Shown here: positions 1-59,056 of the stretch, piece by piece
Numbering within the stretch: the first letter of the stretch is position 1
Layout: each line of letters starts with the position of its first letter
From: Oscillospiraceae bacterium
GTDB taxonomy: Bacteria; Bacillota; Clostridia; Oscillospirales; UBA929
DNA length: 59,056 nt
Direction: 5' to 3'
NCBI GenBank assembly: GCA_009782385.1
Contig: WRJE01000007.1
Span: forward strand, 1-59,056
The notes under the pieces: generated by a model
Database searches by the model: none
What the model was told of the DNA's origin: nothing
What the model saw: the letters and a program-made list of their open reading frames with translations, nothing else
Program-made: the position numbers and the translations under genes

Positions 1-593
1 GCGCTGATATAAGTATAACCGCGCGATTCCATAGCGTCTCGTACCGCGCTGAAATCATCGGGCGCGGTCGTTATCTCGTGCGTGCCGTCACTTGAGTTGA
101 AGTCGTCCGCCCCACAATCAAGCGCGTCCTCAAGAACCTTATCTTCATCAGGGAACGTCTCGCCATCGACTATAAGTACACCTTTTTTGTCAAAACTCCA
201 TGAAACACATCCCGTTGCGCCTAAGTTGCCGCCGTACTTGTCGAAATAGTGGCGCAAGTCGGATGCTGTGCGGTTGCGGTTATCGGTCATCGCTTCAACG
301 ATTACGGCGACACCGGACGGCCCGTAGCCCTCGTAAGAAATGCTTTCATAGTTCGCGCCGCCGCCGCCTCCGGCAGCCTTTTCAATAACGCGCTTTATAT
401 TGTCCTGCGGCACGTTGCCCGCGCGAGCTTTCGCCACGACATCCTTGAGCCGCGAATTGTCATTTATATTCGCGCCGCCCTCACGCACCGCGACAATTAT
501 CTCGCGCGACAGTTTTGTAAACAGCTTGGCGCGTTGGGCATCGGTTTTGCCCTTTTTGTGGGCTATATTCTTCCACTTTGAATGTCCTGCCAT
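1..593 (-). CDS. yebC: YebC/PmpR-family protein, 3' end outside the window
   Basis: The reverse strand from 593 reads MAGHSKWKNIAHKKGKTDAQ, the diagnostic N-terminus of the YebC/PmpR family, and continues in frame to base 1 without a stop. A strong ribosome site (aggaggt) lies six bases before the ATG and overlaps the stop codon of the upstream hydrolase gene, so the two are probably translated together. Family members bind DNA as regulators, and some have been shown to act at the ribosome on proline-rich stalls. About 197 residues of the usual ~240 are present. The family is certain; which of the two roles applies here cannot be told from sequence. Confidence 0.95.
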   Translation of the reverse strand, partial: MAGHSKWKNIAHKKGKTDAQRAKLFTKLSREIIVAVREGGANINDNSRLKDVVAKARAGNVPQDNIKRVIEKAAGGGGGANYESISYEGYGPSGVAVIVEAMTDNRNRTASDLRHYFDKYGGNLGATGCVSWSFDKKGVLIVDGETFPDEDKVLEDALDCGADDFNSSDGTHEITTAPDDFSAVRDAMESRGYTYIS

Positions 594-594
594 A

Positions 595-1512
595 TTAACC
601 TCCTACTAAAAAGTTCCTTAACTCAGTGTCGATTTTTTCTCCGTTTCCGACCATTAAATGGCCGCCTGTTTCAAACACAATAAAAGTACAATTCGGGAAG
701 CGACCGACAGCTTGGTTCATCTGCTCATAGTCTACCATTTTGTCGTCTTTCGCATGAAAGACTAGAACAGGAACTCTCATTTCTTCAATTTTATATTCGT
801 CATAATTTCTTTCCATATCGGGATTTGTTATAGAAGCATCGTTAATGATTCCTTCACGCCGCTCATTTACGGGGAGCATACCGTAAATAGTGCTTGATTC
901 CATTCCCATTACGGGCTTAAAAAACGATTTTAACAGCCACATTCCAAAATTGTTGCACAAGAACGCCGGTGGACCTGCGTATTCGGAATATGTGTCAGGT
1001 TTTTCTATTGAAGGCGCGCCTGAACAATATAAAATCAATCCCTTTGTCCGTTCGGGATAATCGAGAGCAAACCGAATAGCAACCGAACCGCCTGCCGATG
1101 TGGCTAAAAGATATACCCTGTCAACATTCAACTCATCTAATAATTCGACAAATGCTTTTGCCTGTTCTTTTGGTGTTGGGTTTTCCGGAATGTCGCTTCC
1201 TAAATATCCGAACCGTGACGGAGCAATAATTCTATAATCCGAAACCATATCGGCGACCGTGTCAAAGCCTTGGTCGTAACCTCCGAATATCCCGTGAATT
1301 GATAGAATTACATCACCGCTGCCTTTATCGGCATAAGTCATTGTACCGTAACTTAATTCAATTACTTTTGAATCATATGTTTCAAGCCGTTTGGAAGCAT
1401 TCTTTACCGCAATATTGCAAAGAAATAACTGTACAATTAAGTAAATCGCGATTATTGAAATAACGGAAGCGAAAATAATCATACCTTTTCTCTTTCTGAT
1501 TTTACGGTACAT
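595..1512 (-). CDS. Membrane-anchored alpha/beta hydrolase
   Basis: About 305 residues. An N-terminal basic stretch (MYRKIRKRKG) is followed by one hydrophobic segment of roughly 20 residues, so the enzyme is probably tethered to the membrane with the catalytic domain outside. The hydrolase fold is indicated by the oxyanion region SIHGIFGG, the nucleophile elbow ATSAGG (serine near residue 140), an acid loop (HAKDD) and a late histidine in GGHLMVG. The substrate is unknown. The ATG at 1512 is preferred over an upstream TTG at 1530, because the bases upstream belong to a duplicated remnant of the obgE 3' end. The last codons overlap the ribosome site of yebC. Confidence 0.85.
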   Translation of the reverse strand: MYRKIRKRKGMIIFASVISIIAIYLIVQLFLCNIAVKNASKRLETYDSKVIELSYGTMTYADKGSGDVILSIHGIFGGYDQGFDTVADMVSDYRIIAPSRFGYLGSDIPENPTPKEQAKAFVELLDELNVDRVYLLATSAGGSVAIRFALDYPERTKGLILYCSGAPSIEKPDTYSEYAGPPAFLCNNFGMWLLKSFFKPVMGMESSTIYGMLPVNERREGIINDASITNPDMERNYDEYKIEEMRVPVLVFHAKDDKMVDYEQMNQAVGRFPNCTFIVFETGGHLMVGNGEKIDTELRNFLVGG

Positions 1513-1553
1513 ATTCAAACTCCAAGTCAAACATCTTCACGGTGTCGCCCTCC
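1504..1553 (-). repeat. Duplicated obgE 3' tail, copy A
   Basis: These 50 bases match 2688-2737 at 48 positions by eye. Read on the minus strand they encode EGDTVKMFDLEFEYVP followed by TAA, exactly the C-terminus of ObgE, but with no ObgE body in front of them. Together with copy B they bracket the DUF1016 gene. Either copy could be the original obgE end, the other having been brought in or left by an insertion. Confidence 0.93.
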
Positions 1554-1556
1554 CAG

Positions 1557-2630
1557 TTATTCACTCACGCTCATATCGTCAATTCCCTCGATAAGGGCTG
1601 CTATCTCGTCCGGTGACGGAAGCATACCGCGCATATCCTCCGGCAGATTATCGTAATAGGAATATGTAGCCACACCGATTGGCGCGTTTGTCTTTTTCAA
1701 AGTGTATTCAACCCTTGTACGCTTTTTACTTTTGCAAATAATAATCCCTATAGATGGGTTTTCATCCGGAAGTTTCACTGTTTCATCAAGCGCGGATAAG
1801 TAGAACTGCATTTTTCCGGCGTACTCCGGCTTAAACTCGCCTATTTTAAGGTCAATCGCTATAAGGCAGCGCAACCGCCTGTGAAACAGAAGCAGGTCAA
1901 TATAATAATCATCGTCAGTAACATCAAGGTGATATTGGTCGCCGACAAATGTAAAATAACCGCCCATTTCTACCAAAAAATCTCGTACATTTTTCATAAT
2001 ACCTGCTTGGAGTTCCGCCTCGCTGTGTTCAAGTCCCATTTCGATAAAATCGAAATTGTAATCGTCTTTGACGGCGAGCTTGGCTTGCAGTCTATACTTT
2101 TCGGGTACGGTTTCGTCAAAGTTTGTTTGATTGGTGAGGTATTTTTCAAACGCTCGGTTTTCGATATTGTTAATTAGAACATCTTTCGTCCACCCGAAAC
2201 GCTTTGTCATTTTGATATAAAACTCACGTTGAAGCGGGTCTTTGCATTTTTGCATTATTATAATGTTCTTTGACCAACTTATTTCTGCCACTAATGGCGG
2301 CAGAATTGCGTTTTGAATTTCTGCAACCATTGGTTTCAGATTTGCTTTTTGTGAGTATTCAACATAAAATTGCCGCATCAGCCAAAGATTACGAGCCGAA
2401 AAACCTTTGACACCGGGGAACTCTTTTTGAAGCTCCTTTGCTAAAATTTCGACAACAGATTTACCCCACCCCTGTTCGCGCTGTTTTCGGTCAATCTCTC
2501 CGCCGATTTCCCAATAAAGCTGAATCAATTCGGCATTAACCTTCTTCATCGCTTCGTATTGACGGCGATAAACGAGGTCTTTAATTTCTTTGATAAACGC
2601 GCCGTATATCGTTAAAGAGTTCTCCATCAT
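1557..2630 (-). CDS. DUF1016 / YhcG-type PDDEXK nuclease-domain protein
   Basis: 357 residues with the two-part architecture of the YhcG/DUF1016 family. The N-terminal half (about 1-150) has the conserved region around YWEIGGEI and SARNLWLMRQFY. The C-terminal PD-(D/E)XK-like nuclease domain (about 200-340) carries FHRRLRCLIAIDLKIGEF, with the DLK catalytic-type triad, and GKMQFYL. Proteins of this family are predicted nucleases of unsettled function and occur sporadically in genomes. The gene sits between two copies of the obgE tail with only a few bases on its 3' side, so it appears to be a single-gene insertion into the rplU-rpmA-obgE-yebC block. Its base composition is more A+T-rich than obgE, which agrees with transfer. 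Confidence 0.9.
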   Translation of the reverse strand: MMENSLTIYGAFIKEIKDLVYRRQYEAMKKVNAELIQLYWEIGGEIDRKQREQGWGKSVVEILAKELQKEFPGVKGFSARNLWLMRQFYVEYSQKANLKPMVAEIQNAILPPLVAEISWSKNIIIMQKCKDPLQREFYIKMTKRFGWTKDVLINNIENRAFEKYLTNQTNFDETVPEKYRLQAKLAVKDDYNFDFIEMGLEHSEAELQAGIMKNVRDFLVEMGGYFTFVGDQYHLDVTDDDYYIDLLLFHRRLRCLIAIDLKIGEFKPEYAGKMQFYLSALDETVKLPDENPSIGIIICKSKKRTRVEYTLKKTNAPIGVATYSYYDNLPEDMRGMLPSPDEIAALIEGIDDMSVSE

Positions 2631-2685
2631 TTCGATTCTCCGTTGTTTGAATTTTTATTCGCAGGGTTACTGGTAGTTGTCAATC

Positions 2686-3954
2686 TCACGGCACATATTC
2701 AAATTCCAAGTCAAACATCTTCACGGTGTCGCCCTCCGATACGCCTTTTGCCTCCAGCATATCCATAACACCCACCTTGCGAAGCAACCTATCGAAATAC
2801 TGCCGCTGTTCGTGGTCGTCAAACCGTATGTCGCGCATAACGCGGTACAGCCACTCGCCCTCGACGACCCATGCCGCGCTGTCATCGCGGCGGATGGTAA
2901 AATCACGGTCTTTCGGCGGCTCGGGTTCAAGGGACACTTCGGGCTGATACACCTGTATCGGCGGCAGAGCCGCAAGCTCCGCCGCAACGGCGTTTAACAA
3001 TTCGTCTATGCCCTGCCGCGTTGCCGCGGATATGGCGACAACCTTGCGCGGCACGGCGCGTTTGGCAAGTGCTTCATATTCGGCGTTATCCTCGCAAATA
3101 TCCGATTTGTTTGCCGCGATTATCTGCGGTCGTTTTGCTAAATCGGGAGAATATTCGGCGAGTTCAGCATTTATCGTGTCATAGTCATGTACCGCGCCGT
3201 TCAAGGATGTCATGTCAACAACGTGTATCAGCAAGCGGCATCGCTCAATATGGCGCAGAAAATCATGCCCAAGTCCCACGCCCTGCGCCGCGCCCTCGAT
3301 AAGACCGGGCAAATCGGCAACGACAAATGACACATCGTCCACACTCACAACGCCCAAGTGCGGCATCAGCGTAGTGAAAGGGTAATCCGCAATTTTGGGG
3401 CGTGCCGCCGATATTACGGACAGCAACGAAGATTTCCCGGCATTGGGAAAGCCGATAAGCCCCACATCAGCGAGCAGTTTAAGCTCCAATATCACTTCAA
3501 GTGTAACGCCGTCATTACCGGATTTCGCGAAACGCGGCGTTTGACGTGTGGGAGTAGCGAAATGCTTGTTCCCCCATCCGCCGCGCCCGCCGCGCACCAA
3601 AAGGAACGGTTCGCTTACGCTCGCATCGTACAGCAACCGTCCCGTTTTCGCGTCTTTTATTAGAGTTCCGCGCGGCACTTTTATAGTCAAATCCGCGCCG
3701 TCACGACCGCTGCGTGTACGCGCTCCGCCGTCATCGCCGTTAGCGGCGGCATATTTGCGTTTGTAGCGAAAATCCATCAGCGTTGAGAGATTATCGTCTG
3801 CGGCAATGTATATATGTCCGCCGCGCCCGCCGTCTCCGCCGTTCGGACCGCCCGCCGCCACATATTTCTCGCGGTGAAATGACACCGCGCCGTTGCCGCC
3901 GCGCCCGGATGACAGCGTTATATTCGCAACGTCAATGAACATAAAATCTGCCAT
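2686..3954 (-). CDS. obgE: Obg-family GTPase ObgE
   Basis: 422 residues, the normal length for ObgE of Gram-positive bacteria. The glycine-rich Obg fold is at about 1-158 (SGRGGNGAVSFHREKYVAAG). The G domain follows with G1 GFPNAGKSSLL, G3 DLPGLIEGA and G4 NKSD. The C-terminal OCT domain covers roughly 335-420. ObgE is an essential GTPase of large-subunit assembly and stress control. It follows rpmA with a one-base overlap of stop and start, the usual rplU-rpmA-obgE operon. Its 3' end is duplicated downstream (see the two tail copies). Confidence 0.98.
   Translation of the reverse strand: MADFMFIDVANITLSSGRGGNGAVSFHREKYVAAGGPNGGDGGRGGHIYIAADDNLSTLMDFRYKRKYAAANGDDGGARTRSGRDGADLTIKVPRGTLIKDAKTGRLLYDASVSEPFLLVRGGRGGWGNKHFATPTRQTPRFAKSGNDGVTLEVILELKLLADVGLIGFPNAGKSSLLSVISAARPKIADYPFTTLMPHLGVVSVDDVSFVVADLPGLIEGAAQGVGLGHDFLRHIERCRLLIHVVDMTSLNGAVHDYDTINAELAEYSPDLAKRPQIIAANKSDICEDNAEYEALAKRAVPRKVVAISAATRQGIDELLNAVAAELAALPPIQVYQPEVSLEPEPPKDRDFTIRRDDSAAWVVEGEWLYRVMRDIRFDDHEQRQYFDRLLRKVGVMDMLEAKGVSEGDTVKMFDLEFEYVP
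2688..2737 (-). repeat. obgE 3' tail, copy B (in the intact gene)
   Basis: The last 50 bases of the intact obgE gene. They are repeated almost perfectly at 1504-1553, on the far side of the DUF1016 gene and in the same orientation. Confidence 0.93.
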
Positions 3955-4211
3955 TATTCCTCTGCGTAGACGGACACCTTTTTGCGGCCGCGTCCCATAC
4001 GCTCAAAGCGCACCCTGCCGGATACAAGCGCAAAAAGCGAGTCGTTGCTGCCGCGCCCGACATTAGTACCCGGATGTATTTTTGTGCCGCGCTGGGTATA
4101 AAGAATGTTGCCTGCAAGTACATATTGTCCATCGGCGCGTTTCGCGCCCAAACGTTTTGACTGCGAGTCGCGCCCGTTGCGCGATGACCCGACGCCTTTT
4201 TTATGAGCCAT
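3954..4211 (-). CDS. rpmA: Ribosomal protein bL27, without the cleavable leader
   Basis: 85 residues, [20 protein letters not shown] at the start, a clear bL27. In most Bacillota bL27 is made with a short N-terminal extension (FAS/K-type site) that the protease Prp removes, and prp lies between rplU and rpmA. Here the protein starts directly at the mature AHKKG sequence and only 34 bases separate it from rplU, leaving no room for prp. The ribosome site (ggaagat type) lies just before the ATG at 4211. Confidence 0.97.
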
Positions 4212-4245
4212 TATTATCTTCCTCCATAAATTATCGAATTATTTA

Positions 4246-4560
4246 TCATACCACCGCTACGGTATTAATCTGAATTTTTGTGTATGGCTGGCGATGACCG
4301 ATTTTTTTGCGGTAGTTCTTTTTAGCCTTAAACTTAAACACAGTTATTTTCTTGTTTTTCCCGTTTTTAAGAATTTTGCCTGAGACATTGACACCTGTGA
4401 CATAGGGTGTTCCGAACTTAATCTTGTCGTCCTCAAAAACTGCCAGAACACTGGTGAACTTAATGTCGTCACCCTCCGCGACGTTTAATTTTTCGGCGTA
4501 GATGATGTCGCCCTCCGCGACCTTGTACTGTTTGCCGCCGGTTTCGATAATTGCTACCAT
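4246..4560 (-). CDS. rplU: Ribosomal protein bL21
   Basis: 104 residues from the ATG at 4560 (MVAIIETGGKQYKVAEGD), the standard length. A longer in-frame reading that starts at 4626 would add residues from the untranslated leader and is rejected: the family begins at this methionine and a ribosome site (gagggagaaaataaagta) precedes it. bL21 binds 23S rRNA in the large subunit. It is the first gene of the rplU-rpmA-obgE operon behind the promoter at 4656-4684. Confidence 0.97.
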   Translation of the reverse strand: MVAIIETGGKQYKVAEGDIIYAEKLNVAEGDDIKFTSVLAVFEDDKIKFGTPYVTGVNVSGKILKNGKNKKITVFKFKAKKNYRKKIGHRQPYTKIQINTVAVV

Positions 4561-4655
4561 TACTTTATTTTCTCCCTCTTGTATAGAGTCTCGCTCTAAA
4601 GGCGGCATCGCGCTTGCGCGGTACACTTAAAAAGCCTTTTTGAAGCGGCTAATGT
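4561..4655 (-). ncRNA. Possible bL21 leader RNA (autoregulatory 5' UTR)
   Basis: About 95 transcribed bases separate the promoter from rplU. On the minus strand they contain a small hairpin (cgcg-caag-cgcg type) followed by a purine-rich stretch with the ribosome site. L21 leader RNAs are a known family in Bacillota. I see the position and a hairpin but cannot confirm the consensus by eye. Confidence 0.35.
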
Positions 4656-4684
4656 ATTCTACAACACAAGATTAAGTTTGTCAA
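4656..4684 (-). promoter_or_regulatory. Promoter of the rplU operon
   Basis: On the minus strand, TTGACA at 4684-4679, a 17-base spacer, and TAGAAT at 4661-4656. This is a near-consensus housekeeping promoter about 95 bases before rplU. Confidence 0.75.
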
Positions 4685-4720
4685 GCAAAAAATTCAAAAA
4701 CCCCGCAGTACCAAATATGA

Positions 4721-4745
4721 AAACTCCCTCAATCGGGAGTTTTTT
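4721..4745. terminator. Terminator hairpin with A and T tracts on both sides
   Basis: aactccc-tcaatc-gggagtt flanked by A and T runs. It lies after the 3' end of the XRE gene (minus strand) and could also stop plus-strand transcription. Confidence 0.7.
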
Positions 4746-4808
4746 CATGGAGTTTTTTCGTTTTTCAACTCATCAAGAGCATAACGGCAGCACTGAAGCA
4801 CAAGTTAA

Positions 4809-5015
4809 TTAAATTGATTCCGCGCTGTTTTTGTCAATAAAGATTACCTCAAACTCACAAAATGCCGCAATTTTTTCTACCATATCATAATTCGGCATAC
4901 TGGAATCTGTTTCATAACCGCTTAATGTGTTTTGAGCTATACCTAAATTCTTAGCCAGCGTATCCTGACTGAAACCTGCGGCAGTACGCATTTTCTTAAT
5001 CCGTTTCCCAAGCAT
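4809..5015 (-). CDS. Small XRE-family helix-turn-helix regulator
   Basis: 68 residues made up of one HTH_3 domain: MLGKRIKKMRTAAGFSQDTL, then QNTLSGYE as the recognition helix. Ribosome site aagggagga lies before the ATG. It is a free-standing Cro/CI-type repressor. A perfect 9-bp inverted repeat 49 bases upstream (5064-5082) is a likely operator. The gene ends before the hairpin at 4721-4745. Confidence 0.9.
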   Translation of the reverse strand: MLGKRIKKMRTAAGFSQDTLAKNLGIAQNTLSGYETDSSMPNYDMVEKIAAFCEFEVIFIDKNSAESI

Positions 5016-5058
5016 ATTAAAATCCTCCCTTTAAGGAGAATTATCACACAGCTTGATA

Positions 5059-5087
5059 TTGACATATCGAGCGGCTCGATATATATT
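5059..5087 (+). promoter_or_regulatory. Plus-strand promoter whose spacer is a perfect palindrome (candidate XRE operator)
   Basis: TTGACA at 5059-5064, a 17-base spacer, and TATATT at 5082-5087. The spacer is almost filled by an inverted repeat, atatcgagc-g-gctcgatat (5064-5082), so a bound repressor would sit between -35 and -10. Transcription from here would run antisense through the ribbon-helix-helix gene toward the genes at 5518-6707. The palindrome also lies between that gene and the XRE gene on the minus strand. Confidence 0.55.
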
Positions 5088-5092
5088 AAATA

Positions 5093-5272
5093 TTAAAGAG
5101 AATCGGCAATCTCTATTTTTCCGTTTTCCAACTCATATTCTTCAATACATTTTTGTGCGAGAAACTCTAATTGTGCATTTAATGAACGGCGATTCTTCTT
5201 GGCAATATATGCTATTTTGCTTAACATTTCCTCTTCAAATCTTATTCCTGTTTGTATTTTTGCGGTAGCCAT
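5093..5272 (-). CDS. Small ribbon-helix-helix (Arc/CopG-like) protein
   Basis: 59 residues on the minus strand, ATG at 5270-5272 and TAA at 5093-5095. It reads MATAKIQTGIRFEEEMLSKI and then a second helix with KNRRSLNAQLEFLAQKCI. The pattern of a short basic strand (TGIRF) plus two helices, with the RSLNAQL motif, is typical of Arc/CopG/MetJ DNA-binding dimers, including many antitoxins. No adjacent toxin-like partner was recognised. The next minus-strand gene is the XRE regulator. Confidence 0.75.
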   Translation of the reverse strand: MATAKIQTGIRFEEEMLSKIAYIAKKNRRSLNAQLEFLAQKCIEEYELENGKIEIADSL

Positions 5273-5318
5273 AATAACACCTCGATTACATTATGTTAGT
5301 ATATTATCTCAAAATCAG

Positions 5319-5347
5319 TTGACGCGATACAAACAAAGTGTTATCAT
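5319..5347 (+). promoter_or_regulatory. Probable promoter of the 5518-6707 unit
   Basis: TTGACG, a 17-base spacer and TATCAT, each hexamer one base off consensus, on the plus strand about 170 bases before the first gene of the three-gene unit. Confidence 0.5.
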
Positions 5348-5386
5348 TATGCCGATATTTACTAAATTCTTGGAAATGTTAATAAA

Positions 5387-5405
5387 GGACGGTCGTTGAC
5401 CGTCC
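5387..5405. repeat. Short palindromic element (ggacggtc-gtt-gaccgtcc)
   Basis: Perfect 8-bp inverted repeat of the same general kind as the other GC-rich intergenic palindromes in the window. It lies in the leader of the 5518-6707 unit. There is no T tract, so it is not a convincing terminator. Confidence 0.6.
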
Positions 5406-5517
5406 GCCAAAAAATAACCGGGCGATATATACATCAAATGACAGATAAATGACAGATTGGCAGTTTATAATCAGTTTTATGGCATTGCATTTATTAAATT
5501 CTTGGAGGGGATAAGAA

Positions 5518-5714
5518 TGCACTGTGAGTTTATTCACTGTATCTATAACAAAGACCTCAACTGCTCGATAGACGGTATTTATATTGATAATACCGGGCAA
5601 TGCTCAAGCAGTATGATGTTATGGCTGCCGGATAACAAATTAGAAGAATATAAAAATAACAACATCAAAGAGTTGAACGACAGATACAATTCTTGGGAAG
5701 GCAATTATGAATGA
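5518..5714 (+). CDS. Small cysteine-rich protein, unknown function
   Basis: 65 residues from ATG 5518 (MHCEFIHCIYNKDLNCSIDG), chosen over an upstream ATG at 5457 because of the good ribosome site ggagggg seven bases before it. Four cysteines in the first 29 residues (C3, C8, C16, C29) suggest a small metal-binding or disulfide-stabilised fold. It overlaps the next gene by eight bases and so belongs to a translationally coupled unit. I do not recognise the family. Confidence 0.65.
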
Positions 5715-5991
5715 GTACACTATTAGGTTCATAAACTGGATTTACCTTCATTTTGGGACAGCGGGACAGATTTGCGCTATATTTCTCACACTTGCCGTTC
5801 CTTTCGGGATTCTGTGGCTGCTTCAACTGTTGCCTGTTCCGAAAAATCAAGTGCTGTGCAATTATTGTGTATATGAAAACCCAAATAAAAACAGCAGCGT
5901 TTACTGCTGTCAGCATTACAGTAAATGCCGCGCCTTTCAGATTCGCGCCGCCGTGTGTCCTCATATTGAAAATAAGGGGGGTTTAATTTGA
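5707..5991 (+). CDS. Small membrane protein with cysteine-rich tail
   Basis: 94 residues. One strong transmembrane segment at about 20-43 (AIFLTLAVPFGILWLLQLL), then a tail with cysteines at about 51, 54, 67, 68, 74 and 84 and a histidine, which could bind a metal. The start overlaps the end of the preceding gene, and its stop TGA overlaps the TTG start of the response regulator. Function not recognised; the context suggests a part in the same signalling unit. Confidence 0.6.
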   Translation: MNEYTIRFINWIYLHFGTAGQICAIFLTLAVPFGILWLLQLLPVPKNQVLCNYCVYENPNKNSSVYCCQHYSKCRAFQIRAAVCPHIENKGGLI

Positions 5992-6707
5992 ATTGCTTCT
6001 ATATATCAATAGAAAAGAACATTAAGGTCTTTGAGCTTTATAAAGTGCTTTGGAAAGAGCGCGGAATAGAGGGAATCAGAGCCGACACTATGACAGAGGG
6101 TATAGAAAAGGCGATTGAGATAGAACGGTCAAAAACAGATGAGCTGTATTTTATTGATATTGTCGCCGATGATGTGGACTATATGCCGCAGTTGAGAATC
6201 TTGTGCGAGGAAACCAACGCCCCTATTTTAATCGCCACATCTAATTACAACGAAATTGAACGCGATGATGCGTTGAATAACGGAGCAGACGCTTACGGCG
6301 CATACTCTGAAATCTCCGAGCAGCAAGATTTGAACGGGGTAGTCGCGGTAATAAACAGCATTAACAAACGCGCAAAAAAGCGAAAATCCCCAAGCAGAAT
6401 CATATCCCACGGGGATATCCTTATTGCCGCTGATTATCATCAGGCATTTATCAAAGACAAGGAATTGTTTCTTACCGGTTTGGAAATGAAACTAATGCAA
6501 TATCTAATGATTAACCGGGGGAATGTTTTGTCGCACGGAATGATTCTTCAAGAGGTTTATAACGATGACGGCGAGGTGTCGCTCGACAGCTTATACAGCA
6601 CTGTAAAACGACTGCGGAAAAAAATAAATGACATTGCCAAGTTTAAGTATATACAGACGGTCAGAGAGGTCGGCTACAGATTGATAACAAACTCATCCAA
6701 AGAATAA
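5988..6707 (+). CDS. Orphan OmpR-type response regulator
   Basis: 239 residues. An N-terminal receiver-like domain (1-125) has the aspartate-bearing strand YFIDIVADD (around residue 58) and a T/S-type switch at LIATS. It is followed by a winged-helix DNA-binding domain (about 140-235) with LTGLEMKLMQYLMINRGNVL and the typical end YIQTVREVGYRL. The receiver is divergent: I do not see the usual N-terminal acidic pair, so phosphorylation is uncertain. It starts at TTG inside the overlap TTGA after a strong aagggggg ribosome site. No histidine kinase is adjacent. The 3' end overlaps spoIIP convergently by 15 bases. Confidence 0.85.
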   Translation: MNCFYISIEKNIKVFELYKVLWKERGIEGIRADTMTEGIEKAIEIERSKTDELYFIDIVADDVDYMPQLRILCEETNAPILIATSNYNEIERDDALNNGADAYGAYSEISEQQDLNGVVAVINSINKRAKKRKSPSRIISHGDILIAADYHQAFIKDKELFLTGLEMKLMQYLMINRGNVLSHGMILQEVYNDDGEVSLDSLYSTVKRLRKKINDIAKFKYIQTVREVGYRLITNSSKE

Positions 6708-7682
6708 CTCTCTCATGCCCTCCGCAAACAGTTCAATGGAGAGCAACGCTTCGCTGAAATTGTTCCCCAACGCCCCAACTTCGAGGATAAGCGAACCTCT
6801 TGTGGCGTGCTGATTAAAACGCTCGCGCCTAAGATTTATCGAGCGCATTAAATCCGGGTGCGCGGGTGTCAGAATTTTTTGCAGATGAACAGCCAGCGAC
6901 AGGTTCAGCGGCCAGTTATCATGCGGCAGTCCCGTGCCATTTGTGCCGACAACGAACATTAGCTGCGCCGCTTTTTCATCGCCCGCCTGAAATACAGGCT
7001 TCCTAACGGTTCCGTCTGCGGCGGCAATCGCGTCACGGTGTATATCCAGTACGATTTGAACGGACGGGTTTTCTTTCAGTGTTTTGGCAATGCCGTCTAA
7101 GGCGTTGCTGTAAGCGTTTCTGAAATTCCCCTCGTCATACGGCGTTTTATCGTGCAAGACGTTAAACCCTGCGGCGGTCAGCAGTTCCGCGAGACGCTCA
7201 CCGATACCGACAACGTCACCCTCGTCCCAATAACCCTCGCATCCGCCGTGAGTGTGTACAATCAAAATCTGCGGGCTTCCATCCGGCAGTTCAATCCCGA
7301 GCTTGCGCGACATCACCTTGTCCATATCAATCGTTTTTGAGGTCTCGTTATGTATTACCACGTCCCCCGAGATTAAAAAATCTTTACCCCCCGGCGAGCG
7401 CAGCGTCACCTCCTGCGGTTCATCCGTTTTGTCGGGTGTTTCCGTTGGCTCGTTTTCGTCCGACATACCGGGTTCGGCATCATACTCAATGGGTTTGTAA
7501 GGTTGCGGCGTTGGTATGTGAAGAATCTGAACAGGATTCAGCAAAGGAACTTCAACGGCGGCGCGTATCGGTTTTGGTAACGATGCGTCAAGCTCGAAAA
7601 ACAGCGTATGCGAAAATGTAGGACCGTAAAGCTCCCATGTAAGCAGAGCCATTGTTAAAAAACTTATTATCGATTTGCTCAT
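6693..7682 (-). CDS. spoIIP: Stage II sporulation protein P (SpoIIP), peptidoglycan amidase/endopeptidase
   Basis: 329 residues. N-terminal signal/anchor, a proline- and acid-rich linker to about 120, then the catalytic domain: ILIVHTHGGCEGYW, VLDIHRDA, RFNQHATRGSLILEVGALGN. The HTH histidines, the DIHRD motif and the late glutamate are the zinc-site features of the family. SpoIIP works with SpoIID and SpoIIM in the mother cell to degrade septal wall during engulfment. It lies directly after gpr, the classical gpr-spoIIP pair. Confidence 0.95.
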   Translation of the reverse strand: MSKSIISFLTMALLTWELYGPTFSHTLFFELDASLPKPIRAAVEVPLLNPVQILHIPTPQPYKPIEYDAEPGMSDENEPTETPDKTDEPQEVTLRSPGGKDFLISGDVVIHNETSKTIDMDKVMSRKLGIELPDGSPQILIVHTHGGCEGYWDEGDVVGIGERLAELLTAAGFNVLHDKTPYDEGNFRNAYSNALDGIAKTLKENPSVQIVLDIHRDAIAAADGTVRKPVFQAGDEKAAQLMFVVGTNGTGLPHDNWPLNLSLAVHLQKILTPAHPDLMRSINLRRERFNQHATRGSLILEVGALGNNFSEALLSIELFAEGMRELFFG

Positions 7683-7739
7683 TCGTAAATTGCCCCCTCC
7701 TGCTCGCTTAATTATATGGGGACAAGTTCGGGGTTATGA

Positions 7740-7782
7740 CAGTGGAGAGTTGAGAATTGAGAGTTGAGAGTTACGAGTTACG
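7740..7782. repeat. Short degenerate tandem repeat (gagagttgaga-like)
   Basis: Units such as agttgagaattgag and agttacgagttacgag run between gpr and spoIIP, touching the gpr stop codon. They resemble the TTAACAATTAACAGTT arrays elsewhere only in being simple hexa- to heptanucleotide duplications. Confidence 0.55.
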
Positions 7783-8686
7783 AGAGGAAGTTTGTTATAT
7801 CCTCAACGCTCAAATCTGTGTGCAGGCACATATTGATTGCGTAACCCACGACACGCGCCACATCGTTTACTTGGCTGTCTATTTCTTTCGGCGTTACAAT
7901 AAGTCCGTTTCCGTATTTTTCTAAAATTCCCGGGTCAATTTCGGCTATTCCCGCCTGTTCTATCAAGTCCGCCGCCATTGTCGCGGCATCAACAACGGTC
8001 GGGATACCGACCGCAAGCACGGGAACACCCAGCGTTTCCTTGTTCAACGCGGCGCGGGCGTTGCCAACGCCCGACCCGGGTACAATACCAGTATCCGCGA
8101 CCTGTATTGTGGTGCAGAGGCGGTTTAGTGAACGTGAGGCGAGCGCGTCAACAATAATAAGCAAGTCAGGCTTAGTGCGGTTAATCACTCCGCGTATAAC
8201 CTCTGCCGACTCTATCCCTGTCGTACCCAGAACTCCGGGTGTGAGAGCCGAAACCTGCCGCATATGCCCGAACATATCGGGCATTTTTTCCACCAAGTGG
8301 CGCGTGACGATTATGTTTTCCATGGCAAGCGGACCTATGGCATCGGGGGTAATACTGCGGTTGCCAAGTCCTACAATCAGCGCGGTTTTATTGACATTTT
8401 CGGGCAGCATCGGGCGAATCTCCGCCGCCAATGCCCGTACCGCCCCCGCAAACGCATCGGGGTTGGAGCGCACGTAATAGTCGCCTAATTCAAGGGTTAT
8501 ATAAAGCCCGACGGGCTTTCCAAGCAGTTCCGCGCCCTGCTCATCCAATATCCGAACACGTGTTATTTTATAGTTTTCGCTAAAATCATCCTCGGCCTCA
8601 ACTCCGGGTAAAGCGGTTGTTTTTTTCGCGCTCTCCTGCCACAGTTCCCGCGCCTCGACCGCAAGGTCGGTACGTCTTATGTTCAA
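7778..8686 (-). CDS. gpr: Germination protease GPR
   Basis: 302 residues, beginning MNIRRTDLAVEARELW, the classic GPR start. GPR is an unusual aspartic-type protease made as a zymogen in the forespore; on germination it degrades the SASP DNA-protecting proteins. Conserved regions TALIVGLGNRSITPDAIGP, ALTPGVLGTTGIES and VDALASRS are visible. The start codon is TTG (8684-8686), six bases after a good ribosome site gaggtga. That site is part of the arm of the hairpin at 8696-8724, so translation could be limited by the structure. Confidence 0.96.
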   Translation of the reverse strand: MNIRRTDLAVEARELWQESAKKTTALPGVEAEDDFSENYKITRVRILDEQGAELLGKPVGLYITLELGDYYVRSNPDAFAGAVRALAAEIRPMLPENVNKTALIVGLGNRSITPDAIGPLAMENIIVTRHLVEKMPDMFGHMRQVSALTPGVLGTTGIESAEVIRGVINRTKPDLLIIVDALASRSLNRLCTTIQVADTGIVPGSGVGNARAALNKETLGVPVLAVGIPTVVDAATMAADLIEQAGIAEIDPGILEKYGNGLIVTPKEIDSQVNDVARVVGYAINMCLHTDLSVEDITNFLS

Positions 8687-8695
8687 AACAAATCA

Positions 8696-8724
8696 CCTCA
8701 CCGGGATATTTTACCCCGGTGAGG
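8696..8724. terminator. Hairpin ending the Big_2 gene and touching the gpr ribosome site
   Basis: Perfect 10-bp stem cctcaccggg / cccggtgagg with a 9-base loop. On the minus strand it lies after the Big_2 gene; the distal arm runs into gaggtga, the gpr ribosome site. It may end upstream transcripts, mask the ribosome site, or both. Confidence 0.65.
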
Positions 8725-8739
8725 TTTGTTTATGCGATT

Positions 8740-10629
8740 CTACCTAACCACTATGTTTACTTTTACCTTTTTCCCGTTTGCCGCCGTAACAGTCACAGTC
8801 GTTGTACCCTGTGACATCGCTTTTACTTTGCCTGTGCCGTCAACCACGGCAATTCTCTCGTCTTTGGAATCGTAATTGAGGGTTTTTTCCGTGACATCAA
8901 ACGGCTCAAAATTAATCTTTATATCGCCGGACTCACCCGCTCGCAGTTCAATCGTCCTGCTCTCGGCAATTAGTTTTTTCGGCATTATAACCGCCTTGAC
9001 CGTAACGGACGCGGTTCTGTTCCCGCCCGCTGTTGAAGCGGTAATCACCGCCGTACCCGTGCCTACGGCGGTAATCTTGCCGTCTTTTACAATCACCGCG
9101 CCGGGGTTGCTTGATTTCCATAAAACCGCGTCCGAAACATTTCTTGACTTCTCAAGCGTTGCCTTCAAACGCGCGGAATCGCCTAAGCGCAGGGTAATCG
9201 GCTCTGTTTTGTTTAGTGTAATTGTGTTTGAGTTGTATTTTACGTTTACGGTGATATTAGATTTTTTCCCGTCCGTTACCGAAATACAGGAAATAACCGC
9301 GCTTCCCGTTGAAACCGCCGTTACAAGCCCATCCTCGTCAACTGTTGCCACTTCCGGTCTTGACGACCGCCAGTATACATCCTTATAAGTCGCGTTTTCG
9401 GGTTCAAGCAAAGCGTATATCTGCAAGGAAGCGGGGCTTGTGCCGTTCTGATTGATTGTCAGCTCGGCGCGGCGTATTTTCTTTCTCTCTTCATCGCCTT
9501 TTAAGTAAGCGGTGACTTTTTTGACAGGTTCTTTAACACTTACATGAATCGTCCGTACATTCCACTCGTTATCGGGGTCGGATATCTCAACCCTGTATTC
9601 GCCAACCGTCCTGCCCGATAACCTGCACGTAAGATTTCTGGTTTCAATGCCAACATCACTTGAGTTGGTACTATAAGAGACACCGTTTTCCAACCGATAC
9701 ACTTTCCAGCGCAAATCTTCCGGGTTCTGCGCGAGTATATCCGCAGTAAATGTTATCGTCTTGCCGAGCGTGCAGTAGTAGTCGGCGGCGGATATAACCG
9801 TCACATACAGTTTGCTCTCAGCGGGTTTAGAACCCTCGTCATAGTCGTTAGCGGTGACGGTAAAGACAGCAGTGCCGGGGCTTAACGCCCTTAGAACATT
9901 ATCCTCCGTCATCTCCGCAACGCTGTCGTCATCGCAGCTCCAAGTATATGAACGGTCAAAGGCGGAATCAGGTAAAGCCGCGACAGGTATCGGCATCACC
10001 GTACCTACGGAAAGCCTGACGGAGCGTTTGCCCAGTACAATCGAACTGACATAGTCTTTCTTGACCGTAATCTCGCAAGTCTCATAAATCCACGGACTTT
10101 CATAGCTCATTGCGGTAATAACGACTGTGCCTTCCGTTAAGGCGGTTACCTCGCCGTCATCGGAAACCTCCGCAACAGCGGAATCGGACGAAAACCATAA
10201 GATAGATTTATCGTTCGCGTTCGATGGCAGGCATTTGGCGTTAAGCCGCGCGGACTGATTAGTTTTTAGCTCAAGGATTTGCGGGCTGAGGTTAATTGAT
10301 GTGACCTCAATAGGTTCATCACTCCCGCCGTCCGATTCATCTTTGTCCTCATCGGTATCGCCGCCGATATCATCTTCGTCTTCCGCGAGGTCATATTCGT
10401 CCCTCTCGTTAAATCCGTCAATTATTTCGTCCTCTTCTTCATATTCATTAACCGTATCGACAATTTCTCTGTATTCTTCCGTGCGTTCCACAGATTTTCT
10501 GGCGAAAATTGCCGGAATCGGGGAGTCGGCGCGAATATACCGCATACCTGTAAAAAGCGCGCCCGCTTTGACGGGAAAAACAAGCGCGAATACAAGCATC
10601 AGCACTAATACGCGGCGCGTTTTCAACAT
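8740..10629 (-). CDS. Secreted protein with bacterial Ig-like (Big_2) domains
   Basis: 629 residues. A signal peptide (MLKTRRVLVLMLVFALVFPV...) is followed by a strongly acidic linker at about 50-105 (runs of E and D). Then come several Big_2-type domains, recognisable by repeats of VTSINLSPQILELK, SDSAVAEVSDDGEVTALTEG, RPEVATVDEDGLVTAVSTG and SNPGAVIVKDGKITAVGTG. The last domain ends NGKKVKVNIVVR at the C-terminus. There is no sortase motif or SLH domain, so the way it is held at the surface is unclear. Big_2 domains are common in adhesion or wall-bound proteins. Monocistronic, ended by the hairpin at 8696-8724. Confidence 0.88.
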   Translation of the reverse strand: MLKTRRVLVLMLVFALVFPVKAGALFTGMRYIRADSPIPAIFARKSVERTEEYREIVDTVNEYEEEDEIIDGFNERDEYDLAEDEDDIGGDTDEDKDESDGGSDEPIEVTSINLSPQILELKTNQSARLNAKCLPSNANDKSILWFSSDSAVAEVSDDGEVTALTEGTVVITAMSYESPWIYETCEITVKKDYVSSIVLGKRSVRLSVGTVMPIPVAALPDSAFDRSYTWSCDDDSVAEMTEDNVLRALSPGTAVFTVTANDYDEGSKPAESKLYVTVISAADYYCTLGKTITFTADILAQNPEDLRWKVYRLENGVSYSTNSSDVGIETRNLTCRLSGRTVGEYRVEISDPDNEWNVRTIHVSVKEPVKKVTAYLKGDEERKKIRRAELTINQNGTSPASLQIYALLEPENATYKDVYWRSSRPEVATVDEDGLVTAVSTGSAVISCISVTDGKKSNITVNVKYNSNTITLNKTEPITLRLGDSARLKATLEKSRNVSDAVLWKSSNPGAVIVKDGKITAVGTGTAVITASTAGGNRTASVTVKAVIMPKKLIAESRTIELRAGESGDIKINFEPFDVTEKTLNYDSKDERIAVVDGTGKVKAMSQGTTTVTVTAANGKKVKVNIVVR

Positions 10630-10777
10630 AAAATATCAACTCCCGATTCTATTATAAGACGGACTGCCCTAAAAATCAAGTGCCGTCTGAATTTTCGGCT
10701 GTAATTTTTGTTGTTGAAGATTTGCATTTGATTTAGATTTGTGCTATTATTGTTTTGTATAATTGGAGGTGAATGAA

Positions 10778-10897
10778 GTGACACGCTTAGAACTCCTTAC
10801 AATTCTTCTTTCTGTAAAAGCTCTCCTTGAAAGTGGTAATACTGAGAAAGCTCTTGATGTCATAAACGAAGTTATCGAGGAAGCGAAAAAAAACTAA
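10778..10897 (+). CDS. Possible 39-residue small protein
   Basis: GTG start at 10778 with a good ribosome site (ggaggtgaatgaa) and a plausible promoter-like region upstream. It reads VTRLELLTILLSVKALLESG and then a charged helix ending EVIEEAKKN. It is predicted as two amphipathic helices. The strong ribosome site and clean amphipathic pattern support it; no family is recognised. Confidence 0.55.
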   Translation: MTRLELLTILLSVKALLESGNTEKALDVINEVIEEAKKN

Positions 10898-10955
10898 TCG
10901 AACGATTCATTATGACTTCAGCTCGTCCCTGCGACCACCCCGGCACTGCGTGCCG

Positions 10956-11070
10956 CCCCTCCTCCAAGGAGGGGTATTGGGTGCGGATTTGTAGGGTGCG
11001 GCTTCCATGCCGCACCGTTGGAATAAAACGCGATGTTAACAAACGGTGCGCCGAGGGCGGCGCACCCTAC
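10956..11070. repeat. Palindromic intergenic elements (two adjacent)
   Basis: The first is cccctcc-tccaa-ggagggg (10956-10974). The second (10991-11070) is 80 bases with 10-bp terminal inverted repeats gtagggtgcg / cgcaccctac and two inner hairpins (ggtgcggc...gccgcacc and ggtgcgcc...ggcgcacc). It looks like a non-coding palindromic or MITE-like element. No gene is seen in it. Confidence 0.75.
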
Positions 11071-11170
11071 GGACGGGAAGCGGCATACCGTAAGCCGTCT
11101 GAATTTTCCTATATACATTTGTCGCAGGTTGGTGTATAATGATGTAAATAACGGCCTAGGAGGATATATC

Positions 11171-12892
11171 ATGCGAAAGCTGATTACTAACGATGAGACA
11201 ACCTGTGTAGGCTGCAACAAATGTATACGGGCGTGTCCCATGTTGGGGGCGAGCATCGCGTATGAAAAAGAAAATCAGATAAAAGTTAAAATCAACACCG
11301 ACAGATGTATCGCTTGCGGAGCGTGTATAATCGCTTGCAGACACGGTGTCCGCGATTATTTGGATGATACCGAACGCTTTATCCGCGACCTGCAAAGCGG
11401 TGTTCCCATATCTGTGTTTGCCGCGCCCGCCATCCGCTCAGGCAGCCTTGACTACGAACGGGTATTTTCATGGCTTAGAAATTTGGGCGTTCGCAAGATA
11501 TACGATGTGTCACTGGGTGCTGACATATGCACATGGGCAAACATCCGGTATGTGCAAAAGAACAATTTTAAGCCGGTCATCACACAGCCTTGCCCCGCGA
11601 TAGTCAATTATATACTGCTGCATGAACATGACTTGATTCCCTATCTTTCCCAAGCGCAGAGCCCAATGCTGTGTACTGCTATCTACATGAAAAAATATCA
11701 AAATATAAGCACAAAGATTGCGGCGTTGTCACCCTGCATCGCAAAGGCGCAGGAATTTGAGGACACAGGGTATGTGAGCTACAACATAACCTTGAAGAAA
11801 TTGCAGGATTACATAGAGAAAAATAATATACGGCTGCCGTCCGAATCTTCCGGCTTTGACCACGATGAAGCATCGATGGGGCGCGTATTTTCCATGCCGG
11901 GAGGATTAAAGGAAAATGTTGAGCTGTATCTCGGGAAACAGGTGCGAATAGACCAAGCTGAGGGTCAGGATATTGTATACGATGTGCTGTATGAATATGC
12001 CGAACAGCGCGGGCGCAATCTGCCTGTCATATTTGACGTGCTGAACTGCCCGGAGGGTTGCAATGTCGGCACAGGCTGTCCGAAAACCAATCAGAGCAGA
12101 TTCGATGCCGGTGCCGTAATGGAGCGGCAGCGGAAATTTGTATATGACAACTTTGACAGACAGCAGCTTGATATGCTTTATGAAGAATTTGACCGCACGC
12201 TCAAACTGCATGATTTTTTGAGACAATATCATCCCAAAGATACCAAAACAGCCAAGCCGACCAACGATCAAATCGAGAATGCGTTCGTTGCGCTGCATAA
12301 ACACACCGAATCACAGCGGAAATTCGATTGCGGGGCTTGCGGGTCGAAGTCATGCCATGAAATGGCCGAGAGGGTTGTGCTTGGCTTCGATTCTCCGAGC
12401 AACTGTATACAGCGGGAAAAGGACATCATTCACGCCGATCATACGAAGATTCTGGAACTCTCAAGAACAAATCTTGACAGCATAAACGAAATTCTTAGTG
12501 ACGTTTCCAAAATTAAAGAGATTTCGGATGAAATTGTCGGTTATGTCGGGACTGTCAGCGAAGCAATAGGACAATACGGCAATATGTCAAAGGATATTTC
12601 GTCCATTGCCCAGCATATAAATATTATCGCGCTTAATGCCTCCGTTGAGGCGGCAAGAGCGGGCGAACACGGCAAATCCTTTGCGGTGGTGGCGAATGAA
12701 GTGCGGACATTGGCGCACCGCTCCCAAAACACCGTCTCTCAAACCGACTCTATTTCAAGCAAAGCAACCGAGTCTGTCGAAACCATTACCAAAAAAATCG
12801 ACAGTATATCCAGTGCTATTGCCATGGCTCACGAAGACATCGGCAGTGTGTTCAACAATACGAAGGAAGCCTTGGAGGATTTTGATAATTAA
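11171..12892 (+). CDS. Ferredoxin / [FeFe]-hydrogenase-like / MCP fusion (soluble redox chemoreceptor)
   Basis: 573 residues from ATG 11171 (aggagg just upstream); a longer frame from 11033 is rejected. Residues 1-60 are a 2[4Fe-4S] ferredoxin (CVGCNKCIRACP, CIACGACIIAC). Residues about 85-330 form an [FeFe]-hydrogenase large-subunit-like domain. Cysteines matching the four H-cluster ligands lie in TQPCP (~140), SPCIAKAQE (~188), and CPEGC (~293 and 297). The first of the paired cysteines of TSCCP, the proton-relay residue, is replaced by proline. A further Cys motif CGACGSKSCHE (~388) follows, then an MCP signalling domain (about 440-573, NASVEAARAGEHGKSFAVVA). There are no membrane segments. 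It is best read as a cytosolic H2 or redox sensor feeding the chemotaxis kinase, not as a productive hydrogenase. Confidence 0.88.
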   Translation: MRKLITNDETTCVGCNKCIRACPMLGASIAYEKENQIKVKINTDRCIACGACIIACRHGVRDYLDDTERFIRDLQSGVPISVFAAPAIRSGSLDYERVFSWLRNLGVRKIYDVSLGADICTWANIRYVQKNNFKPVITQPCPAIVNYILLHEHDLIPYLSQAQSPMLCTAIYMKKYQNISTKIAALSPCIAKAQEFEDTGYVSYNITLKKLQDYIEKNNIRLPSESSGFDHDEASMGRVFSMPGGLKENVELYLGKQVRIDQAEGQDIVYDVLYEYAEQRGRNLPVIFDVLNCPEGCNVGTGCPKTNQSRFDAGAVMERQRKFVYDNFDRQQLDMLYEEFDRTLKLHDFLRQYHPKDTKTAKPTNDQIENAFVALHKHTESQRKFDCGACGSKSCHEMAERVVLGFDSPSNCIQREKDIIHADHTKILELSRTNLDSINEILSDVSKIKEISDEIVGYVGTVSEAIGQYGNMSKDISSIAQHINIIALNASVEAARAGEHGKSFAVVANEVRTLAHRSQNTVSQTDSISSKATESVETITKKIDSISSAIAMAHEDIGSVFNNTKEALEDFDN

Positions 12893-13881
12893 TCGCGAAC
12901 GGGCGGACGAACGACCGCCCCTACATTTTTTATAAACAGCGCATCGCCTTCCCTGTACGCGGAAAATCCGCCGGGCAGCTGAACAGCCGCCGGCGGTTCG
13001 GCGGCACAGAGGGCAAGCACCGCCTCGGTGTGTTTGAAAGGCAGACCTGATGACCCGGCGGCGGATTCGTACAGAAGTCTTATAATACGCCCGGAAATTG
13101 AAACGGGAAGCTCCGCCAGACCCCTCAAAGATACGGCGTTATCAGGGAGCGCGATTGCCGCATAAGCTTGCTTTGCCTGTTCGTTAAGATAATCAGCATC
13201 GCGCCGCAGAAGCTCCGCGGTCTGTGACAGCGTTTCAAGCAGCCGCGGATTCTCTTTCAGAAGCTCGGGAACGACATTATGCCGCACACGGTTACGGGTA
13301 TAGTCGTCTGTATTGTTTGTGGTGTCTTCCCGAAAATCCAGACCCTTTTCGCTCAGGTATTCCAATACCTGAGCGCGGCTTTTGTGCAAAATCGGGCGTA
13401 TGATACGAACGCCCGTATCGTCCTGCCTGAGAGCGGGGATACCCGTCAGACCGTCTAATCCCGTCCCGCGCGTTAAGTTCAGCAGAATGGTTTCGGCGTT
13501 GTCATCGGATGTGTGAGCCGTTGCTACATAAGGTATAGTGTGAGTTTGCGCGGTTTTTATCAGAAAATCGTACCGCAGAGACCGATATTCCGCCTCGCCG
13601 CCGCGTATTCCGTGTTCCGCTTTCTGAGAATAGAACGGCAAACCGAGCCGCTCGCACAGTGATTTGCAAAACTCAGCATCGCCATCGGAATCTTCACCGC
13701 GCAGACCGTGGTTAAAGTGAGCGCACGAAACCGCGCCGACACAGCCGATTTCGCGCAGAGCATACAGCGCGAGGGTCATCGCGACCGAGTCCGCTCCTCC
13801 CGAAAGGGCGCACAGCACAGCCGCCCCCCGTGGGAGCAGATGTTTTATATTTACGGAAAGTATTCGTTCAAACTGAAGCAT
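12889..13881 (-). CDS. tilS: tRNA(Ile)-lysidine synthetase
   Basis: 330 residues. PP-loop ATPase motif ALSGGADSVAM near residue 25, then HFNHGLRGEDSDGDAEFC and the family block ATAHTSDDNAETILLNLTRGTG. TilS makes lysidine at C34 of tRNA(Ile)CAU so that it reads AUA. It is shorter than the long-form TilS because the C-terminal domain is reduced. The last eleven codons (VGAVVRPPVRD) are encoded by a palindromic intergenic repeat. It starts within the dnaB stop (taATG). The 3' end overlaps the MCP fusion gene by four bases. Confidence 0.95.
   Translation of the reverse strand: MLQFERILSVNIKHLLPRGAAVLCALSGGADSVAMTLALYALREIGCVGAVSCAHFNHGLRGEDSDGDAEFCKSLCERLGLPFYSQKAEHGIRGGEAEYRSLRYDFLIKTAQTHTIPYVATAHTSDDNAETILLNLTRGTGLDGLTGIPALRQDDTGVRIIRPILHKSRAQVLEYLSEKGLDFREDTTNNTDDYTRNRVRHNVVPELLKENPRLLETLSQTAELLRRDADYLNEQAKQAYAAIALPDNAVSLRGLAELPVSISGRIIRLLYESAAGSSGLPFKHTEAVLALCAAEPPAAVQLPGGFSAYREGDALFIKNVGAVVRPPVRD
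12901..12932 (+). terminator. Palindromic repeat acting as terminator of the MCP fusion gene
   Basis: gggcgg-acgaacga-ccgccc followed by ctacatttttt. It is a member of the gtaggggcgg palindrome family, placed just after the stop of the plus-strand gene, and it also encodes the last residues of TilS on the other strand. Confidence 0.7.
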
Positions 13882-15185
13882 TATCTGTGTATCAAATCAA
13901 GAGCGGAGAACGATGTGTACTGACCCATCCAATGCAGTTTCACCGTTCCGGTGCTGCCGTGACGATTCTTTGCCACTATACATTCGGCAATGCCCGGCTC
14001 GGGGGTATCCTCGTGGTAGTAGTCATCGCGGTACAGGAACATGACAACATCGGCATCCTGCTCAATCGCGCCTGACTCGCGCAAATCCGAGAGCTGCGGA
14101 CGTTTGTCGGCGCGTGACTCGTTGGCACGTGAGAGCTGGGCGCAGCACAGCACAGGAACATCAAGCTCTTTCGCCATAATTTTAAGCGAACGCGATATTT
14201 CCGATACCTCTTGAACGCGGTTGTCACTGCGCTTTGAACCCTGCATAAGCTGCAGGTAATCAATTACCACCAAGCCCAAGTTTGAGACGCGGCGGCACAT
14301 CGCTTTAATTTGCGGCACCGTGACAGACGCGCTCTCGCCGAACATCATATGAAGGCGCGAAAGCACAATGCTTGCCTGTGTCGCCGCCTGCCACTCCTGC
14401 GCGTTCAATGTGCCGTTGAGGATGGTCTTTGAGTCGATAGCCGCTTCGGAGGATAAAAGTCTCAGCCCCAGCTGGCGCAGAGGCATTTCAAGCGAGAAAA
14501 ACGCAACAGCTTTGCTTGACGCGCGCGCCGCGTTTAACGCGAAGTTCATAGCTATACTGGTTTTGCCCATGCCGGGGCGCGAGGCAATCAGCACAAGGTT
14601 TGAATCAATCAAACCGCCGATTTGGTTGTCCAACGGGACAATGCCCGTGGGCAGCCCCGGAATCTTCCCCCCCGACTGCTCCATCTGCTCGAGATATTGA
14701 AACGCATCGGCAAGCACGACCGACACGGGCGTGAGGTCGCGGTCAGTATAACCCTTGCGTATGCCGTATATCTTCTGCTCCGCCGCTTCGAGAGCGGTTT
14801 CCGAGTCCGCCGCGCCTTCCGCCACTATCCGTGTTATCTCTGACGCGGCATCGCCCAATGCTCTCAGCTGTGACCTGTCCCTGACAATGTCCGCGTATGC
14901 TTTAGCGTGGGCGGCGGTAGGCGTTATTTCGACTAAGTCCGCGATATACGCCGATGTATCGGCTGTGTAGCTTCCAAGTATTTGAAGCTCGCCCAAAAGT
15001 GTGACAGCATCGATTTCACGCGCCTGAGTAAACATATTGTACATGGTTTCATACAGCATACGGTTGCGCTCGCTGTAAAAGTCAGCGGGACGCAATATGC
15101 TGATGATATCGGGAATACAGCGCGAATCTACAAGCATTGAGCCTAAGATCGCCTGTTCCGCCTCAAAATTTCTGGGAGTATCCAT
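13881..15185 (-). CDS. dnaB: Replicative DNA helicase
   Basis: 434 residues. The N-terminal DnaB domain starts MDTPRNFEAEQAILGSMLVD and the RecA-like helicase core has Walker A SRPGMGKTS, LGLVVIDYLQLM (Walker B) and QLSRANESRADKRP. It unwinds DNA at the replication fork. It forms part of the gdpP-rplI-dnaB-tilS block. The palindromic repeat at 15211-15236 separates it from rplI. Confidence 0.98.
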   Translation of the reverse strand: MDTPRNFEAEQAILGSMLVDSRCIPDIISILRPADFYSERNRMLYETMYNMFTQAREIDAVTLLGELQILGSYTADTSAYIADLVEITPTAAHAKAYADIVRDRSQLRALGDAASEITRIVAEGAADSETALEAAEQKIYGIRKGYTDRDLTPVSVVLADAFQYLEQMEQSGGKIPGLPTGIVPLDNQIGGLIDSNLVLIASRPGMGKTSIAMNFALNAARASSKAVAFFSLEMPLRQLGLRLLSSEAAIDSKTILNGTLNAQEWQAATQASIVLSRLHMMFGESASVTVPQIKAMCRRVSNLGLVVIDYLQLMQGSKRSDNRVQEVSEISRSLKIMAKELDVPVLCCAQLSRANESRADKRPQLSDLRESGAIEQDADVVMFLYRDDYYHEDTPEPGIAECIVAKNRHGSTGTVKLHWMGQYTSFSALDLIHR

Positions 15186-15210
15186 AAAATACCTCTATAA
15201 TAAGCGTTTT

Positions 15211-15236
15211 GTAGGGGCGGTCATTGGCCGCCCGCG
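15211..15236. repeat. Palindromic element GTAGGGGCGGTCATTGGCCGC type
   Basis: gtaggggcggtcattggccg with ccgc following forms ggcgg/ccgcc arms. Almost the same sequence occurs after valS at 44256 onward. It lies between dnaB and rplI. Confidence 0.8.
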
Positions 15237-15239
15237 TTT

Positions 15240-15686
15240 CTACAGAACCTCGACAACCACTTTCAATTCCGCCGTGTTCTCATGCCCCAACTTGACAAGG
15301 CAGGTATGTTCGCCCTCGGTGCGTATGGGGTTGTTGACTATAATCTTATGTTTTTCCAACTCGATGCCGTGCTGTTCTTTCAGCGCGTCACAGATTTCCT
15401 TGCCCGTGACAGAACCGAACAGCCGACCCGCCGCGCCGCCTTTCGCCTTTACGGTGACAGACATTTCTTTGATTACGTTCGCCAGTTTAGCGGCGTTGGA
15501 TTTCTCCTCCTCCAACTTACGCGCCTTTGCCGCTTCACGGTTTTTATAAGCGTTAATCGCATCGGGAGTAGCCTCAGATGCCAGCTTGCGCGGAAACAAG
15601 TAATTACGCGCGTAACCATCGCTGACCTCTACCAAGTCGCCCTTCTTGCCCTGATCCTTAACGTCCGCCTGAAGAATTATTTTCAT
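15240..15686 (-). CDS. rplI: Ribosomal protein bL9
   Basis: 148 residues: MKIILQADVKDQGKKGDLVE and DGYARNYLFPRKLA are the family signature of the N-terminal domain, with a long charged connecting helix and a C-terminal domain to 148. Strong ribosome site aggaggt. In related genomes it directly follows gdpP; here a restriction-modification gene has come between. Confidence 0.97.
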   Translation of the reverse strand: MKIILQADVKDQGKKGDLVEVSDGYARNYLFPRKLASEATPDAINAYKNREAAKARKLEEEKSNAAKLANVIKEMSVTVKAKGGAAGRLFGSVTGKEICDALKEQHGIELEKHKIIVNNPIRTEGEHTCLVKLGHENTAELKVVVEVL

Positions 15687-15752
15687 ATCGTAACCTCCTA
15701 TTGTTAAGTACCTTTAATCTATACCTTGTAATCAAGTGTAATCGCGGTTATT

Positions 15753-18047
15753 CTAGTCGTCTTTCAAAAGAATAGCTTGCATACTTTGTTTTGTTTTTTC
15801 AGTGGTTTCAAGATATTGGTGCTTAACATTTATGTAATGTATAACATTGTTTTTCACGAAATCCACTTGTCTGCTATAATCTATGTAGTCGATATAGTAT
15901 TCCTCAAGGTCAGTTTTTCTTATGGTAAGTTTTGAAGTGCCATCTGCAAGGTCAGATATAAGCTGCTTACGTATTGCCGCAAAATACCAGTTGTAAAATT
16001 CCAAATTAACCATATAACTAGAATCTTTTTTTGGGGTTAGAACATAACATAGATTGCTTGCGGAAAATTTCCCGTTTACATAATGTGTCCTGCCCAAAGA
16101 CCCCGAGGCACCAAAAGCGAAAATAATTGCCTCTTTGTCAAGAGCGTATGTTGAGTGCTTTTTCCATTCTTCAGAAGCAGTAATAAAATCATAGGAATCG
16201 ACTTCATTACCGCCGTCTCCGTCTTCGCTGCTTATAGTTCCTTTTGCAAACGAAAACAATTCGGACACTTTTACCATTGAATTGTCTTCGCTCTTACTTT
16301 TGCGAAATCCATAACAATTAAGAGCATTATCTTTATACAACTCTCTTTTTTCGCTAAATCCCGGATTTATTTCAGAAGATTTAATAGCTTTCAAGACTGT
16401 TTTTTCAATAGAATCCCATCGCTTGTGTTTATCTATTCTGCCCTTATGCTGTACGCTGACAAACCCATCATCTTCAAGATTGTAAAAATGAATCTCATCA
16501 TCTTTTTCGTGTTCGGCTTTTGTGAACCCAAAAATTGATGTGTTTACTGTTCGTCCCTGCTCCGAAAATAAAACTGTAGGCATTTTGATGACAAAATCAA
16601 GACGAGCGTTTTTAAGTATTTGCTCCGTCAAGCCCTCTTTTCCGTTTTTTCCTTGATTCATTTTCAAAGTAGGAGTTGGCATAATAATAATTAGTTTACC
16701 GTTTCGTTCCAAATAATCAAGGGCTTGTTTAACAAATTTTATAGATTTGTTATTTTCATAAGGCGGATTAATTATAATTTTTGTTGGTTTTTTCTCCCTA
16801 ATGAACTTCAATATATCCTCATCGCTGCTGTTAACAATATTATCACTTTGACCGTCAAGCAAACTGCTCCTAAAAATCATATTTGTCCTACCATCGCCGT
16901 GTAAAAACATATTAGAACAGGCTAAAGCAAACAAAACCGAATCATTCTCAAATCCAATTAGCTGTTCTTCTTTTATTTCTCTTATTTTTTTGGGATTTCC
17001 ATTAGCTTTCTTAATCAGCGTTTCCATAGCTTCCATTAGGAATCCGCCCGTTCCTGTGCAAGTGTCCAAAACAATGTCATCTACATCAAGACGAGCAAGT
17101 TTTATCATAAGGCTTTTAATATGGTCTGGCGTAATAATAATATTCTTATTGTCAACCTTACCGGCGCGGGATAGAAATATCTTATATGCTCTGCCTAAGA
17201 TGTCTTGTTTTTCGTCATTTTGAAATGGCGCAAATATTCGGTCTTCTATTAAAGAGATGATTTCTATATAATCATTAAGCGAATAATCAATGTTTTTATA
17301 AAATGAAAATTCATCAACCCAATGATATTGTTTTGATAAACTGTTATTTGCTTTTTCGTCAATCTGGTTTGTTATTGCCCTCAGTATAGCATCGTTTAGA
17401 TTGTGCGATTCAAGCACGCCAACACCTTTGTTTTTTGTTTCTCTTTCAGTTGGGGCTTGAATATTCTTATATGTGTTTCTAAAATTATTATCTCTCAAAG
17501 CTATCATTAATCCGGAAAAGAACAAACCTCTCTTAGTGTCTCTTACCTTACCACTATCCTGAAATGTTTTATTTAGGTTATTTAGGGTTCTTACTAAACT
17601 ATCGGCAGTTATTAGTTCGCTGTACTTGCTGCTTCTTACTACCTCTTTTATATCTGCTAACGAAAGCAATGAATCTTTCGGTTGAAGTTCTATGAACTCT
17701 TCACTACCGAATAACCGGAGAAAATAAGTCACCCTCAAACTAGATTCGTTTTGCCCCGATATGGCAATACATAAAATATCCTTATGGATATTATTTTTAC
17801 TGCCATAATGTTTAACCTCACTAATTGCAGAAGAATGAGCGGTTGACTTTGCTTCCGCGACAATAACAAACTCATCTTCATCACGAAAGAAATCAGGGAA
17901 GCCTTTATATTTACTTCCGCTCTTAGCCTTAAACCCGTAGCTATCAGAAATTGCAGATTTTTCAATAAAAACTTTTGCGCCGTAAAAATCACGAAATATA
18001 TTCTCAGTAATTGTTTCGCTTGGTTTAATTTTTGGCAACATAAACAC
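15753..18047 (-). CDS. Single-chain restriction-modification enzyme (nuclease-N6-adenine methylase-target recognition)
   Basis: 764 residues with all three activities in one chain. The N-terminal PD-(D/E)XK nuclease has PD at 51-52 and EAK at 65-67. A type I-like N6-adenine methyltransferase has the S-adenosylmethionine motif TCTGTGGF near 329 and catalytic NPPY near 428. From about 590 to the end is an HsdS-like target-recognition domain with a C-terminal helix. The arrangement is that of type IIG / type I-like fused enzymes, which cut and methylate as one protein. There is no separate methylase or specificity gene. It is more A+T-rich than its neighbours and sits inside the otherwise conserved gdpP-rplI junction, both signs of transfer. 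Confidence 0.88.
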   Translation of the reverse strand: MFMLPKIKPSETITENIFRDFYGAKVFIEKSAISDSYGFKAKSGSKYKGFPDFFRDEDEFVIVAEAKSTAHSSAISEVKHYGSKNNIHKDILCIAISGQNESSLRVTYFLRLFGSEEFIELQPKDSLLSLADIKEVVRSSKYSELITADSLVRTLNNLNKTFQDSGKVRDTKRGLFFSGLMIALRDNNFRNTYKNIQAPTERETKNKGVGVLESHNLNDAILRAITNQIDEKANNSLSKQYHWVDEFSFYKNIDYSLNDYIEIISLIEDRIFAPFQNDEKQDILGRAYKIFLSRAGKVDNKNIIITPDHIKSLMIKLARLDVDDIVLDTCTGTGGFLMEAMETLIKKANGNPKKIREIKEEQLIGFENDSVLFALACSNMFLHGDGRTNMIFRSSLLDGQSDNIVNSSDEDILKFIREKKPTKIIINPPYENNKSIKFVKQALDYLERNGKLIIIMPTPTLKMNQGKNGKEGLTEQILKNARLDFVIKMPTVLFSEQGRTVNTSIFGFTKAEHEKDDEIHFYNLEDDGFVSVQHKGRIDKHKRWDSIEKTVLKAIKSSEINPGFSEKRELYKDNALNCYGFRKSKSEDNSMVKVSELFSFAKGTISSEDGDGGNEVDSYDFITASEEWKKHSTYALDKEAIIFAFGASGSLGRTHYVNGKFSASNLCYVLTPKKDSSYMVNLEFYNWYFAAIRKQLISDLADGTSKLTIRKTDLEEYYIDYIDYSRQVDFVKNNVIHYINVKHQYLETTEKTKQSMQAILLKDD

Positions 18048-18077
18048 CCCACTCTATTTATTACTAGTCAAACCCCG

Positions 18078-20048
18078 CTATCCCCGTTCCCTAAAATACT
18101 CATCAACGGCTTCAATAAGCCGTTCCTTGCTCGCTTTTATGGTTATACTTGAAATCTGCGCCCCCGCCATTGTCTGATGACCGCCGCCGCCCAGTTTTTC
18201 AGCTATAACCTGTACGTTTATATCCCCGAGCGAACGCCCGCTGATATGCACGGTGTTTCCAATGCGCGTTATGACAAAGGAAGCCGTCACTCCCGATATT
18301 GACAGCAGATCGTCCGCGGCCTGCGCCGCCGTTACGCGGTCAACCTGCCTGTCTGATACGGCAACGGTTATCTGATCGTTTATCATCTCTGCGGAGGCAA
18401 CTATGGAGTGGCGTATAAGACTGCTTTCGAGGTCATTCTGCAGCATTTTCTTTATATTGGTGGTATCGGCTCCCGCCGCCCTCAGATATGCCGCCGCCTC
18501 AAACGTCCTAACACCCGTGTGCATCGAAAAGTTCTTAGTATCCATAGTTATGCCCGCCAACAAACCCTCGCTTTCATCGCGGAGCAAGTCACTCTGCTCG
18601 ATAACATATTGTAAAAGCTCGGTTACAAGCTCACACGTGGACGAGGCGTATGCCTCGTGGAATACCAGCGCGGCTTGGTCGATATAGGTTTCCGAACGGC
18701 GGTGATGGTCTATTACAGCCACTTTGTGTACGGATTGCAGCAGCTCAACGCTTTCGACAATTTCGGGGCGCGATGTGTCAACAACTATAAGGAGCGTTTC
18801 GCGGTCAGCGTACAAAAGCGCGGTCTGGGCGTTGATAAACGCGCCGGAATACTCGCGGTTATTTGCGAGCTTATCTATTAGCCTAAGAGCCGACGAGTGG
18901 TCAGCGTCCGCTATGATGTAAGATTTTTTGCCGAGCACGCGCGCCATTGCCATAAGACCGCACGCCGCGCCTATCGAATCAATATCTGACTGTTTATGCC
19001 CCATGATTATGACGTGCGAAGCGTCGTTTATCAGCTCGCGCAACGCGCCCGCCATAACGCGCGACTTGACTTTTGTACGCCGCTCCATCTCCTTCATGTT
19101 TCCGCCGAAGAACTCAAATCGCAGCCTGTTTTTTATAACAGACTGATCTCCCCCGCGTGAAAGTGCCATATCAAGGGCAAGATTGGCAAACGAAAGGCAT
19201 TCCGCGGGACTTGCGCCGTCAACGCCAAGACCGATGGACAGCGTTGCCGGCAAATCCGAACTTCCGGTAACTTCCCGCACTCTTTCAAGAATTGAAAACC
19301 TGTCGTCAATGAGATTTTTAAGATGCTGCTCCTCAAACATGATGATATAACGGTCACGCTCAATCTTTGTAAAAACCGCGTCCATAGTGTGAAAATATCC
19401 GAAGATACGTTCGTCGAGGGAGGCGAAAAGGGCGGTCTTTTGATTCTCGGTGAGCCTTTTTGTTATCTCCTCGTAATTATCCAGCATGACAACGCATATA
19501 ACAGTGCGCTTCATCTTCACTTCACTTCGCAAACGTGTGAGGTCGGTTATATCAACCCAGTGCAGCAGCGCGGAAAATGCGTTATCGCCGTGGCGGGCCA
19601 GAGTACCCACGACTTTGTAAACACGATCAAAAATAGTTATGTCAAAGGGACATTCCGTCTTGTCCTCCATCAGCCATTTAAGCGGAAAATCAGGGATAAG
19701 CCGCGTAATACTTATTTCAAATCGAGCCGCGTGGTGCTTTGTTATCGCGCCGAACGCCGGGTTCGACCATAATATCTCGCCGTCTTCAAGTTTTACGATA
19801 CAGGCGGGAAGCGGAACATTCAGCACACTCATGCTCTGTACGGATGTGTGCGGCAGCGATATTGACGATATGGCCTTGGTAATTCTTTTTTGGGATGTAT
19901 TGCGTAATCTCCGGAAAGTCCAGAAGAGGATTATAACAACCGTCACTTCTATAAAACCGGCTATGTTGTTGAAGTAAAGCGTTACGAATGAGGAGATGAG
20001 CAGCGCGATAAACAGTATAAGATTAAATGAAACATATCCTTTTTTCAT
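18078..20048 (-). CDS. gdpP: Cyclic-di-AMP phosphodiesterase GdpP
   Basis: 656 residues. Two N-terminal membrane segments (LILFIALLISSFVTLYF and IEVTVVIILFWTF), a PAS-like domain at about 70-160, a degenerate GGDEF domain at about 170-300, then DHH-DHHA1 phosphodiesterase: GHKQSDIDSIGAA (~349), VIDHHRRSE (~445), GGGGHQTMAGAQ (~621). It degrades c-di-AMP and so affects wall and potassium homeostasis. A hairpin precedes it at 20121-20148 on the far side of the LRR gene. Confidence 0.97.
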   Translation of the reverse strand: MKKGYVSFNLILFIALLISSFVTLYFNNIAGFIEVTVVIILFWTFRRLRNTSQKRITKAISSISLPHTSVQSMSVLNVPLPACIVKLEDGEILWSNPAFGAITKHHAARFEISITRLIPDFPLKWLMEDKTECPFDITIFDRVYKVVGTLARHGDNAFSALLHWVDITDLTRLRSEVKMKRTVICVVMLDNYEEITKRLTENQKTALFASLDERIFGYFHTMDAVFTKIERDRYIIMFEEQHLKNLIDDRFSILERVREVTGSSDLPATLSIGLGVDGASPAECLSFANLALDMALSRGGDQSVIKNRLRFEFFGGNMKEMERRTKVKSRVMAGALRELINDASHVIIMGHKQSDIDSIGAACGLMAMARVLGKKSYIIADADHSSALRLIDKLANNREYSGAFINAQTALLYADRETLLIVVDTSRPEIVESVELLQSVHKVAVIDHHRRSETYIDQAALVFHEAYASSTCELVTELLQYVIEQSDLLRDESEGLLAGITMDTKNFSMHTGVRTFEAAAYLRAAGADTTNIKKMLQNDLESSLIRHSIVASAEMINDQITVAVSDRQVDRVTAAQAADDLLSISGVTASFVITRIGNTVHISGRSLGDINVQVIAEKLGGGGHQTMAGAQISSITIKASKERLIEAVDEYFRERG

Positions 20049-20120
20049 CGCTCGTACTCACCCCGCAATAAAATCAGTGCCACCGCTATTGTATCAGCGG
20101 CGGAGAAAAAAGTCAAGATT

Positions 20121-20148
20121 AAGGCAGGGAAATGAGTTTCCCTGCCTT
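20121..20148. terminator. Terminator hairpin after the LRR gene
   Basis: aaggcagggaaa-tgag-tttccctgcctt, a perfect 12-bp stem. It follows the stop of the LRR gene (minus strand). An almost identical hairpin is at 23773-23791, so one closes each side of the LRR-switch-recombinase module. Confidence 0.7.
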
Positions 20149-20166
20149 TGTTGGGGGTGTGGGGTT

Positions 20167-22851
20167 CTAATTTATAACAAATGCAAATGCGGGATCATTA
20201 AGGGTTATCGCTCGACCACTTCCAAGGGCGGTGCTAGGTATGTTCATTTGCATAACAGTAGTTCCTGTCGAGGTTGGTGTACCGCTGATTTCAAAGACAA
20301 TAAGGGTAGAAGTCATAACCGTGGCAGTTATGGATATACCCGGCGGAACAGTTATCCAACTGTTGATTCCGGTATATGACCTAAAACTGTCTCCGCTTAA
20401 TTGAAGAGTTATCGTCAACGCCGTTCCAGTGCCGCTAGGCATCGGCGTACCCGCGATTCCTCCAATCGTTTTTCCTATGGGCAAACTAATTTCCCAAATT
20501 TGCCATATGACACCAGTCCGTGTAGGAACCACTAAATCACCGCCCTGAAGGGCACTTGCCGGGATTCTAGCTGTTATATATGAAGATGAGGCAATAGTCG
20601 GAGTACCGTGGAATTCAACAGTAACTGATGTCGCGCCTGCAGTCACGGCGGTTGCCACCCGCGCTTGCAGTCCCTTTGGCATAATTCCCCTTGGAGAGGT
20701 AAACCATGCGGTAACAATGGCTCCTCCGGACATTGCGGTAAATGTATCCCCTGTTAAGTTAATTGTCACTTTTTCGGCGGAAGAAGGAAGGCTTTCGTTT
20801 ATTCTGCCGCTTACTACTGTATTGGTCGCAAATGTTACCGAACGGTTTGTTATGTAATACCTTGCGTTCGCGTTCGGTGTAGTCATCGGGGAGGCTTCGC
20901 TTTGAACAGCGATTCCGGGGACGTGCAAAGCCATTGGTAAATAATAACTGTATGTAAGGCTGTCGTAAGTGATTGAGGTCGGAGTTCCGTGCATCTCAAC
21001 TGTCACGGTAGTGTCTCCCGCATCAACATTAGCAACCACTCGCGCACTTAATCCTGCAGGTCTATTGGTAAACCATCCACTGATGTCATCGCCTACTGAC
21101 ATAGCCGCAAATCCGCCATTTGTTATGGTAACTGTAAATTGTTGGAACGGCGATGTAAACGGAACAGTCGCATAACCTGTTATAGTCACCGCACCATCTA
21201 TTTCAACGGTAGTCAAGCCGACCGGAATATCATCCGGCGGAGTGCCGGGTGGCGTGGTTATTAATTGCTTCGCGCTTGCGGGTTTACTGAAAGTCGCCCT
21301 CTGCCAAGCCGTCAACCCTCCTATGAACTCTGATGTCGAGGCGTTCACGCGGGTGTCGGTATACCATGATTCAAATAAAGGTAAATCTGCAAGATTAGTT
21401 GACGGGAACGGGCTTTCGGGTATCGGCGGCAATGGATTTTCATTCAGATGTCTTTCTGAGCCACGATAAAGGGTATCGTTCCCTCTAAGGGGTAGAATTT
21501 GCTTTTTAGTGTTGATTTTATAGTTCGGCGGCTTCAACTCGCTCGACACTTTAATTTGTTTTGGTCTGCTTGCCGGAGTATATGTAAAGCCCGGAGTTCC
21601 GGCTTGCACCGCTGTTTGCGGCGGGATTCTGATTAAGTAAGGCGTGCGGACAATACGATACCCAAACTCTCTATAGGTTAATACAGGTATGCCCCCATAC
21701 GGCATTAACCCAAAACCTTTTCTGTCGGCAACCTTTGACCCCATAGAAAGCCCTATTTCTATGTTGCCGATATATTCGGTTTCGTTTGCGCGGCTTCGAG
21801 ACGGTTCTGATAATACCCATCTTCCGGAAGTCGCTCCGGTTATATCCGCTCTAATCGCGTAGTTAATATTATAACGTGTAATCTGCGGGCGGCTCTTAAT
21901 TAACGGAAATGTTATAACATTCAAATTGTCATAGGGCTGCCGTGTAATTGGATTTATCGCTGAATCGGACAGCGATAACGTCATGCCTTTTTCCAAAAGT
22001 TTTGGGAAATTCGCGTGGTTAAGAAGTTCCGGTCTCATTGGCTTCCATTTTTGACCGCCATCTAAACTATACGACAATATTGTATAGTACGTTGGAACAG
22101 TTAGTATTTCGCTTGATAGGTTAATGCTGAATCCCGGTCTTGTATTACCGTCCGGACCGTTTGCCGGAGCTATAACCTCATACGCGCTGTAATTAATGCC
22201 GAATTGCTCTTCGGTATAGACAATCAAATTATTCCATTTGCCTGTTTCGCCGTTAATTGTATAATTCATACTGAGATTTGTGCTGTTTGGAACTACTGCC
22301 CTAGCTCCTGCGGGCATTCCCCAAAAAGCATTCCCCTGCATTGGCATATTCAGCGGTTCAGTAGGCGACATGAAGTAGACGGTCATCAAACTAGACGTTC
22401 CGCCAAACGCTTCAAACCCTATTTCATCGACATTCTTCGGAATAAATATATGCGTTAATTTTTTGCAGTTATAAAACGCGCTGTATTCAATAGTTGTGAG
22501 ACTTTCCGGCAGAATAACCCAAGACACCGAACTGTTAAAAAATGCGTTATTGCCGATTATCTCTACACCATCAGAAATATATATGCTTTTCAAGCTGCGA
22601 TTGCCGGAAAAAGCATTGCTGCCGATTGAAGTGACGGTTCTTCCGTCAATAACTCCGGGAACAGTCAAGTCCTTTTGTTTGCCGGAATAATTCTTTATTT
22701 CGACCGTGCCGTCAGCTTTTATCTCGTAAGCCCAGTCGCTGCTTGTTAGAGCATAGGCGGTAAAAATGCTTGATTCTGTCATCATGAACACGAACACACA
22801 GAAAACCATCATAATCAATATGCGGAATTTCTTTTTTGTCATAGCTTTCAT
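20167..22851 (-). CDS. BspA-like leucine-rich-repeat surface protein
   Basis: 894 residues. Signal peptide (KKKFRILIMMVFCVFVFMM...). LRR_5 / BspA-type repeats follow at about 45-165, with typical units such as VTSIGSNAFSGNRSLKSIYI and IGNNAFFNSSVSWVILPES. From about 200 onward is a long low-homology region containing three or four related beta-rich modules with the phrase TVEMHGTPTSITYDS or TVEFHGTPT and F/VTFATNT. LRR_5 proteins are surface adhesins or host-binding proteins in gut and oral bacteria. There is no sortase motif. The gene is preceded by the inverted-repeat switch (22900-23064), and its expression is probably set by it. ATG at 22851 has a ggagg site. Confidence 0.85.
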   Translation of the reverse strand: MKAMTKKKFRILIMMVFCVFVFMMTESSIFTAYALTSSDWAYEIKADGTVEIKNYSGKQKDLTVPGVIDGRTVTSIGSNAFSGNRSLKSIYISDGVEIIGNNAFFNSSVSWVILPESLTTIEYSAFYNCKKLTHIFIPKNVDEIGFEAFGGTSSLMTVYFMSPTEPLNMPMQGNAFWGMPAGARAVVPNSTNLSMNYTINGETGKWNNLIVYTEEQFGINYSAYEVIAPANGPDGNTRPGFSINLSSEILTVPTYYTILSYSLDGGQKWKPMRPELLNHANFPKLLEKGMTLSLSDSAINPITRQPYDNLNVITFPLIKSRPQITRYNINYAIRADITGATSGRWVLSEPSRSRANETEYIGNIEIGLSMGSKVADRKGFGLMPYGGIPVLTYREFGYRIVRTPYLIRIPPQTAVQAGTPGFTYTPASRPKQIKVSSELKPPNYKINTKKQILPLRGNDTLYRGSERHLNENPLPPIPESPFPSTNLADLPLFESWYTDTRVNASTSEFIGGLTAWQRATFSKPASAKQLITTPPGTPPDDIPVGLTTVEIDGAVTITGYATVPFTSPFQQFTVTITNGGFAAMSVGDDISGWFTNRPAGLSARVVANVDAGDTTVTVEMHGTPTSITYDSLTYSYYLPMALHVPGIAVQSEASPMTTPNANARYYITNRSVTFATNTVVSGRINESLPSSAEKVTINLTGDTFTAMSGGAIVTAWFTSPRGIMPKGLQARVATAVTAGATSVTVEFHGTPTIASSSYITARIPASALQGGDLVVPTRTGVIWQIWEISLPIGKTIGGIAGTPMPSGTGTALTITLQLSGDSFRSYTGINSWITVPPGISITATVMTSTLIVFEISGTPTSTGTTVMQMNIPSTALGSGRAITLNDPAFAFVIN

Positions 22852-22899
22852 CCAAGCAACGCCTCCATCGGTAATCTATAATTTTCGTCCAATACAGCG

Positions 22900-22925
22900 G
22901 CTTTCAAAAGGTGTACCATTTGACA
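22900..22925 (+). repeat. 26-bp inverted repeat, left arm (serine-recombinase crossover site)
   Basis: Starts gctttcaaaaggtgtacc and ends atttgaca. Its reverse complement is exactly 23039-23064, 26 of 26 bases. It is itself an imperfect dyad, tcaaaaggtg/taccatttga, centred on the dinucleotide GT at 22913-22914 with 9 of 11 arm positions pairing. A dyad with an asymmetric 2-bp centre is the shape of invertase sites of the Hin family, which are also 26 bp long. Confidence 0.88.
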
Positions 22926-23038
22926 TTAGTCCTTATATATTGTAAAATCTAAAAAGCAGATATTGTGCATACAATATTTGGTGGAAATTTCTAAAGATAT
23001 ATACGTTGTAGTACGATATATATTTCGATGCGGTGGGC
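22926..23038. other. Predicted invertible segment (113 bp, A+T-rich)
   Basis: Bracketed by the perfect 26-bp inverted repeats and next to a serine recombinase. It contains promoter-like hexamers pointing to the LRR gene in the orientation shown and a dyad tattgt-gcat-acaata at 22961-22976. In the flipped orientation the hexamers would point at the 3' end of the recombinase gene. Confidence 0.7.
22946..22974 (-). promoter_or_regulatory. Candidate switchable promoter of the LRR gene
   Basis: On the minus strand TTGTAT (22974-22969), 17 bases, TAGATT (22951-22946), about 95 bases before the LRR start. A second candidate lies partly in the repeat: TTTACA (22946-22941), 17 bases, TCAAAT (22923-22918). 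Both are weak matches in A+T-rich DNA; either would be lost from the LRR gene on inversion. Confidence 0.4.
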
Positions 23039-23064
23039 TGTCAAATGGTACACCTTTTGAAAGC
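23039..23064 (-). repeat. 26-bp inverted repeat, right arm
   Basis: Exact reverse complement of 22900-22925. It touches the TGA stop codon (23065-23067) of the recombinase gene, so inversion would exchange the sequence just after the recombinase. Confidence 0.88.
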
Positions 23065-23721
<657 letters not shown>

Positions 23722-23772
23722 TTAGCTGACGTTTTTCCAACGGCAAGTTTGATGAAATCACAACGCAAAAGA

Positions 23773-23791
23773 CAGGGAATGAGTTTCCCTG
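23773..23791. repeat. Hairpin like the one at 20121-20148
   Basis: cagggaa-tgagt-ttccctg, with flanking bases shared with the hairpin at 20121-20148 (gtttccctgcctt). It lies between the recombinase and the MFS gene and probably ends the MFS or recombinase transcript. Confidence 0.7.
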
Positions 23792-23834
23792 CCTTCAGAC
23801 CGAATACAAAGTAAAAAACGAGAGGTATAACCCC

Positions 23835-25016
23835 CTACCCCGCCCTTTTCGCGTCTCTCATAAACACCATCAGCACAAACGCGGCGGCAAGTGACAACAC
23901 CGCGCCGAAAATGAACGGTACTGCCGCCCCGAAGGCGTTCCAGAGCGCACCCGCGATTATACTGGCGGGCAACAGCGCGATACCCGCGACCGTAGACTGC
24001 AATCCGAGCATTGTACCTTTCAGTTCCGGCGGCGCGATTTCGGCAATATATGCCCGTTCAACGCCGGTAGTCATCGCCGTATACGCGCCATACATGACAA
24101 ACATGAGAACCAAAAACGGCTGATTGAACGCGAACGCGAAACCCAGATAGACAGCCGCGAAGACCAAATATCCCGATACAAGCAGTTTTTTCCTGCCTAT
24201 TTTGTCGGACAGCCTGCCGAACGGAAGCGACAGAGCCGCCGCCGCCGCGTGATATATAAAGTACAGCAGAACGGCAAGCGAGTCGTCAAACCCTACCGTT
24301 TTAGCTCTTAGGAGCAGGAATGTGTTAGACGAGTTGCCGAGGGTAAACAAGAATACAACCACCAGATACAGTTTTATCTGCCCGTTAATGTTTTTTGCGT
24401 TTTTCCAGAAATGCTCTCTCCGCACGGTTTCACGAGGCACTTTTTTCTCTTTGACAAACGCGAACATAGCAAGCCCGATGACGGCGGGAATCAGCGAAAA
24501 CAAGAAAATCTTCTTGTAATCAATATCGCCTTTCGCGCCCGCCAGCAAAAAGAAGGTTATCAATATGCCGCCCGCCGCGCCAGCCATGTCCAGAGCTTTA
24601 TGAAGCCCGAACGCTTTCCCCATATCGCCTTCTCCGGCACTGTCGCTGACGAGAGAATCGCGCGGCGCGACCCTTATGCCTTTGCCGATTCGGTCGATTA
24701 CTCTAGCGGAGAGAATCCCGACCCAAGAACCCGCGAACAGCAAAGCGAATTTATAGAAAATGCCGCCGGAGTAGCCCAGAAACGCAAGGGCTTTTTTCTT
24801 GCGGAATTTGTCCGACACATAGCCGCTGAAAACCTTTATAAGGCTTGCGACACTTTCGGCAATGCCCTCAATGACACCAATCAGCGCGGGCGATGCGCCG
24901 AATGCCGATGTCAGGTAAAGCGGCACAAGCGGATAGAGCATCTCCGTGCTTATGTCCGTAAAAAAACTGATTAGACCTAAGAAAAAAATGTTAAGCAATA
25001 AGTCCCCTACTTTCAA
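23835..25016 (-). CDS. MFS transporter
   Basis: 393 residues with about 12 hydrophobic segments. Typical MFS features: SGYVSDKFRKKKALAFLGYSGG (the loop 2-3 motif), FGRLSDKIGRKKLLVSGYL (repeated in the second half) and RIGKGIRVAPRDSLV. It starts MKVGDLLLNIFFLGLISFFT. The sequence resembles the drug/sugar-efflux-like clade, but the substrate cannot be inferred. Confidence 0.88.
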   Translation of the reverse strand: MKVGDLLLNIFFLGLISFFTDISTEMLYPLVPLYLTSAFGASPALIGVIEGIAESVASLIKVFSGYVSDKFRKKKALAFLGYSGGIFYKFALLFAGSWVGILSARVIDRIGKGIRVAPRDSLVSDSAGEGDMGKAFGLHKALDMAGAAGGILITFFLLAGAKGDIDYKKIFLFSLIPAVIGLAMFAFVKEKKVPRETVRREHFWKNAKNINGQIKLYLVVVFLFTLGNSSNTFLLLRAKTVGFDDSLAVLLYFIYHAAAAALSLPFGRLSDKIGRKKLLVSGYLVFAAVYLGFAFAFNQPFLVLMFVMYGAYTAMTTGVERAYIAEIAPPELKGTMLGLQSTVAGIALLPASIIAGALWNAFGAAVPFIFGAVLSLAAAFVLMVFMRDAKRAG

Positions 25017-25022
25017 CTATTA

Positions 25023-26084
25023 TTAGTTTTTAGTTTTTTCTTCTAACGCATTTAACTGCGCGATGAACCTGTCGTAGTCACTTTCAAACAACCTATCTTG
25101 GATGACGCGATATTTTTCAAACTCGGTCAGAGCGTGTTGCTCGGCAATTTTTGCTGAAATTCTTCCGGCATTTGTCAAAAGTTCGTTCCCGTCCGCTTTA
25201 AGGATTAGGTCAAGATGATTCGACCAATCCTCCATCGTCATAGGGACATGAGCTAATGTTCGACGCTCGGCAAGGTCGAGATATGCCGATACGATAAGCT
25301 CAAGGGAACGCATTTCACCCTCACCCAGATAGTTTTTTGCGACAACCACATCGCTCTTTTGAATCTTTCCGTCCGGTGCGTCGCTCCATGTTGTCAGTCC
25401 CATGTTCTTGCGTTCGGCGTTGGCGCGGTTGAAGATAACCTCCGCCGCCGTGTTGCCGTGAACGGCAAAGTGAAGTTTGTTTTGGACTTTTGCAAAAAAC
25501 TCTCTTGTGGTTTTTGCGGTCTTATCGTAATCAAGAGAGGTGGCGTAAATGTCGGTAATCTTTTGATGGAAACGCCGCTCGGACAACCGTATCTCGCGGA
25601 TTTTCTCAAGCTGCTTGTCAAAATATTCCTGTGTGAGTATTGTCCCGCCTTTTTTCAGACGCTCCTCGTCCATCACCCATCCTTGAATGGTGTAGTCTTT
25701 GACAATCGCGTTAGACCATTTGCGAAACTGCACCGCACGGTCATTGTTTACTTTGAAACCAACAGCAATAATCATTTGTAAACTGTAATGTTTGACATCC
25801 CTGCTGACTTGTCTTGATCCTTCGTTTTGAACTATTCGGAAATTCCGAATAGTTGCCTCCTCTGTCAGCTCACTGTCAGAAAACACTTTTTTAATGTGTT
25901 CGTTGACCGTGTGAACCTCAACATCATAAAGGGTCGCCATCATCTTCTGCGTCAGCCAAACATTTTCATCCTGATAACGCATTTCAAAGCTATGTTCATT
26001 ATCGCCTGTTGAAGCAATATAGGTCAGATATTCAGCCGCCGAACTGCGAATCGTGATTTCGTTATTCTTTCTATTCATACTCAA
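25023..26084 (-). CDS. RhuM-family protein
   Basis: About 353 residues, similar over the full length to the virulence-associated RhuM family: EMRYQDENVWLTQKMMATLYD and VHTVNEHIKKVFSDSEL at the N-terminus, VQNEGSRQVSRDVKHYSLQMIIAVGFKVN and QFRKWSNAIVKDYTIQGWVMDEERL in the middle. The biochemical role is unknown; the N-terminal region resembles phage antirepressor/Bro-type DNA-binding domains. Such genes are patchily distributed and often lie near restriction-modification or mobile genes. The start may be TTG 26084 (ggagg nine bases before) or ATG 26078. Its neighbours are the MFS gene and, divergently, the heat-shock cluster. Confidence 0.82.
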   Translation of the reverse strand: MSMNRKNNEITIRSSAAEYLTYIASTGDNEHSFEMRYQDENVWLTQKMMATLYDVEVHTVNEHIKKVFSDSELTEEATIRNFRIVQNEGSRQVSRDVKHYSLQMIIAVGFKVNNDRAVQFRKWSNAIVKDYTIQGWVMDEERLKKGGTILTQEYFDKQLEKIREIRLSERRFHQKITDIYATSLDYDKTAKTTREFFAKVQNKLHFAVHGNTAAEVIFNRANAERKNMGLTTWSDAPDGKIQKSDVVVAKNYLGEGEMRSLELIVSAYLDLAERRTLAHVPMTMEDWSNHLDLILKADGNELLTNAGRISAKIAEQHALTEFEKYRVIQDRLFESDYDRFIAQLNALEEKTKN

Positions 26085-26218
26085 TCGCCCAAACCTCCGA
26101 ACCAAATTCGACTCTAAATGCTGATTATAACATATTCGCTTACGCGCCTTTTGTCAAGTGGTTTTCCGCCCCAAAAACTCTTTATAAATGATTTAATAAA
26201 TTATTAACAATTTAACTG

Positions 26219-26247
26219 TTGACAAAAAATTCTTATGGTGTTAAACT
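26219..26247 (+). promoter_or_regulatory. Promoter of the hrcA cluster
   Basis: TTGACA (26219-26224), 17-base spacer, TAAACT (26242-26247). The CIRCE element starts nine bases downstream, at the expected place over the transcription start. Confidence 0.75.
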
Positions 26248-26255
26248 ATACATCG

Positions 26256-26282
26256 TTAGCAGTCATTGCTCCCGAGTGCCAA
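26256..26282 (+). promoter_or_regulatory. CIRCE operator (HrcA binding site)
   Basis: ttagcagtc-N9-gagtgccaa against the consensus TTAGCACTC-N9-GAGTGCTAA, one change in each arm at non-paired positions. It overlaps the 5' UTR of hrcA. HrcA would repress its own cluster here; a heat shock that overloads GroEL lifts the repression. Confidence 0.85.
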
Positions 26283-26294
26283 AGGAGATATGCC

Positions 26295-27304
26295 GTGAAT
26301 ATAAGTGAGCGCAAGAAGGAAATCCTGAAGGCTATTATCGAGGATTACGTTGAAACCGCCGAGCCTGTCGGTTCAAAATCGTTGGTTGAGCGGCGCAAAC
26401 TCGGGCTGTCTTCGGCAACTGTCCGCAACGAGATGTCAGACTTGGAGTCTATGGGATTGCTGGAACAGCCGCACACATCAAGCGGGCGCGTACCTTCAAT
26501 GAAGGGCTACCGTATGTATGTCAACGAGCTGATGGAGAGCAAAAACCTGACACCGCAGGAGATGGAGCCGATAAACCGTTTCATAGGGCTAAGGATTGCC
26601 GAACTTGACACGCTTCTCGTCCGCGCAAGCAAACTCCTGTCGGAACTGACAAACTATACTTCCATCGCCATAACGCCTGCGGCGCGTGTGCGCTTCGCCA
26701 GATTCGAGCTGTTTATGTCAGAACCTAACTCGCTTGTCTGCGTTATGGTAACAGACACAGGTATTGTAAAGAGCAAGCTGTTAAGGTTATCACGCCCGGG
26801 CGATGAACCCGGAGTACGCGCGCTTTCGGCGGCACTCAACACCGTTTTGGCGGGACATCACGACATGACCGACCGCCGTCTTGACGAAATAGCGTGTTTA
26901 TCGGGTGAAGGGGCAAGATACCTGCCCGCCGTGGTCAGTTTCCTGCGCGAATGCTGTGACAGCCTGTCGGAACGCGAGGTAATTATCAATGGCGCGTCAA
27001 GATTGCTAACCCACCCAGAGTTTCGCAACGCCGACCGCGCCCACGAGCTGATAGAATACCTTTCCGAGAGCCAAGAGGTGTCGAAGCTCCCCGTTCCGTC
27101 ACCCGAGTCGGTCAAAGTGCTGATAGGCCCGGAAAACGCCGTCAGTGAGCTGAGAGACTCAAGCGTTGTAATCGCGTCAGTACCCTTGAATGATGAGCTT
27201 TCGGGCATTATAGGCGTTGTGGGGCCGACACGCATGGAATACAGCAAATTAATATCTCATTTGAGCTATTTTACGCGACAGTTTGGAATAAGAGGTGATG
27301 ATAA

Positions 27305-27326
<22 letters not shown>
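26295..27326 (+). CDS. hrcA: Heat-inducible transcription repressor HrcA
   Basis: 343 residues from GTG 26295 (aaggag eight bases before); the longer frame from 26235 is rejected because it would run through the CIRCE site. N-terminal winged helix (ISERKKEILKAIIEDYVETAEPVGSKSL, LSSATVRNEMSDLE), a HrcA core with TSSGRVPSMKGYRMYV and the C-terminal IIGVVGPTRMEYSKLISHLSYF. It binds CIRCE as a dimer with GroEL as modulator. Its 3' end overlaps grpE by 22 bases. Confidence 0.97.
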
Positions 27327-29756
<2,430 letters not shown>

Positions 29757-29791
29757 AATCGGTTGTTAAATGTTCGTTGTTAAATATATAA

Positions 29792-31750
<1,959 letters not shown>

Positions 31751-31810
31751 GCAATTAACAGATAACAATTAACAGTTAACAATGGTAATTGGTTAATTAA
31801 CAATGGCGTG

Positions 31811-31840
31811 GGGCGGGATTTAATTCCGCCCTAATTTTTT
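31811..31840 (+). terminator. Terminator after groEL
   Basis: gggcgg-(gatttaatt)-ccgccc followed by taatttttt. It lies downstream of groEL and of the repeats at 31751-31803. Confidence 0.75.
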
Positions 31841-31861
31841 AGTGTGCTGTCAAAAGGGCTA

Positions 31862-31890
31862 TTGACAGTATTTGCAAAAATATGTACAAT
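31862..31890 (+). promoter_or_regulatory. Promoter of the hemerythrin-CheX gene
   Basis: TTGACA (31862-31867), 17-base spacer, TACAAT (31885-31890). The spacer shares tttgcaaaaatatg with the promoter at 32758-32786. Confidence 0.8.
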
Positions 31891-31913
31891 GGCGGTAAGG
31901 GGTGAGATGGCGT

Positions 31914-32753
31914 ATGTGGAAAGAATCGCTTCGCATTGGTGTTGACCATATTGACAAGCAGCATATTGAAATCTTCAAAATAACAGACGAGCTTCTGGTG
32001 GGGCTTCGCAGCGGTGACGAGGGGCGCAAGAAAAAGTGTGCCGACACGGTTTTGTATTTGAAGAGTTACGCCGTCAAGCATTTTGCGGACGAAGAAGTTT
32101 ATATGAAGTCTATAGACTACCCGGATTTTGACGCGCATAAAATGCTGCATAATAAATTCAGGGAGAATGTTTTGCAGCATGAAAAAACAATGCTTGCTTC
32201 CGACTATGCTCATGAGGACATTAAAAACTTTACGGGTATGCTTATAGCGTGGCTTCTGTACCATATATCGGATGCCGACCAAAAAATTCACAAAGCCCAT
32301 CTTGACACCTTACACAAGTATGATTGTATAGTATGCGGCAGTGTGGGCGACACGATAAACAAGATGACAAGGCTTAACCAATCCGTGATTATAATTGAGA
32401 AGCATAATGAAACATTTAATGATTCACTTGCCGTTGAAATATCATTTGTCGGCGATATATCCGGACACGTAACCTATGTGTATTCGACCCCATTTATTAA
32501 AAACATGATTCATTCAATAATGAACTATGTGCCGGAGGAAATTGACGAGCTAGTGATTTCGGCGTTGTATGAGACATCCAATATTATAAGCGGAACTATT
32601 TGCGGTCAGATTGCCAGAGCGGAAGGGATTTTTTGCGATATAACGACACCCAAAAAGACGCAAAGACATAAGCAAGGTGAAATGCTTACCCTAGACACGG
32701 GAATTGGGGTTATTGAGGTCGATTTACAGATTACATATAATAAACCTAAATAG
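31914..32753 (+). CDS. Hemerythrin-CheX-like fusion
   Basis: 279 residues from ATG 31914 (aaggggtga eight bases before; a GTG at 31902 is also possible). Residues 1-130 form a bacteriohemerythrin: SLRIGVDHIDKQHIEIF, KHFADEEVYMKS, HKMLHNKFRENV and HISDADQKIH give the di-iron histidine and carboxylate ligands. Residues about 140-279 resemble the CheX phosphatase, with the catalytic ExxN pattern in ALYETSNIISG. CheX removes phosphate from CheY-P. Hemerythrin binds O2. The protein is soluble, so it may let oxygen alter CheY-P decay directly. The CheX assignment is by motif only. Confidence 0.82.
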   Translation: MWKESLRIGVDHIDKQHIEIFKITDELLVGLRSGDEGRKKKCADTVLYLKSYAVKHFADEEVYMKSIDYPDFDAHKMLHNKFRENVLQHEKTMLASDYAHEDIKNFTGMLIAWLLYHISDADQKIHKAHLDTLHKYDCIVCGSVGDTINKMTRLNQSVIIIEKHNETFNDSLAVEISFVGDISGHVTYVYSTPFIKNMIHSIMNYVPEEIDELVISALYETSNIISGTICGQIARAEGIFCDITTPKKTQRHKQGEMLTLDTGIGVIEVDLQITYNKPK

Positions 32754-32757
32754 GATG

Positions 32758-32786
32758 TTGACAGCCTTTGCAAAAATATGTACAAT
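32758..32786 (+). promoter_or_regulatory. Promoter of the ECF transporter operon
   Basis: TTGACA (32758-32763), 17-base spacer, TACAAT (32781-32786). The spacer contains tttgcaaaaatatg, the same as in the hemerythrin promoter. Confidence 0.8.
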
Positions 32787-32816
32787 GATGGTAATATTAA
32801 ATATAGGGGGATTCGT

Positions 32817-33353
32817 ATGAAATTCACTGTTAAGCACATCGTAGCCACAGCCATCGGCGCAGCGTTATTTTTCCTGCTTGCACGCTTCCTGTCGTTTCCC
32901 TTATTCGCCAACACCTACCTAACGCTCCAATATGCCGTGCTCGGGTTCTTTGCGGCGGTGTTCGGTCCGATTGCAGGTTTGCTTATCGGGCTAATCGGTC
33001 ACGCGCTCACCGACTTGGCATGGGGTTACGGTATATGGTGGAGTTGGGTCATCGCCAGCACGATTGTCGGTCTTCTCTCGGGCTTTATTGTCAAAGCCGG
33101 AAGTGTTGAAAGCGGCGAGTTCGGCAAAAAAGGCATCATCCGCTTTGTCATCGGAAGCCTTATCATCCATGGCGTATCATGGGGACTGGTCGCGCCCGTA
33201 CTCGACATTTTGATTTACGCCGAGCCGGCGGACAAGGTGTTCGTGCAGGGAATCATTGCCGGCGCGGGCAACTTCGTATTGACCGCCATTGTCGGTACGC
33301 TGTTGATTCTGGGTTACACAAAGACGCGCGTAAAATCCGGCAGTCTTGAATGA
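32817..33353 (+). CDS. ECF transporter substrate-binding (S) component, UPF0397-type
   Basis: 178 residues from ATG 32817 (aggggg seven bases before). Five or six hydrophobic helices with MKFTVKHIVATAIGAALFFL, ADLAWGYGIWW-like and IIHGVSWGLVAPVLD. This is the membrane component that binds the substrate for the ATPase and T component downstream. UPF0397 S components have been linked to different substrates in different genomes, so none is assigned. No riboswitch is visible in the 30-base leader. Confidence 0.85.
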   Translation: MKFTVKHIVATAIGAALFFLLARFLSFPLFANTYLTLQYAVLGFFAAVFGPIAGLLIGLIGHALTDLAWGYGIWWSWVIASTIVGLLSGFIVKAGSVESGEFGKKGIIRFVIGSLIIHGVSWGLVAPVLDILIYAEPADKVFVQGIIAGAGNFVLTAIVGTLLILGYTKTRVKSGSLE

Positions 33354-35050
33354 GCGAACCTATAATCGAATTTAAGGATTTCTCATTTCAGTATCGCGCA
33401 CAGAAGCACCCCACTTTGACAGACATAAACCTGCGCGTATTCCCCGGCGAAAAGATTTTAATCGCGGGACCGTCAGGCAGCGGCAAGAGCACTCTCGGCA
33501 GTTGCCTGAACGGTCTGATTCCCTTTAACTGCCCCGGCAAGATAACCGGGGAGCTGACGGTCGGCGGGCAAACTCCTAAGAGTGTTTTTCAGTTGTCCGA
33601 CATTGTCGGAACGGTGTTACAGGATACAGACGGACAGTTTGTCGGTCTGTCGAGCGGCGAAGACATAGCGTTCGTATTGGAAAACAACACCTGTCCGCAG
33701 GCTGAAATGAAGGCGCGTGTACTTGAGGTAGCGCGTCTTGTCGGCGCGGACGGGTATCTGTCACATTCGCCGCAGCGACTTTCGGGCGGTCAGAAACAGC
33801 GTGTAAGCATGGCAGGCGTACTAATCAGCGACACGTCTATCCTGCTGTTGGACGAGCCGCTTGCCGCTCTTGACCCCTTGACGGGCAAGCGAGCGGTAGA
33901 ACTCGTTGACGAAGTGGCGAATCGGACAGGCTGTACCGTCATTATAATCGAACACCGTTTGGAAGACGTGCTGTGGAAGAAAATGGATCGTATCATCCTG
34001 CTCGACAGCGGTCGAATCGTTGCCGATGGTGTTCCCGATGATATTGTCGTCTCGGCAAAGCTGCGTGAGATTGGTCTGCGCGAGCCGCTGTATATATCGG
34101 CATTGAGACGTGCCGGAGTGACCGTCACGCCGGAAAACAAGCCGGGGCGGCTTGACACGTTGATTGTTACCGATGATGATACGGCAAAGGTGCGCGAGTG
34201 GGCGGTCTGCAAATCCGATAACTGGAGCGATAACGCAAAAAACGGAGGAACACCTCTGTTAGAGGCTAAGAATGTTCATTTCGCGTACCCCGAAACAGGG
34301 GTTGACGCGCTGAAAGACGTTAGCTTTTCACTATATCCGGGAGAGATGGCGGCAATAGTCGGCTGTAACGGCGCGGGCAAGAGTACGCTTGCCAAGCTGA
34401 TTGCGGGATTTGAAACCCTCAACGCGGGAGATATTCTTTTCAACGGCGCAAATATGCGTGATTGGACGATTCCGGAGTGCGCGGAACGTATCGGCTATGT
34501 AATGCAGAACCCAAATCAGATGATTTGCAAGCCAATGATTTTTGACGAGATTGCTCTCGGTTTGCGTGTACGGGGCGTGCCTGAGGCGGAAGTCGCGGAG
34601 CGGGTGGAACGCGCACTCGGCGTATGCGGATTGACACGGTTTATCAAATGGCCGATATCCGCGCTGAGTTACGGGCAAAAAAAGCGTGTAACCATTGCCG
34701 ATGCGTTGGTTCTTGACCCGCAGATTCTTATTCTTGACGAGCCTACCGCCGGACAGGATTGGCGGCACTATACGGATATTATGGATTTTCTTGTGGAGCT
34801 TAACAGGCGCGGTATTACCGTGCTGATGATAACTCACGATATGCACTTGTGCCTTGAGTACGCCAAACGCGCTCTGGTCTTCGCGGACGGGAGGCTTATT
34901 GCCGACCGCCCCGAGTATGAGGTTCTCTCCGACCCCGAGCTGGCGGCTCGCGCCAATCTGCGCGAAACAAGTTTGTACGGTCTGGCGCGTATGTGCGGAA
35001 TTGGCGATGCCAAGTCGCTTGTACGCGCATATATAGGTGGTGAATCATGA
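33350..35050 (+). CDS. Fused ECF transporter ATPase (EcfA1-EcfA2 in one chain)
   Basis: 566 residues with two complete ABC ATPase halves. First half: Walker A GPSGSGKSTLGS (~43), signature LSGGQKQRVSM, Walker B ILLLDEPLAALDP. Second half: GCNGAGKSTLAK (~340), LSYGQKKRVTIAD and ILILDEPTAGQD. Such double ATPases (as in YkoD) act as a pseudo-heterodimer energising the S and T components. It overlaps both neighbours (ATGA-type), a coupled three-gene operon. Confidence 0.95.
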   Translation: MSEPIIEFKDFSFQYRAQKHPTLTDINLRVFPGEKILIAGPSGSGKSTLGSCLNGLIPFNCPGKITGELTVGGQTPKSVFQLSDIVGTVLQDTDGQFVGLSSGEDIAFVLENNTCPQAEMKARVLEVARLVGADGYLSHSPQRLSGGQKQRVSMAGVLISDTSILLLDEPLAALDPLTGKRAVELVDEVANRTGCTVIIIEHRLEDVLWKKMDRIILLDSGRIVADGVPDDIVVSAKLREIGLREPLYISALRRAGVTVTPENKPGRLDTLIVTDDDTAKVREWAVCKSDNWSDNAKNGGTPLLEAKNVHFAYPETGVDALKDVSFSLYPGEMAAIVGCNGAGKSTLAKLIAGFETLNAGDILFNGANMRDWTIPECAERIGYVMQNPNQMICKPMIFDEIALGLRVRGVPEAEVAERVERALGVCGLTRFIKWPISALSYGQKKRVTIADALVLDPQILILDEPTAGQDWRHYTDIMDFLVELNRRGITVLMITHDMHLCLEYAKRALVFADGRLIADRPEYEVLSDPELAARANLRETSLYGLARMCGIGDAKSLVRAYIGGES

Positions 35051-35868
35051 CGGCGTTCGGTTATATCCCGAGGGATTCTGTTCTGCACCGGCTGACAGGC
35101 GCGTCAAAGCTGATTATGACGGTTGCGCTGAGTATTGCCGCGATGATTACTTTTGATACGCGGTTTCTTGTGTTTGTCATCATCATATCCCTTGTGATGT
35201 TCGGGTTGTCGAAAATCCGATTTTCAGAACTCAAAGTGCTGCTTGCGCTTATTACTCTGTTTCTGATTATCAATAATGTCGCTATATATTTGTTTGCCCC
35301 GGAGCAGGGGACACTGATTTACAACACACGGAATGAACTGTTCCACATTGCGGGGCGGTATTCCGTTACCGCCGAACAGCTTTTTTATCAGCTTAATGTC
35401 TCTCTGAAATACTTCGCCATCGTACCCGTTGCGCTTATCTTCTTTCTCACGACCGAACCGGGCGAGTTTGCCTCGTCATTAAACGCTTTGAAGGTTCACT
35501 ATAAAATAGCTTTTGCCGTGTCGCTGTCTTTGCGCTATATACCGGATGTGCAGCGCGCCTACCGCGAAATCAGCCAAGCGCAGCAGGCTCGCGGCGTTGA
35601 TATTTCAAGAAAAGCGTCTCTTCGCCGCCGTTTGGCGGGCATACTGGCAATCCTATTCCCCTTGGTGTTTTCGAGCATAGACAAGATAGAGCAAATCAGC
35701 AACGCTATGGAATTACGCAGTTTTGGGCGCATGAAAAAGCGGACGTGGTATGCCGCCCGCTCATTTTCAAAAAGGGATTTTGTTTTTGTGGGAATAAGCG
35801 TATTGTTTGTTTTGCTGTCGGTATTAACGCTCGTTGTTAACGGTGGGCGGTTTTATAACCCGTTTTAA
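35047..35868 (+). CDS. ecfT: ECF transporter T component (EcfT)
   Basis: 273 residues, about six membrane segments. The cytoplasmic coupling helices carry the ARG motif AQQARGVD near 180 and a second one at NAMELRSFGRMKKR near 230. It couples ATP hydrolysis in the fused ATPase to S-component toppling. It starts inside the end of the ATPase gene and is closed by the terminator at 35880-35920. Confidence 0.92.
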   Translation: MTAFGYIPRDSVLHRLTGASKLIMTVALSIAAMITFDTRFLVFVIIISLVMFGLSKIRFSELKVLLALITLFLIINNVAIYLFAPEQGTLIYNTRNELFHIAGRYSVTAEQLFYQLNVSLKYFAIVPVALIFFLTTEPGEFASSLNALKVHYKIAFAVSLSLRYIPDVQRAYREISQAQQARGVDISRKASLRRRLAGILAILFPLVFSSIDKIEQISNAMELRSFGRMKKRTWYAARSFSKRDFVFVGISVLFVLLSVLTLVVNGGRFYNPF

Positions 35869-35879
35869 TAGTTTCTATT

Positions 35880-35920
35880 TTTTGCAAAAGGTCGGGCATG
35901 AAGCCCGACCTTTTGCAAAA
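35880..35920. terminator. Bidirectional terminator between convergent ecfT and SPFH genes
   Basis: Perfect 18-bp stem ttttgcaaaaggtcgggc / gcccgaccttttgcaaaa with a 5-base loop. Runs of T and A on each side serve both strands. Confidence 0.85.
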
Positions 35921-35967
35921 TAATCGTTTATGGATATGGTGTTTTTCGGACGCGATGTATCGCGTCC

Positions 35968-36855
35968 CTATCGGTCTGTGAATACTTCTTTCATTGATGA
36001 TACCAGTCCGGCAAGTCCCTGTATTTCGCTCGGGATTATAATCTTTGTAGCTTTGCCGTCTGCGGCTTTCGCAAACGCTTCGAGCGATTTGATGGTAAGC
36101 ACGGCATCGCTTGGCGAGGCTTCGTTAATCATCTTGATTGAATCCGCAAGCGCACGCTGAACGGAGAGGATACCCTTCGCTTCGCCTTCGGCTTCGCGTA
36201 TGCGCTGTTCGCGCACGGCATCGGCACGCAGAATGGCGGATTGCTTTTCACCCTCGGCAACGAGTATGGCGGCCTGCTTTTCGCCCTCGGCTCTAAGTAT
36301 CGACTCGCGGCGTTCACGCTCGGCCTTCATCTGTTTCTCCATTGCCTCTTGTATTCCGCGCGGCGGCTGAATATTTTTAAGCTCTACACGGTTTACCTTG
36401 ATTCCCCACGGGTCGGTGGCTTCGTCAAGAATCATACGCATCTTGCCGTTAATGAGGTCGCGGCTTGTCAGCGATTGGTCAAGCTCCAAGTCGCCGACTA
36501 TGTTACGCAGTGTGGTAGCGGTAAGATTCTCAATCGCCCGCTCCGGGTGCTGAACGCCGTATGTGTACAGCTTGGGGTCGGTAATTTGGATAAATACGAC
36601 TGTGTCGATTTCGATGGAAACGTTGTCTTTCGTGATGACGGGTTGGGGCGGGAAGTCAAAAACCTGTTCTTTAAGCGATACATTTCTCGAAATGTTTTCG
36701 ATAAACGGAACCTTAAAGTGAAGCCCCACATCCCAAGTGGTTTTGTACGCGCCGAGCCGCTCAATTACAGCCGCGTTCGCCTGTCTTACGATTTTGATGT
36801 TTGACACTATTATAAGTATCAGCACCAAAACAATTCCGCCGATTACATACTCCAT
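35968..36855 (-). CDS. SPFH/stomatin-like membrane protein (QmcA type)
   Basis: 295 residues: one N-terminal membrane segment (EYVIGGIVLVLILIIVS), then the Band 7/SPFH domain (QANAAVIERLGAYKTTWDVG, DNVSIEIDTVVFIQITDP, IENLTATTLRNIVGDLELDQSL) and a coiled-coil region rich in E, A and R (ERERRESILRAEGEKQAAIL). These proteins form oligomers and organise membrane areas. The NfeD-type gene just upstream is the usual partner. It converges on ecfT. Confidence 0.92.
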   Translation of the reverse strand: MEYVIGGIVLVLILIIVSNIKIVRQANAAVIERLGAYKTTWDVGLHFKVPFIENISRNVSLKEQVFDFPPQPVITKDNVSIEIDTVVFIQITDPKLYTYGVQHPERAIENLTATTLRNIVGDLELDQSLTSRDLINGKMRMILDEATDPWGIKVNRVELKNIQPPRGIQEAMEKQMKAERERRESILRAEGEKQAAILVAEGEKQSAILRADAVREQRIREAEGEAKGILSVQRALADSIKMINEASPSDAVLTIKSLEAFAKAADGKATKIIIPSEIQGLAGLVSSMKEVFTDR

Positions 36856-36888
36856 AATAAACCTCCTATTATTTTATTTTGTTTTTAA

Positions 36889-36957
36889 TTCACGGGGACG
36901 CGCATTGCGCGTCTGCGTGTCCACTCGTTTGCGGGCGGACTAAAGGCCGCCCCTACA
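36889..36957. repeat. Palindromic elements between the SPFH and NfeD genes
   Basis: Two units: ggacgcgcattgcgcgtc (36896-36913 region) and gcgggcggactaaaggccgc followed by ccctac. The second supplies the TAG stop of the NfeD gene. Confidence 0.75.
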
Positions 36958-37414
36958 ACGGGGTTGCCGTTAACTGTTCATTACTAATCGGATAAACTAT
37001 CAGCTTAACGCCCTCAATCATTTTCGCGCTGACGTGCGTGTCTTTTTTTATCAGCGTGCCGTCATAGGAACGCGCCGTCCATGTCTTGCCGTCAATATAA
37101 ACCGCGCCGCTCCCGTGTGTGTTGTCTATGTCTTCGGTAACAATTCCTGTTTTTTCCAGAACTCTGTCGGCGTTTGTTGCCGACTTCCTTGTGCTGAGGT
37201 ACTTCCTCGCGACAGGGCGGAGAGACAGGAGCAGAACTAAGCTGACAAAGAGAAACACAGAGGACTGAACATAGAGATGCAGTCCAATCGCGGCGCATAT
37301 GGCGGCGAGAGTTGCCCCAACGGCAAACCAGATAGTGTACAGACCGTTAGTCGCGCCTTCAATTATAACGAAGGCGGCCATAACAATGAGCCACATCCAA
37401 ATTATAGCGTCCAA
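36953..37414 (-). CDS. NfeD-like membrane protein
   Basis: 153 residues. Three hydrophobic segments in the first 85 residues (IWMWLIVMAAFVIIEG, WFAVGATLAAICAAIG, SVFLFVSLVLLLSLR) and a C-terminal OB-fold (GIVTEDIDNTHGSGAVYIDGKTWTARSYDG). This is the standard partner of SPFH proteins; both are lipid-domain or membrane-quality factors. It starts 16 bases upstream of the lipid-kinase end. The stop codon TAG belongs to a palindromic repeat (gtagggg). Confidence 0.88.
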   Translation of the reverse strand: MDAIIWMWLIVMAAFVIIEGATNGLYTIWFAVGATLAAICAAIGLHLYVQSSVFLFVSLVLLLSLRPVARKYLSTRKSATNADRVLEKTGIVTEDIDNTHGSGAVYIDGKTWTARSYDGTLIKKDTHVSAKMIEGVKLIVYPISNEQLTATPL

Positions 37415-37430
37415 AAAAATCCCCTCTTTC

Positions 37431-38321
37431 TCACGGCAGAATAAATTTTATCTTATGCGGCGAGAGCGCAAGTGTAATGTCGCAGGAACTGAATATCTCG
37501 CCGTCATAATTCACATTAAATGGCACGGGCGTTTGTATATGTATCAGTTTTCCCGTTATGTGCTTAATGTATTGCGGTAGTTTTTTGTAGTTTCCCGCCG
37601 CGTATTCCCCGACAATTTTTGCTATCGTAAAGCGCGAAACTTTTCTTACAAGCAAAAATTCGAGATTGCCGCTTGACGGGTCGGCATCGGGACAGGCGTG
37701 GAATCCTCCGCCGTACACCTGACCGTTGCAAGCCGTAAGCATTGTATAGGCGTTGGGGTATTTCTCGCCATCCACCTCGACTGTGTAATTGCGCCCCACG
37801 CCCTTTATCACGTTCGTCAGCAACGACAGATTATAAGGCATTTTGCCGCCGAGTTTAATAGCCCAGTTGAACTTTTTCATGTCGGCGGCGACATTCGCGT
37901 CCACCCCGACTGAACAAATATTGATGGCATAGCGATCCTCGCCCAGTTCAATACAGTCCAAATCAACGGCTGCCCCCGATATAAGCGCGCGAATATTCAG
38001 AAAATCGCGCTCGGGATAGCACTTGATAAAATCATTGCCCGTTCCGCGCGGATAGTGCGTTATCGCCACATTATCATGTCCGGCGGCGGCGCACACAACC
38101 TCGTTGAGCGTGCCGTCACCGCCGCAAGCGTAAACTCGCAGTTTCGCGTTTGCTTCAACGGCTTTTTTGACAAGCTCACGCGCGTGCCCCGCGTATTCGG
38201 TAAAGGCAACGGTATAATCCAGAAACCGCTCGGCACAGACATTGTGTATCTCCCGCTCAAGCGCGTCTGTCGGAGCGTTGTATCCCGAAATGGGATTGAT
38301 TACAAATAAATGTTTAACCAT
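37431..38321 (-). CDS. Diacylglycerol-kinase-family lipid kinase
   Basis: 296 residues. It starts MVKHLFVINPISGYN, with the nucleotide-binding ACGGDGTLNEVVCAAAG and HYPRGTGNDFI of the DAGK/YegS family, and the second domain after about 140. It probably phosphorylates diacylglycerol or a related lipid, with the closest known paths in membrane lipid and lipoteichoic acid recycling. The neighbours are NfeD downstream and hpf upstream. Confidence 0.93.
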   Translation of the reverse strand: MVKHLFVINPISGYNAPTDALEREIHNVCAERFLDYTVAFTEYAGHARELVKKAVEANAKLRVYACGGDGTLNEVVCAAAGHDNVAITHYPRGTGNDFIKCYPERDFLNIRALISGAAVDLDCIELGEDRYAINICSVGVDANVAADMKKFNWAIKLGGKMPYNLSLLTNVIKGVGRNYTVEVDGEKYPNAYTMLTACNGQVYGGGFHACPDADPSSGNLEFLLVRKVSRFTIAKIVGEYAAGNYKKLPQYIKHITGKLIHIQTPVPFNVNYDGEIFSSCDITLALSPHKIKFILP

Positions 38322-38335
38322 TCCGTATTATATGA

Positions 38336-38872
38336 TTAGTCGCTGACAATTAGTCCGTATCCGCCGTCTCCGCGCCGGTAAACAACGGAAAAAGCGTTGC
38401 CGTCCTCGAAGTTTTTGAACATAAAGAACTCGTGACCCAACAGGTTCATTTGAAGTATGGCTTCCTCAATCGTCATGGGCTTGAGGGTAAATCTCTTTTG
38501 GCGGATAATATCGAAATCGACCTCTTCGTCCACATCAATCTCATTTTTAACAGGCGGTACTTCGCGGACAAAGACCTGCTGATGCAGGCGTTTTGCCAGA
38601 CGTGTTTTATTTTTGTGTATTTGATGTTCGATAGCGTTAACGCATTTATCTATGCAGGAGTAATAATCCTCGGCTTTTTCACGGGCGCGGTACATCAGAC
38701 CGTCGGAGTTGACGGTCGTCTCTGCCGAAGAAGTATTCCCTTCTTTACCGAAAGTAACGGTGGCATCGCTTTCGACCTTAAAATATTTATCGAGTTTGTT
38801 CAGCTTTTTTTGGGCGTACTCGCGGATTTCAGCGGGGACATCGACCTTTTTTTCTACAAAATGAAGATTCAT
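38336..38872 (-). CDS. hpf: Ribosome hibernation promoting factor, long form
   Basis: 178 residues. N-terminal S30AE domain (1-100: MNLHFVEKKVDVPAEIREYA, KLNKLDKYFKVE) and the C-terminal dimerisation domain (PMTIEEAILQMNLLGHEFFMFKNFEDGN, VVYRRGDGGYGLI) that makes 100S ribosomes. Long HPF is the standard form in Bacillota. A strong promoter with a dyad lies in front (38906-38934). Confidence 0.96.
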   Translation of the reverse strand: MNLHFVEKKVDVPAEIREYAQKKLNKLDKYFKVESDATVTFGKEGNTSSAETTVNSDGLMYRAREKAEDYYSCIDKCVNAIEHQIHKNKTRLAKRLHQQVFVREVPPVKNEIDVDEEVDFDIIRQKRFTLKPMTIEEAILQMNLLGHEFFMFKNFEDGNAFSVVYRRGDGGYGLIVSD

Positions 38873-38905
38873 TTTGACAACCTCCTATGTATTCTTACAA
38901 AAATC

Positions 38906-38934
38906 ATTATAACACAGTCTCACAACTGTGTCAA
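38906..38934 (-). promoter_or_regulatory. hpf promoter with a perfect dyad in the spacer
   Basis: On the minus strand TTGACA (38934-38929), 17-base spacer, TATAAT (38911-38906), both hexamers matching consensus. The 7-bp inverted repeat acacagt-ctcaca-actgtgt (38912-38931) fills the spacer and overlaps the -35, so a repressor bound there would block the promoter. Confidence 0.75.
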
Positions 38935-38983
38935 AAGGAATTTTATAGAGTGTGGCGCATGGGTAAATTGTGTTTCGCCGCGC

Positions 38984-39013
38984 TTGACAACCTCCCTCTC
39001 CGTAAAGTATAAT
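38984..39013 (+). promoter_or_regulatory. Promoter of the aldo-keto reductase gene
   Basis: TTGACA (38984-38989), 18-base spacer, TATAAT (39008-39013). Confidence 0.75.
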
Positions 39014-39045
39014 AAAGCCTATTATTACCAATAGGAGGGCATATC

Positions 39046-40158
39046 ATGATTTACCGTGATTTCGCGGGCAAACAGGTTTCTGTTTTGGGGTTCGGCGCAA
39101 TGCGTTTTCCCACCGAGAACGGCAGCGTTGTTGAAAAAGAAGCAATCGCCATGCTCAGAGCCGCCATTGACGGAGGTGTAAATTATATTGATACCGCGTA
39201 TTTCTACCACGGCGGTGTCAGTGAAACCATTGTCGGCAAGGCGTTAGAGGACGGCTACCGCGCAAAGACATATGTCGCGACCAAGTGTCCCGTATGGGAG
39301 CTTAAAGAACCTTCTGACTTTGAAAAGCTACTCGATGTACAGCTCGGACGGCTGAAAATGGATTATGTTGATTTCTATATGTTCCATGGTATCAGCTCGG
39401 GCGCGTGGAAGAGAATCAAAGAGATGGGGCTTATCGAGCGGATTGAAAACGCGAAGAAAGCCGGGAAAATCGGACATATCGGGTTTTCGTTCCATGACAA
39501 CTACGATGCCTTGGCGGAAATACTTGACGGATACGACAAGTGGGAGTTCTGTCAGATACAGTTAAATTACATTGACACCGAGGGTCAGGCGGGCATACGC
39601 GGACTGAAAAAGATTGAAGGAATGGGTATACCTGTAATTATTATGGAACCCCTTTGGGGCGGCAAGCTCGCCAATCCTCCCGTCGCGGTCAGAAAAATCT
39701 TTGAAGAATCGGGCAAGTCACCCGTTGAGCTTGCGTTTGACTGGCTCTGGGCTAAACCTATGCCGCGTAATCTGATTGCAATCTCTGGCATGAGTACCAT
39801 GAAGCAAGTGCTTGAAAATGTTGAATATGCCGAACGCGCGCCGGAGACAATGGATCAGGAGCTTATCAAGAGGGCGCAGGATGAGTTCAAAAAGCTGAAA
39901 CTGATACCCTGCACGGGCTGCGGCTACTGCGGCTGCCCTAACGGCGTGTCTATTTCGTCAAACTTTGACGCTTATAATCAGGCGCATATAGACAATAGAG
40001 TTGAGGAAGGGCGCGGCGCGTATAACGCGATGACGCAGTGGTCGGGCGAAAAGGCTCAGGCTCCGAACTGCACGTCCTGCGGCTCGTGCGAGGAGCTTTG
40101 TCCTCAGCACATTAAAATCAGCGAGGAAATGCCTAAGGTCGCTAAATTTTTTAGCTAA
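39046..40158 (+). CDS. Aldo/keto reductase with C-terminal ferredoxin domain
   Basis: 370 residues. NADPH-dependent reductase TIM barrel (1-280): VLGFGAMRFP, GVNYIDTAYFYHGG with the catalytic tyrosine, VATKCP with the catalytic lysine, GHIGFSFH. The C-terminal part (about 285-370) has two 4Fe-4S motifs, CTGCGYCGCPNGV and CTSCGSCEELCPQH. Such ferredoxin-tailed reductases are typical of strict anaerobes. Substrate unknown. ATG 39046 has an aggagg site. Confidence 0.94.
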   Translation: MIYRDFAGKQVSVLGFGAMRFPTENGSVVEKEAIAMLRAAIDGGVNYIDTAYFYHGGVSETIVGKALEDGYRAKTYVATKCPVWELKEPSDFEKLLDVQLGRLKMDYVDFYMFHGISSGAWKRIKEMGLIERIENAKKAGKIGHIGFSFHDNYDALAEILDGYDKWEFCQIQLNYIDTEGQAGIRGLKKIEGMGIPVIIMEPLWGGKLANPPVAVRKIFEESGKSPVELAFDWLWAKPMPRNLIAISGMSTMKQVLENVEYAERAPETMDQELIKRAQDEFKKLKLIPCTGCGYCGCPNGVSISSNFDAYNQAHIDNRVEEGRGAYNAMTQWSGEKAQAPNCTSCGSCEELCPQHIKISEEMPKVAKFFS

Positions 40159-40164
40159 TAAAAT

Positions 40165-40524
40165 ATGATAAGAACCGAAAAGCTGCGGCTCGAACCGCTG
40201 ACCTATTGGAAGATAACACTGCCCAACGGCGCGGAAATCGGTGAAATACACATAAAAGGCGAACCTGCGGGCGGCACAGTCGAAATAGGTTACGGCGTTG
40301 AGCGGCAATACCGCAATCGGGGCTATATGCGCGAAGCTCTGGGCGCGGTTACGGCTCATTTGCTCGCGTTAGACGGCATAACGGCCGTAACGGCGCGTAC
40401 TCTGGCGGAGAATTACGCTTCGCAGAACGTTCTCGCGGCCTGCGGTTACACTCAGACCGGGAAATCCGGGAAAGAACTGGTGTGGGAGATAAATGAAAAA
40501 GATACTCATTCTGTCATCGGATAA
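40165..40524 (+). CDS. GNAT-family N-acetyltransferase
   Basis: 119 residues: GEIHIKGEPAGGTVEIGYGV and RQYRNRGYMREALGAV, the acetyl-CoA loop (R/Q-x-x-G-x-G/A in RNRGYM), then NYASQNVLAACGYTQTGK. Substrate unknown. It follows the aldo-keto reductase by six bases and overlaps the glycosyltransferase by 32 bases. Confidence 0.85.
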   Translation: MIRTEKLRLEPLTYWKITLPNGAEIGEIHIKGEPAGGTVEIGYGVERQYRNRGYMREALGAVTAHLLALDGITAVTARTLAENYASQNVLAACGYTQTGKSGKELVWEINEKDTHSVIG

Positions 40525-41680
40525 GACAGGTCACGGACACAAGAGCATAGGAGAGGCTTTAAGCGAGCGTCTTTCAGGCCGCGCCGAGGTAGAGGTTATA
40601 GAAGCTCTGAAATTTTACGGGCGGCTGGGCGTTAAGGCGGGCGGTATGTACGGACCTATAACGCGAGCCGGTCCGGATGTTTGGAAGATGGTATGGAAGA
40701 GCAGCGGCAACAATCAGGAGACACTCTCATACACGACCGAACAGCTGATAAACGACCGCCTTATGCACAGGCTCAAGGCGAATCCGCCGGGGCTTATACT
40801 GAGCATACACCCCAATTTCGTAGCTCCGATTATCGGCGTATTAAAATATAACAGGGTAAACATTCCGTTTATGACGCTTATCGCGGATATTGTTGACATT
40901 CACCCGTTCTGGGTAGACCCCCGCAGTGACTGCATACTATGTCCAAGCGAAGAATCGGTAAGCGCCGCGCTGATGCTCGGCGCACCGTATTCTAAGCTGA
41001 AACTCTGCGGCTTTCCGACAAGGGCAAGGTTTACGGAAGCGGCGCGTAATGCCGAACACAGACCGTATAAAGGCGGCAGACCGCTCGAGTGCCTGTTGAT
41101 GTCGGGCGGCGAAGGCTCGGGTAATTTGCTGAAAATATCACAGCTAATGCTTAAACATTTCGATTGCCGCGTTACGGTAATCTGCGGGCGCAACAAACGG
41201 CTGTTCAGCTCCTTGATTGAAAAACTCGCGGAATACGGCGAGCGGGCGCGTATTTTGGGGTTCTGTGAAAATGTGCAGGATTATATGCTCGAAGCCGATG
41301 TGGCAATCATGCGGGGAAGCCCGAACAGCCTTATGGAGGCCGTTGTGTGCAACACTCCGCTTGTAGTAACAGGTTCTCTGCCCGGGCAGGAGGCGCGTAA
41401 TCCCGAATATATCCTCATGAAAGGCTTGGGCGTTGTGTGCAGGGAGAGCGATAAGCTCCTGCCGCTTATGCGCGGGCTTTTAGAAAATGAAGCGGAGCTT
41501 CTCGGGCGTATAGCGGAGAGACAGCGGGCTTTCCGTAATTTTGACAACGCGGATGAAATAGCCGATTTTCTAGTAGAGAAGGCTCTTGACGAGCCGCCGA
41601 TAATTCCCAAGTTTGAGCTGAGAACGCCCATGCTTTACAAGACCGCCGAGCTTTACAGGAAGATAGAGAGGAAAAAATGA
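40493..41680 (+). CDS. MGDG-synthase-type glycosyltransferase
   Basis: 395 residues. N-terminal MGDG_synth domain (KKILILSSDKTGHGHKSIGEAL, PITRAGPDVWKMVW) and C-terminal glycosyltransferase family 28 domain (LMSGGEGSGNLLKI, VMRGSPNSLMEAVVCNTPLV, with PLVVTG.. in the UDP-sugar site). It transfers a sugar from a UDP donor to a lipid or isoprenoid acceptor; UgtP, making glucosyl-diacylglycerol, is the nearest well-studied relative. It overlaps valS by four bases. Confidence 0.88.
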   Translation: MKKILILSSDKTGHGHKSIGEALSERLSGRAEVEVIEALKFYGRLGVKAGGMYGPITRAGPDVWKMVWKSSGNNQETLSYTTEQLINDRLMHRLKANPPGLILSIHPNFVAPIIGVLKYNRVNIPFMTLIADIVDIHPFWVDPRSDCILCPSEESVSAALMLGAPYSKLKLCGFPTRARFTEAARNAEHRPYKGGRPLECLLMSGGEGSGNLLKISQLMLKHFDCRVTVICGRNKRLFSSLIEKLAEYGERARILGFCENVQDYMLEADVAIMRGSPNSLMEAVVCNTPLVVTGSLPGQEARNPEYILMKGLGVVCRESDKLLPLMRGLLENEAELLGRIAERQRAFRNFDNADEIADFLVEKALDEPPIIPKFELRTPMLYKTAELYRKIERKK

Positions 41681-44259
41681 TGGAGAAAACTTATGACCCT
41701 AAGCAGGTCGAACCGAAAATATATAAAATGTGGCTGGACGGCGGTTATTTCCATGCCGATGAAAACGACAATACGCGCGAAACATTTACCATAGCTATGC
41801 CTCCGCCGAACGTCACAAGCCAGCTGCACTACGGTCACGCATTTGAACACGCGATGATAGATGTGATTATACGCCACAAGCGTATGCAGGGCTATAACAC
41901 GCTGTGGATGCCGGGTATAGACCACGCGGGGATAGCGACCCAGATAAGAGTTGAGGAGTTTCTGCGTAAGGAGCAGGGCGTTACACGCCATGATTTGGGG
42001 CGCGAAAAATTCCTTGAACACGTTTGGGAGTGGAAGAATAAATACGGCGACAGGATTATCGAGCAGAGCAAACTGCTCGGAACATCGTGCGACTGGGAGC
42101 GCACACGCTTTACCATGGACGAGGGGTGCAGTAAGGCGGTACGCGAGGTGTTTGTACGCCTTTATGAACAGGGGCTTATATACAAGGGCGACAGAATAAT
42201 CAACTGGTGTCCGAAATGTACCACGGCGTTGTCAGACGCGGAGGTTGAACACGAGGAATCAGAGGGGAAGCTATGGCATATCAAATACCCTATCAAGTGT
42301 TCGGGTGAGTTTTTGACCGTTGCCACGACACGGCCTGAGACGATGCTCGGCGATACGGCGGTTGCCGTGAACCCGAATGACGAGCGGTATAAACACCTTG
42401 TGGGCAAGACGGTAGTCCTGCCGCTGACGGACAGGGAGATACCCATAGTTGCCGATGAATATGTTGAGACGGAGTTCGGGACGGGGTGCGTGAAAATCAC
42501 GCCCTGCCACGACCCTAACGATTTCGAGGTTGCGTTAAGACATGACCTTGAACGCATATTGGTTCTCGATGAAAACGCCTGTGTCAACGAAAACGGCGGG
42601 AAATATAAAGGGCTTACGCGCGAGAAAGCGCGTCTGGCGGTCATCAAGGACTTAACGGACTTGGGGCTGTTGGAAAAAACCGAAACGCATATCCACAATG
42701 TCGGGCATTGCGATAGGTGTAAAACAATTTGCGAACCTATTTCGTCAAAACAGTGGTTTGTACGCATGAAAAAACTTGCCGCGCCCGCGATAGAATGCGT
42801 CAAGAGCGGCGAGGTTAGGTTTGTACCCGAGCGGTTTTCAAAGGTGTATCTCAACTGGATGGAGAACGTGCGCGACTGGTGCGTGTCGCGCCAGTTATGG
42901 TGGGGTCACAGAATCCCGGCGTTCATATGCCAAGACTGCGGCGAGATAATTGTGGCGAGAGAAGACCCGGCGGCTTGCGGCAAGTGCGGTTCGGTTAGGT
43001 TGGAGCAGGAGAGCGATGTTCTGGATACTTGGTTCTCATCGGCGTTGTGGCCGTTCGCGACACTGGGGTGGCCGGATGAAACCCCGGCGTTGCAGCGGTT
43101 TTATCCCACACAGGTAATGGTGATGGGTTACGAGATTATCTTCCTCTGGGGCGCGAGAATGATATTTTCGGGCATAAACTATTTGGGCAAGCCGCCGTTC
43201 CATACAGTCGTCATACACGGCATGGTGCGCGACAGCGAAGGTCGCAAAATGTCTAAATCTCTGGGCAACGGCGTTGACCCCGTGGACGTGATAAATGAGT
43301 ACGGTACGGACGCGCTGCGTATGAGCGTGATAACGGGCGTTGGTCCGGGCAACGACACGCGCTACTTTCCCGAAAAGTGTGAAACCATGCGAAACTTCTG
43401 CAATAAGCTGTGGAACGCCTCGCGTTTCGCGCTGATGCACGTAACGCCCGAAGATACGGAATTAAAAGACGGCTTGTGCCTTGAGGACAAATGGATTCTC
43501 ACAAGACTTTATCAAGTGATAGGTGAGGTCACGGACAATCTGGAACGCTATGAACTGGGCGTTGCGGCGGGCAAGCTGTACGACTTTGTGTGGGGCGAGC
43601 TGTGCGATTGGTATATCGAGCTTATCAAGCCACGCTTGTTGGACGGCGACACCATTGCTCGAAGCGTTTTATACCGTGTGCTGACGGATTCGCTGAAACT
43701 ACTGCATCCGTTTATCCCGTATATCACGGAGGAAATTTGGCAGACGCTTCCGGGCATGGATAAGGCAATTATTGTCTGTGATTGGCCCAAAGCGGGTAAA
43801 ATGTATAATAATGAAGCAGCGGGCATGGAGCGCGTGATGGACGCGATACGCGCGATAAGGGCGCGGCGGTCGGAACTGAATGTACCGCCGTCTAAAAAAG
43901 CACCGCTTACCATCGTTACCGAAAACACCGCCGATTTTGAGGGCGGAAAGGCATATATAGCAAGGCTTGCGGGCGCGAGTGAAATCACGGTTACAGACAC
44001 CGCGCCGAAAAGCCGCGATGGGCTTCTGAGCCTTACAACGACTGCGGCGGAGTTGTTCCTGCCGTTGGCGGAATTGGTTGACTTGGAAGAGGAGAAGAAG
44101 CGGCGCGAGAAACAGCTTGCGAAAACGCGGGCGGAAATTAAGGCGTTGGAAGCGAAATTGGCTAACCCCGGTTTTACGTCAAAAGCACCGCCGCAGGTCG
44201 TTGAGGGCGAACGAGTTAAGCTAGAAGAACTAAAAAAAATAGAAAAGAAACTACTGTAG
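41677..44259 (+). CDS. valS: Valyl-tRNA synthetase
   Basis: 860 residues, class I synthetase. HIGH-type motif PPPNVTSQLHYGHAF (HYGH variant), the editing domain (ATTRPETMLGDTAVAV), KMSKS in GRKMSKSLGNGVDP, and the C-terminal coiled coil (EEEKKRREKQLAKTRAEIKALEAKLAN). There is no T-box upstream: the gene starts inside the previous one. The TAG stop is part of a palindromic repeat. Confidence 0.99.
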   Translation: MMEKTYDPKQVEPKIYKMWLDGGYFHADENDNTRETFTIAMPPPNVTSQLHYGHAFEHAMIDVIIRHKRMQGYNTLWMPGIDHAGIATQIRVEEFLRKEQGVTRHDLGREKFLEHVWEWKNKYGDRIIEQSKLLGTSCDWERTRFTMDEGCSKAVREVFVRLYEQGLIYKGDRIINWCPKCTTALSDAEVEHEESEGKLWHIKYPIKCSGEFLTVATTRPETMLGDTAVAVNPNDERYKHLVGKTVVLPLTDREIPIVADEYVETEFGTGCVKITPCHDPNDFEVALRHDLERILVLDENACVNENGGKYKGLTREKARLAVIKDLTDLGLLEKTETHIHNVGHCDRCKTICEPISSKQWFVRMKKLAAPAIECVKSGEVRFVPERFSKVYLNWMENVRDWCVSRQLWWGHRIPAFICQDCGEIIVAREDPAACGKCGSVRLEQESDVLDTWFSSALWPFATLGWPDETPALQRFYPTQVMVMGYEIIFLWGARMIFSGINYLGKPPFHTVVIHGMVRDSEGRKMSKSLGNGVDPVDVINEYGTDALRMSVITGVGPGNDTRYFPEKCETMRNFCNKLWNASRFALMHVTPEDTELKDGLCLEDKWILTRLYQVIGEVTDNLERYELGVAAGKLYDFVWGELCDWYIELIKPRLLDGDTIARSVLYRVLTDSLKLLHPFIPYITEEIWQTLPGMDKAIIVCDWPKAGKMYNNEAAGMERVMDAIRAIRARRSELNVPPSKKAPLTIVTENTADFEGGKAYIARLAGASEITVTDTAPKSRDGLLSLTTTAAELFLPLAELVDLEEEKKRREKQLAKTRAEIKALEAKLANPGFTSKAPPQVVEGERVKLEELKKIEKKLL

Positions 44260-44305
44260 GGGCGGTCATTGGCCGCCCACGGACGGTCGGGGGCGACCGT
44301 CCCTA
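44256..44305. repeat. Two palindromic elements after valS
   Basis: ctgtaggggcggtcattggc... (44256 on, ggcgg/ccgcc arms; matches 15211-15236) and cggacggtcgggggcgaccg followed by tccctac (gacggtcg/cgaccgtc arms). The first contains the valS stop codon. Confidence 0.8.
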
Positions 44306-44338
44306 CAACGAATAATTATATCATTGGAGGAAACTAAC

Positions 44339-45511
44339 ATGACCGCTAAAAAAGGAATTATTCTTGGGCTGTCGGCGTTTGTAACGACCATGGCAATCAT
44401 GCTGTTAGTTGCCGCGCCTATACAGTACAGTTGGGGGCTTTACGGGCTTGCTGTCACCGAGTTCATGTTCCTGCTGATAACGCTTGGCTTCGCGTTCGGT
44501 TTTAAGCTGAACTTAAAGGACGTTTTCCCGCTTAAAAAGCCGACCATGCGTCACTTCTTCGGGAGCTTGCTCATATACGGCGGCTCGTATCTGCTGACCT
44601 TGGCGGTAAGCTACGTTCAAATGTACTTATTCCCGCAGGCCGCCGAAGTGGGACAGGGACTGTCCGAATTTTTCACCACCGAATCATTGTTTGCCGCGCT
44701 GATAATAGTCGCGGTAATGCCGGGAATATTTGAGGAGATTCTGCATCGGGGGCTTATTTTATCGACATTCGGCGGCATTAAGAAGACATGGTTAAAAGTG
44801 TTGGTAATGGCGGTGATATTCGGTATTTTCCACTGGCATATCTTCCGCTTTATGCCGACTGCTATCTTGGGCGCGGGGCTTACATACATGGCAATCAAGA
44901 CGGGAAGTCTCTGGATGCCAATGCTGTTCCACTTTATCAACAACGCGATAGGCATACTCGGCGCGTTTTCGGGCGAGAGCGCGGATGGAATCGTGGATGC
45001 CGGAGCGGTTTATATTGATTTCGGCACTGCGGCGGGCTTTGCGCTGACGTTCTCCGGCATAGCGGTTGGGTTGCTGTATCTCGGATGGAGGGTATTTAAC
45101 AAGCGCAAGGCGGCGGACATACCGCCGCAGAAGCGATGGGCTATGAGATTGCTGCCGTGGACGCTTGCCTTTGTCGGGGTTGTTATTCTGGGTTCGGCGA
45201 TAATGGAGCAGCCCGGGTTCATGCGCCAGTCAATATATGAGACGAACATGACCGCCGGGGCGGGCGATGACATATCCGGTAAAGATAGTTTTGAAATACC
45301 GAAAACAGGGACATACCGCTATGATTTTAAGTGGAACGATGCTTATGGATGGTTGAAAATCGCGGATTCACAGGGTAAGATATACTACGACCAAGGCTCG
45401 GAAACCGGGTTATGGAACAATGGGTATATGGAATTTGAAGCGGGGAAATACACGTTTGAATATGTGTACCGCCCGTTTGACGACAGCACGTTTAAGTGCG
45501 TTATAAGTTAG
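44339..45511 (+). CDS. CPBP/CAAX-type intramembrane protease with extracytoplasmic domain
   Basis: 390 residues from ATG 44339 (ggagg upstream). About eight hydrophobic segments. The CPBP motifs FEEILHRG (EEXXXR, ~128), IFGIFHWHIFRF (second motif) and MLFHFINN (HXXXN) are present. The C-terminal ~100 residues (DSFEIPKTGTYRYDFKW, DQGSETGLWNNGYMEFEAGKY) form a soluble jelly-roll-like domain. The family includes bacteriocin-immunity and Rce1-like proteases; the substrate is unknown. Confidence 0.85.
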   Translation: MTAKKGIILGLSAFVTTMAIMLLVAAPIQYSWGLYGLAVTEFMFLLITLGFAFGFKLNLKDVFPLKKPTMRHFFGSLLIYGGSYLLTLAVSYVQMYLFPQAAEVGQGLSEFFTTESLFAALIIVAVMPGIFEEILHRGLILSTFGGIKKTWLKVLVMAVIFGIFHWHIFRFMPTAILGAGLTYMAIKTGSLWMPMLFHFINNAIGILGAFSGESADGIVDAGAVYIDFGTAAGFALTFSGIAVGLLYLGWRVFNKRKAADIPPQKRWAMRLLPWTLAFVGVVILGSAIMEQPGFMRQSIYETNMTAGAGDDISGKDSFEIPKTGTYRYDFKWNDAYGWLKIADSQGKIYYDQGSETGLWNNGYMEFEAGKYTFEYVYRPFDDSTFKCVIS

Positions 45512-45523
45512 AAAGGGCAAATC

Positions 45524-45985
45524 ATGTCACAATCGCATAAAGTCAGCATACAAAACCGCCAAGCGCGGCATGAATATGAAATTTTAGAAACCTTTGAGGC
45601 CGGTATAGCGTTGTGCGGCACTGAGGTTAAATCCGTGCGTGCCGGGGGTGTTAATCTTAAGGAGGCGTTTTGCGTTGTCGATAAGGGACAGCTTGTGGTA
45701 AAACAGATGCACATCGCGCCGTATGAGAAAGGCAATGTGTTTAACAGAGACCCCGTTCGACCGCGTGTTTTGCTGATGCACAAGTCAGAAATACGCAAGT
45801 TAGCGGCTCAAGTGGGGCAAAAGGGGTTGACAATCGTTCCTCTGGCGGTATATAGTAAGCAGAGGCTGATAAAGGTCAGTGTCGGGCTGTGTCGTGGCAA
45901 ACGCCTTCACGACAAGCGCGACGACGCGGCAAAGCGCGTTGCGGAGAGGGATATGCAAAGGATTATCAAGGAGAGAAACACGTGA
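45524..45985 (+). CDS. smpB: SsrA-binding protein SmpB
   Basis: 153 residues: KVSIQNRQARHEYEILETFEAGIALCGTEV and LLLMHKSEIRKL, then basic C-terminal VSVGLCRGKRLHDKRDDAAKRVAERD. It binds tmRNA and brings it to stalled ribosomes. It is 710 bases before ssrA in the window, with a PPIase between; the pair is often close in Bacillota. Confidence 0.98.
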   Translation: MSQSHKVSIQNRQARHEYEILETFEAGIALCGTEVKSVRAGGVNLKEAFCVVDKGQLVVKQMHIAPYEKGNVFNRDPVRPRVLLMHKSEIRKLAAQVGQKGLTIVPLAVYSKQRLIKVSVGLCRGKRLHDKRDDAAKRVAERDMQRIIKERNT

Positions 45986-46623
45986 GAAAGATTGCGATTT
46001 TTTTAGTTATCGGCATACTGTTGGCAGGTTGCGCGACAGATTCACAATCGGGAGGAGGAAGTGAGGCAGTGCAGAATCCGCAAGTGACAATCGAGATGGA
46101 GAGCGGCGGTAAAATCGTTTTGGAGCTGTACCCGGACAAAGCCCCGAACACGGTGAATAATTTTATATCGCTGGCGGCGCAGGGCAAATACGATGGGGTT
46201 ATATTTCACAGGGTAATCTCCAACTTCATGATACAGGGCGGAGACTTTGAGAACGGAGACGGCACAGGCGGCCCCGGATACATGATAAAGGGCGAGATGT
46301 CGGCGAACAACAATGAAAAGAACGACATCAGCCATGTGCGCGGAGTTATATCAATGGCGCGCAGGGGAGGACCCCCGGGCAGTGACCACCTGTTTTATAA
46401 CACGGCGGGAAGCCAGTTCTTTATAGTGGTTGAGGATTCTGAGTTCCTTGACAATATATACACGGCGTTCGGTATGGTTATCGAGGGGTTTGACACCGTG
46501 GATAAAATCAGAGACGCGAGAACCGACATGAGCGACCGCCCGCTGATAGACCAGAAAATCAAGCAGGTAACAGTGGAAACATTTGGCGTTGAGTATAAAG
46601 ACCCCGAAATCATTAAGGAATAA
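45982..46623 (+). CDS. Lipoprotein peptidyl-prolyl isomerase (cyclophilin)
   Basis: 213 residues from a GTG inside the smpB stop (GTGA). A lipoprotein signal (RKIAIFLVIGILLAGC) places it outside the membrane. The cyclophilin fold follows: GGKIVLELYPDKAPNTVNNFISLA, VIFHRVISNFMIQGGD, SMARRGGPPGSDHLFYNTAGSQFFI, with the conserved F..QGGD and SQFF residues. It helps fold exported proteins. Another reading frame starting at 45889 is rejected because it begins within smpB. Confidence 0.93.
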   Translation: MRKIAIFLVIGILLAGCATDSQSGGGSEAVQNPQVTIEMESGGKIVLELYPDKAPNTVNNFISLAAQGKYDGVIFHRVISNFMIQGGDFENGDGTGGPGYMIKGEMSANNNEKNDISHVRGVISMARRGGPPGSDHLFYNTAGSQFFIVVEDSEFLDNIYTAFGMVIEGFDTVDKIRDARTDMSDRPLIDQKIKQVTVETFGVEYKDPEIIKE

Positions 46624-46653
46624 CGAAAAATGACGATATATAATCGTCACTAC

Positions 46654-46687
46654 TCATTGTTAACTGTTAATTGTTAACTGTTAATTG
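46654..46687. repeat. TTAACTGTTAATTGTTAACT tandem repeat before ssrA
   Basis: Same unit as at 29706-29756 and 31751-31803 (reverse sense). It lies in the short space before tmRNA. An ssrA promoter may lie in it, but none fits the consensus well. Confidence 0.75.
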
Positions 46688-46694
46688 AATATCC

Positions 46695-47050
46695 GGGGGC
46701 GTTCCGGTTTCGACGGGGATGCTGAAGTGGAATAAGCGAGTCGTGGGGGCGATCCACGTAAAAAGAGCAACAAAAAATTAACTAACGAAGATAATAACTA
46801 CGCATTAGCGTACGCGGCTTAACTAAAGGCCGCCGTCCGCCCTAAGAGTATCGCGGCTTAGGGATAGGGCGTGATTGAGCGATGAACGTGACCGCGCTAT
46901 GCTTTGCGCGCGGCATGACAAATTAAGCTACTAAGCCTCTGAGCCTGCTTGTCGGCGCTTTGGCAAGGGAATGTAAAGGATAAGCTGCACTCGGAGAAAG
47001 TTCTGTGGACGTGTTTTCGGACAGGGGTTCAACTCCCCTCGCCTCCACCA
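46695..47050 (+). ncRNA. ssrA: tmRNA (SsrA)
   Basis: Starts GGGGGCG and ends CGCCTCCA-CCA; these form a 7-bp acceptor stem (one G-U pair), with GGTTCAACTCCCC as the T arm. The tag frame reads SNKKLTNEDNNYALAYAA and stops at 46820-46822 (the first residue depends on the resume codon, which I could not fix exactly). The 3' CCA is encoded. It rescues stalled ribosomes with SmpB. The 3' end is the apparent integration site of the element starting here. Confidence 0.96.
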
Positions 47051-47096
47051 AATAAAACTCTGTAACTGCAATGGTTATAGGGTTTTACTTTATAAA

Positions 47097-47189
47097 TAGT
47101 TGCACAAGTAGTTGCAAATGTATCCGCGATATGCTATGCTGTAGTAAGGAAAAGGACGGCATAACACGCTTCGGGAAGCATTAGTTGCA
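47097..47189. repeat. Three copies of TAGTTGCA near the integrase start (candidate recombinase sites)
   Basis: TAGTTGCA occurs at 47097-47104, 47109-47116 and 47182-47189, with the longer caagtagtt shared with the palindrome at 48552-48583. These may be arm-type sites for the integrase, since this family often binds such short direct repeats near the attachment site. Confidence 0.45.
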
Positions 47190-47208
47190 CGGATGGAGGG
47201 CAAATGAA

Positions 47209-48369
47209 ATGGCAGATAAAAAACGGATTACGATCGAGAAAAACATTAAGCAGGATATAGCATCTAAGCAATTCTACGTGACATTTTATTATGGGAAAGA
47301 TTCTAGCGGCAAAAATAAGCGCAAGACAAAGGCATATCCCACGTTGAATGAGGCGCGTTTAGAACTTCGCAAGCACGAGGTCAGCATAATGGAGAGGAGT
47401 GCCATTGATCCGAGCCGCACAAGTGTCAATGAAGTCATTGAGCGGCATTTGGAAATGCTGTCTCTGAAATCTGAGGAGAGCACCTTATACGGCTACCGTA
47501 CAATAGCCAGACATATTAAGGGACATAGACTTGGAAATAGACAGGCACAGGAAGTCAAGCCGGTTGATGTTCAGGCTTATCTTGCCCACTTGCAAAAAGA
47601 TAAAGCGTTGTCTAGCAATACAGCGTTAAAGCACTATAACTTTCTTAACTCGGTTTTCAATATGATGGAACAGCAGGAGTTGATTGGGCGCAATCCGGTA
47701 AAGCGCGTGGTTACACCAAAAAAGATAGCGCATGATCCTGAATATCTTACAGTCGACGAAGCCAGAGAAATATTTAAGCGATCCAAAGGTGACCGTATTG
47801 AGTTGCCGTTTGCGTTGGGACTGTATACAGGAATGCGCCGCGGCGAGCTTTGTGGACTGACTTGGGACTGTGTGGACTTTGACAATGACTTGATAAGAGT
47901 GCGACTGAACCGCCTCAATGTAGGCAGTGAAATCGTACTTAAACAGCCAAAAAGTGAATCCAGCGAGCGTACACTGAGTATGGTACCGGAGCTGAAAGAA
48001 ATATTACTTACTGAGTTTGAAATTCTGAAAAACAATAAAAAGCTGCTGGGTAACCAGTACCGCAGCAGCGACTTCGTTATTTGCTATAATGACGGTGAGC
48101 CTGTACGTCCAAATTACTTATCAGAAATGTTCAAAAGGTGGTTCAATCGGAAATTAAATAAGGACTTACGCGCCATTACACCCCATGGATTACGGCACAG
48201 CTTTGTCGCGTTAGCAATCGCGGCAGGGATACCGTTATATGAAATTTCTCAGGCATTAGGGCATAATGACATCAGTGTCACTTCAAGGATTTACGCTCAT
48301 TTGTTAGATAAGACACATAAAAATGTCACGGAAGGGATGGCTGGGCTTCTCCGCGAAGATAGCAGATAA
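47209..48369 (+). CDS. Tyrosine-type site-specific integrase
   Basis: 386 residues from ATG 47209 (ggaggg eight bases before). An N-terminal SAM-like and arm-binding region is followed by the phage-integrase catalytic domain. The catalytic residues are R in GLYTGMRRGELCGL, HxxR in THGLRHSFVALA and the nucleophile Y in SRIYAHLLD; the second histidine is in QALGHNDISV. This is the integrase of the element, located 159 bases from the 3' end of ssrA, an often-used attachment site. Confidence 0.95.
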   Translation: MADKKRITIEKNIKQDIASKQFYVTFYYGKDSSGKNKRKTKAYPTLNEARLELRKHEVSIMERSAIDPSRTSVNEVIERHLEMLSLKSEESTLYGYRTIARHIKGHRLGNRQAQEVKPVDVQAYLAHLQKDKALSSNTALKHYNFLNSVFNMMEQQELIGRNPVKRVVTPKKIAHDPEYLTVDEAREIFKRSKGDRIELPFALGLYTGMRRGELCGLTWDCVDFDNDLIRVRLNRLNVGSEIVLKQPKSESSERTLSMVPELKEILLTEFEILKNNKKLLGNQYRSSDFVICYNDGEPVRPNYLSEMFKRWFNRKLNKDLRAITPHGLRHSFVALAIAAGIPLYEISQALGHNDISVTSRIYAHLLDKTHKNVTEGMAGLLREDSR

Positions 48370-48517
48370 CGCTTTCCTTGGGAATTCGGATCTGTGTTTT
48401 CACCTTAACAGATTGCACAGCACCGGATTTAACGAGTTCGTAAGCTCCGTTGCGTCCTATTTTTAATATCTCAGATAGATCTTTTACTGTGAGGACATCG
48501 TCATGTTGTAATAACAC
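48326..48517 (-). CDS. Excisionase-like helix-turn-helix protein
   Basis: 63 residues, GTG start with aaggagggg just before it. It reads VLTVKDLSEILKIGRNGAYELVKSGAVQSVKVKTQIRIPKESV, the MerR-like DNA-binding fold (winged helix) of small excisionases. It overlaps the integrase 3' end antisense by 44 bases. Xis proteins steer integrase to excise. Confidence 0.85.
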   Translation of the reverse strand: MLLQHDDVLTVKDLSEILKIGRNGAYELVKSGAVQSVKVKTQIRIPKESVICYLRGEAQPSLP

Positions 48518-48551
48518 GATTGTTCCCCTCCTTTTAAGGAGTAATAGCCTG

Positions 48552-48583
48552 TAACTACTTGCATGGCACCATGCAAGTAGTTA
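48552..48583. repeat. Perfect 32-bp palindrome
   Basis: taactacttgcatgg-ca-ccatgcaagtagtta, a 15-bp perfect inverted repeat. It lies before the Xis-like gene and shares caagtagtt with the sites near the integrase start. It may be an operator or an integrase/Xis site. Confidence 0.7.
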
Positions 48584-48709
48584 TAGAAAATGATGACAAT
48601 ACTTAGGTGGATGCTTTTGCGTTTTTCAGTTTTGCGGATGCGTACATCACGGAACTAACAGCGGTGAGGAAGCTCGGAATGAACTTCAAAATAGGAACAA
48701 TATTTTTCT

Positions 48710-48895
48710 TCAGGAATTTGCAAAATCTTCTCCAGCCGGATTTCCGGGGTTTTTCTTCGGCTTTAGGTTGTTCCTCAGCAGCGCGGTGATTGCTTTCTTT
48801 TTTTGCTGTTCGAGTAAACGGACACGCTCTAGGAGTTCGTTTGTGAAATCACATTTGCTTTCTCCATCCACATTGGAAAAGTAATCTTTAAACAT
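48710..48895 (-). CDS. Small hypothetical protein
   Basis: 61 residues. The start at about 48895 is MFKDYFSNVDGESKCDFTNE, chosen for the ggagg site before it; a longer frame to 49042 is rejected. A helical region ELLERVRLLEQQKKKAITALL is followed by a basic tail. No family is recognised; it is in the accessory region. Confidence 0.5.
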   Translation of the reverse strand: MFKDYFSNVDGESKCDFTNELLERVRLLEQQKKKAITALLRNNLKPKKNPGNPAGEDFANS

Positions 48896-49245
48896 AAAAA
48901 TATCCTCCAAAAGATAATAATCAGGGATCTTAAAATTACACCTCCTTGCCCCATTATGGGGTATTTTCAGTAGATTCGGGTCAAGCGACCCTGACAGTGG
49001 CTGGCCGTAATAGGTTGTGCCGCACCATATAGATGCCAACATTTAGGCTAGTTAGGCGCATTAGGCATTTTGCATACGAATTGGCTCGTCATAATATGCT
49101 CCAAAAGAATTGCAACCCATGTGGCGCAGTATCGGTTAAGGCGGCAGATTATCGCGCAGTAGTTCGCGCGATTTAATTACGTATTCATTATATTACATAA
49201 TCAATTCGCTGTCAAGAGAAAAACGAAAATATTTTTCATAATATC
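48896..49245. other. Intergenic region without a recognised gene
   Basis: No convincing coding sequence in either strand. It holds the 5' end of the small minus-strand gene and, at the right edge, the promoter of the XRE gene. Many short repeats and mixed composition. Confidence 0.5.
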
Positions 49246-49274
49246 TTGCATTAGCAATATTGTTGCTGTATAAT
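49246..49274 (+). promoter_or_regulatory. Promoter with operator-like dyad for the XRE gene
   Basis: TTGCAT (49246-49251), 17-base spacer, TATAAT (49269-49274). The spacer holds the dyad agcaa-tattg-ttgct, at the place where an autoregulating repressor would bind. Confidence 0.7.
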
Positions 49275-49293
49275 AATGGCGGAGGCGTTATAT

Positions 49294-49950
49294 ATGGAGT
49301 TTAAGGATAGAATAAAAGCCCTAAGAATGGAAAACAATATGACCCAATCTAAACTTGCCGCAACACTAGACAAAAGTGAGGGAGCTATAAGGGCGTGGGA
49401 AATCGAAAGGTCGAAACCTGATGTTGATACATTGATAACCCTTGCAGAGTACTTCGGGTGTACAACAGATTATCTTCTCGGACTTAGTGACTATAGAAGC
49501 CCAGAAGAAAAAAAAGAAATTGAGTCGATGTGTAGTGCTTTAGACACAATAATGTCAGAAATCGAAAACGGCAAAGAGTTATTAGATTATCAGATACAAT
49601 TCCTCAAGGTAATGCCAAGAAATAATCGCCAAAGTATTGCACTTTGCTTTTTTCAAACAGCTGATTATTTAGCTTCTGCATTAAGAAAAATATATGCACT
49701 TCAAGATGATCTTTCCAAAACAAAGCAAGAATTCGATTTTTCAAAATTTCTAGAATCATACTGTGGAATTTTCCCTGAAGTTGCCATGACAAAAAGTAAT
49801 ATTGGATCTATCCTTGAAACCCTGTATAATCTGATGATTGACTTGGTTATTAAGTATGGCACATCTGATGATCTAGGTTTTGCAGGACCTTGTTGTTTTC
49901 CATATCATTATTTGCTTGGAGCTGATGGCATACCCAATCCTAACATATAA
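49294..49950 (+). CDS. XRE-family regulator with long C-terminal region
   Basis: 218 residues from ATG 49294 (ggagg). Helix-turn-helix at 1-68 (MEFKDRIKALRMENNMTQSK, SEGAIRAWEIERSKPD, YFGCTTDYLLGLSD), then about 150 residues of helical, unrecognised sequence, ending YHYLLGADGIPNPNI. It is probably the element's repressor. Terminated at 50011-50055. Confidence 0.88.
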   Translation: MEFKDRIKALRMENNMTQSKLAATLDKSEGAIRAWEIERSKPDVDTLITLAEYFGCTTDYLLGLSDYRSPEEKKEIESMCSALDTIMSEIENGKELLDYQIQFLKVMPRNNRQSIALCFFQTADYLASALRKIYALQDDLSKTKQEFDFSKFLESYCGIFPEVAMTKSNIGSILETLYNLMIDLVIKYGTSDDLGFAGPCCFPYHYLLGADGIPNPNI

Positions 49951-50010
49951 GAAGTAGAATATTCGGATGATTCGGCATCTCCTGCGTTCCAGTCAATATA
50001 TTCTAATATA

Positions 50011-50055
50011 CAAGCAATCTCAACGCTTTCTCTGGCGTTGGGATTGCTTGTTTTA
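50011..50055 (+). terminator. Strong terminator after the XRE gene
   Basis: acaagcaatctcaacgc-(tttctct)-ggcgttgggattgcttgt with a following ttttat; a 17-bp stem with one G-T pair. Confidence 0.85.
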
Positions 50056-50075
50056 TAAGGGGTTGATTTTGACTA

Positions 50076-50255
50076 ATGCCTAAAAAGTACACATTAGAGC
50101 CGAAACGAAATGCTTATAGTGAAGAGACTAGAGCATTGGCACTAAAAATCTACTATGCGGGAGCCAGTGGACGCGGTGTGGGTAAGGTATTTGGAATGAG
50201 CAAAGCGAACGTGTATAACTGGTTTACAATGACCTTTTTAGTTGAAGCAATATAA
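50076..50255 (+). pseudogene. Fragment of an IS1-family transposase-like helix-turn-helix protein
   Basis: 59 residues starting MPKKYTLEPKRNAYSEETRA, then LKIYYAGASGRGVGKVFGMSKANVYNWF, the HTH part of IS1-type InsA proteins. It ends soon after in an unrelated short sequence and a stop, and no transposase catalytic part follows. A remnant. Confidence 0.6.
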
Positions 50256-50334
50256 CAAAACTTTAGCAACCCCAATAATATCAATATTTAACAACACTGG
50301 ACAGATAATCAAATTTTTTATCAGGACGAGATAG

Positions 50335-50907
50335 TTACGATGGCTTTCCTGTAATTTTGCTTATCATCTCATATATAGCCATAGCTACATCCTCCGACAT
50401 TTTCTCTGGTCGGGACTGATAACTCTCCGCAATATTGAAATGCTTCCCGTTGATCTTCTTTTTTATGATTTCATTTCTGTAATCATCTTTAATATACGCC
50501 CAACACCTGTGTACAATAGCGTATGCTTCTATATGTTTACGTCCTCCCGAATATGTACTTATGGAATACTTTACTAAAGCATAATAGGGTGTATCATCCG
50601 TATATACAACGTGTTTGGATGCTAATTGGCTCTTATACACTTTTTTGAGCTTTTCGATGTCTTGTTTTAAGAAGTAGCTACAACAGTCCTTTACGTCATA
50701 AAACCAAGTTTCGTTATACTTTGACGATGTATGATGCCACTCATTTGAATCACAATATTTCTTGACAAACCACCTAAAGAAAGTGATGCTCACATTGACT
50801 CCGTATTTCTGAATGTCTTCTTTTGTAATAGAGGAAACAGGTTTTCTACCTTCTGTATGTGCCGCGGCAGCATTAACGCTCATGCTCCTACCTATATACC
50901 CAGCCAT
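50335..50907 (-). CDS. Protein of unknown function (190 residues)
   Basis: ATG at 50907 (aaagggagc before it) is preferred over a start at 51114, which would add unlikely residues. It reads MAGYIGRSMSVNAAAAHTEG and later VSITFFRWFVKKYCDSNEWHH, FYDVKDCCSYFL and HIEAYAIVHRCWAYIKDDYR. No family is recognised. A globular, soluble protein with several W, Y, C and H residues. In the accessory region. Confidence 0.6.
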   Translation of the reverse strand: MAGYIGRSMSVNAAAAHTEGRKPVSSITKEDIQKYGVNVSITFFRWFVKKYCDSNEWHHTSSKYNETWFYDVKDCCSYFLKQDIEKLKKVYKSQLASKHVVYTDDTPYYALVKYSISTYSGGRKHIEAYAIVHRCWAYIKDDYRNEIIKKKINGKHFNIAESYQSRPEKMSEDVAMAIYEMISKITGKPS

Positions 50908-51145
50908 TTTTTCGCTCCCTTTGATATAATAATAGTTATTATAACCCATCAATAAGGGAAACTCAACTGTTTTACAAATCAAACCGTATTTCAAAAAACC
51001 GTATCCATTATACTCTCGTCCATATATTCTAAATATACAAGCAAACCCTGAGCTGCGGCTCGGGGTTTTATCGCGTTTTTTATGTTCATGATACCTGAGT
51101 ATGTATTTGCCCAAACAAATATTTCCTCTTTACAGGGAATAACAC
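50908..51145. other. Intergenic region without a recognised gene
   Basis: Contains the 5' region of the 190-residue minus-strand gene and little else; an open frame through it is not supported by start signals. It is followed at 51146-51179 by a terminator hairpin. Confidence 0.5.
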
Positions 51146-51179
51146 GGTGCTTTTCACGGAGAATGAAAAGCACCTTTTT
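51146..51179 (+). terminator. Terminator hairpin
   Basis: ggtgcttttca-cggagaa-tgaaaagcacc followed by ttttt; an 11-bp stem before the gene at 51263. It does not stand after an obvious plus-strand gene. Confidence 0.75.
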
Positions 51180-51262
51180 ATGACCCGTAAAAAGAACCGT
51201 TTCGAGACTGGATTTATGACAACTACATTTGCTAAACTTTACTTTATGAGAGGGGTGGTATA

Positions 51263-51613
51263 GTGATAAACATTGACTTTGACAATATCAGCGAAGAGTT
51301 TGTATACAAAGCATTCGGCGTAGACGGTAATGAGGCTGAAGCTCTCAGTGATGCGTACTTGGAACTGTTCGAGCTTATCGGTAAAGAATCTATGTTAAAA
51401 CTGTTCAAGCATTTTCGCGGAGATAAAATAGACTGTCCAATGCGTCTATACCGTCCGGAGTTCATAGCCGATCTTGCAAAACAATCAGCAGACAGGCGTG
51501 AACGCGCTAAAATCGCCAGAGCCGGAGGTTACTCAGCGAAAGTGATAGAGGGTCTGTTGAGTAAACGGCGAAAAGAAAATGAGGTGGATTTTACAGAAGA
51601 AGATAAGCAATAA
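51263..51613 (+). CDS. Small protein with Mor-like C-terminal region
   Basis: 116 residues from GTG (gaggggtgg before it). The middle (IDCPMRLYRPEFIADLAKQS) and end (RRERAKIARAGGYSAKVIEG) look like a DNA-binding region of the kind found in Mor/middle-operon regulators, but the match is weak. It precedes the recombinase by 63 bases. Confidence 0.5.
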   Translation: MINIDFDNISEEFVYKAFGVDGNEAEALSDAYLELFELIGKESMLKLFKHFRGDKIDCPMRLYRPEFIADLAKQSADRRERAKIARAGGYSAKVIEGLLSKRRKENEVDFTEEDKQ

Positions 51614-51676
51614 ACGGATACTATGACCGCCCCTGTTAGAATAAGCGATGAGCGAAAAGAAAGGGAGCGGTGATAC

Positions 51677-52267
51677 ATGGCAAATACATACGGTTATGTT
51701 CGCGTAAGTACACGTGAACAGAACGCAGACCGGCAGCTCGTCGCTATGAGGGACTTCGGGGTAACGGATAACAACATTCTGGTGGAGAAAATATCAGGCG
51801 CGAGTTTTGAACGTCCGATTTATCGGCGGCTGCTGAGAAAACTAAAACCCGGCGACACCCTTGTCATCAAGAGCATCGACAGGTTGGGCAGAGACTATGG
51901 CGAGATACTGGAACAGTGGAGGGTCATCACGAAAGAGAAACAGGTTTCCATTGTTGTTCTTGACATTCCCCTGTTGGATACACGGCAGAAAGAACGTGAC
52001 TTGACCGGGACATTCATAGCTGACCTAGTGTTACAGATACTCAGTTATGTCGCGCAGCAGGAGCGGGAGTTCATCAAGCAGCGTCAAGCGGAGGGTATAG
52101 CGGCGGCACAGGCGAGAGGTGTCAAGTTCGGCAGACCGCCGATGGAACGTCCAACGTCTTTCAGTGAAGTGTTAGGTGCGTGGGAGAGGCGAGAAATCTC
52201 AGCAAGAGAAGCCGGTCGGAGGTTGGGAATCAGCTACAAAACATTTCAAGTATGGGTCGGACAGTAA
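51677..52267 (+). CDS. Second serine recombinase of the invertase/resolvase family
   Basis: 196 residues, [20 protein letters not shown] (active serine in RVST), [53 protein letters not shown], and a C-terminal HTH (REAGRRLGISYKTFQVW). It resembles the enzyme at 23065-23673 over most of its length. aagggag ribosome site. A zinc-ribbon repeat protein and a BspA-like lipoprotein follow. No long inverted repeat was found near it. Confidence 0.92.
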   Translation: MANTYGYVRVSTREQNADRQLVAMRDFGVTDNNILVEKISGASFERPIYRRLLRKLKPGDTLVIKSIDRLGRDYGEILEQWRVITKEKQVSIVVLDIPLLDTRQKERDLTGTFIADLVLQILSYVAQQEREFIKQRQAEGIAAAQARGVKFGRPPMERPTSFSEVLGAWERREISAREAGRRLGISYKTFQVWVGQ

Positions 52268-52537
52268 CTTTTTGAGAGAATAATTAGACTTAAACTCTCA
52301 TGAGTATTCCGGCTTTATCAAAACAAATTTGCAACAGCGGTTATAGTATCGAACGCCTACTTCACAGAAACAAGATTCACTTACAGCGCAAAGTTTTGGA
52401 CATAACAATCAAACCTTCCGAAAACCCTCTGTGTCGATTATAGACGAGTAAAGGGTTGCGGTCAAGGCTTATGAGAAAAAATGTCTACTTTAATTCTCAA
52501 TTTCTATTCTGATTCAAAGTCAATAGGAGGAACGAAA

Positions 52538-53983
52538 ATGATATGTCAAAAATGCGATGCAATAGTACAAGATAATTCTAAGTTCTGCCCCCAATGCGGA
52601 GCAAATCTAGTAACAGATGAACTCGGACAGCAGGTATCCGATATATCAGACCGTACACACCCATCCATATCTTTGTCGTCAAGTAAAACACGCATTTTCA
52701 TATTGGCGGGAGCAATTATCACTGCTGCTGTGACCATCGTACTTATATTGACCCTTGTCGTGATTCCGGCAAGACGTTATGAGCAAGCAGTAACATTATT
52801 CAGCGAGGAACAGTTTTCAGAAGCTATTATCCAATTAGATAAACTGCCTATGAACTACAAGGACGTACAGGCTTTATATCCATATTATACCGCTTATGCC
52901 ACCTTCGCGGACGGCAATCATCAGGAAGCATCTCGGTTTTTTGCGTCTCTTAATTCCTACAAAGACTCCGCCAATATGAAAAACGAATGTGATTACCTAT
53001 ACGCCACAAGCATTATTAAATCTGATAGTTTGAAAGCAAAAGGCATATTTTCCGGATTGGGAAGATATAAGGACTCACAGGCTAGGATGCTTGATTGTGA
53101 TTATTATGCAGCCATAAGTCTTCTTGATGCAAAAGATTACATAGCGGCATACGCAATATTCCAAGAACTCGATGACTACCGGGACAGTTCGGATATGCTG
53201 CTTGAGTGCCGCTACCGAAAAGGATTAGACCTTCTGGATGAAAAAGAGTATACGGAAGCGTTGGAGCGTTTTATTGCTATAGGCGATTATAAAGATGCAC
53301 CGGAAAGGGTTTTGGAATGTCATTATTTGAACGCGCACAGTTTGCTTGCATTGAAAAACTACGGTGAGGCGTTCAACTCATTTATGAAAGCGGGTGAATA
53401 CCAAGATTCTAAGGTAATGCTCCTTGAGTGTCGCTATCTCTATGCGTTGGAGTTAATTGATATCGGAGACTATAAGGGAGCGGAAGAACGCCTTGTAGTG
53501 GTAGACGACTATAAAGACAGTCCGGTGTTACTGCTTGAGGTTCGTTATTTGCAGGGCATACAGCTTTTTGATGCCAAAAACTATAGCGGTGCTGAGACAT
53601 ACTTTTCACTTTTAGGTGACTATAGAGATAGTGCCTCGCTTCTGGCAGAGACCCAAAGGCTGAAAGCCCCCGTGTTAAGGACTGCAGACGGGTACTCTCT
53701 TTCAAGCGGAGATACTGTCTATCGCGGTGCAGGAGGTCTTAGTCTAAATGTTGTTTTACAAGGGCGTGTCACTTCCATCAACGGTGCAAACTCGGTAAAC
53801 GTAAGATGGGAAAAAGCATTGGTAATGGGTATTCTAGGCAATGTTGTCAGTCAGCATACTATCACCTATAACATTTGGGGAAACGGTTCATACATCGCGA
53901 GCAATGGTGCCACGATGCCAATCGGCAGTAAAACCAACTATCGTGCTAACGAACTATACCGTTATGCAAATAATGCTTGGTAA
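52538..53983 (+). CDS. Zinc-ribbon membrane protein with tandem TPR-like repeats
   Basis: 481 residues from ATG 52538 (ataggagg). A zinc ribbon at the N-terminus (CQKCDAIVQDNSKFCPQCGANL; Cys 3, 6, 17, 20), one membrane segment (IFILAGAIITAAVTIVLIL), then eight or nine repeats of about 34 residues with the pattern LgdYkDS-x-x-x-LeCrYx-a-l-L-d-k-Y-A-F (FQELDDYRDSSDMLLECRYR). A C-terminal SSGDTVYRGAGGLSLNVV domain follows. The ribbon is probably inside and the repeats outside. The repeats suggest a protein-binding solenoid. It is coupled to the next gene by the 20-base gap. Confidence 0.8.
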   Translation: MICQKCDAIVQDNSKFCPQCGANLVTDELGQQVSDISDRTHPSISLSSSKTRIFILAGAIITAAVTIVLILTLVVIPARRYEQAVTLFSEEQFSEAIIQLDKLPMNYKDVQALYPYYTAYATFADGNHQEASRFFASLNSYKDSANMKNECDYLYATSIIKSDSLKAKGIFSGLGRYKDSQARMLDCDYYAAISLLDAKDYIAAYAIFQELDDYRDSSDMLLECRYRKGLDLLDEKEYTEALERFIAIGDYKDAPERVLECHYLNAHSLLALKNYGEAFNSFMKAGEYQDSKVMLLECRYLYALELIDIGDYKGAEERLVVVDDYKDSPVLLLEVRYLQGIQLFDAKNYSGAETYFSLLGDYRDSASLLAETQRLKAPVLRTADGYSLSSGDTVYRGAGGLSLNVVLQGRVTSINGANSVNVRWEKALVMGILGNVVSQHTITYNIWGNGSYIASNGATMPIGSKTNYRANELYRYANNAW

Positions 53984-54003
53984 ATATATGGAGGTTAATC
54001 TCA

Positions 54004-55929
54004 ATGAAAAAACGTATCTTGTCATTCGCTCTGATGATGGTAATTGTAATAATGCTTATTTTCGTATTAAGCGGATGTGAAACTATTTCATATTCTGAAT
54101 CTGCATCCAGTAGTAGCAATGTAACAGTAAGCTCACATGATGAAGCTGAAGACGAATTTGAATTTATTCCGGTGGATAATCAAGATTATGGATTTAGCAG
54201 ATTAGACTATTTCACCGGTATTACTTACAATGACTTATTACGATTTACTGATAGTTATCAGTCATCAAAAGTTTTTTTCTCTAATTGCTTTGTAACTCAG
54301 ATCGAAGACTCCAAGTTATTCTATATTAAAAGCGGAGAAAAAATAATCCTCATACAGCGCAGCAACAACGATGAACCAAATGTTCTCGTAGGAGATATGG
54401 TTACCGTTTATGGAAGCTTTGCCGGAATTAGTCAGGCGACTGATGATAAAGGAAATAAATATCAAATACCTATGATTACTGTCGACCGTTTAGTTCAAAA
54501 TCGTTATTTACCAAAAGACACCGAAGATTTTGCGCGGGGTTTAATTGATGTTCTGTCTATCACAGATTACACAAAGGGGAAAAGTGAATATCTCTATGGG
54601 TCAACGGTAAAACTTGCCTGTACAGTTGATTGGGCGGGGGATGTGTACCTAATATACGCAACTACAGCCGATGGCACAAGTACTCCATTTGTAGATGGTT
54701 ACACAAACAAAATCCACTTCAATGGGCTAAATTTCGCTGATTACGGAATTGAAATACCAACGCTTGATGATGATGATCTCCAAGGGAGAGCGATTTGGAT
54801 AACAGGAAGTATATTCAACTTAGATGCTAAAGAATATTCAGGAATAGTTAGAGTTCACATAAACGTTGAAAATATCGAGTACAAGAACCCGAGTGCAATG
54901 GCAAGTCATTTTGCTATGAAGAATCAATTTGAAATGTATGGATATGAATATGTTATCAATGATGATGGCAGTGTGACTCTGGGTAAATATCTGGGGACAG
55001 ACATCCATGTAACAATACCATCAGAGATTGACGGGCATCCAGTTGTTACAATCGGATATGACGCATTCCGCGGACATAGCTCGCTCGTTTCTGTTGTCAT
55101 TCCTGAAGGAGTAAAATTTGTGAGCGGGTTTATTGGGTGTAAATCACTGTCGTCTGTTATCCTTCCCAATAGTTTGTCAGAGATTGGAGGCAATGCATTC
55201 GAAAAATGCGAATCGCTCACATCAATCGTTATACCGGACAACACGGAACATATCAGATATAGAGCGTTTTATGGCTGTAAAAACCTTGAAGCAATAACAT
55301 TTCCTGCCAGACTGAAGTCAATAGGTGAAGATGCTTTTGACCTTTGTCTGCTCACGATGGAATCATTTGTTTTTCCCAACAGTTTTGAGGAAGGTGATTC
55401 AATAGATATAGATAGAGATGCGTTTGGTTTGACTTTGAATAGAGAGTTGAACAATAAAGAGATAACTATACATGATTTCTTCCGTCAGAGTACAGAACAA
55501 CGCGACACAGCAACAACAAATCATGGTGATTCATCAATTCAACTACTTTTTGATGGTCAACCGATATCTAGGTTCTCAAATTACACATTGACTGATTTGC
55601 TTGCTGATTTTGGTGCACCATCTGATGTATCAGAAGATTTCTACGGAGGTTATAATCACTACTATATCTATTATGGCTTTTATTTTGAAGTAAATGCAGC
55701 AAATGTTATCGCTGTAAAAGGGAATCCCTTGATGTTTGAAGTTGATGGAATTACGCTAGATAAAAACCGGGGCAGATTGATTGACATACTCGGTGTCCCT
55801 AGTAGTGAAGGTTGGGATGAGCATGACGATGATTACTATATGATGTATGAAAGTTCAGCAAATACGATTTATATAGTTATGCTTAATCCTAATGAAAACC
55901 CAATCCGCATAGAAATCTGGTTCAACTAA
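54004..55929 (+). CDS. BspA-like leucine-rich-repeat lipoprotein
   Basis: 641 residues from ATG 54004 (ggaggt before). Lipoprotein signal with lipobox LSGC (MKKRILSFALMMVIVIMLIF). An OB-like region (VLVGDMVTVYGSFAGIS...) at about 120-300 is followed by LRR_5 repeats at about 320-480 (VTIPSEIDGHPVVTIGYDAF, LSSVILPNSLSEIGGNAFE, ITFPARLKSIGEDAF), then a further C-terminal domain with repeated YYGFYFEVNA. A surface protein like that at 20167-22851 but lipid-anchored. Confidence 0.85.
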   Translation: MKKRILSFALMMVIVIMLIFVLSGCETISYSESASSSSNVTVSSHDEAEDEFEFIPVDNQDYGFSRLDYFTGITYNDLLRFTDSYQSSKVFFSNCFVTQIEDSKLFYIKSGEKIILIQRSNNDEPNVLVGDMVTVYGSFAGISQATDDKGNKYQIPMITVDRLVQNRYLPKDTEDFARGLIDVLSITDYTKGKSEYLYGSTVKLACTVDWAGDVYLIYATTADGTSTPFVDGYTNKIHFNGLNFADYGIEIPTLDDDDLQGRAIWITGSIFNLDAKEYSGIVRVHINVENIEYKNPSAMASHFAMKNQFEMYGYEYVINDDGSVTLGKYLGTDIHVTIPSEIDGHPVVTIGYDAFRGHSSLVSVVIPEGVKFVSGFIGCKSLSSVILPNSLSEIGGNAFEKCESLTSIVIPDNTEHIRYRAFYGCKNLEAITFPARLKSIGEDAFDLCLLTMESFVFPNSFEEGDSIDIDRDAFGLTLNRELNNKEITIHDFFRQSTEQRDTATTNHGDSSIQLLFDGQPISRFSNYTLTDLLADFGAPSDVSEDFYGGYNHYYIYYGFYFEVNAANVIAVKGNPLMFEVDGITLDKNRGRLIDILGVPSSEGWDEHDDDYYMMYESSANTIYIVMLNPNENPIRIEIWFN

Positions 55930-56198
55930 CAGCGTACTCCGCACAGTATAAGGAGAGATAAGAAACAGGTAACAATAACCGCAGTAAATATTCCTTGCTG
56001 TGACATTGACCTTTATTAGCCCTGAGAAAACTAAATGTTCAAACCAAATTAAACAATAAAAAGAAACCTGCCAATAAAAGTCAAGCCCTTTATTGAAAAA
56101 AGTTAAAAATATTTAGTGGGTAAAAAAGCGCAACACAACAAGACCGCCGCACACCCTGTTTTTCGCGTCGGTCAAATCAGAGGTGATGAATCAAATGG

Positions 56199-57407
56199 TT
56201 AGTCTGCCATTTTATCAATGAACTCGTTTACACGGGCGTAGTACATCCGCAGGAACTTGGCGCAGCCCGCCGTCATGTAGGAGTAGTAATGTTTCCCCTC
56301 GGTGCGTTTGCGGTCAAGAAATTGATATATCGGATCGTCTTGCGGAGATTTTTTAAGTATACAGTCCATCACCTGAAACAACGCCTTGCGAAGGTGCGGA
56401 GAACCTGTTTTGGAGATATGCCTGTTCTCGGATTCAAACTTACCCGACTGATACTCCGGCGGCTCAAGCCCAGCGAAACAGACAAGAGACGCTTTACTGC
56501 GAAAGCGGATAACGTCACCAACCTCCGCCATGATTTGCGGGCCGAGGATGTCGCCAACACCATAGAACGAGGACATAACCGGGTATTCCGGCAGCAGTTC
56601 GGCAAGCCGCTTCATTTCACGGGCAACAACGGCTAAAGACTCGGAAACGGCGTTGATTTGATTGATGGACAGCGTAACCAGTTGTTTAGAGCTATCGTTC
56701 ATCGGCACGACGCAGACATGACCTAATGATGAAACGTAAATATCCTCGGCTTTGGCTTGGCTGAAATTATACCCCTCCCGTTTACACCATTTGCGGTAGC
56801 GCTCAATAAATTCTTTCTCTCTTAAACCGCAGACACATTCACAGTGCCAAAACTTGAAAGCGAAATCCATCCATTTCTCGTGACCATCGCTCTTACGGGG
56901 CGGTGAAGAAAATAATTCATTTACACCGGGAAAGGTTTGATCTGCTAATGCGATGAAATTGTTTTTAAGCATAATTTTCAGCTTCATGTACTTTGTGTAT
57001 TGGCGACTATAGGCTTTCAGCATCCGCCGGATGTCTTCTTCAGGCCAGTATTGAGGAAGTTCCATCCAATTAGACAGACCGTAGTTAGCGATTTTGATAG
57101 AGTCGACCTTGTCGGTCTTAACCCTGCGAATGGTGTTGTTACCATAGTCGTGAATCAGCTTGGCGTGGACTGCGCTCACAAACAGTCCCGCCTCATGGAG
57201 ATCATAGGCGATGGGTAAGTAGTAGCTGCCTGTACACTCCATGATAACCTTTGTCTCACCGTGCAGGCTTTTAAGCGTGTTTGCCAGCTCGCTGAGTTCG
57301 CTGCCGGTGTGCGTGACCTCGAAAGGTGAAGCCACGACCTCTCCGAATGGGCGCATGATAGCCACCATGCTTTTCCCTTTGGATACGTCGATTCCTACCG
57401 CGTTCAT
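56199..57407 (-). mobile_element. IS110-family transposase
   Basis: 402 residues. N-terminal DEDD domain (GIDVSKGKSMVAIM, MECTGSYYLPIA, RRVKTDKVDSIKIANYGL) and C-terminal Transposase_20 domain with FAGLEPPEYQSGKFESENRH and KTGSPHLRKALFQ, which holds the serine of the family. IS110 enzymes use an RNA encoded in the element's non-coding end (the bridge RNA). Full length, so probably active in principle. Ribosome site tggagg before the ATG at 57407. Confidence 0.92.
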
Positions 57408-57689
57408 TTACATTCCTCCAGTTTAGATTGATTTGTGCAACTGGTGACCATCGTTTTATCATTGCCGATTCAATTTGCTGGGTGACGAGAGCGCGAGGCT
57501 CAACCTGCCGAAACCGAACGCCGCAACAAGAGGATGGCTGACTGTTTCTGATACGGGCGTGAGTAGCCCTAAGAGGTAAATGTCAGACCAATTAACCCTC
57601 TTATTGTAGCTTAGACAACCATACGGGAAAAGACGCGGATGGCTTCCGTGCCTTATCCGTAAATTTATTGTAGCAAAGAGGTAAAACAA
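57408..57689 (-). ncRNA. Candidate bridge-RNA-bearing non-coding end of the IS110 element
   Basis: 282 bases upstream of the transposase with no reading frame of note and several stem-loops on the minus strand (for example gggc-tactcac-gccc inside a ctga...tcag stem, and gcgttcggtttcggc). In the IS110 group the guide RNA is made from this position. The exact RNA and IS ends cannot be fixed by eye; 57601-57610 and 57665-57674 share TTATTGTAGC. Confidence 0.4.
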
Positions 57690-59056
57690 ATGAAACGCTT
57701 AACAACCCTGCTGCTCTCGCTGATTCTCGCGCTCTCAATCTCCGTACCCGCGCTTGCACAAGTCACGAAGACATGGAATGGAGAAAGGTACATAGATTCC
57801 ATGGACTATGAGTTTGTGCTTGATGAGGATGCAGTCGGCAGATGGAATGTCTGTGACTTCGTCGAAACCCCAAAGAATTATGATCCCGCTAAACCTGTAA
57901 GCGGAGCAAACGGAGCTGTTTATTTCCGAAACACTTTCAACGCAAACGGAACTGTATCAGCCCGCATAGGAGATCAGACATTTTCATTTCGCTGGACAAA
58001 AGGTTATATGATATGGGATAAAGGTAACTGGGATACTGTAATCCCGTCATATGAAATCCAAAATATTAACGGAAGCCTTTATATGTTCGTCCAATGGAAA
58101 TCCGGCGATTACACTATTAGAGGTTCTGAATCACTGTCCTATTATGTATTCAAAAAAGAGGGCGGCGAAACTGCAACACCTCCCGGTACACCACAACCCG
58201 CACTTGCTGACCTATCATCCGCATCAGACTGGGCGAAAGAAGGTCTGACAACCGCACTCGCCAAAGGTTTCGTCACGGCAGATATCCAATCAGATTACAC
58301 CGCAGGCATAACACGCGCCGAGTTCTGCAAACTGGCTGTCAGTTGGCTGCGTTACCTCACAGGCAAGGATACCGCAACTATACTGTCTGACCGCGGAATG
58401 ATGATTGTGACCGAAGGCGTGTTCAGTGATACTAACGACTACGATATAATTGCGGCGTTCGCGTTAGGTATCACAGGCGGTACGGTTGCACCGACAGCTG
58501 ACACTCCCGGTCTGTTTAACCCTGACGGCGGCTTTGACCGTGAATCAGCGGCAACTATGATAATGAACACTTGCCGTGCCGCCGGTATGGACGTATCCAA
58601 TATAGCGGACACCGGATTCACCGACATTGGTTTAGCTAACAGTTGGACAGTGGACGGTATCAACTTCTGCTATAATGCCGGAATCATGGGCGGTGTCAGT
58701 ACGTCTGAGTTGGTGTTTGAGCCTAAACGGTCTTACTCACGTGAAATGAGCATACTGACCTTTGATAAGATAAAAGTCACTCCCGCGCCTATAGTAAGCA
58801 ACGCGGAGATAATAGACAGCATTGTAATATTCTCTAATCAGCTGACACTCGGAGAAAACCTTCCGTGGATTGCTACGAATACAGAGGGTGTTGTAACACG
58901 CTCTAACGGTAATTTTAATATTCTGCAAGATGTTTCGTGGAATCCCGAAGGATATGCTAAATCTAATACGCAGTATGCCGCAACTATTACAGTTAAGGCT
59001 GCCAAAGGTTATGAGTTCGGAGATAATGTAAAAGTGACCGTTTCGGCGGGTCCTGC
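57690..59056 (+). CDS. Secreted protein with S-layer homology (SLH) domains, 3' end outside window
   Basis: 455 residues in the window from ATG 57690 (aagaggt before). Signal peptide MKRLTTLLLSLILALSISVP. The first 170 residues are unrecognised. Three SLH motifs follow at about 180-350: DLSSASDWAKEGLTTALAKG, VFSDTNDYDIIAAFALGITG and FTDIGLANSWTVDGINFCYN, each with the conserved R-E (TRAEFCKLA, FDRESAATMI, YSREMSILTF). SLH domains bind secondary wall polymers, so the protein is cell-wall bound. The last ~85 residues in the window start another beta-rich domain that runs off the edge. Confidence 0.9.
   Translation, partial: MKRLTTLLLSLILALSISVPALAQVTKTWNGERYIDSMDYEFVLDEDAVGRWNVCDFVETPKNYDPAKPVSGANGAVYFRNTFNANGTVSARIGDQTFSFRWTKGYMIWDKGNWDTVIPSYEIQNINGSLYMFVQWKSGDYTIRGSESLSYYVFKKEGGETATPPGTPQPALADLSSASDWAKEGLTTALAKGFVTADIQSDYTAGITRAEFCKLAVSWLRYLTGKDTATILSDRGMMIVTEGVFSDTNDYDIIAAFALGITGGTVAPTADTPGLFNPDGGFDRESAATMIMNTCRAAGMDVSNIADTGFTDIGLANSWTVDGINFCYNAGIMGGVSTSELVFEPKRSYSREMSILTFDKIKVTPAPIVSNAEIIDSIVIFSNQLTLGENLPWIATNTEGVVTRSNGNFNILQDVSWNPEGYAKSNTQYAATITVKAAKGYEFGDNVKVTVSAGP

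What the first reader, a model, noticed from the sequence alone, without database searches (positions are those of the whole stretch)
22918..22976. Invertible-segment promoters point to the LRR gene in the present orientation
TTGTAT-17-TAGATT (22974-22946, minus) lies wholly inside the segment. TTTACA-17-TCAAAT (22946-22918, minus) would have its -10 inside the repeat, which would be shared by both orientations. The flipped end offers ATATAT at the matching -35 place. That predicts the window shows the ON state. The hexamers are weak, so this is a hypothesis. A 6-bp dyad at 22961-22976 sits on the -35 of the first candidate.
Basis: inference. Interest (0 to 1): 0.55.

Follow-up and report, generated by a model that had tools for sequence, protein, structure and literature searches.

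The report
Flip-flop promoter switch beside surface-protein gene
A small stretch of DNA that a neighbouring enzyme probably flips back and forth appears to switch a bacterial surface-protein gene on or off; dozens of relatives share the design, with the two flip sites almost always a whole number of DNA turns apart, but which state this genome shows cannot be told.

Summary
The hexamers are present at the stated coordinates but are weak (7/12 and 9/12) and no more than chance. The setting is real: a perfect 26-bp inverted repeat (22900-22925 / 23039-23064) lies directly behind a serine recombinase gene (23065-23697, minus) and ahead of the BspA/LRR gene (20167-22851, minus). These are the only two such sites in the 2.17-Mb assembly.

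In relatives the layout recurs: recombinase, site, about 115-220 bp, site, target gene. Of 71 site pairs, 42 carry a sigma-A-like promoter (TTGNNN-17-TATAAT) whose -10 ends 27-33 bp before the site it points at: 35 towards the recombinase (OFF), 7 towards the target (ON). Site spacing follows whole helical turns (86 of 89 within 2.6 bp). One pair of loci with the same recombinase and target has the interior flipped and the inner half-sites exchanged exactly at the centre.

A stronger plus-strand match (11/12), pointing away from the LRR gene, uses the recombination half-site as its -35, and that design is not enriched in relatives. ON versus OFF stays undecided (my estimate about 0.55 ON). New variant of a known kind, the invertible promoter.

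The parts
23065..23697 (-). serine recombinase gene (210 aa, TTG start), proposed dedicated invertase
   Evidence: Pfam Resolvase E 1e-25; nearest solved structures Sin 92 bits and gamma-delta resolvase 76 bits; homologues next to paired sites in relatives
23039..23064 (.). recombination site, recombinase side; central dinucleotide 23050-23051; begins right after the recombinase stop codon
   Evidence: perfect inverted repeat; family site-matrix score 30.0, best in the window
22900..22925 (.). recombination site, target side; central dinucleotide 22913-22914
   Evidence: site-matrix score 26.4, second best in the window; no other match of the core pattern in the own genome
22926..23038 (.). 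113-bp interior of the invertible segment; site centres 137 bp apart, i.e. 13 helical turns + 0.5 bp
   Evidence: weak by consensus (7/12) but in the family's promoter position
   Evidence: -10 end 4 bp from the site centre; called relatives are at 27-32
22920..22948 (+). TTGACA-17-TAAAAT, 11/12, pointing away from the LRR gene; -35 coincides with the recombinase half-site, probably fortuitous
   Evidence: inward promoters of this design not enriched, 2 of 142 ends above the 99% null against 1.4 expected
22960..22977 (.). 7-bp dyad ATATTGT-GCAT-ACAATAT inside the segment, role unknown
   Evidence: sequence; 13 of 58 relatives' interiors have a dyad of at least 7 bp, shuffles average 4.7, maximum 10
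20167..22851 (-). target gene: 894-aa secreted protein with BspA-type leucine-rich repeats
   Evidence: Pfam LRR_5 E 3e-23; ATG 48 nt beyond the left site; hydrophobic N-terminus

Best explanation
A self-contained phase-variation cassette. The serine recombinase encoded at 23065-23697 binds the two 26-bp sites and inverts the short segment between their central dinucleotides (22913-22914 and 23050-23051). In relatives the segment carries one outward promoter whose -10 ends about 30 bp before the site it points at; in one orientation it reads through the left site into the LRR gene (ON), in the other through the right site, antisense to the 3' end of the recombinase gene (OFF). Shown: anatomy, recurrence, conserved promoter position, helical register of the sites, and in relatives both orientations with exchange at the site centre. 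Inferred: that this copy inverts, that its promoter is TTGTAT-17-TAGATT, that LRR expression follows orientation. The state in the window is not determined; I lean slightly to ON (about 0.55).
For: Perfect 26-bp repeat abutting the recombinase stop codon; only these two sites in the own genome. Of 69 genome-contig relatives with at least 250 bp downstream, 54 are in the repeat set, L163 is an identical-interior duplicate, and 5 more have two sites by matrix: 60 of 69. Spacings peak at 10.4-10.5 bp: R 0.68, n 71; recombinases under 80% identical R 0.72, n 65, best period 10.4, 0 of 2000 jittered sets as good; 18 pairs not used to find the period R 0.70, p about 1.5e-4; 86 of 89 within 2.6 bp of a whole turn. 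Promoter at one position in 42 of 71 against 0.7 expected per end. L153 v L159: downstream 388/401 nt and recombinase 188/202 aa identical, interior alignable only flipped (local score 41 v 10.5), same TTGCAA-17-TATAAT ON in one and OFF in the other; inner half-sites swapped between arms, outer ones fixed; a third relative, L221, agrees with the OFF copy. In 11 of 80 loci the contig ends within 250 bp downstream of the recombinase, against 1 of 80 upstream, as mixed orientations would cause.
Against: No reads or second genome show this locus in the other orientation. The window's own promoter is weak and the family profile cannot place it. 29 of 71 relatives have no promoter at the family position above threshold, nor have 7 of 10 held-out loci. 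Four downstream-complete relatives (L112, L115, L156, L170) show no site and several only one. Phased length could in part be inherited, although it holds among recombinases under 65% identical (R 0.85, n 12). Contig ends could also come from duplicated cassettes.
Confidence: 0.82

Rival explanations
1. Same switch, but the window shows OFF: the working promoter is the plus-strand TTGACA-17-TAAAAT (or another promoter pointing at the recombinase), and inversion would aim it at the LRR gene.
For: Best consensus match in the region, 11/12, above the 99% null for its end; 35 of 42 callable relatives are assembled in the OFF orientation.
Against: Its -35 is the inner recombination half-site, and the outer half-sites carry TTGACA about as often (21 outer v 30 inner); promoters of this design are not enriched in the family (2 of 142 ends, 1.4 expected). 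The family promoter is outward, and the window's better outward score points to the LRR gene (6.0 v 4.5).
Confidence: 0.4
2. A relic: sites and recombinase persist but the segment no longer inverts or carries no working promoter, and the LRR gene is driven from elsewhere.
For: Weak promoter; no observed flip at this locus; profile indeterminate.
Against: Arms are still 100% identical over 26 bp, the recombinase frame is intact over 210 aa, and the spacing is in register (137 bp = 13.05 turns).
Confidence: 0.12
3. The recombinase is a resolvase or transposon remnant and the repeat is an unrelated hairpin or terminator.
For: Nearest solved relatives are Sin and gamma-delta resolvases; each arm is nearly palindromic.
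Against: Paired inverted sites behind most homologues, helical register, and the flipped L153/L159 pair; the terminator scan found none at this place.
Confidence: 0.03

Closest known systems
Hin/Gin-type serine DNA invertases (flagellar phase switch)
   Same: Small serine recombinase; 26-bp sites (size of hix recalled) in inverted orientation; segment with a promoter (recalled for Hin).
   Different: Recombinase outside the segment; segment of about 0.11-0.2 kb with sites in helical register instead of about 1 kb with a Fis-bound enhancer (enhancer passages read in PMC3798978; 1 kb recalled); sequence nearer Sin/gamma-delta than Gin (92/76 v 58 bits).
Mpi master invertase of Bacteroides fragilis
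   Same: Serine recombinase inverting short promoter segments (passage in PMC5903667).
   Different: Mpi acts on at least 13 scattered segments; here one dedicated pair of sites per genome was found; NCBIfam Mpi model scores 31 bits against a cut-off of 272.
Tyrosine-recombinase invertons (fimS; C. difficile cwpV and flagellar switch; Bacteroidota invertons)
   Same: Inverted repeats around a switchable promoter near surface-protein genes.
   Different: Unrelated recombinase class (class named in listings and passages).
hCom2 inverton groups (PMC11892184; sections 6 and 7 and passages read)
   Same: Catalogue of invertons grouped by repeat motif, incl. Firmicutes_A groups 139 and 125; invertases near them usually not drivable by the embedded promoter.
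   Different: The paper has no occurrence of 'serine' or 'helical' in its main text; its invertases named in section 7 are tyrosine-type or site-specific integrases; supplement motifs were not available, so overlap with groups 139/125 is not excluded.

Membership tests
Invertible promoter (inverton) | inverted repeats around a short intergenic segment | tested here: met
   26 bp, 100%, 113 bp apart
Invertible promoter (inverton) | recombinase able to act on the repeats close by | tested here: met
   serine recombinase abuts the repeat; linkage recurs in relatives. Activity itself not tested
Invertible promoter (inverton) | promoter inside the segment, towards the target in one orientation | tested here: inconclusive
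   window 6.0 against a 95% null of 5.6 and 99% of 7.6; met in 42 of 71 pairs, the window counted among the misses
Invertible promoter (inverton) | both orientations exist | tested here: inconclusive
   not seen at this locus; seen in relatives L153 v L159 and L221
Hin/Gin DNA invertases | N-terminal serine recombinase catalytic domain | tested here: met
   Pfam Resolvase, residues 12-155
Hin/Gin DNA invertases | sequence closer to Hin/Gin than to resolvases | tested here: not met
   Sin 92.2, gamma-delta 76.2, DNA-invertase 4m6f 58.1 and 3uj3 56.0 bits
Hin/Gin DNA invertases | Fis-bound enhancer required | not testable with these tools
   needs biochemistry
Mpi family (NCBIfam PRK13413.1) | score above the curated cut-off | tested here: not met
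   31.1 bits against 272
Sin-type resolvases | directly repeated res sites with accessory sites, resolving co-integrates | tested here: not met
   the two sites are inverted; accessory sites were not sought

The most novel reading that the evidence does not exclude
A horizontally spread, self-contained switch module (recombinase, two sites, outward promoter) that settles in front of unrelated genes, and whose enzyme works without a remote enhancer because the two sites must lie on the same face of an 11-21-turn DNA microloop: helical register is itself the topological filter. In the OFF orientation the promoter reads antisense into its own recombinase, so that the switch damps its own flipping and dwells OFF (35 OFF to 7 ON among callable relatives).
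Probability: 0.3. Interest if true: 0.75.

Novelty: new variant of a known kind. Interest (0 to 1): 0.56.

Why it matters
If right, one recognisable layout lets anyone find phase-variable genes, and guess their state, in thousands of unculturable gut genomes without reads. The helical register makes an old question, how a serine recombinase confines itself to inversion at very short range, directly testable by inserting half turns. The targets in relatives are varied (S-layer, repeat-rich surface proteins, zinc-ribbon proteins, a chemotaxis receptor), so the module looks like a general on/off device.

Tried and rejected
1) My own first reading, that the plus-strand 11/12 match makes the window OFF: set back because its -35 is a recombination half-site and the design is not enriched; kept as a rival.

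3) Calling the window's state by sequence profile: the centre-aligned profile is right in 41 of 42 leave-one-out tests but gives the window -2.7 with a shuffle sd of 7.4; mean local-alignment score is right in 39 of 42 but gives 11.19 v 10.73. Both indecisive. The 42 were chosen by promoter score, so these validations are not independent of it.

4) Looking for the same locus in both orientations: of four same-orientation near-identical pairs, L135/L186, L141/L187 and L147/L175 are identical (probably the same assemblies) and L162/L189 is nearly so.

5) Rows dropped: five loci without a clear site centre (G007a, G002, G011, G138, G062); loci with identical interiors (L163, and the G copies of L130, L136, L147); L193 (runs of N), L175, L186, L187 (duplicates) from the held-out set. 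The R of 0.837 printed still contains these four; the clean value is 0.842, n 10.

6) Promoter replication in the held-out 10 loci: 3 called, all OFF, 7 not. The family promoter is common, not universal.

7) Literature: nine searches found no description of this recombinase/site family or of helical register in natural invertons. Jiang et al. 2019 (Science) is not held, so absence from print is not claimed beyond these searches.

Full report
What was checked. Both promoter candidates are in the sequence as described, with 7/12 and 9/12 matches. In shuffles of the same 165-bp segment such matches are as frequent as observed (P 0.34 and 0.18), so on their own they carry no weight. The finding omits the strongest match, plus strand 22920-22948, TTGACA-17-TAAAAT, 11/12, which points away from the LRR gene.

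Anatomy. On the minus strand the order is serine recombinase (23697-23065), site (23064-23039), 113 bp, site (22925-22900), 48 nt, ATG of an 894-aa secreted protein with BspA-type leucine-rich repeats. The arms are identical over 26 bp. The core TCAAAAGGT-GT-ACCATTTGA is nearly palindromic around an asymmetric central dinucleotide, the usual layout of a serine-recombinase site (layout recalled). A core pattern finds only these two sites in the 2,165,048-bp assembly. The recombinase is nearest Sin and gamma-delta resolvases among solved structures. The assembly is unnamed (104 contigs, 88% complete); its genus-mate G001 has a contig of the same length, with the match at the same place, as a record titled Oscillospiraceae bacterium Th196P3bin47. 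That this is a termite-gut bacterium is inference.

Relatives. 80 genome-contig loci (300 stretches encode a relative, best 80 kept) and 58 recombinase places from the window and its relatives (chosen's list) were examined. 71 distinct site pairs resulted (55 + 16), with the first site's centre mostly 11-25 nt behind the recombinase stop codon. Of the 69 genome-contig loci with at least 250 bp downstream, 54 are among the 71, one (L163) is an identical-interior duplicate, and five more show two sites by matrix (L102, L104, L121, L146, L160): 60 of 69. L112, L115, L156 and L170 show none; L094, L128, L131, L143 and L155 show one. Record titles span Oscillospiraceae, Lachnospiraceae, Synergistaceae, Desulfovibrio, Spirochaetaceae, Bacteroidales and others; several are metagenome bins, so a misbinned contig is possible in any one case.

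Helical register. Distances between site centres fall at about 115, 126, 136, 146, 157, 168 and 178 bp, with gaps between. Period 10.5: R 0.68, n 71. With recombinases thinned to under 80% identity: R 0.72, n 65, best period 10.4, none of 2000 jittered sets as good, none of 65 spacings 4-7 bp out of phase. Under 65% identity: R 0.85, n 12. The control distance, second site to reading-frame start, gives R 0.19, n 55. Pairs not used to find the period: n 18, R 0.70, p about 1.5e-4; in all, 86 of 89 lie within 2.6 bp of a whole number of turns, where half would be expected. The window's 137 bp is 13 turns + 0.5 bp. Rayleigh p values treat loci as independent, which they are not fully; the thinned sets are the fairer figures.

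Where the promoter sits. A generic sigma-70 matrix shows one favoured geometry: spacer 17 and -10 ending 27-33 bp before the centre of the site it points at. Under it, 42 of 71 segments pass a 99% shuffle threshold at one end (one of them, L145, at both), against 0.7 expected per end: 35 point to the recombinase, 7 to the target; in the 58 thinned loci 29 and 6. Spacer-17 hits of at least 9 bits without a position limit fall at 27-31 bp in 26 of 33 cases. The range was chosen; in the 10 held-out loci 3 pass, all OFF.

Both orientations. L153 and L159 (two rabbit-gut Lachnospiraceae bins; rabbit inferred from the sample name Lapin) have recombinases 188/202 aa identical and 388/401 nt identical just downstream, yet the interiors align only when one is flipped (local score 41 v 10.5), with a 51-bp length difference. 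The same TTGCAA-17-TATAAT points to the target in L153 and to the recombinase in L159. The outer half-sites stay with the flanks and the inner ones have changed places, as expected from exchange at the central dinucleotide (L211 is L159, L212 is L153). L221, 73% in recombinase, aligns unflipped with L159 (36 v 11) and flipped with L153 (23.5 v 9). L159's genome holds a further close copy, L163, so the compared loci may be paralogues; the flip relative to recombinase and target stands either way. In 11 of 80 loci the contig ends within 250 bp downstream of the recombinase against 1 of 80 upstream, as expected if mixed orientations break assembly.

The window's own state. Candidate 1 lies at 32 bp with spacer 17, score 6.0 (null 95% 5.6, 99% 7.6); the opposite end gives 4.5. 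A likelihood with family geometry gives 7.2:1 for ON, 0.59 after the 7:35 base rate. Mean local alignment leans ON by little (11.19 v 10.73), the profile OFF by little. The plus-strand 11/12 match is OFF evidence if taken at face value, but its -35 is a half-site (outer half-sites read TTGACA 21 times, inner 30) and such inward promoters are not enriched (2 of 142 ends above 99%, 1.4 expected; the window's is the strongest). Candidate 2 is rejected: -10 end 4 bp from the centre. I put ON at about 0.55.

Targets. The first long frame behind the second site was scanned in 68 loci: 98 Pfam families, most in one member each; the most frequent are SLH (4 of 68), Flg_new repeats, Cas12f1-like TNB and zinc ribbon (3 each), LRR_5, VWA and PP2C (2 each). 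Frames were picked by length, so some are not the true target. L111 and L125, two loci of one bin, share recombinase (550/631 nt) and segment (119/139) but not what follows (210/463): the cassette has been reused before different genes.

Novelty. Invertible promoters are well known; the closest catalogue read (PMC11892184, sections 6 and 7 and passages) names tyrosine-type or site-specific integrases. Nine full-text searches found neither this family nor helical register in natural invertons; supplements and Jiang et al. 2019 could not be read. I call it a new variant of a known kind.

Noticed in passing
window 51677-52267 (+) and 52287-52486: A second serine recombinase (53% identical) lies in the same window, ahead of a zinc-ribbon protein gene (about 52539). 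By eye two degenerate, inverted 26-bp sites about 198 bp apart (19 turns less 1.5 bp) may flank a second switch; the family site matrix does not score them.
   Followed up: partly
L048 1-1025 and L037 3087-4069: Variant layout: the recombinase gene itself lies between two sites 777 and 805 bp apart, and the repeats extend over the start and signal peptide of the outside genes (107-147 bp arms), as if it chose between two surface proteins.
   Followed up: partly
own genome C37:23246-23824, C55:3596-4177, C36:24166-24342: Further recombinase paralogues (44%, 41% and a 57-aa piece at 68%); C55 has an imperfect inverted repeat upstream instead of downstream.
   Followed up: partly
L189, second site: Two tandem sites 21 bp (two turns) apart at the target side, where its close relative L162 has one.
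   Followed up: no
G047a, G023a, L148 segments: Central dinucleotide AT is its own complement, so site orientation would not be fixed by it; deletion as well as inversion should be possible.
   Followed up: no
L153, L159, L163, L166 genomes (handles G519, G520): Five and three homologous recombinases per genome at E 1e-60 or better, several with their own site pair.
   Followed up: partly
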